NCBI GenBank assembly: GCA_030593565.1 | Contig: JAUVGW010000003.1 | Location: 1 to 46,473, forward strand | DNA from: Phycisphaerae bacterium | GTDB taxonomy: Bacteria > Planctomycetota > Phycisphaerae > UBA1845 > UTPLA1 | Reading direction: 5' to 3' | Length of the DNA stretch: 46,473 nucleotides | Shown: one piece after another, positions 1 to 46,473 of the stretch | How the letters are laid out: each line of letters opens with the position of its first letter | How positions within the stretch are numbered: position 1 is the stretch's first letter | Program-made: the position numbers and the translations under genes | Notes under the pieces: generated by a model | What the model was told of the DNA's origin: nothing | What the model saw: only the letters and a program-made list of their open reading frames with translations | Database searches by the model: none

Positions 1-121
1 GGCTCAAATTTTTTGGTTTTTTTTAACGCGATGAACCGCACAGCCGCGTAGCCATCCGATCGGCGGTGGCGGAGGGCTCGCTGCGCTTCGCCTTGGCTTG
101 ATTCCTGGGTGCGCTGTGTTT

Positions 122-165
122 TCGTCGGGCTGCGACACGGAATGTAGTATTCCGCCGAAATCGTC
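122..165. repeat. Short partial copy of the GGGCTGCGACA..GAATGTAG / CCGCCGAA..GTCA repeat family (see 13410-13570)
   Basis: GGGCTGCGACACGGAATGTAG followed by CCGCCGAAATCGTCAC resembles the reverse complement of the right arm of the 13.4-kb element (GGGCTGCGACATTGAATGTAG) and its outer CCGCCGAATCTGTCA. Confidence 0.5.
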
Positions 166-227
166 ACACGCCTATTATCCTGCCGCGGGTGTACGTCATT
201 TCAGTAGGGAAGGACAAGGGCCCCCGG

Positions 228-265
228 CAGGAAGACCGGCTCGAGACGAGCCGGCTCACTGGGTC
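228..265. repeat. Palindromic repeat CAGGAAGACCGGCTCGAGACGAGCCGGCTC(A/G)CTGGG, copy 1
   Basis: Near-identical stretch at 18820-18855; internal inverted repeat ACCGGCTCG..CGAGCCGG. Confidence 0.7.
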
Positions 266-531
266 GGGGGCAGCCGTTTCGCGGCTGGTTGTGTTGAGTG
301 GCGACCTCTCGTAGGATCAAGGGTATGACCGCCGCTTCGGAGCCAGCAGGACAGCGCGGCCTTCGGGTGCAACCAAAATGTGGCGCAGGCGTTCCGCCTG
401 TGGCCCCGCCGGCCAGGTGGCAGCGCAACGTTTCCGCCACCGCCGAGACGGCGGTGCCACAATTGACCCCACCGGTCTTGGCGCCGGCGCCGCGGTTCCG
501 CCGCGGGCTGCCAGATGGTGACGGGAGAGCG

Positions 532-969
532 ATGGCTTGGTGTTCCGCGACTGTTGGCGGGCGGTGGATAACGCGGCGGTCTTGGCCGGTCTTGCTTTGT
601 GTGCTGACGCTGGTGGGGTGCCAGGGATCGCGCGGACTGGCGGGTATTCAATCGGCCGATCCACGGGAGCGGAGCCTCGCGATTCGGGAGGCCGCGGAGG
701 CAAAGGATGCTCGTGCGATCCCATTGCTCGTCGATCGGCTGGAAGATGAGGACGATGGGGTTCGCTTCTATGCGATTCTGGGGTTGGAGCGGATCACCGG
801 CGAGCGTTTCGGCTATCATTACTCGAAGCCGGCACGGGAGCGTGCCGGTGCCGTTGAACGATGGCGAGCGTATGTCGAAGGGAGAGGCCACGGTGGCGCA
901 AAAGGAGGCGGCGGGGTCGGTGTTGGACCCGAAGCGTCGGCGCCCGGGAGTCCAGAGTCGAATAAATGA
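532..969 (+). CDS. HEAT-repeat-like lipoprotein (probable)
   Basis: In-frame ATG at 532 inside ORF 298-969; N-terminal hydrophobic stretch ending VLTLVGC (lipobox-like); SADPRERSLAIREAAEAKDARAIPLLVDRLEDEDDGVRFYAILGLERITG is HEAT/PBS-lyase-like. Confidence 0.6.
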   Translation: MAWCSATVGGRWITRRSWPVLLCVLTLVGCQGSRGLAGIQSADPRERSLAIREAAEAKDARAIPLLVDRLEDEDDGVRFYAILGLERITGERFGYHYSKPARERAGAVERWRAYVEGRGHGGAKGGGGVGVGPEASAPGSPESNK

Positions 970-1412
970 GCGAGACAAGCTCGGTAGAGCTGAACATTGC
1001 GAGCAACGCGAAGAGCCTGCCAGTCGTCCGCGGCGCAGTCGAGCGGATGGCCGCGATGGAGGGATTCTGCGAGAAGGATGCGCATGGCCTGATGTTGGCG
1101 ATCGATGAAGCGCTTGCCAATGTCATCCGGCACGGCTATGACGGGCGTCCCGATCAGCCGATCGCGATCAGGTTGACGACGGTGACGGGGCCGAACGAGC
1201 GTCCGGGTATTGCCGTGGAAGTCCGGGACAAGGGTCGACAGGTGGACCCGGCGACGATCCAGGGCCGCGATCTCGACGATGTGCGGGCCGGTGGGCTGGG
1301 TGTGCACATCATTCGGACGGTAATGGACGAGTACGATTACAGTTGTCCACCGGCGGGCGGGATGCTGCTCCGGATGGTCAAGTATGTCGGGCCGGGTAAC
1401 GCTCAGGGTTGA
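966..1412 (+). CDS. RsbW/SpoIIAB-like ATP-binding protein (anti-sigma factor / serine kinase family)
   Basis: HATPase N-box LAIDEALANVIRHGYDG and later VEVRDKGRQVDP and GLGVHIIRTVMDEYDY motifs; start overlaps the upstream gene stop by 4 nt. Confidence 0.85.
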   Translation: MSETSSVELNIASNAKSLPVVRGAVERMAAMEGFCEKDAHGLMLAIDEALANVIRHGYDGRPDQPIAIRLTTVTGPNERPGIAVEVRDKGRQVDPATIQGRDLDDVRAGGLGVHIIRTVMDEYDYSCPPAGGMLLRMVKYVGPGNAQG

Positions 1413-1457
1413 CCGGCGGGACCGCGAAACGAGCCAACGAAGAAAAGACCTCGCACA

Positions 1458-1808
1458 ATGGCAGAAAAGCAGAACAGCCTGATCAAGGAAATCCGGAGAT
1501 CGGACGGAGCGACGGTGGTCGTGTTGGCGGGAGATGTGGACCTGCACCACTCACCGGAGCTGCATGCCGAGCTGGTGGAACTCGCCGGGGAACGTCCTCC
1601 TCGGTTGTTGCTGGACCTAGCGGAAGTGCCGTACATGGATTCGTCCGGCGTGGGGACGTTGGTCGAGGTGTTCCGGCGTGTGAGTTCGTATAAGGGCAAG
1701 ATGGTTTTATTCGGTCTGAACGACCGCGTACGTAGCGTGTTCGAGATCACGAAGCTGGATCGTTTCTTCACGATTTGCGAGACCGAGGAGCAGGCCGCGG
1801 AGACGTAG
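1458..1808 (+). CDS. STAS-domain protein (anti-sigma factor antagonist / SpoIIAA-like)
   Basis: VVVLAGDVDLHHSPELHAELVELA...LLLDLAEVPYMDSSGVGTLVEVFRRV: STAS fold with the conserved DSSG phosphoacceptor region. Confidence 0.88.
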   Translation: MAEKQNSLIKEIRRSDGATVVVLAGDVDLHHSPELHAELVELAGERPPRLLLDLAEVPYMDSSGVGTLVEVFRRVSSYKGKMVLFGLNDRVRSVFEITKLDRFFTICETEEQAAET

Positions 1809-1952
1809 AACGTATCCCGAAGTTGCCTGTGTCATGGGCGACCCCGGCCAAGGATGAGCCACCGCCGGACGCCGGACCCACAGATTGGCAAGATAACGCG
1901 GGACGCCGGCGCCACGGATTCGAGGGTGGTTCCCGGCTTGGCGTGAGCAACC

Positions 1953-2819
1953 ATGGGCGATACACCGGCGCAAGGCAAGCAATCGGCCCCGGGGGCCGTG
2001 GTGAGGTCGATCGAGGCGATCGGCGACGAAACGATCGGCCGGTTTCGTCATAGTGTCGGATTCGTCCAATTCCTCGGGGGGGTGACTTATCTAACGTGGG
2101 ATGCGGTGGCGTGGGCGTTTCGCGCGGTATTCACTCGCGAGGTGCGGCTGGGCGGGGCGAACGTGCTATCGCAGATGGTTCGCGTGGGCGTTCGGAGCGT
2201 GCCGATCGTCGCGCTCGTGCAGGTGTTCATCGGGATCATCCTTGCGCTGCAAATGGCGCCGACGTTGCGGGAATATGGTCAGATTCAGCGCGTTGCGGAT
2301 ATCGTGGGGATCGCCATCTTCCGCGAGTTGGGGCCGTTGCTGTCGGGCATCGTGCTGTCGGGTTTTGCCGGGGCCAGCATCGCTGCCGAGCTGGGGGCGA
2401 TGGTGGAAGGGGAGGAAATCAAGGCACTGCGCGCGACGGCGTTGAATCCGATCCGCTTTCTGGTGGTTCCGCGATTCCTCGCGACGACGGTGATGCTGGT
2501 GCTGCTGACGGTTGTCGCCGACATAGTGGGCGTATTCGGCGGCTTCTTGACGAGCACGTTGATCCTGGACATCGATGCCGTCCAGTACATCAGCTACACA
2601 CGGGAGGCGTTGACCCAGAAGGACTTCGTGACGGGTCTCGTGAAGGCGGGTGTGTTTGGGGTGATGATCTCGGTGATCGCCTGCTACGAGGGATTGAACG
2701 TCAGCGGCGGCGCCGAAGGCGTGGGCCGTGCGACGACCAACACGGTCGTGAAGTGCATCGTCGCGCTGATCTCCGGCGACGTGATCTTTACGGCGGTCTT
2801 CTACGCGTTCGGGTTGTAG
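1953..2819 (+). CDS. mlaE: MlaE/YrbE-family ABC transporter permease
   Basis: ALVQVFIGIILALQMAPTLREYG, FRELGPLLSGIVLSGFAGASIAAELGAMVEGEEIKALRATALNPIRFLVVPR is the MlaE permease signature. Confidence 0.9.
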   Translation: MGDTPAQGKQSAPGAVVRSIEAIGDETIGRFRHSVGFVQFLGGVTYLTWDAVAWAFRAVFTREVRLGGANVLSQMVRVGVRSVPIVALVQVFIGIILALQMAPTLREYGQIQRVADIVGIAIFRELGPLLSGIVLSGFAGASIAAELGAMVEGEEIKALRATALNPIRFLVVPRFLATTVMLVLLTVVADIVGVFGGFLTSTLILDIDAVQYISYTREALTQKDFVTGLVKAGVFGVMISVIACYEGLNVSGGAEGVGRATTNTVVKCIVALISGDVIFTAVFYAFGL

Positions 2820-2939
2820 GGAGAACTTTCCTCCATTATTGACGCTTTTATGGCCGATTGAGCATCTCGCATCCACCGGAAACCCACGGATTGCGATCCA
2901 TGGGCTTTGGGGTGTGCTTCATTGGCCATTTCAAGCATC

Positions 2940-2986
2940 AAAAAAAGCCACGCGGCCCGGCGAATGCGAACGCCGAACCGCGCGGC
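2940..2986 (-). terminator. Rho-independent terminator for the minus-strand gene at 3021-3335
   Basis: Minus strand reads GCCGCGCGGTTCGGCG-ttcgcatt-CGCCGGGCCGCGTGGC-TTTTTT: long GC stem plus T-run. Confidence 0.75.
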
Positions 2987-3020
2987 CGAGTCAGGTATGT
3001 ACCCAAGCGCGTGTTTGATC

Positions 3021-3335
3021 CTATCTTGCGAGCGGCATCAGAGCCCCCGCGTCCTGCCAATTATCCTCCCAACCTTCGTCGTCCCACCCACCGTCGTCCC
3101 CGACACCTTGACACTCGGGCTGAGAGCCGCCGCACTCGCCCTCCGACCAGCCGGGCACTTCTCCAGAGCCGAAGCCCTGATGGTCAAACCCCTGGACGAA
3201 CCCGAAGACCTGCTGGAGCAGATCCTCGTCGATGGTGACGTTGCACCCCCCCGGCGCGCTGAACGCCGTGGCAACCAACATGGTGGACATCGCCGCCGCG
3301 ACGACCTTCTTCCGCTTGGCAAAGTTCTTCAACAT
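3021..3335 (-). CDS. Small secreted acidic protein of unknown function
   Basis: MLKNFAKRKKVVAAAMSTMLVATAFSAPGGC signal/lipobox-like N-terminus, Gly/Asp/Trp-rich C-terminus, strong terminator downstream. Confidence 0.5.
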   Translation of the reverse strand: MLKNFAKRKKVVAAAMSTMLVATAFSAPGGCNVTIDEDLLQQVFGFVQGFDHQGFGSGEVPGWSEGECGGSQPECQGVGDDGGWDDEGWEDNWQDAGALMPLAR

Positions 3336-3557
3336 CAGTCTTGCTCCTTTCCTTTTCGTTCCGTCGAATGGTCCGAGCCGGTGCGAGGTTCGGATCTCGG
3401 AAAGTCGCTGGACATCAGAAACGTATGATTCCGCCCACGTTTGGGCAAACGCCGGAGGCGACGAGATCCCGCACGCGGCGGCTATCGGTTCGATGGGGTG
3501 GTCAGGCGGTCCCCGTCCGCTAGAATACCGGGCCTTGGCAAACTGGAGGACGCAGAC

Positions 3558-4127
3558 ATGCCGTATGACGAGATCGAATTCGAATCCGAAGAAGCCATGG
3601 AGAAGGCGGTCGACTTCCTGAAGAAGGAGTATCGGGGCGTCCGGACGGGACGCGCCTCGCCGGGGTTGGTTGATCAGATCAAGGTCGTCGTGCCCGCCTA
3701 CGGCGACGCGCCCATGGACCTGAAGTCGCTCGCGACGATCTCAACACCCGATGCCTCGCTGCTGATCGTCAAGCCGTTCGATCCGAGCACGCTCAAGGAC
3801 ATCGCGCGCGCGCTCCAGGAGGCCGACATCGGCATCAACCCTCAGAGCGATGGCAAGGTCCTCCGCCTGCCCGTGCCTCCGCTGTCGGGCGAGCGCCGGC
3901 AGCAGATCGCCACACAGGTCAAGAAGATGGCGGAGGGGCAGAAGGTCGCGCTGCGCAACGCCCGTCGCGACGCGATCCAGAAGATCGACGCTGAGAAGAA
4001 GGCCGGCGACATGCCCGAAGACGACGCCAAGAAGGGCCACGACGCCATGGACAAGCTCACGAAAAAGTACGAGGGCACCATCGACGATCTGATGAAGGCG
4101 AAAACGAAGGAAGTCACCGAGATCTGA
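3558..4127 (+). CDS. frr: Ribosome recycling factor
   Basis: MEKAVDFLKKEYRGVRTGRASPGLVDQIKVVVPAYGDAPMDLKSLATISTPDASLLIVKPFD...LPVPPLSGERRQQIATQVKKMAEGQKVALRNARRDA. Confidence 0.97.
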   Translation: MPYDEIEFESEEAMEKAVDFLKKEYRGVRTGRASPGLVDQIKVVVPAYGDAPMDLKSLATISTPDASLLIVKPFDPSTLKDIARALQEADIGINPQSDGKVLRLPVPPLSGERRQQIATQVKKMAEGQKVALRNARRDAIQKIDAEKKAGDMPEDDAKKGHDAMDKLTKKYEGTIDDLMKAKTKEVTEI

Positions 4128-4183
4128 CTCGGTGCCGCGAGCCGTCTCAGCGGGCGTAACCACTTCCACAGCCAACAACGCGA

Positions 4184-5839
4184 TCAAGTGAATCTCGCCG
4201 CGATAGGCATCCGCCGTCCGACGCCAAAGGCGCGGCTAGTTACCTTCAAGCCGGTGGCGGCCTGTTTGCGCTTGTACTCGTTGAGGTCCACCTTGCGGAT
4301 GACATCACGGACCGTGGCTTCGTCGAAGCCGAGCTTGATGATCGCCTCGGCCGATTCCTCCTGTTCGACATAGCGGTGCAGAATCGTGTCGAGCGTGTCG
4401 TAATCCGGTAGCGTTTGCTGGTCGTGCTGGTCGGGACGCAACTCGGCCGAAGGCGGCTTGGTGATGGTCGACTCCGGAATGACACATCGGCCGGCCTTGG
4501 CGTTGACGTGTCGGGACAACTCATAGACCATCGTCTTCGGCACGTCGCTAATGACCGCCAGCCCACCGCACATGTCGCCGTACAGCGTACAATACCCGAC
4601 GGCCAATTCGCTTTTGTTCCCGGTCGTGAGCAGCAGCCAACCGAACTTGTTGGACAGGCTCATCAGGATGTTGCCGCGGATGCGCGCTTGTATGTTCTCC
4701 TCGGTCACGTCCGGTGGGCGACCTTCGAACATCGGCACCAGACGCTCCTCGAAGACGTCGTGCATCTCACCAATCGGGATCAACTTGAAGTCGATGCCCA
4801 GATCCTCGGCGAGCACCCGCGCGTCGGTCACGCTGTGGTCGCTACTATACCGCGACGGCATGCCAATGCCGTGAACGCAATCGGCGCCGAGCGCCTCGAC
4901 GGCGACACAGGCGACCAAGGCCGAGTCGATCCCGCCCGACAGGCCCAGCACGACTTGTCGGAAGCCACACTTGCGCACGTAGTCGCGGGTTCCAAGGACC
5001 AATGCCTCCCAGACCGAGGCTGCGTTGTCGGGGTACGGCTCGAGACGGGCCTGCTTGGGCGTGTCCAGATCGACGAGCAGCAAGTCTTCGTTGAACGCCT
5101 TTGCCCGTGCCAACACCTCGCCCTTTGCTCCGAAGACGCAGCTTGCCCCGTCGAAGATCAATTCGTCGTTCCCGCCGACTTGGTTCACGAGCAGCAACGG
5201 CCGGCCATGTATCGCCGCTTGGCGGCCGAGCAGCTTCTCTCGAAAAGCCTGTTTCTCCATGACGAAGGGAGACGCCGAGGCATTCACGATCACGTCCGCT
5301 CCGGCCGTCACGAGCTCATCAAGCAGATTCCTACGATAGAGCTGCCGTTCAAAGATCCATTTGTCGTTCCAGAGGTCTTCACAGATGCTGATGCCAAGAC
5401 GGATGCGACGCTCCCGCAGCACCAATTCCACGACGCTCGCCTTGTCCGCCGGCTCGAAATAGCGGTGTTCATCAAAGACGTCATAGGTGGGAAGCAACGA
5501 CTTATAGCACTCGGCGACCAGTCGCCCGCCTTGACAAAACGCCACGGCATTGCGGAGTCCGCGGCCGATCGGTTCGGGATTCCGTCGGACGAATCCGATC
5601 AGGGCTGCCGGACCGTTTTGTGTGCATTCGGCAAGTCCCTCGATGGCTGCCGCGTTGTCTTCCACAAACTTCGGCTTCATCAAGAGGTCTTTCGGCGGAT
5701 ACCCAGTTACCGCCAATTCCGGAAACACCACGAGCTCCGCACCATCGGCTCGGGCTCGGTCGATGAAGGTCCGAATTCTCTCGCAGTTGCCGACGATATC
5801 GCCGACGAGCGGGTTGAGTTGGGCCAAAGCAACGATCAT
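4184..5839 (-). CDS. nadE: Glutamine-dependent NAD+ synthetase
   Basis: N-terminal nitrilase domain (MIVALAQLNPLVGDIVGN, VVFPELAVTGYPP) fused to NAD synthase domain (VVLGLSGGIDSALVACVAVEALG, TTGNKSELAVGYCTLYGDMCGGLAVISDVPKT). Confidence 0.96.
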   Translation of the reverse strand: MIVALAQLNPLVGDIVGNCERIRTFIDRARADGAELVVFPELAVTGYPPKDLLMKPKFVEDNAAAIEGLAECTQNGPAALIGFVRRNPEPIGRGLRNAVAFCQGGRLVAECYKSLLPTYDVFDEHRYFEPADKASVVELVLRERRIRLGISICEDLWNDKWIFERQLYRRNLLDELVTAGADVIVNASASPFVMEKQAFREKLLGRQAAIHGRPLLLVNQVGGNDELIFDGASCVFGAKGEVLARAKAFNEDLLLVDLDTPKQARLEPYPDNAASVWEALVLGTRDYVRKCGFRQVVLGLSGGIDSALVACVAVEALGADCVHGIGMPSRYSSDHSVTDARVLAEDLGIDFKLIPIGEMHDVFEERLVPMFEGRPPDVTEENIQARIRGNILMSLSNKFGWLLLTTGNKSELAVGYCTLYGDMCGGLAVISDVPKTMVYELSRHVNAKAGRCVIPESTITKPPSAELRPDQHDQQTLPDYDTLDTILHRYVEQEESAEAIIKLGFDEATVRDVIRKVDLNEYKRKQAATGLKVTSRAFGVGRRMPIAARFT

Positions 5840-6684
5840 CACCCGAGTATACCACTCCGCCAGGGAGCGAAGTAGCGCCAGAGACGTGAAGTAGCGCCAG
5901 AGGCCTGTAGAGGCATGGCAGTCTCGGCTGCTCGCCACAGGACTCGGCATCCCCCGCCGTCAAGCCTTCGATCCGAGCCCCGAGCGCAAGCGAGCGGGTC
6001 CGCGAATAGCCGGGCTGCCCGCAAACACCTTGCCCCGCCGGTTGAGGCTCTGAACGACATTCGTCGAAGCCGCTACGGACCCACGATGTCTGGACGGCGA
6101 CCGACCAAGAACACGATATGCGACGACATTGAATCCTCATGGTCGGCACCAGTGTGGTCCCCTGCGGACGGCCCCCCCAAACAATGTTCCTAAAACACGG
6201 GCCGACAAGCAGATATCGGTCGCACGACGCCTCATCCTCGGGCATCAGGCTTGTCACAAGGGGTCCCCCTCGCATATACTTGGAGGCAGCATTGACGGGT
6301 GCGGTACCGCCGGCGGGCGGCCCTCGCCCACCGAGGTACGACCCGGGAGAATGGGGCTCTGAAGGGTCGCTGCAACAATCCTGGGGTGCCTGCAAGGAGT
6401 CCGCAACGCGTGGGGGGGGCGTTCGTGGATGTACTCCCGCAAGATGTGATGGATTGAACGTCCGAGGACACATGGTGTGGGCGTAAGATCCAATTGATGT
6501 AACCGTATGGCGAGCAGAAGGGGACCGCTCCAAGCATGACCGGTACCACAGTGTTCGACGCTCGATCCGTTTTCGAGGTCCCGACAGAATCGTGGCCTCG
6601 CGTGGGTCGTCTTGCGCGTACACCCGGCGCCCGGCCGCTCTCCCGGCACACGAATCGCAGTTTGATCCATTGGAAGGATGAGTC

Positions 6685-9600
6685 ATGAATCGCTTGCATC
6701 GATTTGGCAACGTTCGGTGGTTTGGCGGCGTCGCACTGACCGCCGGCTTCATCGTGTCCATGTTGGCCGGTCCGGCCCGCGCGGAAGAGCGTAAGTTCGT
6801 GGTGATGCTGGCGCATTCGCCAAAGGCCGCCGCGCTTATGCCGGAGGACGAAGAGAACCCGATCGTCCTGCCGAATTTCGCCGACGTCTGGGATGCGTAC
6901 TTCGATCGCGTCAAGGATACGGGTGCGTCCGAAGTCGACTCGTTCGCCGAGTATTGGCTGGAGATCTCCTACGGCAATGTGAGCGTCAGCGGCGACGCAG
7001 TCGGCTGGGTCGAGGTACCTTGGCCGATTCTTCCGACATACCTTTTCGGGGAGAGCGGCGAGGGAGAGCCTCCCGGATCAATCGATGGATTGGTGCTCCC
7101 GTTCTACGATTTGAACAACTCTGGGACGCTCAATTCGTTTCAGGGTGAGGAAGTCCCCTTGACACAGGATCAGATGATTTTCATCGACTACAACGGCCAC
7201 CAGGATGGCACAGCCACGCCGGGGTATCCCCCTACCGCGGAAGCTCCCACGCAAGGGCTCGTGGACTTCCACCCATTGACCGGTCAGCCCGTGTGGACGC
7301 CGGGCGAGCGCTTCCGCGACCTCGACGGTGACGGTCAGTACGACGCTCTCCTGGAGCCGACTCGGGATGGGTGGGGATACGTTGTGCCCGACTGTTGCCA
7401 TCCGCATAGTGGCGGAGGCTGCGCTGATGACGACTGTGAGCTTGATGTCTGCGACGTGATGTCATCCTGCTGCGACCAAGAGGGGGAAGAACCCATACCG
7501 GGTGAGTGGACGCAGGACTGCGCGGATCTTGCGGTGGCAATTTGCCTTGTCCCCGACTCTGATCCTCCCTTGTCGATTTGCGAGGATTGCGAGCAGGACG
7601 GTGATATCCAGAACGAGGAATTTTGCGACACGGATCAGGATAACGCATGGGACTTCCCCGAGCCTTTCGAAGACTTCCTGATCATCTATGACCCCGATTC
7701 GAATGGCTGGGTCAAACTCGATCCCAGCCCGAAAAACCTGAACCCCCGAAGCCGGGCGTGGGCTGAGGTGTATATTCGAGCGAACTACCCCGGTTTTGTG
7801 GGTTCGATCGTTTCGGCAGCAGATGTTAACGACGGCAGCGGTTTCCTGGGTCGGTTTGGCAACGGAGTATATGACGGCCCTGACAGATGGCTCGAATCCG
7901 GCAGTGCGGCGTTCCCAAACGCCGGAAGCAAGCTTCAGCAGCGGCGGGGCGGCCAGATGTGGGTCTATGGCGCCACCACGCCCAGGCCCGACCTCGACGC
8001 CAACTATCCCTGGAGCTACAAGGATTGGTGGGAGGCCTTTTGGAACGACAAGCGTACGCAGGCGGGTCTGGCGCCGGAGACCCCACCGCTGCCACCAACG
8101 TGGGATGAGAGGATCCCGCAGTTGGTCGAATTCGATCCGACCAATCCTGGGATGCTCCCAGATCCGCCATCGGGCACCGACGACCCCCGGCCTTTCGCTG
8201 CCAACACCGGCGGCCCGAAGGCGCGGGTGGACCAGACCTGCGGTCCAGATGAAGACGGATTGCCTTGTGTCCCGCCGCCGCCGCCCCCGGGGCTCGACGA
8301 CTGTCCGCCTTGGCTCGAACCGAGTGGGGAAAGATGTACCCCGGTATGCGAGCCGACGCCGCCCGAACTAACGGATGGCTGTACGCTGCCGGCGCTCGAG
8401 CCGTGGAGCCGTGGCGATGGCGGGGGGACTCAGTTCATCGACATCAGTAATGGAAACGTCCTTCCCGACTTGCTCGACGAAAACACGGACGGCCTGCCCG
8501 ACTACTATGACGGACCGGCCGAGTGGGACGATCTTCCTTCGTCGATCTACCACGCGAGAAACACGTCCGGACTTGGCTGGCTCACCGGAGGCGGAAGCGT
8601 GTCGCTATTCGGCGGCAGCGCGTCTTTCGGCAACGGAGGTGATGGTCGGCCCGGCGAAGTGACCAGCACGACCAACACTGCTACCTACGGTGAAGATATC
8701 GGCACCGGCGACGGGGGTCCCGGGGGGCCGGACGGCACCATCCCCGCCGCTGGCCCATTGGCCTACAACATCCATGGCGCCAACGGCTATGACGGAGGCA
8801 ACGTCCTCAACCTTGAGTTCCTGACGTGGTACAAGACGCCTTTCTCGGGCCTTTCTGGTTTGGCATCAGCCGGCGGGAGCCTCTATGGAGCGGACCAGGG
8901 CGCGAACCAATTGGTCTCAATAAACTCGGCTGGGCCGTCCTGGACAGCCGTTGGTGGCAGATTCGACGGCGACGAGGGGGATGGGATCGAGATTCTCGTC
9001 ACGGTGTTGGCCTCTCATGGCGATTCAGAGAAACTATACGGCACTGGCACATACCATGATCCCGCTGAGCTCCCGATTCCATGGCCGGCGTTGTTCGAAG
9101 TCAGCGCGACGACAGGCGAGGCCACCTTCATCGCCTATCTCGCTTCCGTGGCGGTCCCCGCGGACATGGCCTACGACCCCGTCGCAGGAACCTTATATGC
9201 CATTTTCAACGGTAGCGACGATACCACTTTCCTGAGGGCGATCGACACGGCGACGGGCCAGATTACCTCCGTCGTCAGGCTGGGACAGTTGACAATCGGG
9301 TGTATGGGATTGGCCTTCGCTGCCCCTGACCTGTACACGATCGACAACGCATTCGACTGGGCGGCCAGGATCGACTTGAGTATCGATCCCACTGACCCTG
9401 ACGCGCCATACACCCTGAACCTCGATCCCCTGGACCCGGAAGCCCTGCCATTCGGTTTCGCGGTCCAGGCGATGACGTTCACAACGGACGGTGCTAATTG
9501 GTATGCCACGGATGAGACCGACCACTTTATCTCGATTGACGCGGCCAGTGGCGCCGCGAGCGACGAAGGCTCGCTAGGCTTTGCCTCGGCTCGCTCGCAT

Positions 9601-11142
9601 ATCTTGCGCCGCGACTTCAACCTCGACGGCCTCCTCGACATGGGGGAGACCCGTGAGCCGAACACGGAAAACTACGCGATCGACGCAAGTGGTGGTACGC
9701 CAGAGGACGGCGGCCCCAGCAGCCACTATCCGTTCAATCGGCGGCGGCTGACCGAAGACGCCGTAGCCGCGCTAGACCCAAGTGTGGACTGGGACCTTTG
9801 GGCGATGCCCGTCGGAGATAAGAAATACCTCTTCAGCACGGTTCTTCTGCCCGGCGGCCTCTATCCCGACGGTCTGGCGGCCGGTGGACGTGGGCTGTTC
9901 CAGCTTCCCGCACCCGGGATGGACCTCCCCATCCAGACGAGGGACCTGCCCGAGCAGTTCCCGGCGATTCTGTTCTCAGACTTCACGACGGGCCTTGCGG
10001 GGGCGTCCGAAACGGGCGAGCAGCTTGACGAAGGCAGCTACGCGAAGGGCCTGATGGCCCACGAGTTCCTGCACGTCTGGGAAGGCTACCCTGACTTGTA
10101 CGACTACGACGAGTACATCGGCGGTATCATCAACCGGCCGGTGGGTATCTGGGACATCATGTCCGGTGCGTTTGTCCATCCTTCTCCGCCCTTGAAGGAG
10201 CGAAACCTGGGCGTGGGGCGATTCGACATGGCACACGCGCCCTGGCTTCAGACGAACGACCTCACGGAGGTGATCGACCCGTTCGAGGAAACCGACGTCG
10301 TCCTGACGGACTACGCGTTTGATCCGACGTCATCGACGTACTACTTCGAAAACGCCAATGCGCCCGGTGAGCTGTTCTACTTCTGGCGCATGACGCGGGT
10401 CGATCCACCAAACCCCAACGACGTGAACTTCAACAAGATCCTGCCGCCAGCCTACGATGGCCCCGATGCTGGCGACCCCGACGGGTTCATGATCATGCAC
10501 ACGGACTTCCAGACGAACCCCGAAGGTCTGCCTCTACAGCAGCGATTCGGCTCGCACTTCACCTACAACATCATCCAAGCCGACGGGCTCCAGCAGCTCG
10601 AGGCGGGTGAGAACGGCGGCGACGGCGGCGATCCGTGGCCCGGCAACCTCGGCATGACGGAGTGGAACGCGTTCACCGACCCCAACTCCCAATGGTGGGG
10701 CCAGGAGCGGAGCGGTCTGGAGATCACCGGTATTGCCACGTACCCGAACAGTTCGGTCGTGACATTCCTGTGGGATCCATACGTGGTCCCGACACTGGAC
10801 ATCATCAATCCGCCAGCCGGCTCCGTGGTGGGCGGCAACTACGTGCTTGCATACGAAGCATTCGACCACTTCGCCGGCACGACCATCGAGCTGTATTATG
10901 ACGACGATGACGCGGACTATGACGGCGTGATGATCCCGCCGGCAGTAGACAAGACCACACCTGGCATCGAACAGGAGACACATCTCGTCCCGCTCGCCTT
11001 CATGCCGGACGGCGTCTACCACTTCTACGCCCACATGTATCCCGGCGTTGGCGAGGACGGCAGGTGGGAGCCGATGTCCTGGCGCCCGGCGGAGCCGGCG
11101 AGGAGGGCAGGTCGGCCAACAACATCGGCCGTGGATGGCTGA
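6685..11142 (+). CDS. Large secreted M6-type metalloprotease (N-terminal/catalytic part; frame lost near 11.08-11.12 kb)
   Basis: Signal peptide MNRLHRF..VSMLAGPARA; zinc motif HEFLHVWEGYPDLYDYDEY; GIWDIMSG; also a Cys-rich insert (VVPDCCHPHSGGGCADDDCELDVC) and a beta-propeller-like segment. Confidence 0.85.
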   Translation: MNRLHRFGNVRWFGGVALTAGFIVSMLAGPARAEERKFVVMLAHSPKAAALMPEDEENPIVLPNFADVWDAYFDRVKDTGASEVDSFAEYWLEISYGNVSVSGDAVGWVEVPWPILPTYLFGESGEGEPPGSIDGLVLPFYDLNNSGTLNSFQGEEVPLTQDQMIFIDYNGHQDGTATPGYPPTAEAPTQGLVDFHPLTGQPVWTPGERFRDLDGDGQYDALLEPTRDGWGYVVPDCCHPHSGGGCADDDCELDVCDVMSSCCDQEGEEPIPGEWTQDCADLAVAICLVPDSDPPLSICEDCEQDGDIQNEEFCDTDQDNAWDFPEPFEDFLIIYDPDSNGWVKLDPSPKNLNPRSRAWAEVYIRANYPGFVGSIVSAADVNDGSGFLGRFGNGVYDGPDRWLESGSAAFPNAGSKLQQRRGGQMWVYGATTPRPDLDANYPWSYKDWWEAFWNDKRTQAGLAPETPPLPPTWDERIPQLVEFDPTNPGMLPDPPSGTDDPRPFAANTGGPKARVDQTCGPDEDGLPCVPPPPPPGLDDCPPWLEPSGERCTPVCEPTPPELTDGCTLPALEPWSRGDGGGTQFIDISNGNVLPDLLDENTDGLPDYYDGPAEWDDLPSSIYHARNTSGLGWLTGGGSVSLFGGSASFGNGGDGRPGEVTSTTNTATYGEDIGTGDGGPGGPDGTIPAAGPLAYNIHGANGYDGGNVLNLEFLTWYKTPFSGLSGLASAGGSLYGADQGANQLVSINSAGPSWTAVGGRFDGDEGDGIEILVTVLASHGDSEKLYGTGTYHDPAELPIPWPALFEVSATTGEATFIAYLASVAVPADMAYDPVAGTLYAIFNGSDDTTFLRAIDTATGQITSVVRLGQLTIGCMGLAFAAPDLYTIDNAFDWAARIDLSIDPTDPDAPYTLNLDPLDPEALPFGFAVQAMTFTTDGANWYATDETDHFISIDAASGAASDEGSLGFASARSHILRRDFNLDGLLDMGETREPNTENYAIDASGGTPEDGGPSSHYPFNRRRLTEDAVAALDPSVDWDLWAMPVGDKKYLFSTVLLPGGLYPDGLAAGGRGLFQLPAPGMDLPIQTRDLPEQFPAILFSDFTTGLAGASETGEQLDEGSYAKGLMAHEFLHVWEGYPDLYDYDEYIGGIINRPVGIWDIMSGAFVHPSPPLKERNLGVGRFDMAHAPWLQTNDLTEVIDPFEETDVVLTDYAFDPTSSTYYFENANAPGELFYFWRMTRVDPPNPNDVNFNKILPPAYDGPDAGDPDGFMIMHTDFQTNPEGLPLQQRFGSHFTYNIIQADGLQQLEAGENGGDGGDPWPGNLGMTEWNAFTDPNSQWWGQERSGLEITGIATYPNSSVVTFLWDPYVVPTLDIINPPAGSVVGGNYVLAYEAFDHFAGTTIELYYDDDDADYDGVMIPPAVDKTTPGIEQETHLVPLAFMPDGVYHFYAHMYPGVGEDGRWEPMSWRPAEPARRAGRPTTSAVDG

Positions 11143-13301
11143 GCAACCCCGATCCAGATCTTACTGAGCCTGATTCTGATTGGGCTGACGAGGTGGTCCG
11201 CGTCTATATTGACAATTCCAAGATCGAACTGTTCACGATCAAGTGCGTAAGCGATTCGGTTGCCGGCTCTGAGGTGTGGAGCGTTACGGGCGAACAGTCC
11301 GGCCCCCACGTGGCGGCAACGACGGGCGTACCGTACACGTCCGACGGCGGCGAGGTCGCGTTTGTGATCAACTGGGACGAGATCACCGACACGGACGCGA
11401 ACGTGTATTCGATCCTCGGCGAATACTACCTCACAGACTTCGACGCAAACTTCCCCGCGAGCGATTTCGATCCCGGCGATATGGTGCGTGTCGTAGGCGG
11501 CACAGGCGCGACCGCCGGCTTCTACACTATCATCGTGGCGGTTGACATGTACATGCCCGACGGCTCACCCGAAACCGACGGCATTGCGGAAACGCTGAAG
11601 CTGACCAGCCCCGCCGGCTCCTCCGCCGGCGCGGGTGACGTGGAATACCGCGTTCACTCCTTCGTCGGTGAGAACAGCGGGCTAAGCAGTGCCGATAAGT
11701 TCTTGTTCATGACCACGGGCAAATCGGCCTACAGTGCGTCCATCGAGTTCCGCAACAATACGGTCTACCTCCGCACGGCCCCTGCGTTCACGATGGAATT
11801 CCCGGATGACTCGATCGAGCCCGATCGGCGTGTGCCGCTTCGCGTGATCTTCGACGCGTCCGAATCCGTCGATGAATACGGCTATCCCAATCCCGGCTTG
11901 ACCTACGCTTGGGACTTCGGCGACGGAGGCACCGGCACAGGCGTCATCGTCGAACACACATACCAGACAGCGAATCCCGCGCCGGGCTTCGAGGTCACGT
12001 TGACCGTCACCAGCCCGGAGACGCAGCTCGATCCGCTGACTCCCGGCGCAACGCTCCCGATCGTGGGGACGATCTCGGACACGGTCACCGTCAACGAGCG
12101 TGACACCGACTTCGACGATACCCCGGATTCGCTTGACAACTGCGAGCACGTTCCCAACGGGCCTGATCTCGGTACGTGTATCGATGGGCGCACGGGAGAA
12201 TGCCACTCGGACGAGGACTGCGATACAAGTCCCGGGAGTATGGACGGAGCTTGCAGCTTGGCGCAAGAGGACGCGGACGGCGACGACATCGGCGATGCGT
12301 GTGACAACTGTCCTACCCTTGACAACCCGGAGCAAGAGGACATCGGCGACGGTGACGGCATCGGCGACGCCTGTGACCTCGACTGGGACGGTGACGGCGT
12401 GAACGAGGACGGTGACTTCAGCGGCACCGCCGGCGACAACCCCTGTATGGGCGGCCAAGTCGCCAACTGTGACGACAACTGTCCGGAATACTACAACCCG
12501 AACCAGATCGATGCCGATGGCGACGGTCTCGCGGATGCGTGCGACAACTGCCCGCAGGACGCCAACGCGAATCAGGTCGACGGCGACCATGACGGTGCCG
12601 GCGACGCCTGTGACAACTGTGCCAACAAGTCGAATGCCGGCCAGCAAGACGCCGACGACGACGGCGTGGGCGACCTGTGCGATATCTGTCCGTTTGACCC
12701 TGACCCGGCACAGCAGGACCTCGACGCCGACGGCGTTGGGGATGCCTGCGACAATTGTCTCGAGACGGTCAACCCCAACCAAGACGACAACGACGCCGAC
12801 GGCGTTGGGAACCTCTGTGACGCTTGCCCTGAGGATGATGAGAAGGCAGAGCCCGGCGTCTGTGGCTGCGGCATCAGGGATGTCGATATGGACGGCGACG
12901 GTGTACCCGACTGCACCACCCGCGATCTGGACAACGACGGCCTGCCCGACAACCAGGACGGCTGCCCGACCGATCCGAACAAGGTATCGCCGGGTGTTTG
13001 CGGTTGCGGCGTCGAGGATCTGGATACCGATGCGGACGGCATCTTCGATTGTCTGGACAACTGCCCGGACATCCCGAACACGCTCCAGACAGATTACGAC
13101 CTGGACGGCATCGGCAATCCGTGCGATGCGTCGCCCGGCAGTACGAGCGACGCCTCCGGAACGGCCGCTAGTCCCTTCCCGGGCATGGATTGTGGCGATG
13201 GCGCGGCCTGCGGCGCGGCGGGCGGTGGATTCCTGCCGCTGATGCTGCTGAGCCTCGGCTGGATGAAGGGAGGCAGACGGCGCACGCGACACCATCGCTG
13301 A
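11064..13301 (+). CDS. C-terminal continuation of the M6 protease in another frame: PKD-like domain, thrombospondin type-3 calcium repeats, CTERM-like sorting tail
   Basis: LTYAWDFGDGGTGTGVIVEHTYQ (PKD); repeated DxDGDGIGDACDNCP (TSP3); tail CGDGAACGAAGGGFLPLMLLSLGWMKGGRRRTRHHR (Gly/Cys, TM helix, Arg cluster). The ORF-track GTG start is unlikely to be a real initiation site. Confidence 0.75.
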   Translation: MGADVLAPGGAGEEGRSANNIGRGWLSNPDPDLTEPDSDWADEVVRVYIDNSKIELFTIKCVSDSVAGSEVWSVTGEQSGPHVAATTGVPYTSDGGEVAFVINWDEITDTDANVYSILGEYYLTDFDANFPASDFDPGDMVRVVGGTGATAGFYTIIVAVDMYMPDGSPETDGIAETLKLTSPAGSSAGAGDVEYRVHSFVGENSGLSSADKFLFMTTGKSAYSASIEFRNNTVYLRTAPAFTMEFPDDSIEPDRRVPLRVIFDASESVDEYGYPNPGLTYAWDFGDGGTGTGVIVEHTYQTANPAPGFEVTLTVTSPETQLDPLTPGATLPIVGTISDTVTVNERDTDFDDTPDSLDNCEHVPNGPDLGTCIDGRTGECHSDEDCDTSPGSMDGACSLAQEDADGDDIGDACDNCPTLDNPEQEDIGDGDGIGDACDLDWDGDGVNEDGDFSGTAGDNPCMGGQVANCDDNCPEYYNPNQIDADGDGLADACDNCPQDANANQVDGDHDGAGDACDNCANKSNAGQQDADDDGVGDLCDICPFDPDPAQQDLDADGVGDACDNCLETVNPNQDDNDADGVGNLCDACPEDDEKAEPGVCGCGIRDVDMDGDGVPDCTTRDLDNDGLPDNQDGCPTDPNKVSPGVCGCGVEDLDTDADGIFDCLDNCPDIPNTLQTDYDLDGIGNPCDASPGSTSDASGTAASPFPGMDCGDGAACGAAGGGFLPLMLLSLGWMKGGRRRTRHHR

Positions 13302-13369
13302 GACATCCGCGTTTTGGACGACACGGCTCCGTCATTCGGAGCAGGTGGCGTGCCTGGCCGATTATCACT

Positions 13370-13402
13370 GCGGCCCCCGGAACGACACGTCCCGGGGGCC
13401 GC
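13370..13402. terminator. Strong GC hairpin downstream of the protease gene
   Basis: GCGGCCCCCGG-(11 nt)-CCGGGGGCCGC perfect 11-bp stem; no T-run, so terminator function is uncertain. Confidence 0.4.
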
Positions 13403-13409
13403 TTGCATC

Positions 13410-13570
13410 GGGTCCATGACAGATTCGGCGGGACGCTTCAGTGCCGCAAGATGTAGCGTCGCCCCCCTGTGGCCGACGTGTGATGCTGAGGGGTTCCTCC
13501 GCGCATGCGTCGGCCACGGGGGGCAGACGCTACATTCAATGTCGCAGCCCGCCGAATCTGTCATGGACCC
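13410..13570. repeat. 161-bp MITE-like element with perfect 23-bp terminal inverted repeats
   Basis: GGGTCCATGACAGATTCGGCGGG (13410-13432) and its exact reverse complement CCCGCCGAATCTGTCATGGACCC (13548-13570); second inner inverted repeat GTAGCGTCGCCCCCCTGTGGCCGACG / CGTCGGCCACGGGGGGCAGACGCTAC. Confidence 0.8.
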
Positions 13571-13848
13571 CTTGCATCTGGCAACGGCTACTACGACCAC
13601 CCCATACGTTGCGACTCGCAACCCACACCCTCGTGCCGATCCCTCGTCCCACCCCATCCGCCGCCGGGCTTTTGGGAACGTGACCGAAATCCTACGGTTG
13701 TACGGTCCCATTCGGCCCCAAGACCGGCTACAATCCGGACCATCCAGCCGGGTGAAGCGACCCGACAACACGACTCCACATTGCCATGGCGCGCGTAAGC
13801 ACGACCGTTGGACTGCAGGGGCACTCGCAGTCCGCCGCAAAAGTCATG

Positions 13849-13929
13849 TAGCGGCCGAACCCCGTGTCGGCCGATCCCGTGAGCCACTGTTTTCCCGTAC
13901 TCTACGGCCGACACGGGGGTCGGCCGCTA
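13849..13929. repeat. Inverted-repeat element, family TAGCGGCCGACCCCCGTGTCGGCCG
   Basis: Arms 13849-13873 and 13905-13929 complementary with one mismatch; same arms at 20406-20476 and 29158-29228. Confidence 0.8.
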
Positions 13930-14066
13930 TGGTCTATGGGCGCCGCCGACTTTTGCGGCGGCTCACTTGCACACCCGCGGAGGCGACGGCGAGGTCTCGG
14001 TCTCGTAGTGAGCTCGAGACGGTCGGTTACATCACGGGATGGCGGAAGGCGCCAACGAGTCAGCAA

Positions 14067-14141
14067 ATGAAGGTCGTGAAACAAACGGACACGGTGAAGA
14101 TGATTCGCGAGGCGATGCATCTGGAGTATTTAAGTGAGTAG
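14067..14141 (+). CDS. Possible 24-aa upstream ORF overlapping the start of the dehydrogenase gene
   Basis: ATG at 14067 encodes MKVVKQTDTVKMIREAMHLEYLSE; its stop overlaps the GTG start at 14134 by 8 nt. Confidence 0.25.
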   Translation: MKVVKQTDTVKMIREAMHLEYLSE

Positions 14142-15402
14142 TGAACGAGTCATAGGGGTGATTGGGGCAGGCACGATGGGGGCCGGCATCGCGGAGACGC
14201 TGGCCATGGCCGGGTTTACTGTGGAGATGTTGGACACGAGCGAGGCTATTGTGCGCGACGCCCAGGCGGCAATCGCGGAACGACTCGACGGTCGCGTGGC
14301 CCGCGGCATCATGTCACGAACTGAACGAGACGCGATTGCCTCGCGGCTGCGTGTCGCGGGCGGCTACGACAGCTTCAAAGATGCCGAGTGCGTCATCGAG
14401 ACCGTGCCGGAAGACCTGAAGTTGAAGCAGCACATACTCGGGGAACTCGACAAGATCTTGTCGCCTCGGACGTTGCTCGCGACGAACACATCGAGCCTGT
14501 CGATCTCGAAAATAGGCGATGCCTTGATGTGTGGTGATCGGTTCCTCGGAATGCACTTCTTCAATCCTGCGCCGGTCATGAAGTTGGTCGAACTGGTGCA
14601 AGGACCCGCCACCAGCGAGCAGACGATGGTCAACGCGCGGGCGATCTGCGCGAAGCTCCAGAAGACGGCTGTAAAGGTGAAGGACTCGCCGGGTTTCATC
14701 GGCAACCGTGTGAATCGGCCGTTCTACCTGGAATCGCTGCGGCTTGTGGAAACCGGCGAAGCGGATATTCGAACGGTTGACCGGGCGATGAAGCGCATTG
14801 GTGGCTTCAGGGCGGGGCCGTTCGAACTCCTCGACATGATCGGCCTGGACGTCAACTTGCGTGTGACAGAAACACTGTACGAGGACTTCGACCGATCACC
14901 TCTGTTTGCACCGAGTGATATCCAGTACAAGCTCGTCGCCGCCGGCCGCCTTGGCCGCAAGACCGGGGGCGGGTTTTATGACTACTCGGACGATTCGCCG
15001 ACGCCCGCGTATGAAAGGCCGCTGAAAGATGCGCAGTCATGGCAAGCGGCGCCCGCCTTGGTCGAATTCGCGAAGGCGTTCGGCAAGCCTGCCGATCGCG
15101 ACATGTGGATCTTCGCTCGAATCTACCTCGCGGTGGTCAATGAAGCGGCGCGGGTCGCGGATACGATCGCCCTGCCGCGCGCCGTGAACCTGACGATGGA
15201 ACTGGGTTTCAATTACCCCACGGGGCCGCTGGCGATGGCGGACCACATCGGGTTGGACGTCGTCCGGCAGTTGCTGGCCGATTTCCACCGTGAGACGGAC
15301 GGTGACGAACGATACAAGGCGAACCCGCTCCTGGACCGGCACGTGGCGGATGGCAATCTCGGTGAGGAGACCGCCCGCGGGTTCCTGCATCATTCTTTGT
15401 AG
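14134..15402 (+). CDS. 3-hydroxyacyl-CoA dehydrogenase family protein
   Basis: VIGVIGAGTMGAGIAETLAMAGFTVEMLD Rossmann motif, VIETVPEDLKLKQHILGELDKI, LATNTSSLSIS, GMHFFNPAPVMKLVELV, KDSPGFIGNRVNRPF. Confidence 0.93.
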   Translation: MSSERVIGVIGAGTMGAGIAETLAMAGFTVEMLDTSEAIVRDAQAAIAERLDGRVARGIMSRTERDAIASRLRVAGGYDSFKDAECVIETVPEDLKLKQHILGELDKILSPRTLLATNTSSLSISKIGDALMCGDRFLGMHFFNPAPVMKLVELVQGPATSEQTMVNARAICAKLQKTAVKVKDSPGFIGNRVNRPFYLESLRLVETGEADIRTVDRAMKRIGGFRAGPFELLDMIGLDVNLRVTETLYEDFDRSPLFAPSDIQYKLVAAGRLGRKTGGGFYDYSDDSPTPAYERPLKDAQSWQAAPALVEFAKAFGKPADRDMWIFARIYLAVVNEAARVADTIALPRAVNLTMELGFNYPTGPLAMADHIGLDVVRQLLADFHRETDGDERYKANPLLDRHVADGNLGEETARGFLHHSL

Positions 15403-15431
15403 GCAAGGGACCAGGGGATCAGGGAACCGGA

Positions 15432-15576
15432 GGTGTGGCACGGACAAGCGGGTGAGACGAGGCGACGTTGACTCGGAAGGCGGTGTTCAATACAAGCACC
15501 CGTTCGGCGAACCGGGAATCGAAGTTTGTCCGTGGACGCTCCATGCTGCCAACGGCGACGAACACGGACAAGGATT
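15432..15576. repeat. Repeat X, copy 1 (GGTGTGGCACGGACAAG...TTCAATACAAGCACCC...AACACGGACAAGGAT)
   Basis: Extended similarity by eye to 39351-39496 in the same order. Confidence 0.7.
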
Positions 15577-15579
15577 CAA

Positions 15580-15623
15580 AGCCGGGGCGTGTCGCCCCGG
15601 TCCGGCTCGACACGAGCCGGCTC
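15580..15623. repeat. Repeat Y, copy 1: double hairpin CCGGGGCG..CGCCCCGG + CCGGCTCG..CGAGCCGG
   Basis: Reverse complement matches 39295-39340 with few differences. Confidence 0.7.
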
Positions 15624-15686
15624 CGATGCCTTCGGCGCCACTGCCACACTATGGTTGCGGCCGAAGGCCGCGCTTTGGACTTCTGA

Positions 15687-16607
15687 ATGATTCAATCACC
15701 GGCACACGCCTGCACACGAACCGTGAAACTCGCCGTGGCCCTGCTATTGGCAGGCTGTGGAAAACAGACGATCGAGCTCGCTTCACCTGCCGGCGCGCCC
15801 GCCATTGGCGAACCGGCCGCAATGGACTGGTCCGACCTGAGCCTGACGTTGAGCCGCATCACGTCGGGTGAAAACGTCGACTATCAACGACTGCTTGCGG
15901 ATCACCAGGCGTTGGATCGATTCCTGTCGCTGGCGGCCATGGTGGGACCGGACTCGACGCCGCGGCTGTTTCCCGACACGCCGCACCGGCTCGCCTACGC
16001 GCTTAACTGTTATAACGCGACGATCCTGCGCAGCGTGCTGGAACTCGTCGACCGGCACAAGCTGAAGCGCCGCGTACCGCCGGACATTGAACGCCGCTTT
16101 CGGTATCGCATCGATGGTCGGCCTCGCTCGCCTGCAGATCTGCGGCGAATCGCGGAGGCGTTGGCGGACGGCGATTGGCGTGTCCGCCTTGCGATGTGCG
16201 ATGTCACCCAAACAGGCCCGCCATTGCCGCGTCGCGTCTTTCTCGGTGCGATCCTTGACGCCCAGTTGAATCAAGTGACGCGGGCGGCGATCGCATCGCC
16301 GCGGATAGTCCGAATCGACCACGGCGAACAGAAGCAACTGCTCGTTTGGCAGGGGCTCTACGATATCAAGGACCGTCTAATCCGCGAGCACGAGGTCCGA
16401 TTCAACACGTCCGATGCCTGCCTGTTAAACGTTCTGCTAACATGGTCCGACCGCCTACACCGCGAGATCCTCAACACGGCGATCGGGTACGACGTCGCGC
16501 TGATGCCTCGCCACGACGACCTCAACGCCCTTGAACCCTCCGCGGAGGAGAATGGCGGCATCTTCTCCGCAGTGGGATCCGTTGGATCGTTATCTTTCAG
16601 GCCGTAG
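15687..16607 (+). CDS. DUF547-like lipoprotein
   Basis: LALAVALLLAGC-type lipobox region (KLAVALLLAGCG); RLAYALNCYNATILRSVLELV and FNTSDACLLNVLL resemble DUF547. Confidence 0.65.
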   Translation: MIQSPAHACTRTVKLAVALLLAGCGKQTIELASPAGAPAIGEPAAMDWSDLSLTLSRITSGENVDYQRLLADHQALDRFLSLAAMVGPDSTPRLFPDTPHRLAYALNCYNATILRSVLELVDRHKLKRRVPPDIERRFRYRIDGRPRSPADLRRIAEALADGDWRVRLAMCDVTQTGPPLPRRVFLGAILDAQLNQVTRAAIASPRIVRIDHGEQKQLLVWQGLYDIKDRLIREHEVRFNTSDACLLNVLLTWSDRLHREILNTAIGYDVALMPRHDDLNALEPSAEENGGIFSAVGSVGSLSFRP

Positions 16608-16712
16608 TGTATCGCCACGCGAAAACGTGCGTGTAGAGCGCTTCACGATTGAGTGCACTGGTCGGGCGCCCCACCTTTCTGAAAGAAAGGGTGGAAAACC
16701 GTGACAGTTGTA

Positions 16713-16771
16713 GGATGGGCAATCTTGCCCATCTGCTGACCGGCTCAACAGATGGGCAGGATTGCCCATCC
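16713..16771. repeat. Nested palindrome repeat GGATGGGCAATCTTGCCCATCTG / CAGATGGGCAGGATTGCCCATCC
   Basis: 23-bp arms with one mismatch, each arm itself palindromic; single arm recurs at about 39582-39602. Confidence 0.75.
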
Positions 16772-16896
16772 CACGTGAATGATCGGCTCAACTGATGGGT
16801 GACACGGTCAAGCGAAGCTTGGCCGTGGTTGGTGCTCAGCACGGCCTGGCTGCGTCAGACCGTGCCACGCGAACGCCTGTCTCCCCCCGCCGGGGA

Positions 16897-17352
16897 TCAT
16901 TTGGAACGAGCGGCGCGAGAAACGCGAACGACCTTCCGTGGCTTGCGACCGGCGGGTTTCGTTCCAGCGACCTTCACGGCCTTCTTCAGGTTGTCAACCT
17001 TGAAGATGCCTACCGTGCGGCCGCCTGCCGCCCCGCTTGTCACGTAGGCATAACGGATGCGGATGTGCTGACCATTGAGCCTGCCACAGAAATCCGCCAC
17101 CGCCCCGGGACGATTCGGCATCTCCACGGCGAGAACCTGCGTTTCGGTCATTGGCAGGTTGAGGGCGGTTAACGCCCGACGGGCCTTTTCGACGTTCTCG
17201 GCGACAAGGCGGAACACCCCGTGCTCGACCGAATCCATCAGCGTCAGGGCGATGATGTTGATCTTATTGGAGGCGAGTTCGTCGCACACCATCGACAGAA
17301 TGCCTGGTTTGTTTACAAGAAAAATGGAAAACTGTGTGCGGGCGCTATGCAT
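16897..17352 (-). CDS. Tandem ACT-domain protein
   Basis: FSIFLVNKPGILSMVCDELASNKINIIALTL and TQVLAVEMPNRPGAVADFCGRLNGQHIRIRYAYVT: two ACT motifs. Confidence 0.85.
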   Translation of the reverse strand: MHSARTQFSIFLVNKPGILSMVCDELASNKINIIALTLMDSVEHGVFRLVAENVEKARRALTALNLPMTETQVLAVEMPNRPGAVADFCGRLNGQHIRIRYAYVTSGAAGGRTVGIFKVDNLKKAVKVAGTKPAGRKPRKVVRVSRAARSK

Positions 17353-17563
17353 GACGTTCGCTTCTCAATAGAGGACTGCATTACCGGAAAGAACTGGCAG
17401 CCGGCCATCTGCCGGGTATCATACCAGCCGGGGCGTCCGCCGAGAAGAAGAAAGCCGCCCTGGCAGGAGATGTGCGTGTATGTCGTGATTGCAGGTAGAT
17501 TTCAGCCCCCTCGGAATAGGAGCCCCCGACCTTGGTCGGGGGGTCTTGTACTTACCTACTGAA

Positions 17564-18592
17564 ATGACGCACGCCCAGGAGACGTTCATGCCATCCGCGA
17601 GACTTGCTTTTGTCGGACCATCGCGCGAGGTGTCGCCGTGGCTGCTTCGGTCCATTGCGCGGATCGGCATTTTCGAGGCCATATGCGAAGATCACGCCGA
17701 GGAGAGTGCCGCCCAACACCACGCACGGTGGGCATTCACGGATCTGGCATCGCTCCTCCGCGAGGCTGAGCCGGACGGGGTGATCCTCCATCAGCCCCTC
17801 GAAGACCGTACCAAGATGTTGAAGGAATGCCTGGCCGCCGGCGCGGGCGTGCTCGTCACGGGCGCTCCGGGAACAGCCGCAACGTGCAAGCGGCTGGCCT
17901 CGTTCTCGAAGCTTTCCGGTCGGTTCATCCTGGCTGCGCCGCCTTTGCGGTTTGCGCCGGCGATGATGTTGGCGAAACGGCTGGTCGAGTCGGGCAAATT
18001 CGGCGTCCCCCTGTCAATGACCCTGCACTCGTCGCGACGCGGATCGCCCCGGCTGGGCACGCGAGATAACGCGGTCGTCGCACATGATCAGATGTTCGAG
18101 GCGGTTGACGTCGTTCACCAGCTTATCGGTCCCATTCACCAAGTTTACGCAGTGGCTCACGCCGACGGTGCCCTGGTCGCCAGCATGATGACCACGCCCG
18201 GCGTGCCCGTTTCCCTGGTGCTGCACGCCAGCGGCCCCCCAGAGGCCGTGGGCGTTGAAATCGTGCTGCGGGCCGCTGACGGAACGACACTCCGTATCGA
18301 CCGCAATCTCCAGTTGCTCAGTGGCAATGGCTCGCGGGTGGATGCCGCGCACCGTGTCGCGATGGCGACAGTCGATCCGGCCCTGGAGCTGGGCTACGAA
18401 GGTCTGATCGCCGAATTCGGGAGGCATTTGCTGGCCGGTCACCGCGGGGCCGGCTTGATCGGGCAGGTCGCGTCTGTGGTCGCGGCCACGGAAGCCGTTT
18501 TCGCCAGCGCGGCCCGGCAACGGGCAGTGACGCCCAGGGGGGCGGGCCTCGGCCGGGGATCCCGCGAATTGGCCGACCGTTCCACTCAATAG
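17564..18592 (+). CDS. Gfo/Idh/MocA-family oxidoreductase (atypical)
   Basis: ARLAFVGPSREVSPWLLRSIARIGIFEAICEDHAE...PDGVILHQPLEDRTKMLKECLAAGAGVLVTGAPGTAATCKRLASFSKLSGRFILAAPPLRFAPAMMLAKRLVESGKFG. Confidence 0.7.
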   Translation: MTHAQETFMPSARLAFVGPSREVSPWLLRSIARIGIFEAICEDHAEESAAQHHARWAFTDLASLLREAEPDGVILHQPLEDRTKMLKECLAAGAGVLVTGAPGTAATCKRLASFSKLSGRFILAAPPLRFAPAMMLAKRLVESGKFGVPLSMTLHSSRRGSPRLGTRDNAVVAHDQMFEAVDVVHQLIGPIHQVYAVAHADGALVASMMTTPGVPVSLVLHASGPPEAVGVEIVLRAADGTTLRIDRNLQLLSGNGSRVDAAHRVAMATVDPALELGYEGLIAEFGRHLLAGHRGAGLIGQVASVVAATEAVFASAARQRAVTPRGAGLGRGSRELADRSTQ

Positions 18593-18697
18593 GCTGCACC
18601 AGGCCTAGGATCGCGCCGTTTCCACCGAGATTGCGTCGGTGGGCTGCCGCAGACCGGTGATGGCCGACTTGGCAACCGAGGGGTTCATTCCAATCGT

Positions 18698-18855
18698 AGC
18701 GGCCGACGCCCCTGTCGGCCGAGAGCGGTTGGATGCCCCATCCTTTCTGAAAGAAAGGGTGGGAAGCTGCCGTGCAGCGGATTCCCACCCTTTGCTTCGC
18801 AAAGGATGGAGCACCCACTCAGGAAGACCGGCTCGAGACGAGCCGGCTCGCTGGG
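18698..18855. repeat. Repeat mosaic: single TAGCGGCCGACGCCCCTGTCGGCCG arm, then CTTTCTGAAAGAAAGGGTGG repeat, then CAGGAAGACCGGCTCGAGACGAGCCGGCTC palindrome
   Basis: The three modules recur elsewhere in the window (20406; about 16673; 228). Confidence 0.65.
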
Positions 18856-18899
18856 CCAGCGGGACGCACACTCGCCGGCAACGATTCCAGAAATTGGGG

Positions 18900-18927
18900 T
18901 TGACGGAGGATGTGATCTTTGTAATAT
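18900..18927 (+). promoter_or_regulatory. Putative sigma-70-type promoter for rplM
   Basis: TTGACG - 16 nt - TAATAT, about 50 nt upstream of the rplM ATG. Confidence 0.5.
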
Positions 18928-18979
18928 GTGGTGTTCTGGTGTTTCGACGAGTGGATATATAAGGTCTCGGATTCGAACA

Positions 18980-19432
18980 ATGTCATTCGCAACCGACAAG
19001 TGTTATCAAGCCAAGACAGGCGAGGTCGACCGTAAGTGGTTTAGCGTGGATGCCAACGGCAAGATCCTCGGCCGCCTCGCAACGAAGTTGGCCACGGTCC
19101 TGATGGGCAAACATAAACCGACGTACACCCCACACGTCGATACCGGCGATTTCGTCGTCGTGACCAACGCGGAGAAGATTCGCGTCACAGGTCGCAAGGC
19201 GGAGCGCATGGAGTACGCATCCTATTCGTACTATCCGGGCGGCCGAAGGGTGAGGACCTTCGCGGAGTTATCCGAGAAGCACCCGGACCGCATCATCAAG
19301 TTTGCGGTGCGTCGGATGCTGCCGAAAAACGCAATGGGGCGAAGGCTCCTGACCAAGCTGAAGGTCTATCGCGGAAACGAACACCCGCACCAGGCCCAGC
19401 AATGCGAGCCGCTCGACTTGGAAAAGATCTAG
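18980..19432 (+). CDS. rplM: 50S ribosomal protein L13
   Basis: RKWFSVDANGKILGRLATKLATVLMGKHKPTYTPHVDTGDFVVVTNAEKIRVTGRK...RRMLPKNAMGRRLLTKLKVYRGNEHPHQAQQ. Confidence 0.97.
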   Translation: MSFATDKCYQAKTGEVDRKWFSVDANGKILGRLATKLATVLMGKHKPTYTPHVDTGDFVVVTNAEKIRVTGRKAERMEYASYSYYPGGRRVRTFAELSEKHPDRIIKFAVRRMLPKNAMGRRLLTKLKVYRGNEHPHQAQQCEPLDLEKI

Positions 19433-19528
19433 CTCCGCGCGGAAATCGGTGAGCTTTGATCCAGTGAATCGGGCACGACCGCATTCATGCGGATGTGTCT
19501 TGAGTTTGAGGCGATTCAAAAAAACCGC

Positions 19529-19582
19529 TGTGGCACCGCCGCCAAAGGCCGTGACGTCACAGGCTTTGGCGCCTGTGGCACA
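19529..19582. repeat. Imperfect palindrome between rplM and rpsI (TGTGGCACCGCCGCCAAAGGCCGTGACGTCACAGGCTTTGGCGCCTGTGGCACA)
   Basis: Arms complementary with mismatches around a perfect GTGACGTCAC core. Confidence 0.6.
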
Positions 19583-19623
19583 AGTTCTGATAGGATGCCT
19601 GAATAGCCAGGGAGTCTTCGACC

Positions 19624-20268
19624 GTGCCAGACCAACCGCCGACGCCGGACACACCGGCCCCAGAAACGACGAACGACGCAGCACCCACAGTGCCGGCCCA
19701 GGACACGCAGCCGCCCGCTGACCAAACGGCGCCTCCGCCAAAGGCCGACGTGACGCCGGAACCGGTTGCTTCGCCGCCGCCCGCGCCTGTCGAGGTCGAA
19801 GCCGCGCCAGCCACACCTGTCGATGTCGGGACGCCGCCGACGCCCGCCGTTCAACCCATTGATGAGTTGCTTGCCAAGGGCGGCGGCTACTTCTGGGGCA
19901 CCGGCCGGCGCAAGGCTGCGGTCGCACGGGTCCGCATCCGTCTCGGTACGGGCAAGTTCCTCATCCAAAAGCGCGAGATCGACGACTACTTCTTCGATGT
20001 TCGGCACCGCATGGATATCGTCGCCCCCTTGAAGACCACGACCACATTAGGCAAGTACGACATCTTCATCAACGTCCATGGTGGAGGTCAAACAGGCCAG
20101 GCTGGGGCGATTGTGCTTGGTGTTGCGCGAGCCCTCCTGAAGGCCGATCCCGCCTTGGAGCCCTCACTGAGAGACGGCAACTACCTCACACGCGACGCCC
20201 GCAAGGTCGAACGGAAGAAGTACGGCCAGCGCGGAGCCCGCAGACGATTCCAGTTCTCGAAGCGCTAA
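19624..20268 (+). CDS. rpsI: 30S ribosomal protein S9 with about 85-aa Pro/Ala-rich N-terminal extension
   Basis: GTG start; C-terminal YFWGTGRRKAAVARVRIRLGTGKFLI...GGGQTGQAGAIVLGVARALLKADPALEPSLRDGNYLTRDARKVERKKYGQRGARRRFQFSKR is S9. Confidence 0.94.
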   Translation: MPDQPPTPDTPAPETTNDAAPTVPAQDTQPPADQTAPPPKADVTPEPVASPPPAPVEVEAAPATPVDVGTPPTPAVQPIDELLAKGGGYFWGTGRRKAAVARVRIRLGTGKFLIQKREIDDYFFDVRHRMDIVAPLKTTTTLGKYDIFINVHGGGQTGQAGAIVLGVARALLKADPALEPSLRDGNYLTRDARKVERKKYGQRGARRRFQFSKR

Positions 20269-20405
20269 TATCACGGTCACCCCTTCATCGGTGTGAGCAA
20301 CTCGATTCTGATTCGGGGGATGGAACGGTCTGGTGCAGCCACGCGGTACCGGGCACCCACCACGGCCAAGCTTCGTACGTGTTTTGAGCGGGTTATTTCC
20401 AAACG

Positions 20406-20476
20406 TAGCGGCCGACGCCCCTGTCGGCCGGCGGAGACCGTTGGGCTTCAACGTCCGACACGGGGGTCGGACGCTA
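20406..20476. repeat. Inverted-repeat element, family TAGCGGCCGACCCCCGTGTCGGCCG
   Basis: Arms 20406-20430 and 20452-20476. Confidence 0.75.
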
Positions 20477-20551
20477 CGGTTGCCCTGAATCTGCTCTAAC
20501 CCATGCCACCTCCGACCACCAATCACGGCCAAGCGTCTCAGTGTAATCCGG

Positions 20552-21817
20552 TCAGACTTGTGGTTCTGTTACGAGTTCGCTGGCGCCGGCGTTTTTTGCG
20601 GGGGCCGCCTCGGCAACATCGCTCTCGGCGCCTTTCCCGAACAGCTTGCCGAACAGGCCGCTGCGTTTGGCTTCCTCGGCCGCCAGCTTGTCTGGGCAGT
20701 GGATCTTCATGGCGAGATGTCGGATTTCCTGCCGCACCTTACCCTTGCCATACTCGACGCTCAGCGGCTGTCCGATGTTGATGCTCGAGCTGACCGATTT
20801 CCAGTCGTCTGAAATCGTGGCGAACAACTTGCGGTTCAGGATCGTCTCGACCTGATCAACCTCGAGGTGAGCGGATTCCCGTCCGACGCGGTTGCAGATG
20901 AACGAGATTCTTTCGGGGTTGAATCCCTGAACGCTCAACTCCTGCACCATCCGGTCCGTGTTCCGAACGCTGGTCACCAACAACTGGAGCACGAGGAAGT
21001 TGAAGTCGGCCGCGTCGAGCACGCTACGACCGCCCGGATCGTGCCGCGTCGGGCCGTCCACCACGACATGCGAGCACATCTCCTGAAGGCTGCTCAGCAC
21101 GTTCGCGCAATGTGCGGCCGTAATCAGTTCGGCCTGCGCGAAGGAATGTGGCCGACGCAGGACGTAGAGTCCCGAGTTATGCTTGATCAGCGCCTTCAGG
21201 ATCATCTGCGGATCGAGCTGTTCCTGCGTCGTGCAAAGGTCCGCTACCGTGAACTGCCCGTGCACATCCAACAAGGTCGCCACATGACCAAACCGAAAAT
21301 CTAAATCCACCAACACCACTTTCTGGTCCGGTCCCACCAAGTCGGCCAGTTCGACCGCCAGGTTGGTCGCAATCGTCGTGCAGCCCACGCCGCCCGCGCT
21401 GCCCATGACGGAAATCAGCTTGCCGGGCTCCTTGGTCGACGGCTGTGACTCGCTGAGTCGACTAATCGCCTGTTCCAACTCCTCAACGTCCAGCGGCTTG
21501 ACGAGGAACTCCTTAAATCCCGCGCGCATCGCCCTCAAGACGACGTCGCCGTCGGTCTGGGCGCTCAGCGCGAAGACCGGCACGTCCTGGCCACCTTCCC
21601 TCAGTTGCTTCAGGCATTCGATGACGACGGCGGGATTAGGATCGAGGTCCGCGATGATGACGTCGGCGGGGAATTGGGTGACGGCATGGGGCAGGAGGCT
21701 GGGTTCATCGAGTTCCGCCGCGATGCGGAGTTGTTCCAGCGATGTGATGGCCTTGCGCAGGGCGGGCGCTTCGGATTCGTTGGCGGTAAACAGTATTGTC
21801 CGGATCGTTCGCGCCAT
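20552..21817 (-). CDS. cpaE: CpaE/TadZ-like pilus assembly ATPase-family protein (receiver-like + MinD/ParA-like)
   Basis: N-terminal receiver-like region (ADVIIADLDPNPAVVIECLKQLR..VPVFALSAQTDGDVVLRAMRAGFKEFLVKPLDVEELEQAISRL) then ISVMGSAGGVGCTTIATNLAVELADL, VVLVDLDFRFGHVATLLD. Confidence 0.85.
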   Translation of the reverse strand: MARTIRTILFTANESEAPALRKAITSLEQLRIAAELDEPSLLPHAVTQFPADVIIADLDPNPAVVIECLKQLREGGQDVPVFALSAQTDGDVVLRAMRAGFKEFLVKPLDVEELEQAISRLSESQPSTKEPGKLISVMGSAGGVGCTTIATNLAVELADLVGPDQKVVLVDLDFRFGHVATLLDVHGQFTVADLCTTQEQLDPQMILKALIKHNSGLYVLRRPHSFAQAELITAAHCANVLSSLQEMCSHVVVDGPTRHDPGGRSVLDAADFNFLVLQLLVTSVRNTDRMVQELSVQGFNPERISFICNRVGRESAHLEVDQVETILNRKLFATISDDWKSVSSSINIGQPLSVEYGKGKVRQEIRHLAMKIHCPDKLAAEEAKRSGLFGKLFGKGAESDVAEAAPAKNAGASELVTEPQV

Positions 21818-21949
21818 GGCTGCCGTACACAGTGATGTCGCCGAGGGTCCGATACTGTGAGCCAATGCGGCACACAGCCTTCCCTCGCCAACCTCATATC
21901 GGCCGCCGCGACCGGCCGCTTAAGCCGGCCGCGGCAACCGAAATCGAGG

Positions 21950-23947
21950 CTACTGGATCAATCGGACCGGGCGACAAGTACCCAACGTCTCGAAAATCTC
22001 CAGCAACTGCGTAACGTACATGGGACGCCCGCCATTCTCGGGATCGGGCGTATTGTCCGCGAAGAAGTAGTTCTCGGGCATGCTGGCGATGTCGACGCAC
22101 AGGTCTTCGTTGACGTCTCCGCCCACGCCGATCGTGTAGATCGTCATGCCGAGTGACTTCGCCACATCCGCGCTGTCTTCCGCCCACAAGACGGCGGCAG
22201 GATCGTTGTTGCCGACGTAATTGTTGTTCTCGTCGGTGTTCGGCTTGCCGTCCGTCAGCATGATGACGACTTTGGCGGCAAGGTGTCGGGCCCGGTCGTG
22301 CGGCACTGGATCGCCGTCGTTATAGGCCCCATATTCGCCATTGGACAGCTCATGGATGGCCTCCTGAAGACCGGCGCCGATATTGGTGTACACCGTGTAG
22401 TGCCCTGCCTGATAGCCGCCCAGCGCATCGGGGATGTTCTGCAACGCCGCTGCGAGCAGTTCCGGCGAATCCGGAACCGTCAGGTCCCAACCATGCCGGC
22501 CATATTGCGCGAACAGCTCGAGCGAAACGTGGTCCTGCGTGTCCAGCGCGATAACCGTATCGATCATCGTCTGCACGGCGTCTTTGACCGATTGCAGCGG
22601 TTCCTCGGGCGTGTTCGCCAGTTCCGGCGTCTGGTCGTGCGTGGGCTTCTTCTCCAGCACGTAGTTGGCGGCCGTCTTCAGCCCATACCGATACTGGAAG
22701 TTGGCGTCGGTCGTTCGCATTTGCGACGACCCCGCGACGTAATTGATGTAGTCGTCCCAGCTTCCGCTATCGAACGGGTAATCCACGTGCTGCCACAACT
22801 CGTTCGAGTCGACGACGTCGTCGGCATTGCCGGCACCGCCGACAAACTTGGAGTCGCGTACAGTGCCGATCTTCTTCTTGCTCTTCCAGCCAGCGAGGCC
22901 AACCAGGGCTTTCACGCGGTTCAGATATAGGCTCGAATCGCCATCATACTGACCGCTAAGAAGCGCGGAGCGCTCATTGGCCGTATACCCCGACGTCGTG
23001 ATGTTCTCGATCACTTCGGCGTCGGTACACGTGACATAGCGTGGAATGTAGTAAAGACCGACATCACCGACGGGCGAATAACTCCCGAGGACGATTTCGT
23101 CGCCCCAGCCCGTCATCCAGCCCCAGCGCGGCCCGCCGCCATCCTCATGGGTGACGTGACCCTCTGCACCAGGGGACGGATTGCCACCGGCATTCGCCGG
23201 CGCGCCGGGTCCGGTACCCGCCTGGTCGTTCTCGCTGTACGGCTGGCCGGGCGGAGGCGGGTCCAAGCCGTTACCGACGCCCGCGTTGCCTTTGACTTGC
23301 GGGAACATCAGCCAGATGTCTTCCAGATTGATCTGTACACCTTCGCCGGGGCCCCCGCTCTCCGAGTCAAAATCATCGTAGTGGCGCAACTCGCTGTCGT
23401 CATTCATCGATGCCGACAGGTCGATCACGAGCGAGATATCGCGCGGCGCCAGCATGGCGGTCGCGCTGGCCGAGAAGTTCGCGCCGCTGCTCCCCATCAT
23501 CTTGGCAAACACCAGCGATACCGGCCCGTCCGATACCGTCGCGTCACGCCGCAACGTCACCTCAACGGCATCGTACGGCGTCACATTGGGATGGAACTCG
23601 AATTTCTCCCCATTCAGTGCCGCATGACCGAACACCAGTTCGATGTCCGTGCCTTCGGTATCACTCAGTCCGACGCCGCTCCCCGCCACTTCATTCAAGC
23701 CGGCGAAACGGGCGGCTTCCTGGGCCGCCAGCGTCTGGGGGTCGTCCGCCTCTCCGAGCTGTGACGCGGCCGCCAACGCCGCCGCGTCGGCCGCAGCCTG
23801 AAGCTCATGCTTCGCCCCGTACATCAGGCCTGTGTCAATCGCCAACGCGGCGATCCCAACCCCGACCGCACCGCCGAAGATCGCGCTCTGCACGAGCATC
23901 GATCCGCGTCTGAAGTATCGGCGACGAGTCCAATTGCGCGATTTCAT
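21950..23947 (-). CDS. TadG-like pilus assembly protein with VWA domain
   Basis: RRGSMLVQSAIFGGAVGVGIAALAIDTGLMYGAKHELQAAADAAALAAASQLG (TadG N-terminus); MIDAS DLSASM; KVVIMLTDGKPNTDENN. Confidence 0.85.
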   Translation of the reverse strand: MKSRNWTRRRYFRRGSMLVQSAIFGGAVGVGIAALAIDTGLMYGAKHELQAAADAAALAAASQLGEADDPQTLAAQEAARFAGLNEVAGSGVGLSDTEGTDIELVFGHAALNGEKFEFHPNVTPYDAVEVTLRRDATVSDGPVSLVFAKMMGSSGANFSASATAMLAPRDISLVIDLSASMNDDSELRHYDDFDSESGGPGEGVQINLEDIWLMFPQVKGNAGVGNGLDPPPPGQPYSENDQAGTGPGAPANAGGNPSPGAEGHVTHEDGGGPRWGWMTGWGDEIVLGSYSPVGDVGLYYIPRYVTCTDAEVIENITTSGYTANERSALLSGQYDGDSSLYLNRVKALVGLAGWKSKKKIGTVRDSKFVGGAGNADDVVDSNELWQHVDYPFDSGSWDDYINYVAGSSQMRTTDANFQYRYGLKTAANYVLEKKPTHDQTPELANTPEEPLQSVKDAVQTMIDTVIALDTQDHVSLELFAQYGRHGWDLTVPDSPELLAAALQNIPDALGGYQAGHYTVYTNIGAGLQEAIHELSNGEYGAYNDGDPVPHDRARHLAAKVVIMLTDGKPNTDENNNYVGNNDPAAVLWAEDSADVAKSLGMTIYTIGVGGDVNEDLCVDIASMPENYFFADNTPDPENGGRPMYVTQLLEIFETLGTCRPVRLIQ

Positions 23948-24076
23948 CTTTCACCCTCCAAACCTTTGCCTATATGCCGGGCGCAATCGCACGATCGGCC
24001 GACACACACGATGTCACTCAAACAGATGCCGCGGCCTCTCAGTCCGGCCGGCAGCTAGGCTGACGGTTGCCTGCCG

Positions 24077-26041
24077 TCAGTTCGATTCCGAAAATCCGGC
24101 GAGACCCCACGGACCGCGCAGGGCAAACTGCGCTGTTGTCCATTCCGCGGACGTCGTCGCGTGTACGTTCACCGGAGCGTGCCGCCGTGGAATGCCGCCC
24201 GTGTCCACCACGGCCCGCGGCTCGCCCTCCAACTTGTGCAGGCCGAACAACTCGACGTCCGTCGGTTCCGTCGACAGCGAACCCGGCGGCGGGGGAACCT
24301 GCTGTGGATCAAGCGGCTCGACCAGTTGCGGCGTCACCAGCACGACCATTTCCGTTTCCGACTTTTCGTAGGAGGTCGAACTGAAGAGCGCCCCCAATAT
24401 CGGAAGATCACCCAAGCCCGGTATTTTCGACGCAATCGCCGTCACGTTCTCGCTCAGGAGCCCCGCGATCGCAAACGTCTGGCCGTTGCCGCACTCGATG
24501 GTCGTCTCAACGCGACGCGTGTTGAAGCTGAACACGGGCAGTCCGCCTACCGTTGCCTGTTGCGGGACGGGCTCGCTCAACTCGCTCATCACGTGCAGAC
24601 GAATCACCTGCCCGCCGAGAATGGTCGGCGTGAACCCGAGCCGCACGCCGAATTCATGGTAGACGATCGAGACGTTACTCGTCCCGCCCGACGACGACAC
24701 CACCGTCATCGGCACTTCGCCGCCTGCCAGGAACGTCGCGGTTTGCCCGCTGTACGCGACGAGATTCGGCTCCGCCAGCGTGCGAGCCAGGCTGTTCTCG
24801 CGCAGCGCGTTGAGGAACATCTGGAATTCCGCACGTGGGAAACCGAACGTCAGGTTCGTCGTCGGACCGTTCCCCAGCGGCGCCATCGAGAATATTTGTT
24901 GCCCGGTCAGAACATTCGCCGCGCCCGTCGTGCCGAAAATCGTCGGGTTGATCTGACCGACGTTATTGGCCATGAAGAAATCTCGCGACCAATCCGACGC
25001 GCCGATCGACCAGTTGATACCGAGCTGCCGGATCGCCTCGCGGTTGACCTCGGCCACGACGACCCGCAGCATCGTTTGCTGTACGCCCGCCACGTCCAAA
25101 TGATTACGCACATCACCGCCTTGCACGAGCGCCGCCAATTCCTCGATCTGGTCAGCCATCGTGCTGTCCGAAACCGAGCCCCTCAAAACGATCGTGCCGT
25201 TCACGCTTCGGAGTTTCACGTCCGACGTCGGCGCAATGCTCTTGATCAACTCGCCCAGTCGGACGAGGTCCAACTCAACCGTCACGTTGAACGCCCGCCG
25301 GTCCTGCCCCATTTGCAGGATGAGCTGAGTCGTTCCCTGACTCAGGCCCGTCAGGATGATCCGCTTCGGAGTCACCACGAGCACATCAACAATGTCGGGA
25401 TCCGCCACTTCCGCACGATCGACCGGCACCTTCAGGTCAATCGTGACGGTACTGTTTTGCACCACGTTGATTCGCCGCGCCTGGTTTTCGTCGACGCTGA
25501 CGGAGGCGATCAACGTGTCTTCAACGGAATCTGGTGGATCAGCCCTCGGCAAATCGCCCTGGGCCTTCGGCTCGTCTGCCGCGCTCGCCAGCAGAAGATC
25601 CGCCACGAGCGCAGCGCCCGCTGCGCGACTGGCAGTGGAGCCTGAATCAAGTCCGGCGACGGGACCCGCCACGGTTTCGCCCGTTGCCTGGGCCGCCCCG
25701 CCGAAGGCCTCACCCCACAGCGCATCGGTTGATGACCAATTGTCGACCGCCAACGAGATCGGCCGATTCGCCTTTGCCGTACGCTCCTCCGAAGGTGCTT
25801 CGGAGGGCGCATCGTCAATAATGCTCAACACCTGGTTGGCCATGACGCGCGCGGCCGGCAGAACCGATGCCGCCAGCGGCCGGCTCTCACCGAGCACGTC
25901 GGCCGCCGTACCGATGCACAACACCGGCACACACAACAAGACGACGAGAACCGCGCACGAAGGTACGCGGTGGCAACGCAACCGCCCCGTCCGTGGGGCA
26001 CGACTGGTAAATACCACAAATCCATCCTTGGCCGAAATCAT
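24077..26041 (-). CDS. CpaC/RcpA-like secretin of a Tad-type system
   Basis: BON/pilus N-domain (RRINVVQNSTVTIDLKVPVDRAEVADPDIVDVLVVTPKRIILTGLSQGTTQLIL) and secretin domain (SEPVPQQATVGGLPVFSFNTRRVETTIECGNGQTFAIAGLLSENVTAIASKIPGLGDLPILGALFSSTSYEKSETEMVVLVTPQLVEPL). Confidence 0.93.
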   Translation of the reverse strand: MISAKDGFVVFTSRAPRTGRLRCHRVPSCAVLVVLLCVPVLCIGTAADVLGESRPLAASVLPAARVMANQVLSIIDDAPSEAPSEERTAKANRPISLAVDNWSSTDALWGEAFGGAAQATGETVAGPVAGLDSGSTASRAAGAALVADLLLASAADEPKAQGDLPRADPPDSVEDTLIASVSVDENQARRINVVQNSTVTIDLKVPVDRAEVADPDIVDVLVVTPKRIILTGLSQGTTQLILQMGQDRRAFNVTVELDLVRLGELIKSIAPTSDVKLRSVNGTIVLRGSVSDSTMADQIEELAALVQGGDVRNHLDVAGVQQTMLRVVVAEVNREAIRQLGINWSIGASDWSRDFFMANNVGQINPTIFGTTGAANVLTGQQIFSMAPLGNGPTTNLTFGFPRAEFQMFLNALRENSLARTLAEPNLVAYSGQTATFLAGGEVPMTVVSSSGGTSNVSIVYHEFGVRLGFTPTILGGQVIRLHVMSELSEPVPQQATVGGLPVFSFNTRRVETTIECGNGQTFAIAGLLSENVTAIASKIPGLGDLPILGALFSSTSYEKSETEMVVLVTPQLVEPLDPQQVPPPPGSLSTEPTDVELFGLHKLEGEPRAVVDTGGIPRRHAPVNVHATTSAEWTTAQFALRGPWGLAGFSESN

Positions 26042-26967
26042 TCAAGCATCTCCGTATAAGAGGCGTCCTCGGGATCGCCGGATTCAACCCCCAAGTGACT
26101 TGCCATCGACGCGTTCTCCTTTACGCGCCTGTACTCACCATGCACACCGGTCTCCGCAAAAACGAAACGCTCCATCGTCGACCCGCGCACCACCTCCACA
26201 ATGTGACGGTTGGTTTCTCGCGGCGGAGGCTGTTTCTTGATCACCACGGGTGCCTGGACGTCCTTCGCCAACGCATCCGCCAGGACTCGAGACCAAAACG
26301 GCTCGCCCTCCTTCTTGTGCTCCTTCCCATACCCCCGCAGCGCCAGCCGCAGATTCCTGCGCCCGGCGGCGGCGTGGCGATGCAACACCTTCACCTCGTC
26401 CGGCCTCACGAACAGCGTGACGGATTTCGTGATGCGGACGGTCTTGCCATCGCGGCCGGCTTCGCTCAATGACTGGCCAACCGCACCGACCTCGATATCC
26501 GAGAGGATCAGCTTGCTGGTCCCGTCGGAACCGCCCGCGAATAGGTCCACGCGGGCGCCGGGCATTACGAAGCCCGCCACGGCCGATTCCTCGGTGACGC
26601 TGATGCTCACAGCGCGGAAGCCCGGCGGAATCTTCGCCCGTATGCCCGGCTGCGCGCCCGGCGGCGCCAACATGCTCGCCGCGACGGGCACATTCGGAGC
26701 CACTGACATCGACGTCACGCGTCCGACCAGTTCCGCCCGCTCCGTAAATGCATCGGAAGGCAGCAGGGTTTTCGGAACCGACTTGCTCGTCAGCATCTGC
26801 TCGGTGATCAGCGTCGCCACATCAATAGGCTGCGCACTGATCAACACCTCGACCTGATCGCCCGGCCCCTCGCCCTTCGCGTCCTGGACCATATCAATGC
26901 CCATCTTGATCGCAAAGAAGCCGACACCCAGTCCGATCACCAACGGTATAAGAGTTCTCGCTTTCAT
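26038..26967 (-). CDS. cpaB: Flp pilus assembly protein CpaB (SAF domain)
   Basis: MKARTLIPLVIGLGVGFFAIKMG..., VLISAQPIDVATLITEQMLTSKSVPKTLLPSDAF, IPPGFRAVSISVTEESAVAGFVMPGARVDLFAG. Confidence 0.9.
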   Translation of the reverse strand: MKARTLIPLVIGLGVGFFAIKMGIDMVQDAKGEGPGDQVEVLISAQPIDVATLITEQMLTSKSVPKTLLPSDAFTERAELVGRVTSMSVAPNVPVAASMLAPPGAQPGIRAKIPPGFRAVSISVTEESAVAGFVMPGARVDLFAGGSDGTSKLILSDIEVGAVGQSLSEAGRDGKTVRITKSVTLFVRPDEVKVLHRHAAAGRRNLRLALRGYGKEHKKEGEPFWSRVLADALAKDVQAPVVIKKQPPPRETNRHIVEVVRGSTMERFVFAETGVHGEYRRVKENASMASHLGVESGDPEDASYTEMLE

Positions 26968-27024
26968 TTCTATCACCCCTGTCCTGCGCAAAGTCACACG
27001 TTGCGACGGAAGGGCTCATCATCA

Positions 27025-27462
27025 TCAGGGCGGGTCGATCCCCCCGCCTCCGCCTTCCACGCCCTCTCGCCGCATCGTCGACCTTGACGAAATATCAAAG
27101 CTGCCACCGCCCATAAGCCCACCGGTAAACGACGCGCGGCTGAACGGAATGCTCACCTCGACCCAGACCTCGACGTCCGAGCCGCTCATCGAACTCACGT
27201 TGCTCGTCGTCGTGTGCCCCGTCAGATCCGCCCCAGCCATCGATGCGTCCACGGCCGTATCCACGTCGTCCATCGTCCCGCCTGGCAACGCCGCAGCGCG
27301 CGCTCCCTCGCGCGAGGCGAGCGTGACAGTCTGGCGAGTCATATAGGCATATCCCACTTCCAGCGCGCCAAGCATGGCCAGCAGGAAAAGTGGGGCGATG
27401 ACCGCCATTTCCACTACTGCGGTTCCCCTGTGATGATACCTTCCTATCTTGGTTTTTTTCAT
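27025..27462 (-). CDS. TadE-like pseudopilin
   Basis: Internal start at 27462: MKKTKIGRYHHRGTAVVEMAVIAPLFLLAMLGALEVGYAYMTRQTVTLASREGARAAAL. Confidence 0.88.
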   Translation of the reverse strand: MKKTKIGRYHHRGTAVVEMAVIAPLFLLAMLGALEVGYAYMTRQTVTLASREGARAAALPGGTMDDVDTAVDASMAGADLTGHTTTSNVSSMSGSDVEVWVEVSIPFSRASFTGGLMGGGSFDISSRSTMRREGVEGGGGGIDPP

Positions 27463-28019
27463 AGCACTTCCCACCATCCGGAATAGGTTGAGACAAGCAC
27501 AAATGCCGTCCCGATACTCAACGGAACGGCATATGGCAAAACACCGGTTGATCTGCTCAGGCTCTTGGCCGAACCGAATTCTCCGAAAGCCGTCTTCACG
27601 GTGCCTACTTTGGCCAACAGCACACCCAAATTCGTCGCCGCCTGAAACCAGCAACGGCGATAGACAATCAAACCCAGCGCCAACACGCCGCCCGCAAGCC
27701 CCCCGGCGATCACCGCCCAAAAGGTCGCGGTCGGGCCTAACCATGCGCCGAGTGCCGCCATGAACTTGACGTCCCCCGCGCCCATGCCGTGCATCAGCCA
27801 CAGAACGATCAACAGCCCCAAGCCCGTCCCGAGCCCCATCAGACCCGCTTGCACACCGGCCCATCCGAAATAGATACCCTGCGCTGCGAGCCCTGTGGCC
27901 GCGATCGTTCCGTTTAGCCAGTTTGGGACGCGATGACGCCGAACGTCGCTCCAGCATGCTACGAGCATCGCTGGAACGATCGCGGCCCCCATCAGTTCTG
28001 CGTAACCCAACTCCGACAT
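27459..28019 (-). CDS. Prepilin peptidase (A24 family, CpaA/TadV-like)
   Basis: ACWSDVRRHRVPNWLN and HGMGAGDVKFMAALGAWLGP: both catalytic Asp motifs. Confidence 0.9.
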   Translation of the reverse strand: MSELGYAELMGAAIVPAMLVACWSDVRRHRVPNWLNGTIAATGLAAQGIYFGWAGVQAGLMGLGTGLGLLIVLWLMHGMGAGDVKFMAALGAWLGPTATFWAVIAGGLAGGVLALGLIVYRRCWFQAATNLGVLLAKVGTVKTAFGEFGSAKSLSRSTGVLPYAVPLSIGTAFVLVSTYSGWWEVL

Positions 28020-28087
28020 CTACTCACCCAATGTTTCCATAACTGTTGGCTGCCTCGTCGTGAAACACTCCTCCGGAACGACACACC

Positions 28088-28119
28088 CGACGGGCGGAGT
28101 CGCTCGACTCCGCCCGTCG
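28088..28119. other. Perfect 15-bp hairpin between flp and prepilin peptidase
   Basis: CGACGGGCGGAGTCG-ct-CGACTCCGCCCGTCG. Confidence 0.8.
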
Positions 28120-28209
28120 TGCGTCATACGGAATGCGCTCTCCATTTCCCGCCGCCAATCCCAACGTCGCGTGAGGTTCACACATCGCCGAAACTGGGCG
28201 GCCGATTGA

Positions 28210-28368
28210 CTACAACGAGCCTTCGATATCCGCAAACGTCGAGGATACCTTGGTCCCGAGGGCAGTAATCGCGCCGAGCGCAACCACGATAATCAGTGCC
28301 AGCATGACCGCATACTCAGTTGCAGTCGCACCATCCTCGTCCTTCAAGAAACTCCAAAAAGCCTTCAT
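28210..28368 (-). CDS. Flp-family type IVb pilin
   Basis: MKAFWSFLKDEDGATATEYAVMLALIIVVALGAITALGTKVSSTFADIEGSL: short leader, G|ATATEY processing site, hydrophobic helix. Confidence 0.93.
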   Translation of the reverse strand: MKAFWSFLKDEDGATATEYAVMLALIIVVALGAITALGTKVSSTFADIEGSL

Positions 28369-29100
28369 CGCACGATCTCCTTTCCCACGGACAGCGCACA
28401 TTTCACATTTACTGTCCTGGTGATCCCCGGCATCCAGCCGTTAATCACCCCCCTTGGTCTGGGTCCCCCCACCGTGAAGGGACTTACCCATGACAGCATC
28501 CCTTCTGTCGGCCCCGAAACGGAATACTGTGGCTCGCGTGCCGCTCGCATGGTTTGCGCGCCGGCGCGGCCGAAGCTTCTAGCATGTTCTGGCGATAGCC
28601 CCTCCCGCCGGGCTCTCGTGCCAGCGGGGTTCCGAGATGGATGGGCCTCCCGAGCGAGATGCCGTAGCCGGCGCTCTCCCATCGGGACGCATCCACCTCC
28701 ATGCGGTCGATGCGGCCGACCCTTGATGTGGCCCTTTGTCCCACAACCCACGGTCGGTCGGGCCTTCGCCTTATTCTCAGTGCTGCAATCGGCGAAAGCC
28801 TTTTTCAACATAAGAAACAATAAGCAGGCGGGCAAACCGAAAAAACCGTATTGATAACAGCGTTCCATAATCGGATCGCTCCCGAAGCGCCAGGCCTAAC
28901 AGCACTGATATTCAATATCGGTTCAGACCCCCGGCGGAGTTTCTTTCTTCTCCATTCGGACCTGTTTTCCAACGGGCTGTAAATGCCGAAACGCAACCGA
29001 AGACGGGAACAATCGAGAATGCCCGTTATTATGGGACGCGACAGGGACAACGCAATCTTCTCCAACTCGAGACCCCCGCTCCTATGACAGACCCCCACGA

Positions 29101-29255
29101 CAGGGCAATCCCAAGAATGGCCGGGCGGTGGTCTTTGCAGGGGTTTGCGCGCTCGTGTAGCGGCCGATCCCCGTGTCGGCCGTCGGAAACCGTTGGTGTT
29201 CTCCGGCCGACACGGGGGTCGGCCGCTACATCCGCCATTCTTGCGATTGCCCTGA
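29101..29255. repeat. About 155-bp inverted-repeat element with nested arms (family TAGCGGCCGACCCCCGTGTCGGCCG)
   Basis: Outer CAGGGCAATCCCAAGAATGG / CCATTCTTGCGATTGCCCTG; inner arms 29158-29182 and 29204-29228. Confidence 0.8.
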
Positions 29256-29382
29256 CACCCACGATCGCTGGCCAGGCAAGGCGCGTCAACAAGTGGACAG
29301 TGGCCCCATGATCTCTCCCCTCTGTCCGAGGCCAATCGCCAAAAAGACGAGCCTGATCCACAGCCCTGATTAGCCTGCGCCG

Positions 29383-30906
29383 ATGTACTCAAACATGGCG
29401 CTGCAATCCGAGAAGCCCGCCGCCGAGACTGAAGCGCGACCTGCCACGTTCGCGGCGTACGCACACGGTCCACGCCCTCCTCACGCGGCCGCCATTTCCC
29501 AAGGCGCTTCAACGAGTAGGACGCAGGGGCTTGGTGACGCGTCCGACGCGCAAAAATGGCGCGTTCCTGCCCGGGGAACGCTCCAGACGCCGCATCGCTG
29601 GGCATTCTTGCCGCTTCTCGCCCTGACCGGCATGTACCTGTTCCTGGCCCCCACCACAGCGCGACAGGAAAACAAAGACTGGAGCCATCTATGGCTCGGC
29701 GGACGCATGATTGCCACCGGCCACGCGGATCGGATGTATGATCCACAACTCCAGGTCGAAGTGTATCGCCAAGCCCACCCGTCGCACGCCCCACCGGCCG
29801 TTTGGCGGGAACGGAACGAGATTCTCGGGTGTTTCAACTACCCCCCACCAGCAGCGTTGGCGTACGCTCCACTGAGCTGGATGCCCATGGGCACGGCCGC
29901 CATCGTCAATGCCTACCTCACGATCGCCCTTATCTTCGTCATCGCCTGGATGCTCATTCGCCCAGAACGCCTGGCAGCCCATGATAAGAGGGAAAACAGG
30001 GGTTCAGAGACGCCGTTCCTGGCCGCGAGACCCACCGGCGAGACGCCGGTGCCACAGTTTCGCCACTGGCTGCTAGCCTCGGCATGGCCGCTGGTTGTCG
30101 TCGCCTTCCTTGCATACCCCCCCTTCTTCATCAACCTCTCTATCGGCCAGAACGCCGTCGTCACAACCTTCGTATTGACAGTGGTTTACTGCCTGTGCAG
30201 AAGTGGCCGCGATTTCGCGGCTGGCCTCGCCCTCGGCCTGCTCATTTGCAAGCCGAACTGGCTGCTGGCGCTGGGTTGGATACCGTTGATCCACGGTCGA
30301 TGGCGTATGCTCGCCGGAACGGCGGTCAGCGCCGCCGCCGTCGTCGCAGGCACGGTCCTGGTCCTCGGGATCAAGCCGTTCCTTGACTACGCCTCCCTGT
30401 TCCAGAACGTCAGCCACCTCAACGAACTGCCCGACTATGCGCTTAACTTGAAATACAGCGGCCTCGGAATGTTCCGCAAATGGCTCGGGGCTGATTCGAT
30501 TGCCGCAAATGTTGCTGGATACGTAAGTTGCGCGATCGTGATTCTCGTGACGTGGCGTGCGACCCGGGGGTTGTGGCGTCCGGGGACCGATGGCTTTCGG
30601 CGTCTGGCGGCCTGCGGGCTCGTGGCGGCACTGTGGATCAATCCGCACCTGAATTATTACGACCTTGTCCCAATCGCCCTTGTCATCATTGCAGTGGCAC
30701 CGGACATCCGTACCCTACGCCCATGGCATAGAAATAGCATCTTCGCGTGCGGCGTCGTGCTCCTGACGTACGCCGCGGTGCCGTGGGATAGACTGTGGGG
30801 GTGGGGCTCAATCCTGCCAGTTCCGACGATCGCAATCCTCGCCCTATGGGCTTGGTTCGTCCACGGCAACAAAAAAAGTTCTTCTACCAACCACGCCGGG
30901 GCTTGA
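29383..30906 (+). CDS. Polyprenol-phosphate-mannose-dependent glycosyltransferase-like membrane protein (GT87 / DUF2029)
   Basis: Multiple TM helices; DWSHLWLGGRMIATGHADRMYDPQLQ, FNYPPPAALAYAPLSWMP, FINLSIGQNAVVTTFVL, GLLICKPNWLLALGWIPLIHGRWR. Confidence 0.82.
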   Translation: MYSNMALQSEKPAAETEARPATFAAYAHGPRPPHAAAISQGASTSRTQGLGDASDAQKWRVPARGTLQTPHRWAFLPLLALTGMYLFLAPTTARQENKDWSHLWLGGRMIATGHADRMYDPQLQVEVYRQAHPSHAPPAVWRERNEILGCFNYPPPAALAYAPLSWMPMGTAAIVNAYLTIALIFVIAWMLIRPERLAAHDKRENRGSETPFLAARPTGETPVPQFRHWLLASAWPLVVVAFLAYPPFFINLSIGQNAVVTTFVLTVVYCLCRSGRDFAAGLALGLLICKPNWLLALGWIPLIHGRWRMLAGTAVSAAAVVAGTVLVLGIKPFLDYASLFQNVSHLNELPDYALNLKYSGLGMFRKWLGADSIAANVAGYVSCAIVILVTWRATRGLWRPGTDGFRRLAACGLVAALWINPHLNYYDLVPIALVIIAVAPDIRTLRPWHRNSIFACGVVLLTYAAVPWDRLWGWGSILPVPTIAILALWAWFVHGNKKSSSTNHAGA

Positions 30907-32011
30907 GTCGCCATCGGCCCGCCCCGTCGCGCTGTTCTGGGGCCGAACCATTCGAATCCAGACCACCGCGCCACCACGCCGTGAACGATACGAGCGTCTG
31001 GTCGATGACAGCCGGGGCGATGTCGCTACGCAACTGCGCGACGTTGCGTACTGCCCATGCGGGCGTGCGGCCGAGGTACACTTCAATCTCGTGCCACTCG
31101 CCACCGCGCAGTATTTGCGCAGTTGCGGCGTAGTCCGGCTCGTCGGTCTCGTCTTCGTCATATTCGCCGTCGCTGGCAAACCGATCGGCCTCAAAATCAC
31201 CGCGCTGCCATTTCGCGAGAAACGCCTGGGGATGTTCAGCCGGGATCAGGCGATCGTCCAAGGCGAGGATCAGGTCCCCGGCTTTCAACACGTTCTCAGC
31301 GGAATCAACGGCGACCCGCTGGACCAGGATGGCCGCATGGCCCGTCGGCACACGGGGATCGTCCTGGTGGCGCGGGAAAGTGAGGTCGGCCCCTGTCAGG
31401 AGCGATGGGGTGAAACCCCCCTTTCCTTCCGTGAGGCGTACGCCCTCTCCGCCGCGGAGGATACCCAGCCGGCAGGTCGTGCCAGGCGTCTGATTGGCCA
31501 TCCACTTCAGGAATCGATCCGCGGGGTATTCCCGGCTACTCCAACGTCCGTTTAGTGAGATGATCAGGTCACCGCGTCGCAGGCCCGCGCGATCGGCGGC
31601 CGTTTCCGGCACGACATGCTGAAACGCCAACGCCGATCGGCCCACTGGAATCCGCGCATCATCAGACATCGTGACTTTCTCAGGTTGCGATACCCCAAGG
31701 AATGCGCCGCCCGGACCCAGCGCTTCCGTCAAGTAGATGTCCTTGACAATCTGCCTGATACGCCGGCGGACTTCATACCGGCCGCCCTCCCGGAAGGCCT
31801 GCCGCAACGGCCCATAGCAGTCGGGTCCCCTGCGGATGAGCGCCGTGGTCGCATCTTCGCGGACCAGCCAACGAACGGCGCCCAGGTCCTGTATCAGTTG
31901 TTCCACGGAGCGTTCAGTGGCGTCGGTTCCGTCGTCTGCCCTCGTTTGCGCAACCCATGCGAGGCCCGACAGAATCGAGATCGGAATCAACCATTGTGTG
32001 ACTTGCGACAT
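30884..32011 (-). CDS. PDZ-domain protein with signal peptide
   Basis: MSQVTQWLIPISILSGLAWVAQTRA; two PDZ-like segments (FQHVVPETAADRAGLRRGDLIISLNGR; VQRVAVDSAENVLKAGDLILALDDRLI). ATG at 32026 also possible. Confidence 0.75.
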   Translation of the reverse strand: MSQVTQWLIPISILSGLAWVAQTRADDGTDATERSVEQLIQDLGAVRWLVREDATTALIRRGPDCYGPLRQAFREGGRYEVRRRIRQIVKDIYLTEALGPGGAFLGVSQPEKVTMSDDARIPVGRSALAFQHVVPETAADRAGLRRGDLIISLNGRWSSREYPADRFLKWMANQTPGTTCRLGILRGGEGVRLTEGKGGFTPSLLTGADLTFPRHQDDPRVPTGHAAILVQRVAVDSAENVLKAGDLILALDDRLIPAEHPQAFLAKWQRGDFEADRFASDGEYDEDETDEPDYAATAQILRGGEWHEIEVYLGRTPAWAVRNVAQLRSDIAPAVIDQTLVSFTAWWRGGLDSNGSAPEQRDGAGRWRLKPRRGW

Positions 32012-32734
32012 CGCGATCTCCCGCATCGTTGATTGGTCATTGACGTTCCCCGAATCCGGGTTGACGTAGGTCTTCCTCGCCGAGCTTCTTCTGGGAGCCT
32101 GACGCAAGCCTGTGGCACCGGCACCAATGCCCGTGTTTCATCGCGGAAGTGTCGCCCGCGCCACAGGAGATTCTGGAAATAGGTTCTTAATGGGACGTGC
32201 GAAACGATTCAAGGACCGGCTACAGCCGTGGTGTCGGCTGACCGATGATGTTCACCGTCACAGCCGATGTGACGTGCCCTACGGGTGCTTTCCGGACGAT
32301 AGGGGAAAAACGAATGAGAACCGCATTTGCCATCACTTGCATCACCTGTTTCTGCATTCTGTTCTTGGCAGCATAAGATTCGGTTTCGGTTGGCGGTTTG
32401 ACCGGCGGCGGCAGCCGCAGACGGGTGTTGATGAGGCGGTCGAAGAGGCGACTTGATCGACCACCAGCGGCAGCGAGAACCCATGGGGGTTCGACGGCTA
32501 CTCGTTCGCGGACGTCTACGCTGTGGCCGGGACGAGCGCGGTGAAATCCCTTGTTCGGCCCTGGACATGCGGAACAGGGCCTTTGGCGACAACCCGACCG
32601 GCATCGAGACCGATTGGCCCGCCTCCTTCCCGAAATCTTCCACTCTCTGCAGGAAAATCGAACCGACTTCTCCGGACGGGGATAAGCCTGATAACGTTCT
32701 CAAAATGACCGATTCTCGCGATGAAGAACGTGGA

Positions 32735-32815
32735 CTTCAGCCCGCGCGGCGTTGTGCCCCTCTGTACGGGCCACGCACTCACGAGCGAACGCGCGGGCTA
32801 AAGCCCGCAGCTCTT
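32735..32815. repeat. Imperfect inverted repeat CTTCAGCCCGCGCG...CGCGCGGGCTAAAGCCCGC
   Basis: Complementary GCCCGCGCG / CGCGCGGGC arms in non-coding DNA. Confidence 0.5.
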
Positions 32816-32994
32816 TGGATTTACCGGAATGTAGCAACCGATTTCGTCGTTTAGCCGCGACCCAGTGAGGACGACCAAGGAGGGAGTCCGAACGAGCGCG
32901 TTGAGGGCGCGCTCCCCCGCGGATCGCGGCTTAACAGTGTGCCGGCCGACGAACTTGTTACAGCCCCCACTCGCACAGGCTCAGGCGATTGGAT

Positions 32995-33023
32995 TTGCAT
33001 TCGCCTTCGCCTTTTGCTATGAC
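32995..33023 (+). promoter_or_regulatory. Putative sigma-70-type promoter for the structured RNA
   Basis: TTGCAT - 17 nt - TATGAC. Confidence 0.45.
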
Positions 33024-33029
33024 AGATAT

Positions 33030-33280
33030 AGTAGGGAGTGGTATCCCTGCCATGTTCGATCACGGAGGCTCTGATTTTTTGAACCGTTTAGCCTGAATCT
33101 TTTGGGTGCGAGACGGCGAAGCTCTGGGGCGAACTCCGAAACCTCGGAGAGGTCCGATCTTCCCATGACGCTCCCACCTTGTTTGGTGGGGTTCAAAAAA
33201 TGGCTTCCGACCGGCATTGCGGTGGAGATGTCGCTCACTAGCAACCGAGACCCGTCCCGCGCAAGTGAGGCGGGTCTTCT
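33030..33280 (+). ncRNA. Candidate structured RNA, possibly 6S (SsrS)-like
   Basis: Upstream promoter-like boxes; long-range stem TTTTTTGAACC (33075-33085) / GGTTCAAAAAA (33190-33200) extended by GGAGGC/GCTTCC; apical hairpin CTCCGA-AACC-TCGGAG (33134-33149); hairpin CCCACC-TTGTTT-GGTGGG; terminator-like AGACCCG..CGGGTCT + TCTTTT at 33248-33283. Confidence 0.45.
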
Positions 33281-33288
33281 TTTGGAGG

Positions 33289-33373
33289 AAAAAAGGGGTC
33301 AGGCAACTTTATCTTGGCCGACCTCTCGGATAGAGCGATGACTCCGACGATAAAGTAGCCTGACCCCTTTTTT
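33289..33373 (+). repeat. 84-bp inverted-repeat element, copy A (A6GGGGTCAGGC..GCCTGACCCCT6)
   Basis: 25-bp terminal inverted repeats with one mismatch; reverse complement identical to copy B at 33931-34014. Confidence 0.9.
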
Positions 33374-33377
33374 GTTC

Positions 33378-33920
33378 TCAAGCCCCGAACCACGCGGGCG
33401 CGAAATGCACGGCCGCGTGCAGCAGGCCCAGTGTATACAGCCCCGCCACCACGTCATCCAGCACCACGCCCCAGCCGCCGGGCAGGCGTCGCTCGATCCA
33501 AGTGGCAGGCCAGATCTTCACGATATCGATGGCTCGCTCGACGAAGAACGCCGCCACCACGATCTGCCACGTCAGCGGCAGCGCGAACACGGCGATCAGG
33601 TAGCCCGGTATCTCGTCGATCACGTTCTTCGAGCTGTCCTTCTCACCGAGCACTTTGTCCGCGCGGTCGGCTATCCAGACCGACAGCAGCGTGAAGACGA
33701 CCACGAACACCGCGTATGCCGGCCAACCGATCTTCAGCCAACCGATCAGCGCGAGGTACAGCGGCACCCCCACCACCGCGACGGCCACCGTACCGGACGC
33801 GAACGGCACGAACCCCAAGTAGGCCAGGGAACCGCAGAACAGGAACAAGCGGTCCAAACCGCTACGTCCCTCGGTGGGCTGTGTCGGCTGCTCAGTCAAG
33901 ATGGGGTCTTCCCTCCGCAC
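33378..33920 (-). CDS. pgpA: Phosphatidylglycerophosphatase A
   Basis: LAYLGFVPFASGTVAVAVVGVPLYLALIG, KDSSKNVIDEIPGYLIAVFALP, AFFVERAIDIVKIWPATWIERRLPGGWGVVLDDVVAGLYTLGLLH match PgpA motifs. Confidence 0.88.
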   Translation of the reverse strand: MRREDPILTEQPTQPTEGRSGLDRLFLFCGSLAYLGFVPFASGTVAVAVVGVPLYLALIGWLKIGWPAYAVFVVVFTLLSVWIADRADKVLGEKDSSKNVIDEIPGYLIAVFALPLTWQIVVAAFFVERAIDIVKIWPATWIERRLPGGWGVVLDDVVAGLYTLGLLHAAVHFAPAWFGA

Positions 33921-33930
33921 GGAAAAAAGG

Positions 33931-34014
33931 AAAAAAGGGGTCAGGCTACTTTATCGTCGGAGTCATCGCTCTATCCGAGAGGTCGGCCAAGATAAAGTTG
34001 CCTGACCCCTTTTT
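33931..34014 (-). repeat. 84-bp inverted-repeat element, copy B
   Basis: Exact reverse complement of copy A over 84 bp. Confidence 0.9.
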
Positions 34015-34025
34015 CCCGCCGCAAG

Positions 34026-34916
34026 TTACTGTTGAAAATGCCGCGCCAGCAAAACGCCGTATCGCTCCACGGTCGCCGGCGAAACGTGATCGCGATTTGT
34101 CCAGATTCCCAGCGCCAGTGCGTCCCCGCACGAACACGTTGCCGGGGACTCCCCCGCCATCGACCGGAGCGTGGCCTTGATCAAGGCCACACAGTTCGTC
34201 GTCGCGGCCTCCACGTTGCCGATGATCTCGGCGAGCAAGGCCTGTTTGTCCTTCGACGGATCGTGGGGCCGCCAGCAGTCGTAGTCCGTCGGCAATGCAA
34301 CGAGCGCGTAGCACATCTCCGCCTCGCGCGCGAGTTTCGCTTCGGGCATGCACGTCATTCCAATCAAGTCCCCACCCCATGACCGGTGCATTCGACTCTC
34401 CGCGATCGTCGAAAACGCCGGGCCCTCCATGCAAACGTACGTTCCCCCATCGTGCACGGTCGTCTCGATCCCGTCGGCGGACGCCAACAAAGCCCGCCGC
34501 AAGGAGGGGCAGAACGGCTCGGCGAATTCCGCGTGGACGGCAAGGCCCGGCTCGTCGAAGAAGGTCGTGGGCCGCCGCGTCGTCTTGTCGATGATCTGGT
34601 CCACGAGCACCAGGTCTCGCGGCCGGAGCTCCTCGCGCAAGCTGCCGGTCGCCCCACTCGCGATAACATGGGTGACACCCAGTGCCTTCAGGGCGTATAT
34701 ATTGGCCCGATATGGGACGGCCGAGGGACAAAACACGTGCCCATCTCCGTGGCGAGCCAGGAAGGCGATCTCGACACCCTCCCATGTCGCGCGGATGATC
34801 GGCCCGCTGGGCTTGCCAAACGGCGTGGCGGCGTCATGTGAATCGCCTCTCACCTCGCCCAACAGCGTCTGTCCCAGCCCAGTGCCGCCGATGATGCCGA
34901 TAATCGGTTCCGCCAT
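34026..34916 (-). CDS. S-methyl-5'-thioadenosine phosphorylase / PNP-family phosphorylase
   Basis: IIGIIGGTGLGQTLLG, IRATWEGVEIAFLARHGDGHVFCPSAVPYRANIYALKALGVTHVIASGATGSLREELRPRDLVLVDQIIDKT, YVCMEGPAFSTIAESRMHRSWGGDLIGMTCMPEAKLAREAEMCYALVALPTDYD. Confidence 0.92.
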   Translation of the reverse strand: MAEPIIGIIGGTGLGQTLLGEVRGDSHDAATPFGKPSGPIIRATWEGVEIAFLARHGDGHVFCPSAVPYRANIYALKALGVTHVIASGATGSLREELRPRDLVLVDQIIDKTTRRPTTFFDEPGLAVHAEFAEPFCPSLRRALLASADGIETTVHDGGTYVCMEGPAFSTIAESRMHRSWGGDLIGMTCMPEAKLAREAEMCYALVALPTDYDCWRPHDPSKDKQALLAEIIGNVEAATTNCVALIKATLRSMAGESPATCSCGDALALGIWTNRDHVSPATVERYGVLLARHFQQ

Positions 34917-35101
34917 GTCGTGTCCCTCGAGCACCAAATCGCTGAATCCGCTGCAATGGTGAACGGTCGTTCTTCCGGTATCTTTGTTGTGGTGGCATCC
35001 TTGACACCTGCCGCCGCGATGTCAAGAACCGCCCGAGGGCGCGCCAACAATTCCCCCGTGTGGCATACCGGCAGCCGTGGCCCGGCATAGAATTAGGCAG
35101 G

Positions 35102-36163
35102 ATGACCCAGCAGAGGGAACAATTCACGTCTGAGGAACTCGCCGTCGTGCTGAGCAACTACGACCTCGGCATTTTCTCCGGCGTCAGCGAGTTTCCACAC
35201 GGCTCCCATGCCGCGGCGAAGGTCGTCATTGCCACCGACAAAGGCCGGTATCTATTGAAGCGACGACCCAAAGGGCAAGTCGACACGCACCGCGTCGCGT
35301 TTGCGCATGCCCTCCAGGGATTCCTATTCAAGAAGAACTTCCCCCTGCCACATCTGATCGGCACGCGTGACCAGAACAACTCTATGCTCAAGTGGGGTGA
35401 TTCGATCTACGAGGTCTTCGAATTCGTCGACGGCGAACCCTATGACAAGGGTCTCGTCGCGACGTATGAGGCGGGCAAGACCCTCAGCCTTTACCATGCC
35501 CTCGTCAGAGATACCAAGCCCAAATGGGACCCGCCGCGCGGCCACTATCACGATTCAAAAAGCGTGTACGCCTCCTTCAAGCCGCTCGCCGAGACCCTCG
35601 TGAATACCGAGTCGGTCCACGGCCGAAAAGGCAAGCTGATCGAACTGATCAAACATCTCCGTGCCGCCTACGCCCGCGCCGCCAAGGCCGCCAACGACCT
35701 CGGCATGTCGAAGTGGGAGACGCAAATCGTTCACTCCGACTGGCACCCCGGCAACATGCTGTTTCGTGAGGGGCGCGTCGTCGCCGTCATCGACTACGAC
35801 GCCGCCCGCATCCAGCCGCGCGTCATGGATGTTGCCAACGGCTGCACACAATTTTCCTTCATCAGCGCGGGGCGTGACCTCTCCAAGTGGGACGAGCGGA
35901 CCGACGTTCTCCGCGCAAAACGTTTCCTTCGCGGCTACGACGAAGTCAGCGTGCTGAGCACCGCCGAATTGGAAGCTATCCCCTATCTCATGCAGGAAGT
36001 CCTGATCGCCCAAACGATTCCTCCCATTCTGAAGACGCGGACGTTTGCGGGTCTCGACGGATATCGCTTCCTCAAGGTGGTGCTCAAGAAAGTACACTGG
36101 CTGCACCATCATCGAGAGCGGTTCGAGCTCGACACCGCCGAGCAGGACGCTAACGAGCCGTAG
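35102..36163 (+). CDS. Phosphotransferase (APH / homoserine kinase-like)
   Basis: RYLLKRRPKGQVDTHRVAFAHALQGFL; catalytic VHSDWHPGNMLFREGRVVAVIDYDAARIQPRVMDVANGC. Confidence 0.85.
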   Translation: MTQQREQFTSEELAVVLSNYDLGIFSGVSEFPHGSHAAAKVVIATDKGRYLLKRRPKGQVDTHRVAFAHALQGFLFKKNFPLPHLIGTRDQNNSMLKWGDSIYEVFEFVDGEPYDKGLVATYEAGKTLSLYHALVRDTKPKWDPPRGHYHDSKSVYASFKPLAETLVNTESVHGRKGKLIELIKHLRAAYARAAKAANDLGMSKWETQIVHSDWHPGNMLFREGRVVAVIDYDAARIQPRVMDVANGCTQFSFISAGRDLSKWDERTDVLRAKRFLRGYDEVSVLSTAELEAIPYLMQEVLIAQTIPPILKTRTFAGLDGYRFLKVVLKKVHWLHHHRERFELDTAEQDANEP

Positions 36164-36217
36164 AAAGCCGCGTCAATCCTGTGACACATGCGCCTCGCCT
36201 GTGCCACGCCGACAGCC

Positions 36218-36355
36218 CCCAACGGGGGCGACGGAAACTCGACTCCGCGGGAGATCGACCGGAAAGTCCATAAACGAATACGGTTCCGTCACCCCCGTTG
36301 GGGGTTCAGATGCCGGTGTGGCACCGAACCCAGGGCTCGCTGCGCTTCGCCCTGG
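36218..36355. repeat. Cluster of inverted repeats (CCCCCAACGGGGGC / CCCCCGTTGGGGG; CCCAGGGCTCGCTGCGCTTCGCCCTGGGC)
   Basis: Self-complementary arms; GGGCTCGCTGCGCTTCGCC also occurs at about 74-93. Confidence 0.65.
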
Positions 36356-36564
36356 GCTATATTCCACCACCCCCTCCGGGGGTTCTTCCGCTCCTGTCGG
36401 GGGTTCATTCGGTTCTTTTGACCGCTTATTCGATGGGCCATCGTAGCTCCGCCGAAAGTGGCACGCACCCTCCTCGGCGATTCCCTGATCGTCTGCGAGA
36501 CAACTCAGGCCGTTCACGCTAGCATACCCGCCTCCAAACGACCGCGAAAAGAACCGACGTCAGC

Positions 36565-37290
36565 ATGGCCAAAAAACCAAAAACCAACAAAACGAAGAAG
36601 GCAGCCAACCGCGTGGGCCCCAAGACCCGCGAGTCGTTTGATGTCAGACGAAAGCGCGCCGCCAAGATCACGCGGGGCCTCCGCAGGCTCTATCCCGATG
36701 CCGATTGTGCGCTACAGCACCGCTCCGCACTGAATCTCCTCGTCTCGACGATCCTCTCCGCCCAATGCACGGACGACCGGGTCAACATGGTCACGCCCGC
36801 CCTGTTCAAACGCTACAAGACCGTGAGCGACTTCGCCCGTGCGGACAAGGCCGAACTCGAAGACATGATTCGATCGACCGGCTTCTTCCGCAACAAGACA
36901 AAGAACATCATCGGCACGGGCCGCGTCCTGACCGAACGCTTTGGCGGCAAAATCCCCGATACGATGGACGGGCTCGTCCAATTGCCCGGCGTCTCGCGGA
37001 AGACGGCCAACGTCGTCCTCGGAACCTGGTTCAAGAAGAACGAGGGATTCGTCGTTGACACGCACATCGGCCGACTGGCCCACCGTCTTGCACTCACCTG
37101 GCAGTCGCGCGACGACAAGGATGCCGTCAAGATCGAGCAGGACCTGATGGAAGTCTTCCCGCAGAAGGATTGGACCTACCTCGGCCATGCTCTTATCTGG
37201 CACGGCCGGAAGGTCTGCAACGCTCGCAAGCCGGCATGTGATCGCTGCACGCTCGCCGACAATTGTCCATCTGCACACAAATGTGATTGA
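36565..37290 (+). CDS. nth: Endonuclease III
   Basis: LNLLVSTILSAQCTDDRVNMVTPALFKRY, LPGVSRKTANVVLGTWFKKNEGFVVDTHIGRLAHRLALT; C-terminal CNARKPACDRCTLADNC 4Fe-4S cluster. Confidence 0.95.
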   Translation: MAKKPKTNKTKKAANRVGPKTRESFDVRRKRAAKITRGLRRLYPDADCALQHRSALNLLVSTILSAQCTDDRVNMVTPALFKRYKTVSDFARADKAELEDMIRSTGFFRNKTKNIIGTGRVLTERFGGKIPDTMDGLVQLPGVSRKTANVVLGTWFKKNEGFVVDTHIGRLAHRLALTWQSRDDKDAVKIEQDLMEVFPQKDWTYLGHALIWHGRKVCNARKPACDRCTLADNCPSAHKCD

Positions 37291-37298
37291 GCCGACCC

Positions 37299-37383
37299 AG
37301 TAGCGTCGGCCCCCCGTGGCCGACGGGAATTGCGTATTAGCCGTTCCTCACGAATACGTCGGCCACGGGGGGGCGACGCTACT
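37299..37383. repeat. Inverted-repeat element between convergent nth and bpt (AGTAGCGTCGGCCCCCCGTGGCCGACG arms)
   Basis: Arms 37299-37325 and 37357-37383 complementary with one mismatch; same arm family as the inner arms at 13454-13532. Confidence 0.85.
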
Positions 37384-37388
37384 GACTC

Positions 37389-38120
37389 CTACTCCGCTTC
37401 GGCATCCGCGCGCCACACGCCGTCCGGCATCAAACGCTCGTTCGGCCGGAAATCCGCCTTGTAGTTCATCTGGCGGCAGTTGCGGATGTAGTAACCGATG
37501 TACCAATAGGGCAGTCCGCGGCGAACGCACTCCTCGATTTCGCACAAGGCTCCGAAGACGCCGAGACTGCGACGGGCATGGGACGGCTCGAAGTAGAAGT
37601 AAACGCTCGACAGGCATTCCGAGCCCACATCGACGATCCCAATCGCGATGATGGCCCCCCCGAGACGAAACGTCATCTCGAGTGTTTCCGTCGGCGACGC
37701 ATACAGAAACGCCTCGAAATCGATGTAGTCGTCACTCATCGCATCGTCGTGCTGGTATTTCAGATAGTTGCGGAAAATCCGCCATTTCTGCTCGGTACAC
37801 GTCGGGCGATCGATGTCAACTCGCACGTCCGCATTGCGACGAATCGAGCGACGCTGGGACCGGCTTGGCTGAAAACCGTGCACAGGCACGCGAATCGGTA
37901 CGCACTCGCGGCAGCCGTCGCACGCCGGGCGGTGAATCGTCAGCCCGCTACGGCGGAAGCCCATGTCCATCAGGGCCTGGTGGGCCGCACCATCGAGGTG
38001 CGACACCTGCAGGAAGTGCTCCCGCGCGGGCCTATCCGGCAAATAGGGGCAGGGATGGAGTTCGCTTTCGTGCAGAATCAATGATCGCAAAGCGTCGGCG
38101 TTGTCTTCTGGCGAGTCCAC
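37389..38120 (-). CDS. bpt: Aspartate/glutamate leucyltransferase (Bpt; Ate1-type arginyl/leucyl-tRNA-protein transferase family)
   Basis: HPCPYLPDRPAREHFL, MGFRRSGLTIHRPACDGCRECVPIRVPVHGFQPSRSQRR, SSVYFYFEPSHARRSLGVFGALCEIEECVRRGLPYWYIGYYIRNCRQMNYKADFRPNE. GTG start at 38120 chosen. Confidence 0.88.
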   Translation of the reverse strand: MDSPEDNADALRSLILHESELHPCPYLPDRPAREHFLQVSHLDGAAHQALMDMGFRRSGLTIHRPACDGCRECVPIRVPVHGFQPSRSQRRSIRRNADVRVDIDRPTCTEQKWRIFRNYLKYQHDDAMSDDYIDFEAFLYASPTETLEMTFRLGGAIIAIGIVDVGSECLSSVYFYFEPSHARRSLGVFGALCEIEECVRRGLPYWYIGYYIRNCRQMNYKADFRPNERLMPDGVWRADAEAE

Positions 38121-38213
38121 ACCCGATAGGATACCATACCTGTCTCGTGTCTGCCGCTTTTTGAGACGGTGGGAGGCGCCGGAATCCGCACTTCCTTTCA
38201 GAGGGTTTGAGCC

Positions 38214-39269
38214 ATGAACCGTCATTGCCTTGTCGTCATGATCGTCATTGCGGCATTCTGCGGCCCAGCCATGGGAGCAGCGCCTCAAGTCGGCGACAAG
38301 GCGCCGGCGATCAAGGTCGCCAAGTGGATCACCAGCAAGCCGGCAAGCCTCCCGGGCGAGAAGAAGAACGACAAGCATGTTTACCTGGTGGAGTTCTGGG
38401 CGACGTGGTGCCCACCGTGTCTCAAGAGCATCCCGCACCTGGCCAAAATCCACACGAAGTACAAGAAGAACGGGCTCGTCATCATCAGCATCAGCAACGA
38501 GGAGCCCGAAACCATCGCAGCCTTCATCGACAAGAAGATGAAGATGCCTTATGCCGTCGGCAGCGACGACGACATGGCCACCACGATTGCCTGGGGCGAG
38601 AATATGGCGATCCCCAACGCCTTCATCGTCAGCGGCGATGGGATCATCCTGTGGCAGGGCCACCCGTTGTCTGACGCGATGGAGAAGACGATCGAGCAAG
38701 CATTGGCCGGTAAGTTCGACATCGAGACCGCAAAGACGGAAGCCCTGGCGTCGCGGAAGTTCGAGCAACTAATGGCGGAGTTGATGCCGGCGGTCGAGGC
38801 GAAAGACAAGGACAAGGTGTTCGATCTGCTCGATCGGATGATCGCGCTAAGGCCGCTTTCGTTGCATCCATACCTGATTAAGCGCGAGCAGATGCGCGAG
38901 TTCGGCATGGCCGAGCAGATTCCCCAATGGGAGGAGACGACGTTCACGGCCCTAAAGGACTCGCTCACGGCGATGCGCGATCTTGCCACGTTGGAGCGGC
39001 GCCGGGATATCGCCGAGCGCAACGCAAAGCTGCTGCTTCGATCGGCGCTACGAGCCAATGAGCTGTCCGACAGCCGCGACGCCGACATACTGCAACTCCT
39101 CGCGCTGATCCAGTGCGAACTCGGCATGATCGATAAGGCAATCGCAAGCCAACAGCAGGCCGTTGCCCTGGCTGCCGCCGAGGAGAAGGACCATTTCGGC
39201 AAGGTCCTGAAGTACTACCAGACCGCCCGTGAACTTGCACGGGAGGAAGAACACAAAACGCCGGGCTAG
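38214..39269 (+). CDS. TlpA-like thioredoxin-family protein with C-terminal extension
   Basis: Signal peptide; VEFWATWCPPCLKSIPHLAKIHTKYKKNGLVIISISNEE; IPNAFIVSGDGIILWQGHP. Confidence 0.9.
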   Translation: MNRHCLVVMIVIAAFCGPAMGAAPQVGDKAPAIKVAKWITSKPASLPGEKKNDKHVYLVEFWATWCPPCLKSIPHLAKIHTKYKKNGLVIISISNEEPETIAAFIDKKMKMPYAVGSDDDMATTIAWGENMAIPNAFIVSGDGIILWQGHPLSDAMEKTIEQALAGKFDIETAKTEALASRKFEQLMAELMPAVEAKDKDKVFDLLDRMIALRPLSLHPYLIKREQMREFGMAEQIPQWEETTFTALKDSLTAMRDLATLERRRDIAERNAKLLLRSALRANELSDSRDADILQLLALIQCELGMIDKAIASQQQAVALAAAEEKDHFGKVLKYYQTARELAREEEHKTPG

Positions 39270-39294
39270 GTCGTGTTTGAGAAGCCGCGAATCA

Positions 39295-39340
39295 GAGCCG
39301 GCTCGTGCCGAGCCGGTCCGGGGCGCCACGCCCCGGCTCA
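39295..39340. repeat. Repeat Y, copy 2 (double hairpin)
   Basis: GAGCCGGCTCGTGCCGAGCCGGTCCGGGGCGCCACGCCCCGGCTC; reverse-complement similarity to 15580-15623. Confidence 0.7.
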
Positions 39341-39350
39341 GACTGCGCGG

Positions 39351-39560
39351 GGTGTGGCACGGACAAGCGGGTCAGGCTGGACGACGTTGTTTCGGAAGAA
39401 GTTGTTCAATACAAGCACCCATCCGACGAAACGGAAAACGGAGCTTGTCCGTGAACGCTCCATGCTGTCAGCAGCAACGGAACACGGACAAGGATCGCCC
39501 TTGAAGCCTGTTCGGCCGAATCGCAGCCTCCCCACGGGCGATCCTTGTCCGTGCCACACC
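39351..39560. repeat. Repeat X, copy 2, with perfect 17-bp terminal inverted repeats and an internal 18-bp stem
   Basis: GGTGTGGCACGGACAAG (39351-39367) / CTTGTCCGTGCCACACC (39544-39560); CACGGACAAGGATCGCCC (39483-39500) / GGGCGATCCTTGTCCGTG (39536-39553). Confidence 0.85.
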
Positions 39561-39687
39561 TGTCCGGGAACAGTATCAACAGATGGGCAAGATTGCCCAT
39601 CCACACCTCGTCGGCCGCTACTAGACAAGCGCGTTAGAGCGATCAGCGAAGTCAATCCGAGACCGATGTGGTAGTCTGACCGCCTTC

Positions 39688-42603
39688 TTATATCAAAGCC
39701 TCCGCCACATACTCGATGGCATGCCTGGGAGAGGCGTCGGTGTGGTGTTCGACGTGCTCCCGGCAACTGAATCCCGAAACGGCGATTCGCGCATCGCCGC
39801 GTGCCCGAACGGCCGGGAACAGCCGTTCCTCACCGATCGCCTTTGCCACGTCGTAATGCTCCACCTCGTGGCCAAACGCGCCGGCCATTCCACAGCAGCC
39901 GCTGTTGATCTCCGACGCCCCGCCGCATGTGCAGGCGGACAGCACGCTCATCGCATCTTCCGTACCGATCAGCGATTTCTGGTGGCAGTGTCCGTGATAG
40001 AGCAGCGGCACTCGCCGTTCCGTGAAACGTAACGCGCCGGGGTTGTCCGCCAGCGCACCGGCGACGAAGGACTCGATCGTCTGGACCGACTTCGCAACCC
40101 GCCGCGCCGCGGGCGTTCGCACGAACTGCGGCAGCTCGTCCATCAACAACGACACACAGCTCGGCTCCGTGCCGACAATCCGGACGCCTCGCTCCGCGTA
40201 TGGGGCGAGAATGTCCACGTTGGTCTCGGCCAGCGCTCGGGCCTCGTCGAGCATTCCCTTACTGACCAGGGGCCGGCCACAACAGACTGTCGGGGGGACG
40301 ACTACGTCGCAGCCGAGCGCTTCGAGCACCTTGACCGCCGCCATCCCCACCTCCGGCGTATAGGTGTTCGTCCACGTATCCACAAAATAGACCACGGTCT
40401 TGTTTGCCCCGGACGCGCCGCCGGAACGAACCGGCCTGCGCCTCGCGAACCAGGCACGAAACGTCTCGCGTGCGAATCGCGGCGGGGCGGTGCGGCGGTC
40501 CAGCCCGTACAGGTGCTCCATGAGCACCCGCGCCGCCCGCGACTGCATGATCCAGTTGCTCAGTGGCGCGAATCGGCTCCCCCACGGCGCCATCTTGATC
40601 GACCTCGCGATCAGCCGACTCCGCCGGGGCGTGCCGAGGCGCCGGTTGCGGTGTGCCATCCACTCGGCCTTGAGCTTCGCCACATCGGTACCCGTGGGGC
40701 ATTCCGTCTGGCAGGCCTTGCAGCTCAGACACAAATTGAAGACATCATCCAAGGCCGGGTCGGACAGACCGTTCAACAGGCCGCGATTGGACAACGCGAT
40801 GCGCAACGCATTCGCGCGAGCCCGCGTGGTGTGCATCTCGTCACCCGAGGCCGCGTAGGACGGGCACATCGAGCCCACCCCGCGCTGCCGACACTGCCCC
40901 ACCCCGCTGCACATCCCCGCCAGACCGGCCATGCCCCCGTGCTCGCTGAAGTCCAGAATGGTCCGGGGTTGTTCCGACTCGAACCCGCCGCCGTACCGCA
41001 GGTTCGCGTCAATCGGGAGCGCATCCACGATCTTGCCGGGATTCAGAATGCCCTGTGGGTCAAACGTCTCCTTGACCTTCCGGAAGGCCTCGACGATTCG
41101 CCGGCCGTACATCTTCTCCAGCCACGTCGAACGAACGATGCCATCCCCGTGCTCGGCCGTCATCGTTCCCCCGTACTCGAGAACGAGTGAGCTGACGCGA
41201 TCGCCGATCCGTCGCAGCCGATCGACGTCCTTCTGTTTCTTGAGATTCAGAACCGGCCGCACGTGCAAGCAGCCGACACTGGCGTGGGCATAGTAGCCGG
41301 CCTGCGGGACGCCCTCCTCGTCCAGCAGCTTACCAAACCGCTCGATGAAATCGTGCAGCCTTGCCGGATCGACCGCCGTGTCTTCCACGAAGGCATACGG
41401 CTGGTCGTCACCCGGCTTGGACATCAGCAGGCCCAGTCCGGCCTTGCGGACATCCCACACGTCGTCCTGCTTGCGCGGATCACTAATGATAGGCCACGCA
41501 TATCCAATGGGTCGAGACTTCAAATCCGTGACCACGGCCTCCAACCGTTGTGCCAGGACGGTGGCACTCTCGTCGTACAGCTCAACGGCCAGCAGGGCCG
41601 CCGGATCACCCTCCAGAAACCACCGCCTCCGGGCCATGGCCCGGTTGGCCTTCGCCGCATCAAGAACGAGCTTGTCGATCAGCTCCACGGCGGCGGGCTC
41701 GTACCCCAATAAGACCGGCATCGACGCCAACGCAGCCGACACACTGTCAAAGTGGACGACCACCATGCCCTTGTGCCGCGGCATCGGGGACAGTCTCAGC
41801 GTCGCCCCCACCACGATCCCAAGCGTGCCCTCGCTGCCGCAGATGACGGCCTCCGGGTTGATCTTCCCGTCGCTCGTGCGGAGCCGGTCCAGTCCGTAAC
41901 CACCGTTGCGCCGCATCACGTCCGGGTAGCGCGCCGCGATCTCGTCGGCGTCATCGCGTGCTACGCTCGCCAGCACCGCCTCGCACCGCTCGGCCAACCG
42001 GTTCTCGTGCGGCGGTGCTCCACCGCCCCACGTACAGGTCGAGCCGTCCGAAAGAACCACGTCCAGTGACACCACGTGATCCACCGTTCGCCCGAACACG
42101 ATCGAGTGGGCCCCACACGAGTTGTTCGCGATCATCCCGCCGAGCGTCGCCCGGCTGCTCGTGGCAACATCCGGCGCGAAATGCAGGCCATGCCCGCTGA
42201 GCCGGGCGTTGAGTTCGTCGAGCACCACTCCGGGTTCAACGCGAGCCGCCCGCGCTTCGGGATCGACATCGAGCACGCGATTCATGTGCCTCGAAAGATC
42301 GAGTTGGATGCCGCGGTTGACCGCCCCGCCCGTCAAGCCCGTGCCGGCCCCACGCGCCGTGACGGGAACGCCGTGTTCGCCGCACACCCGAACAACCGCC
42401 GACACGTCGGCCACCGAGCGTGGCAACACGACCGCATCGGGCGTGATTTCGTAGATACTCGCGTCCGTCGCGTAGATGGCACGGTGCAGACGGTCGGACC
42501 TGACCTCACCAGAAATGCCCGCGCGCAGCCGAGCCAACAGCGCCTCGACATCAGCAGAACTCGGCGTCGTCTCGGTTGGCATGCTGCCGCGCTGACCGCT
42601 CAT
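39688..42603 (-). CDS. FAD-binding oxidase / Fe-S fusion protein (D-lactate/glycolate dehydrogenase-like: GlcD-type + GlpC-type)
   Basis: DAVVLPRSVADVSAVVRVCGEHGVPVTARGAGTGLTGGAV FAD PCMH domain; CLSCKACQTECPTGTDVAKLKAEW; C-terminal CCGRPLVSKGMLDEAR, HGHCHQKSLIG, SGCCGMAGAFGHE. Confidence 0.93.
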   Translation of the reverse strand: MSGQRGSMPTETTPSSADVEALLARLRAGISGEVRSDRLHRAIYATDASIYEITPDAVVLPRSVADVSAVVRVCGEHGVPVTARGAGTGLTGGAVNRGIQLDLSRHMNRVLDVDPEARAARVEPGVVLDELNARLSGHGLHFAPDVATSSRATLGGMIANNSCGAHSIVFGRTVDHVVSLDVVLSDGSTCTWGGGAPPHENRLAERCEAVLASVARDDADEIAARYPDVMRRNGGYGLDRLRTSDGKINPEAVICGSEGTLGIVVGATLRLSPMPRHKGMVVVHFDSVSAALASMPVLLGYEPAAVELIDKLVLDAAKANRAMARRRWFLEGDPAALLAVELYDESATVLAQRLEAVVTDLKSRPIGYAWPIISDPRKQDDVWDVRKAGLGLLMSKPGDDQPYAFVEDTAVDPARLHDFIERFGKLLDEEGVPQAGYYAHASVGCLHVRPVLNLKKQKDVDRLRRIGDRVSSLVLEYGGTMTAEHGDGIVRSTWLEKMYGRRIVEAFRKVKETFDPQGILNPGKIVDALPIDANLRYGGGFESEQPRTILDFSEHGGMAGLAGMCSGVGQCRQRGVGSMCPSYAASGDEMHTTRARANALRIALSNRGLLNGLSDPALDDVFNLCLSCKACQTECPTGTDVAKLKAEWMAHRNRRLGTPRRSRLIARSIKMAPWGSRFAPLSNWIMQSRAARVLMEHLYGLDRRTAPPRFARETFRAWFARRRPVRSGGASGANKTVVYFVDTWTNTYTPEVGMAAVKVLEALGCDVVVPPTVCCGRPLVSKGMLDEARALAETNVDILAPYAERGVRIVGTEPSCVSLLMDELPQFVRTPAARRVAKSVQTIESFVAGALADNPGALRFTERRVPLLYHGHCHQKSLIGTEDAMSVLSACTCGGASEINSGCCGMAGAFGHEVEHYDVAKAIGEERLFPAVRARGDARIAVSGFSCREHVEHHTDASPRHAIEYVAEALI

Positions 42604-42929
42604 CCGCCCGCCATTTCGTTGACAGTACGGTCCCCTGTATAGCCTCGGAGGAAGCTGCACGGAGCGTCCGTGTTCAACAGCTCACGAGGTGGAAGCGCAC
42701 CGCCGCCTCATTCAACTCGTATCGTACAACCGGTTGAGGGACCGGGCCATGCAACAAGTATCGATGCGTAGAAAGGAGCTACTCGAATGTAATGGCAGCC
42801 CTGTGCACAGGCCGGTTGTCAACGCCGCCCGTGATGCGGGCGCGCTGGCCAATGTCGACGGTGATGTCGGGACGCATCGCTGGAGTTGTCGCGACGGCCA
42901 TCCCGATGACGACACTTACCATGATGTCT

Positions 42930-43736
42930 TCAGGGGACGGATGCTCCCGGTTTGACCCGGTGCGGGCGGTGGCCACAACTGTTTTTCGTGCACTTATGAC
43001 GGCGGTGTCGATGCAACGGCTTCCCACGGGGATTCACGCATGGCGAGTCCGACTCGTCGACAACCGGGGCTTCGGCGACTCGGACATGGTCGACTTCGAA
43101 CGTGTCGGGGTTGGCTTCACCGGAGACCGGGTCGATCGCCGTGATCGTCACTTCAGCGATGCCGACATCCGACACAACCCCGAAAAAGCCCTCGATCTCG
43201 TGGTAGCTGCCGTCCAGGGGTATCTCGTTTTCAAGGACGGCGTGCGAGGTAGCGCCGTCCAGTTCGGCCACGTCTATTCGATACGCGGAGTCGAGGGCCC
43301 CGCCGTCATCGTAAACCCAGGCGCCCAGCGCGCGGACCGGCTGCTCGGATTGCGGGGTGAACGTCAAAGAGCTGAACGAAACGAGGACCGTGGCATAGAG
43401 CTTGTCCTCGAAATAGAAGCTCGGAACGTACCACTTGAACGGCATGAACGGCTCACCGTCCGGATATGCCGCGCTCAGTCCGAACTCGACATCACCGACC
43501 GGAAGCACGGTCAAGTCGGCCCCATCTGGACCCAGTTCCGGGTCTTCGAAGTCCTGAACGGCAAGCGCGCCCGCCTCCTCGCCAAATAGGGCTTCTCCCA
43601 CGTCATCCGGCGAGCCTTCTCGCTGGAAGTAGAATGCGACGTCGCCCGACACCGGTACAGCGAGGGTGATGAGGAGCAGGTGAAGGGCGATGAGTGCCGT
43701 AAGGAACATGCGGCGGGAAGCAACGGACGGAAACAT
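42930..43736 (-). CDS. Secreted protein of unknown function
   Basis: MFPSVASRRMFLTALIALHLLLITLAVPVSGDVAFYFQREGSPDD signal peptide; rest is beta-rich (FEDPELGPDGADLTVLPVGDVEFG..ALGAWVYDDGGALDSAYRIDVAELDG). Confidence 0.65.
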   Translation of the reverse strand: MFPSVASRRMFLTALIALHLLLITLAVPVSGDVAFYFQREGSPDDVGEALFGEEAGALAVQDFEDPELGPDGADLTVLPVGDVEFGLSAAYPDGEPFMPFKWYVPSFYFEDKLYATVLVSFSSLTFTPQSEQPVRALGAWVYDDGGALDSAYRIDVAELDGATSHAVLENEIPLDGSYHEIEGFFGVVSDVGIAEVTITAIDPVSGEANPDTFEVDHVRVAEAPVVDESDSPCVNPRGKPLHRHRRHKCTKNSCGHRPHRVKPGASVP

Positions 43737-44016
43737 GGCCTGCCCTTTCAAGTAATATCCGGGGGGCCAGGTGGCTCGGATCGCCTCGGAAGGGCAGATC
43801 CATATGAACGGTACGATTCACGTAACTATCTGTCAAACATGGGGATACGACGCCGCCATGTTGCCCATTTTCCCCAGGCGGCCGACATCCGACAGCTTAC
43901 CCAGCTTGACACACCAGCGTCAGAGCGGCACGCTCGACCACGATAAAACGAAACGGCCCGCCGATTGAAAGCCGGCAGGCCGTCCGGAGAAACACAACAG
44001 GTCTGACCAAATCGGT

Positions 44017-45915
44017 CTATTGGATCTGGTCGAGCAACTCCTCCGTCTGATCAAGCATGTCCTTGAAGATCTTCATGCCATACTCAATGGGTTCAGCCGT
44101 CGTCATGTCCACGCCCGCATCCTTGAGCAAGTCCACGGGATACTTGGTGCTGCCGGACTTGAGGAACCGCACGTAGGCGTCGATGGCACCTTCTTCGCCC
44201 GCCATGATGCGACCGGCGATATTCGAAGCGGCGCAGTAGCTCGTCGCATACTTGTACACGTAGAAGTTGTAGTAGAAGTGTGGGATGCGGACCCAATAGT
44301 TGTCGACGAGATCGTCATGGACGTAATCGGGGCCGTAGTAGTTCTTCATGATTTCCCGATAGGTCGCGCCCATGCTGTCGGCGGTCAGCGGCGTGCCCGC
44401 CTCGGCCATCTCGTGGATGCGCTGCTCGAACTCGCTGAACATCGTCTGCCGAAAGACCGTGCCCCGGATGCCTTCGAGAAACTCGACAAGCAGGAACAGT
44501 TTTACCTTTGGGTCCTTGGTGTGGCTGAGAATGTGGTTTTGCAGGAGGATCTCGTTGCAGGTCGAAGCAACCTCCGCACAGAAGATGTCGTAGTCGCCAT
44601 AAACGTATGGCTGGTTGCCGCGAGAGAAAAGCGAGTGCATCGAGTGGCCCATCTCGTGGGCAACGGTGGACATGTCTTCGTATGAGTCGTGGTAGTTCAG
44701 AAGGATATACGGCTGCGTCAGGTAACCACCGCTCGAATAGGCGCCGCTGGCCTTGCCCTTCGTCGGGTATACATCGCACCATCTGGAATCGAAGCCCTTT
44801 CGCATTTGCGTAGTGTACTCATCACCGAGCGGCTGAAGCGCTTCGATGATTCGACCGACGGCGTCGTCGTAGCCGACCTTGTACTCCTGCCCCGTGATCA
44901 ACGGTGCGAACAGGTCATAGGCATGGACGCCGTCGTCCAGTTTGAGAGCCTTCTTACGGATGGACTGGTATCGATGCAGCAGAGGGAGGTTGTCGTTAAC
45001 GGTCTTGACGAGCGTGTTGTAGACCTCGACGGGAATGTTGCCGCCGTCCAGCGCGGCCTGTAGGCAACTATCGTACTTCCGCGCCTTTACCGAGAGGATG
45101 TGGCTCTGGACCGCACCGTTGAGCAGGGCAGCGGCCGTGTTCCTGTACTTGGCATACGTCCCGACGATGGCATCATACGCATCCTTCCGGACACGGCGGT
45201 CAGTGGACCGCATGTACAGATAGAAGGCGGAATCGTCCAGCTCGACGGTCGTGTCCTTCTCGTCTTTCATCGTGGGGAATTTGATGTCGGCGTTTGTGAG
45301 GAGATTGTAAGCGTTTCCCGGCGTACTGCGGACTTCACCGGTCAGCGCGAGAAGTTCTTCTTCGCGCTGGGAGAGAATGTATTTCTTCTGACGATAGACG
45401 TTGTCAAAGTACTGGCGATAAACCGCTAGACGTTCATTTTCCTTCATCCATTCCTCGATCTTCTCGTGAGGAATGGCGGTGAGTTCAGGCTCCATCCAGG
45501 ACGTCTCAGTCCCGTATTTGATCCAGAGCGACCGGATGCGCGCTTCCATGCTTTGCGTCTCGCCGACGCGCGTGTCCTGATCGGAGAGCAGGTGCGCATA
45601 GACATAGACGCGTTCGAGCCGCGGCTCCATCTCGTCTCGGAAGGCCAGCACTTTGAGAAGATCCTCCGCGCCGTTGCCGAGCGTTCCCTTGAACCTGGAC
45701 ATCTGCCCGACAAGGGCGTCGACGACACCGTATTCCTTCTCCCACGCTTCGGTGTCAGCATAGATGGCCTCCGTCGCCCACCGATACCTGACGTCAATCT
45801 CGCTCCTTTGGCGGACCTTCTTGGTGTCCTGAGCGATCACAGGAAGAGTGATCGCCAGAACAAGAGCGAGACGTAACAGCTTCATGAAGGTGGTGTTTAT
45901 GTTTCGCTGATTCAT
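44017..45915 (-). CDS. pepF: Oligoendopeptidase F (M3 family) with signal peptide
   Basis: HEMGHSMHSLFSRGNQPYVYGDYDIFCAEVASTCNEILL; N-terminal MKLLRLALVLAITLPVIAQ; YFDNVYRQKKYILSQREEELLALTG. Confidence 0.95.
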   Translation of the reverse strand: MNQRNINTTFMKLLRLALVLAITLPVIAQDTKKVRQRSEIDVRYRWATEAIYADTEAWEKEYGVVDALVGQMSRFKGTLGNGAEDLLKVLAFRDEMEPRLERVYVYAHLLSDQDTRVGETQSMEARIRSLWIKYGTETSWMEPELTAIPHEKIEEWMKENERLAVYRQYFDNVYRQKKYILSQREEELLALTGEVRSTPGNAYNLLTNADIKFPTMKDEKDTTVELDDSAFYLYMRSTDRRVRKDAYDAIVGTYAKYRNTAAALLNGAVQSHILSVKARKYDSCLQAALDGGNIPVEVYNTLVKTVNDNLPLLHRYQSIRKKALKLDDGVHAYDLFAPLITGQEYKVGYDDAVGRIIEALQPLGDEYTTQMRKGFDSRWCDVYPTKGKASGAYSSGGYLTQPYILLNYHDSYEDMSTVAHEMGHSMHSLFSRGNQPYVYGDYDIFCAEVASTCNEILLQNHILSHTKDPKVKLFLLVEFLEGIRGTVFRQTMFSEFEQRIHEMAEAGTPLTADSMGATYREIMKNYYGPDYVHDDLVDNYWVRIPHFYYNFYVYKYATSYCAASNIAGRIMAGEEGAIDAYVRFLKSGSTKYPVDLLKDAGVDMTTAEPIEYGMKIFKDMLDQTEELLDQIQ

Positions 45916-46078
45916 GTGACCTTTCCTTGACGGGCATGGTATGTCAGGAACCGAAGTCTCCCCGCCTTGGGCTCCGGTACGTGTCGCCGAGGAGAAAGCG
46001 TATCCGCGGGTCCATGAGGAAACAAGAGGAGGACAGAGACCGCAGCACGTCAAGGTGCAGGTCGAGTTTACCGAGATG

Positions 46079-46206
46079 CTTCGGTGCCGCGAGACGTATC
46101 GTCGGCCCCCCTGCGGCCGAGGTATGCGCGGAGGCCCCTCGATATGTCACGTTGGCGACAGGGGGCCGACGCTACTTTCGGTGTCGCAGCCCGCCGAATC
46201 TGTCAC
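46079..46206. repeat. One-ended copy of the 13.4-kb MITE-like element
   Basis: GTGCCGCGAGACGTATCGTCGGCCCCCCTGCGGCCGA...GGGGGCCGACGCTACTTTCGGTGTCGCAGCCCGCCGAATCTGTCA: right end present, left outer arm absent. Confidence 0.75.
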
Positions 46207-46291
46207 GGCCCCAATACGCCGGCGCGTCAGCACGCAGCACGGCAATCCTGGAGGCCCGACGATCGAGCCGACGAGGGCTGCAGGCGGACCA

Positions 46292-46473
46292 TCACGCTTC
46301 CGCAAGCCCTTCCCTGATAGCGAATCTGGCAAGCTCCACTCGGTCGTGTATGTCGAGCTTGTTCATGACACTGCTCGTGTGGCGGTTGACCGTATTCGCA
46401 CTGATGTGGACGGTCTTCGCGATTTCCTTCTTCGACATGCCACGCGCGAGGTATCGGAGGATCTCGAGTTCGC
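46292..46473 (-). CDS. LuxR-type HTH regulator (C-terminal part, truncated by window end)
   Basis: Minus-strand translation ELEILRYLARGMSKKEIAKTVHISANTVNRHTSSVMNKLDIHDRVELARFAIREGLAEA*. Confidence 0.88.
   Translation of the reverse strand, partial: ELEILRYLARGMSKKEIAKTVHISANTVNRHTSSVMNKLDIHDRVELARFAIREGLAEA

Follow-up and report, generated by a model that had tools for sequence, protein, structure and literature searches.

Identical inverted repeats flanking pgpA in a Phycisphaerae bacterium are probably TIR dimers mobilised by resident TIRYT transposases

Two identical inverted elements flank pgpA in the window, by which we mean the whole 46,473-nucleotide stretch of Phycisphaerae bacterium DNA that was analysed. 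Comparison with the rest of the genome makes it very probable that these elements, copies A and B, are non-autonomous dimers of terminal inverted repeats (TIRs), mobilised in trans by two resident TIRYT transposases, C63 and C79.

Copy A, a TIR-dimer (REPIN-like) element, occupies 33289–33373 on the plus strand and consists of an arm (33289–33313), a core (33314–33348) and a second arm (33349–33373). Copy B lies on the minus strand at 33931–34014, with arms at 33931–33955 and 33991–34014. The initial annotation described the two as exact reverse complements over 84 bp, and this is what we find: A is 85 bp and B is 84 bp long, and the reverse complement of B falls wholly within A with 84/84 identities, a match with a chance expectation of about 1e-42 in 46 kb. 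Its estimate of roughly 25 bp for the terminal inverted repeats is also accurate (25 bp, with one A.A mismatch in each copy). The element folds far more stably than shuffled sequences, both as RNA (-44.8 kcal/mol, z -6.9) and as DNA (z -8.2), and 0/200 shuffles matched it.

The gene between the two copies, pgpA (33378–33920, minus strand), encodes phosphatidylglycerophosphatase A (PF04608, E 7e-37); its product is 180 amino acids as called, with an uncertain start codon. Upstream of it is the gene for S-methyl-5'-thioadenosine phosphorylase (MTAP; 34026–34937, minus strand; TIGR01694 above cut-off). As originally placed, A ends 4 bp from the pgpA stop codon and B sits between the MTAP stop and the pgpA start. 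An extra terminal GGAAAAAAGG unit, which repeats the element end, adjoins copy B at 33921–33930 on the minus strand. Similar partial tandem duplications of the terminus (AAAAAAGGGG or AAAAAAGGGGTCA) are found beside L041, L047, L012 and L015, and may mark the insertion target or slippage.

Copies A and B are two members of a large family. A BLAST search of the whole assembly that holds the window (5.15 Mb in 461 contigs), a check that the initial annotation had proposed, returned at least 30 copies, complete or almost so, that are 82–100% identical to A in whichever orientation matched better. This and the following counts are minima: the repeat is cut by the ends of many contigs, and some BLAST candidates went unscored. 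The genome contains 53 matches to AAAGGGGTCAGGC and 51 exact matches to the inner arm, versus 0 for the reversed control in each case. All copies share a hairpin layout in which arms of about 25 bp surround a 35-bp core, and the arms are more conserved (~97%) than the core (84%). Among 23 intact copies the mean pairwise divergence is 13.6%, and the sole identical pair is A and B. By a rough gene call, 0/30 copies lie inside a called ORF, and a rough tally from the same call has them adjoining gene starts about as often as stops. The element had no match in Rfam, and a literature search for the arm sequences gave no relevant paper among the titles listed.

The candidate partners of this family lie elsewhere in the genome. 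The initial annotation had stated that no transposase is present here, which holds for Y1 transposases on the contig of the window but not for the rest of the genome, where there are nine Y1_Tnp matches. A RAYT/Y1 gene with element sequence in its flanks, for which it suggested a search, does exist: the C63 gene is single-copy, encodes a protein of 225 amino acids and carries the GGGGTCAGGC arm of the element family on both sides. The flanking arms (GGGTCAGGCTACTTTTT) are inverted relative to each other; the upstream one reads GGGGTCAG, and the downstream copy, GGGTCAG, is one G short. The protein scores 82.7 bits against the NF047646 model for REP-associated tyrosine transposases (cut-off 80) and 61 bits against PF01797, and has a PDB sequence match to TnpArep (4er8). 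The two HUH histidines (HFH) and the tyrosine are invariant in 12 relatives. This unit (L061:1180-1935, G000:C63) lies, as read from the sequence, between an IF-3-like gene (translation initiation factor) and an apparent tRNA gene.

The second transposase, C79 (L063:1186-1872, G000:C79), is a homologue of REP-associated tyrosine transposases with about 50% identity to C63, although its score falls under the NCBIfam cut-off (67.4 versus 80). Its gene is also single-copy and is bracketed by GGGTCAGGCTTACTTAAT and GGGGGGCAGGCTTACTTTTT arms. These correspond to a second type of arm in the element family: some copies have the short arm GGGGTCAGGCTAC and others, 7 of the 30, the long arm GGGGGTCAGGCTTAC, and both arms of any copy are of the same type. 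The cores appear indifferent to this division, as the consensus cores of long-arm and short-arm copies are identical at 34/35 positions and the long-arm copies do not cluster by core (p 0.38), in a weak test on a short core. Given two transposases, each with one of the arm types, the most economical reading is a single core served by both. We tentatively propose, as a possibility that we would not rate as likely, that both TIRYTs use this single 35-bp core and that elements change from one transposase to the other by exchanging their two arms together, perhaps with one arm copied onto the other from a hairpin template.

Several features of the arms bear on such paired replacement. Within a copy, an arm matches its own partner at 97.6% of positions, compared to 96.6% across copies, which is a small difference. 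The consensus fold shows paired substitutions, from A-T to G-C in 7 copies and from T-A to A-T in 3. The five bases outside the compared arms match at 0.77 within copies versus 0.57 between copies, a difference reached in 0/5000 permutations. The matching of arms and outer bases within copies is what would be expected from hairpin-templated copying or correction.

Inverted flanks recur among homologues of these transposases, whose nearest named relatives make a planctomycete the most likely host of the element family. They score well above shuffles at 27/32 homologous transposase loci across phyla (Planctomycetota, Nitrospirota, Methylomirabilota, Proteobacteria and others), and they are found at 20/27 loci in relatives. 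The flanking repeats of the homologues mostly read AAAGGGGACATTCTACTTTT or GGGGACAGGCTAC, and the distance from the upstream repeat to the gene is usually about 50–60 bp. At the flanks of more distant transposases GGTCAGG is mostly absent, and GGGGACA-type arms occur there instead. The near-constant distance of AAAGGGGACATTCTACTTTT/GGGGACAGGCTAC repeats from transposases recurs in many phyla (L107-L129; relatives L205-L215); the motif itself was not found by sequence in the literature searched.

Against mobilisation by these transposases, besides the low C79 score and the small margin in arm matching given above, stand the following points. First, no derivation of the 35-bp core from the C63 or C79 gene is detectable. 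Second, amplification is seen only here though the transposases are common: homologues are present in 88/101 relatives, whereas, among about 500 genomes searched, this one alone has an amplified family with this arm pattern, and three others have a single dimer each. As far as one arm pattern can tell, the amplified family is a lineage-specific expansion. A separate gene-free solo dimer at L265:1425-1530 (G000:C34) has a spacer unlike that of the main family; at the right end it matches 35 nt of the C63 unit, and at the left end it contains TTGACGAGCA, as does that unit. It is apparently an internal-deletion derivative that shares the TIRtron end sequence, and as such would show how a gene-free dimer can arise.

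Mobilisation in trans, our preferred reading, suggests the following mechanism. Cleavage of single-stranded REP DNA at CT dinucleotides is established for TnpAREP, the HUH-tyrosine enzyme of E. coli (PMC8266576), and RAYTs are believed to move REPINs in trans (PMC3116915). In the same way, the TIRYTs would move TIR dimers in trans: as in IS200/IS605 and with TnpAREP, the HUH-tyrosine enzyme would recognise the arm pair while the DNA is single-stranded, cleave near the A/T-tract ends and join the copy elsewhere without target duplication. A single-strand HUH mechanism fits because target duplications are absent; no direct repeats abutting the copy ends were detected (p 0.93). The same result rules out the target duplication of a DDE enzyme.

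The site itself points to insertion into a pre-existing gene pair. In eight other genomes of the same family MTAP is followed by pgpA in the same order and orientation, and all eight are without the elements at this site; genomes of this taxonomic family lack the element. The two genes overlap by 4 bp in five of the eight relatives, and the remaining ones have a junction of a few bases or more; in the window, an 84-bp element sits at this junction. Because eight relatives keep the MTAP-pgpA pair, five of them with the 4-bp overlap, B was inserted at a junction within an operon, and A directly behind pgpA. Several relatives also have a short GC hairpin downstream of pgpA, and a similar one in the window at 33248–33284 (no strand assigned) reads AGACCCG...CGGGTCT with a TTCTTTT tail. 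Copy A lies between this hairpin and the pgpA stop codon. Since relatives have similar hairpins there, it is probably the older 3' end structure, beside which A inserted. The elements would be found at these two places because non-coding sites are tolerated, and any effect on pgpA expression would be secondary.

These comparisons indicate that pgpA is a bystander, a resident gene and not cargo. The initial annotation had raised a one-gene cassette or an inversion of pgpA, an idea in whose favour the gene has 84-bp inverted repeats on either side, and had suggested looking for an inverted pgpA in related genomes. The orientation is in fact the same in all eight relatives, there is no link to a recombinase, pgpA is resident in a conserved pair, and the other listed copies are not in close pairs around a gene. 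We therefore regard phase variation or a cassette as highly improbable, and, given the conserved MTAP-pgpA order, reject pgpA as cargo or as an invertible gene.

A further point is the perfect identity of A and B. Both copies read AACTTT at a place where TACTTT, TACATT, TACTTA, TGCTTT or TGCCTT is found in the other aligned copies; one of the two is therefore either a copy of the other or has undergone conversion by it. The shared private substitution and the 84/84 identity support the earlier proposal of recent duplication, gene conversion or mobility. A local jump could have produced B from A or A from B, or one copy could have converted the other. Gene conversion between two older independent insertions, a sub-question within the mobile-element reading, is a real contender to which we give somewhat less than an even chance. 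Inverted repeats at a distance of 557 bp lend themselves well to conversion or template switching, and A and B are not alike in their ends and outer flanks. That two copies lie so close together is no more than moderately surprising, as about 0.1–0.4 pairs within 642 bp would be expected by chance for 30–60 copies, and conversion leaves the family as a whole unexplained. An assembly artefact is highly improbable: although the assembly is in 461 contigs, many of which break off within a repeat of this family, unique pgpA sequence stands between A and B, the gene order is conserved in relatives, and the outer flanks are not the same.

An unlikely alternative to mobilisation is that the elements are mainly transcription terminators or RNA hairpins, kept around pgpA for that role. 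The 25-bp stem with A-run and T-run ends has a strong predicted RNA fold, A lies 4 bp after pgpA and all copies lie between genes. Bidirectional terminator activity of A and B is structurally plausible. However, a hairpin-forming stretch like that of the relatives is already present downstream of pgpA, and B sits at an operon junction where, in five of eight relatives, the two genes share 4 bp, which is an odd place for a useful terminator. About as many copies are beside starts as beside stops, by a rough tally, and the sites are not common to relatives, which argues for spread rather than conserved function. A terminator scan, restricted to loops of 3–8, did not report the copies.

Placing mobilised TIR dimers among known systems, the closest match is to TIRtrons, which are RAYT-like genes with long flanking repeats, some sharing GGGGWSAS at a roughly constant distance, and whose TIR families are moderately abundant and often arranged as dimers or clusters (Di Nocera et al., 2013, PMC3733652). 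The present system fits this description, judging from its Y1 HUH transposase with a RAYT signature, its flanking inverted repeats with GGGGWSAS (here the upstream C63 arm), the near-constant distance of about 55 bp to the upstream repeat and the dispersed TIR copies that occur as dimers (at least 30 here). It differs in that all full copies have a conserved 35-bp core with two arm types on it. Most TIRtrons were assigned to TnpAREP subclass 2.1, in which no REP-like sequences were found (Quentin et al., 2018, PMC6006769); whereas that survey had no REP-like sequences near the genes, we find dimers with matching arms. The motifs of subclass 2.1 (RAYT group 1) are NH[YF]H or NHVH, W[EQ], and YIELNP or Y[IV]HLNP, and those of C63 (NHFH, WQ, YIERNP) are close to, but not identical with, the entries in Table 1 of that study (PMC6006769). 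The C-terminal HTH of subclass 2.1 is not recognisable at the Pfam level, even at E up to 10, although a conserved C-terminal tail is present; the system may belong to that subclass.

REPINs (Bertels and Rainey, 2011, PMC3116915) resemble these elements as intergenic, dispersed inverted repeat pairs with a spacer and a hairpin, served by a cognate single-copy RAYT. However, the REPIN arm is itself a hairpin with a GTAG foot, whereas the arm AAAAAAGGGGTCAGGCTACTTTATC has no internal hairpin and the only strong hairpin is the whole dimer. The E. coli system with GTAG-tagged REPs (PMC8266576) shares a related catalytic domain (PDB 4er8) and a GTAG in the arm, but here the GTAG pairs with the opposite arm inside the stem and is not at the unpaired foot of a small hairpin. 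A canonical REP is thus ruled out, and the REP/RAYT likeness noted initially was right in kind, given the flanks of the C63 gene, but belongs to the TIRYT branch rather than to GTAG-tagged REPs. MITEs of classical DDE transposons are likewise short, non-coding and bounded by terminal inverted repeats, but here no target site duplication was detected and the partner is a Y1 enzyme.

The elements are well explained by a TIRYT system with its TIR dimers, of a kind already known, and the two-transposase arrangement is unusually clear. The TIRYTs form a large group related to RAYTs, whose passengers have so far only been inferred to move. The 30 or more dimers of this genome, together with two candidate transposases and an arm type that matches each, make arm specificity and switching directly testable.

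A second multi-copy element, with the terminus GAATGCCATTAAGTTAAG, is associated with the repeat arms. All 24 of its detected ends abut an arm (L070-L093; e.g., G000:C21:18615 and C422:107), which reads GGGTCAGGCTAC... or TAGCCTGACCCC..., a pattern that would fit an 11-bp target duplication, GGGTCAGGCTA. In its termini and the length of this duplication it resembles IS4, and no complete copy with its transposase gene was seen. This IS4-like element explains many of the contig breaks. Insertion sequences that target REPs are known, including the IS4-family member ISRm22 (PMC1525189).
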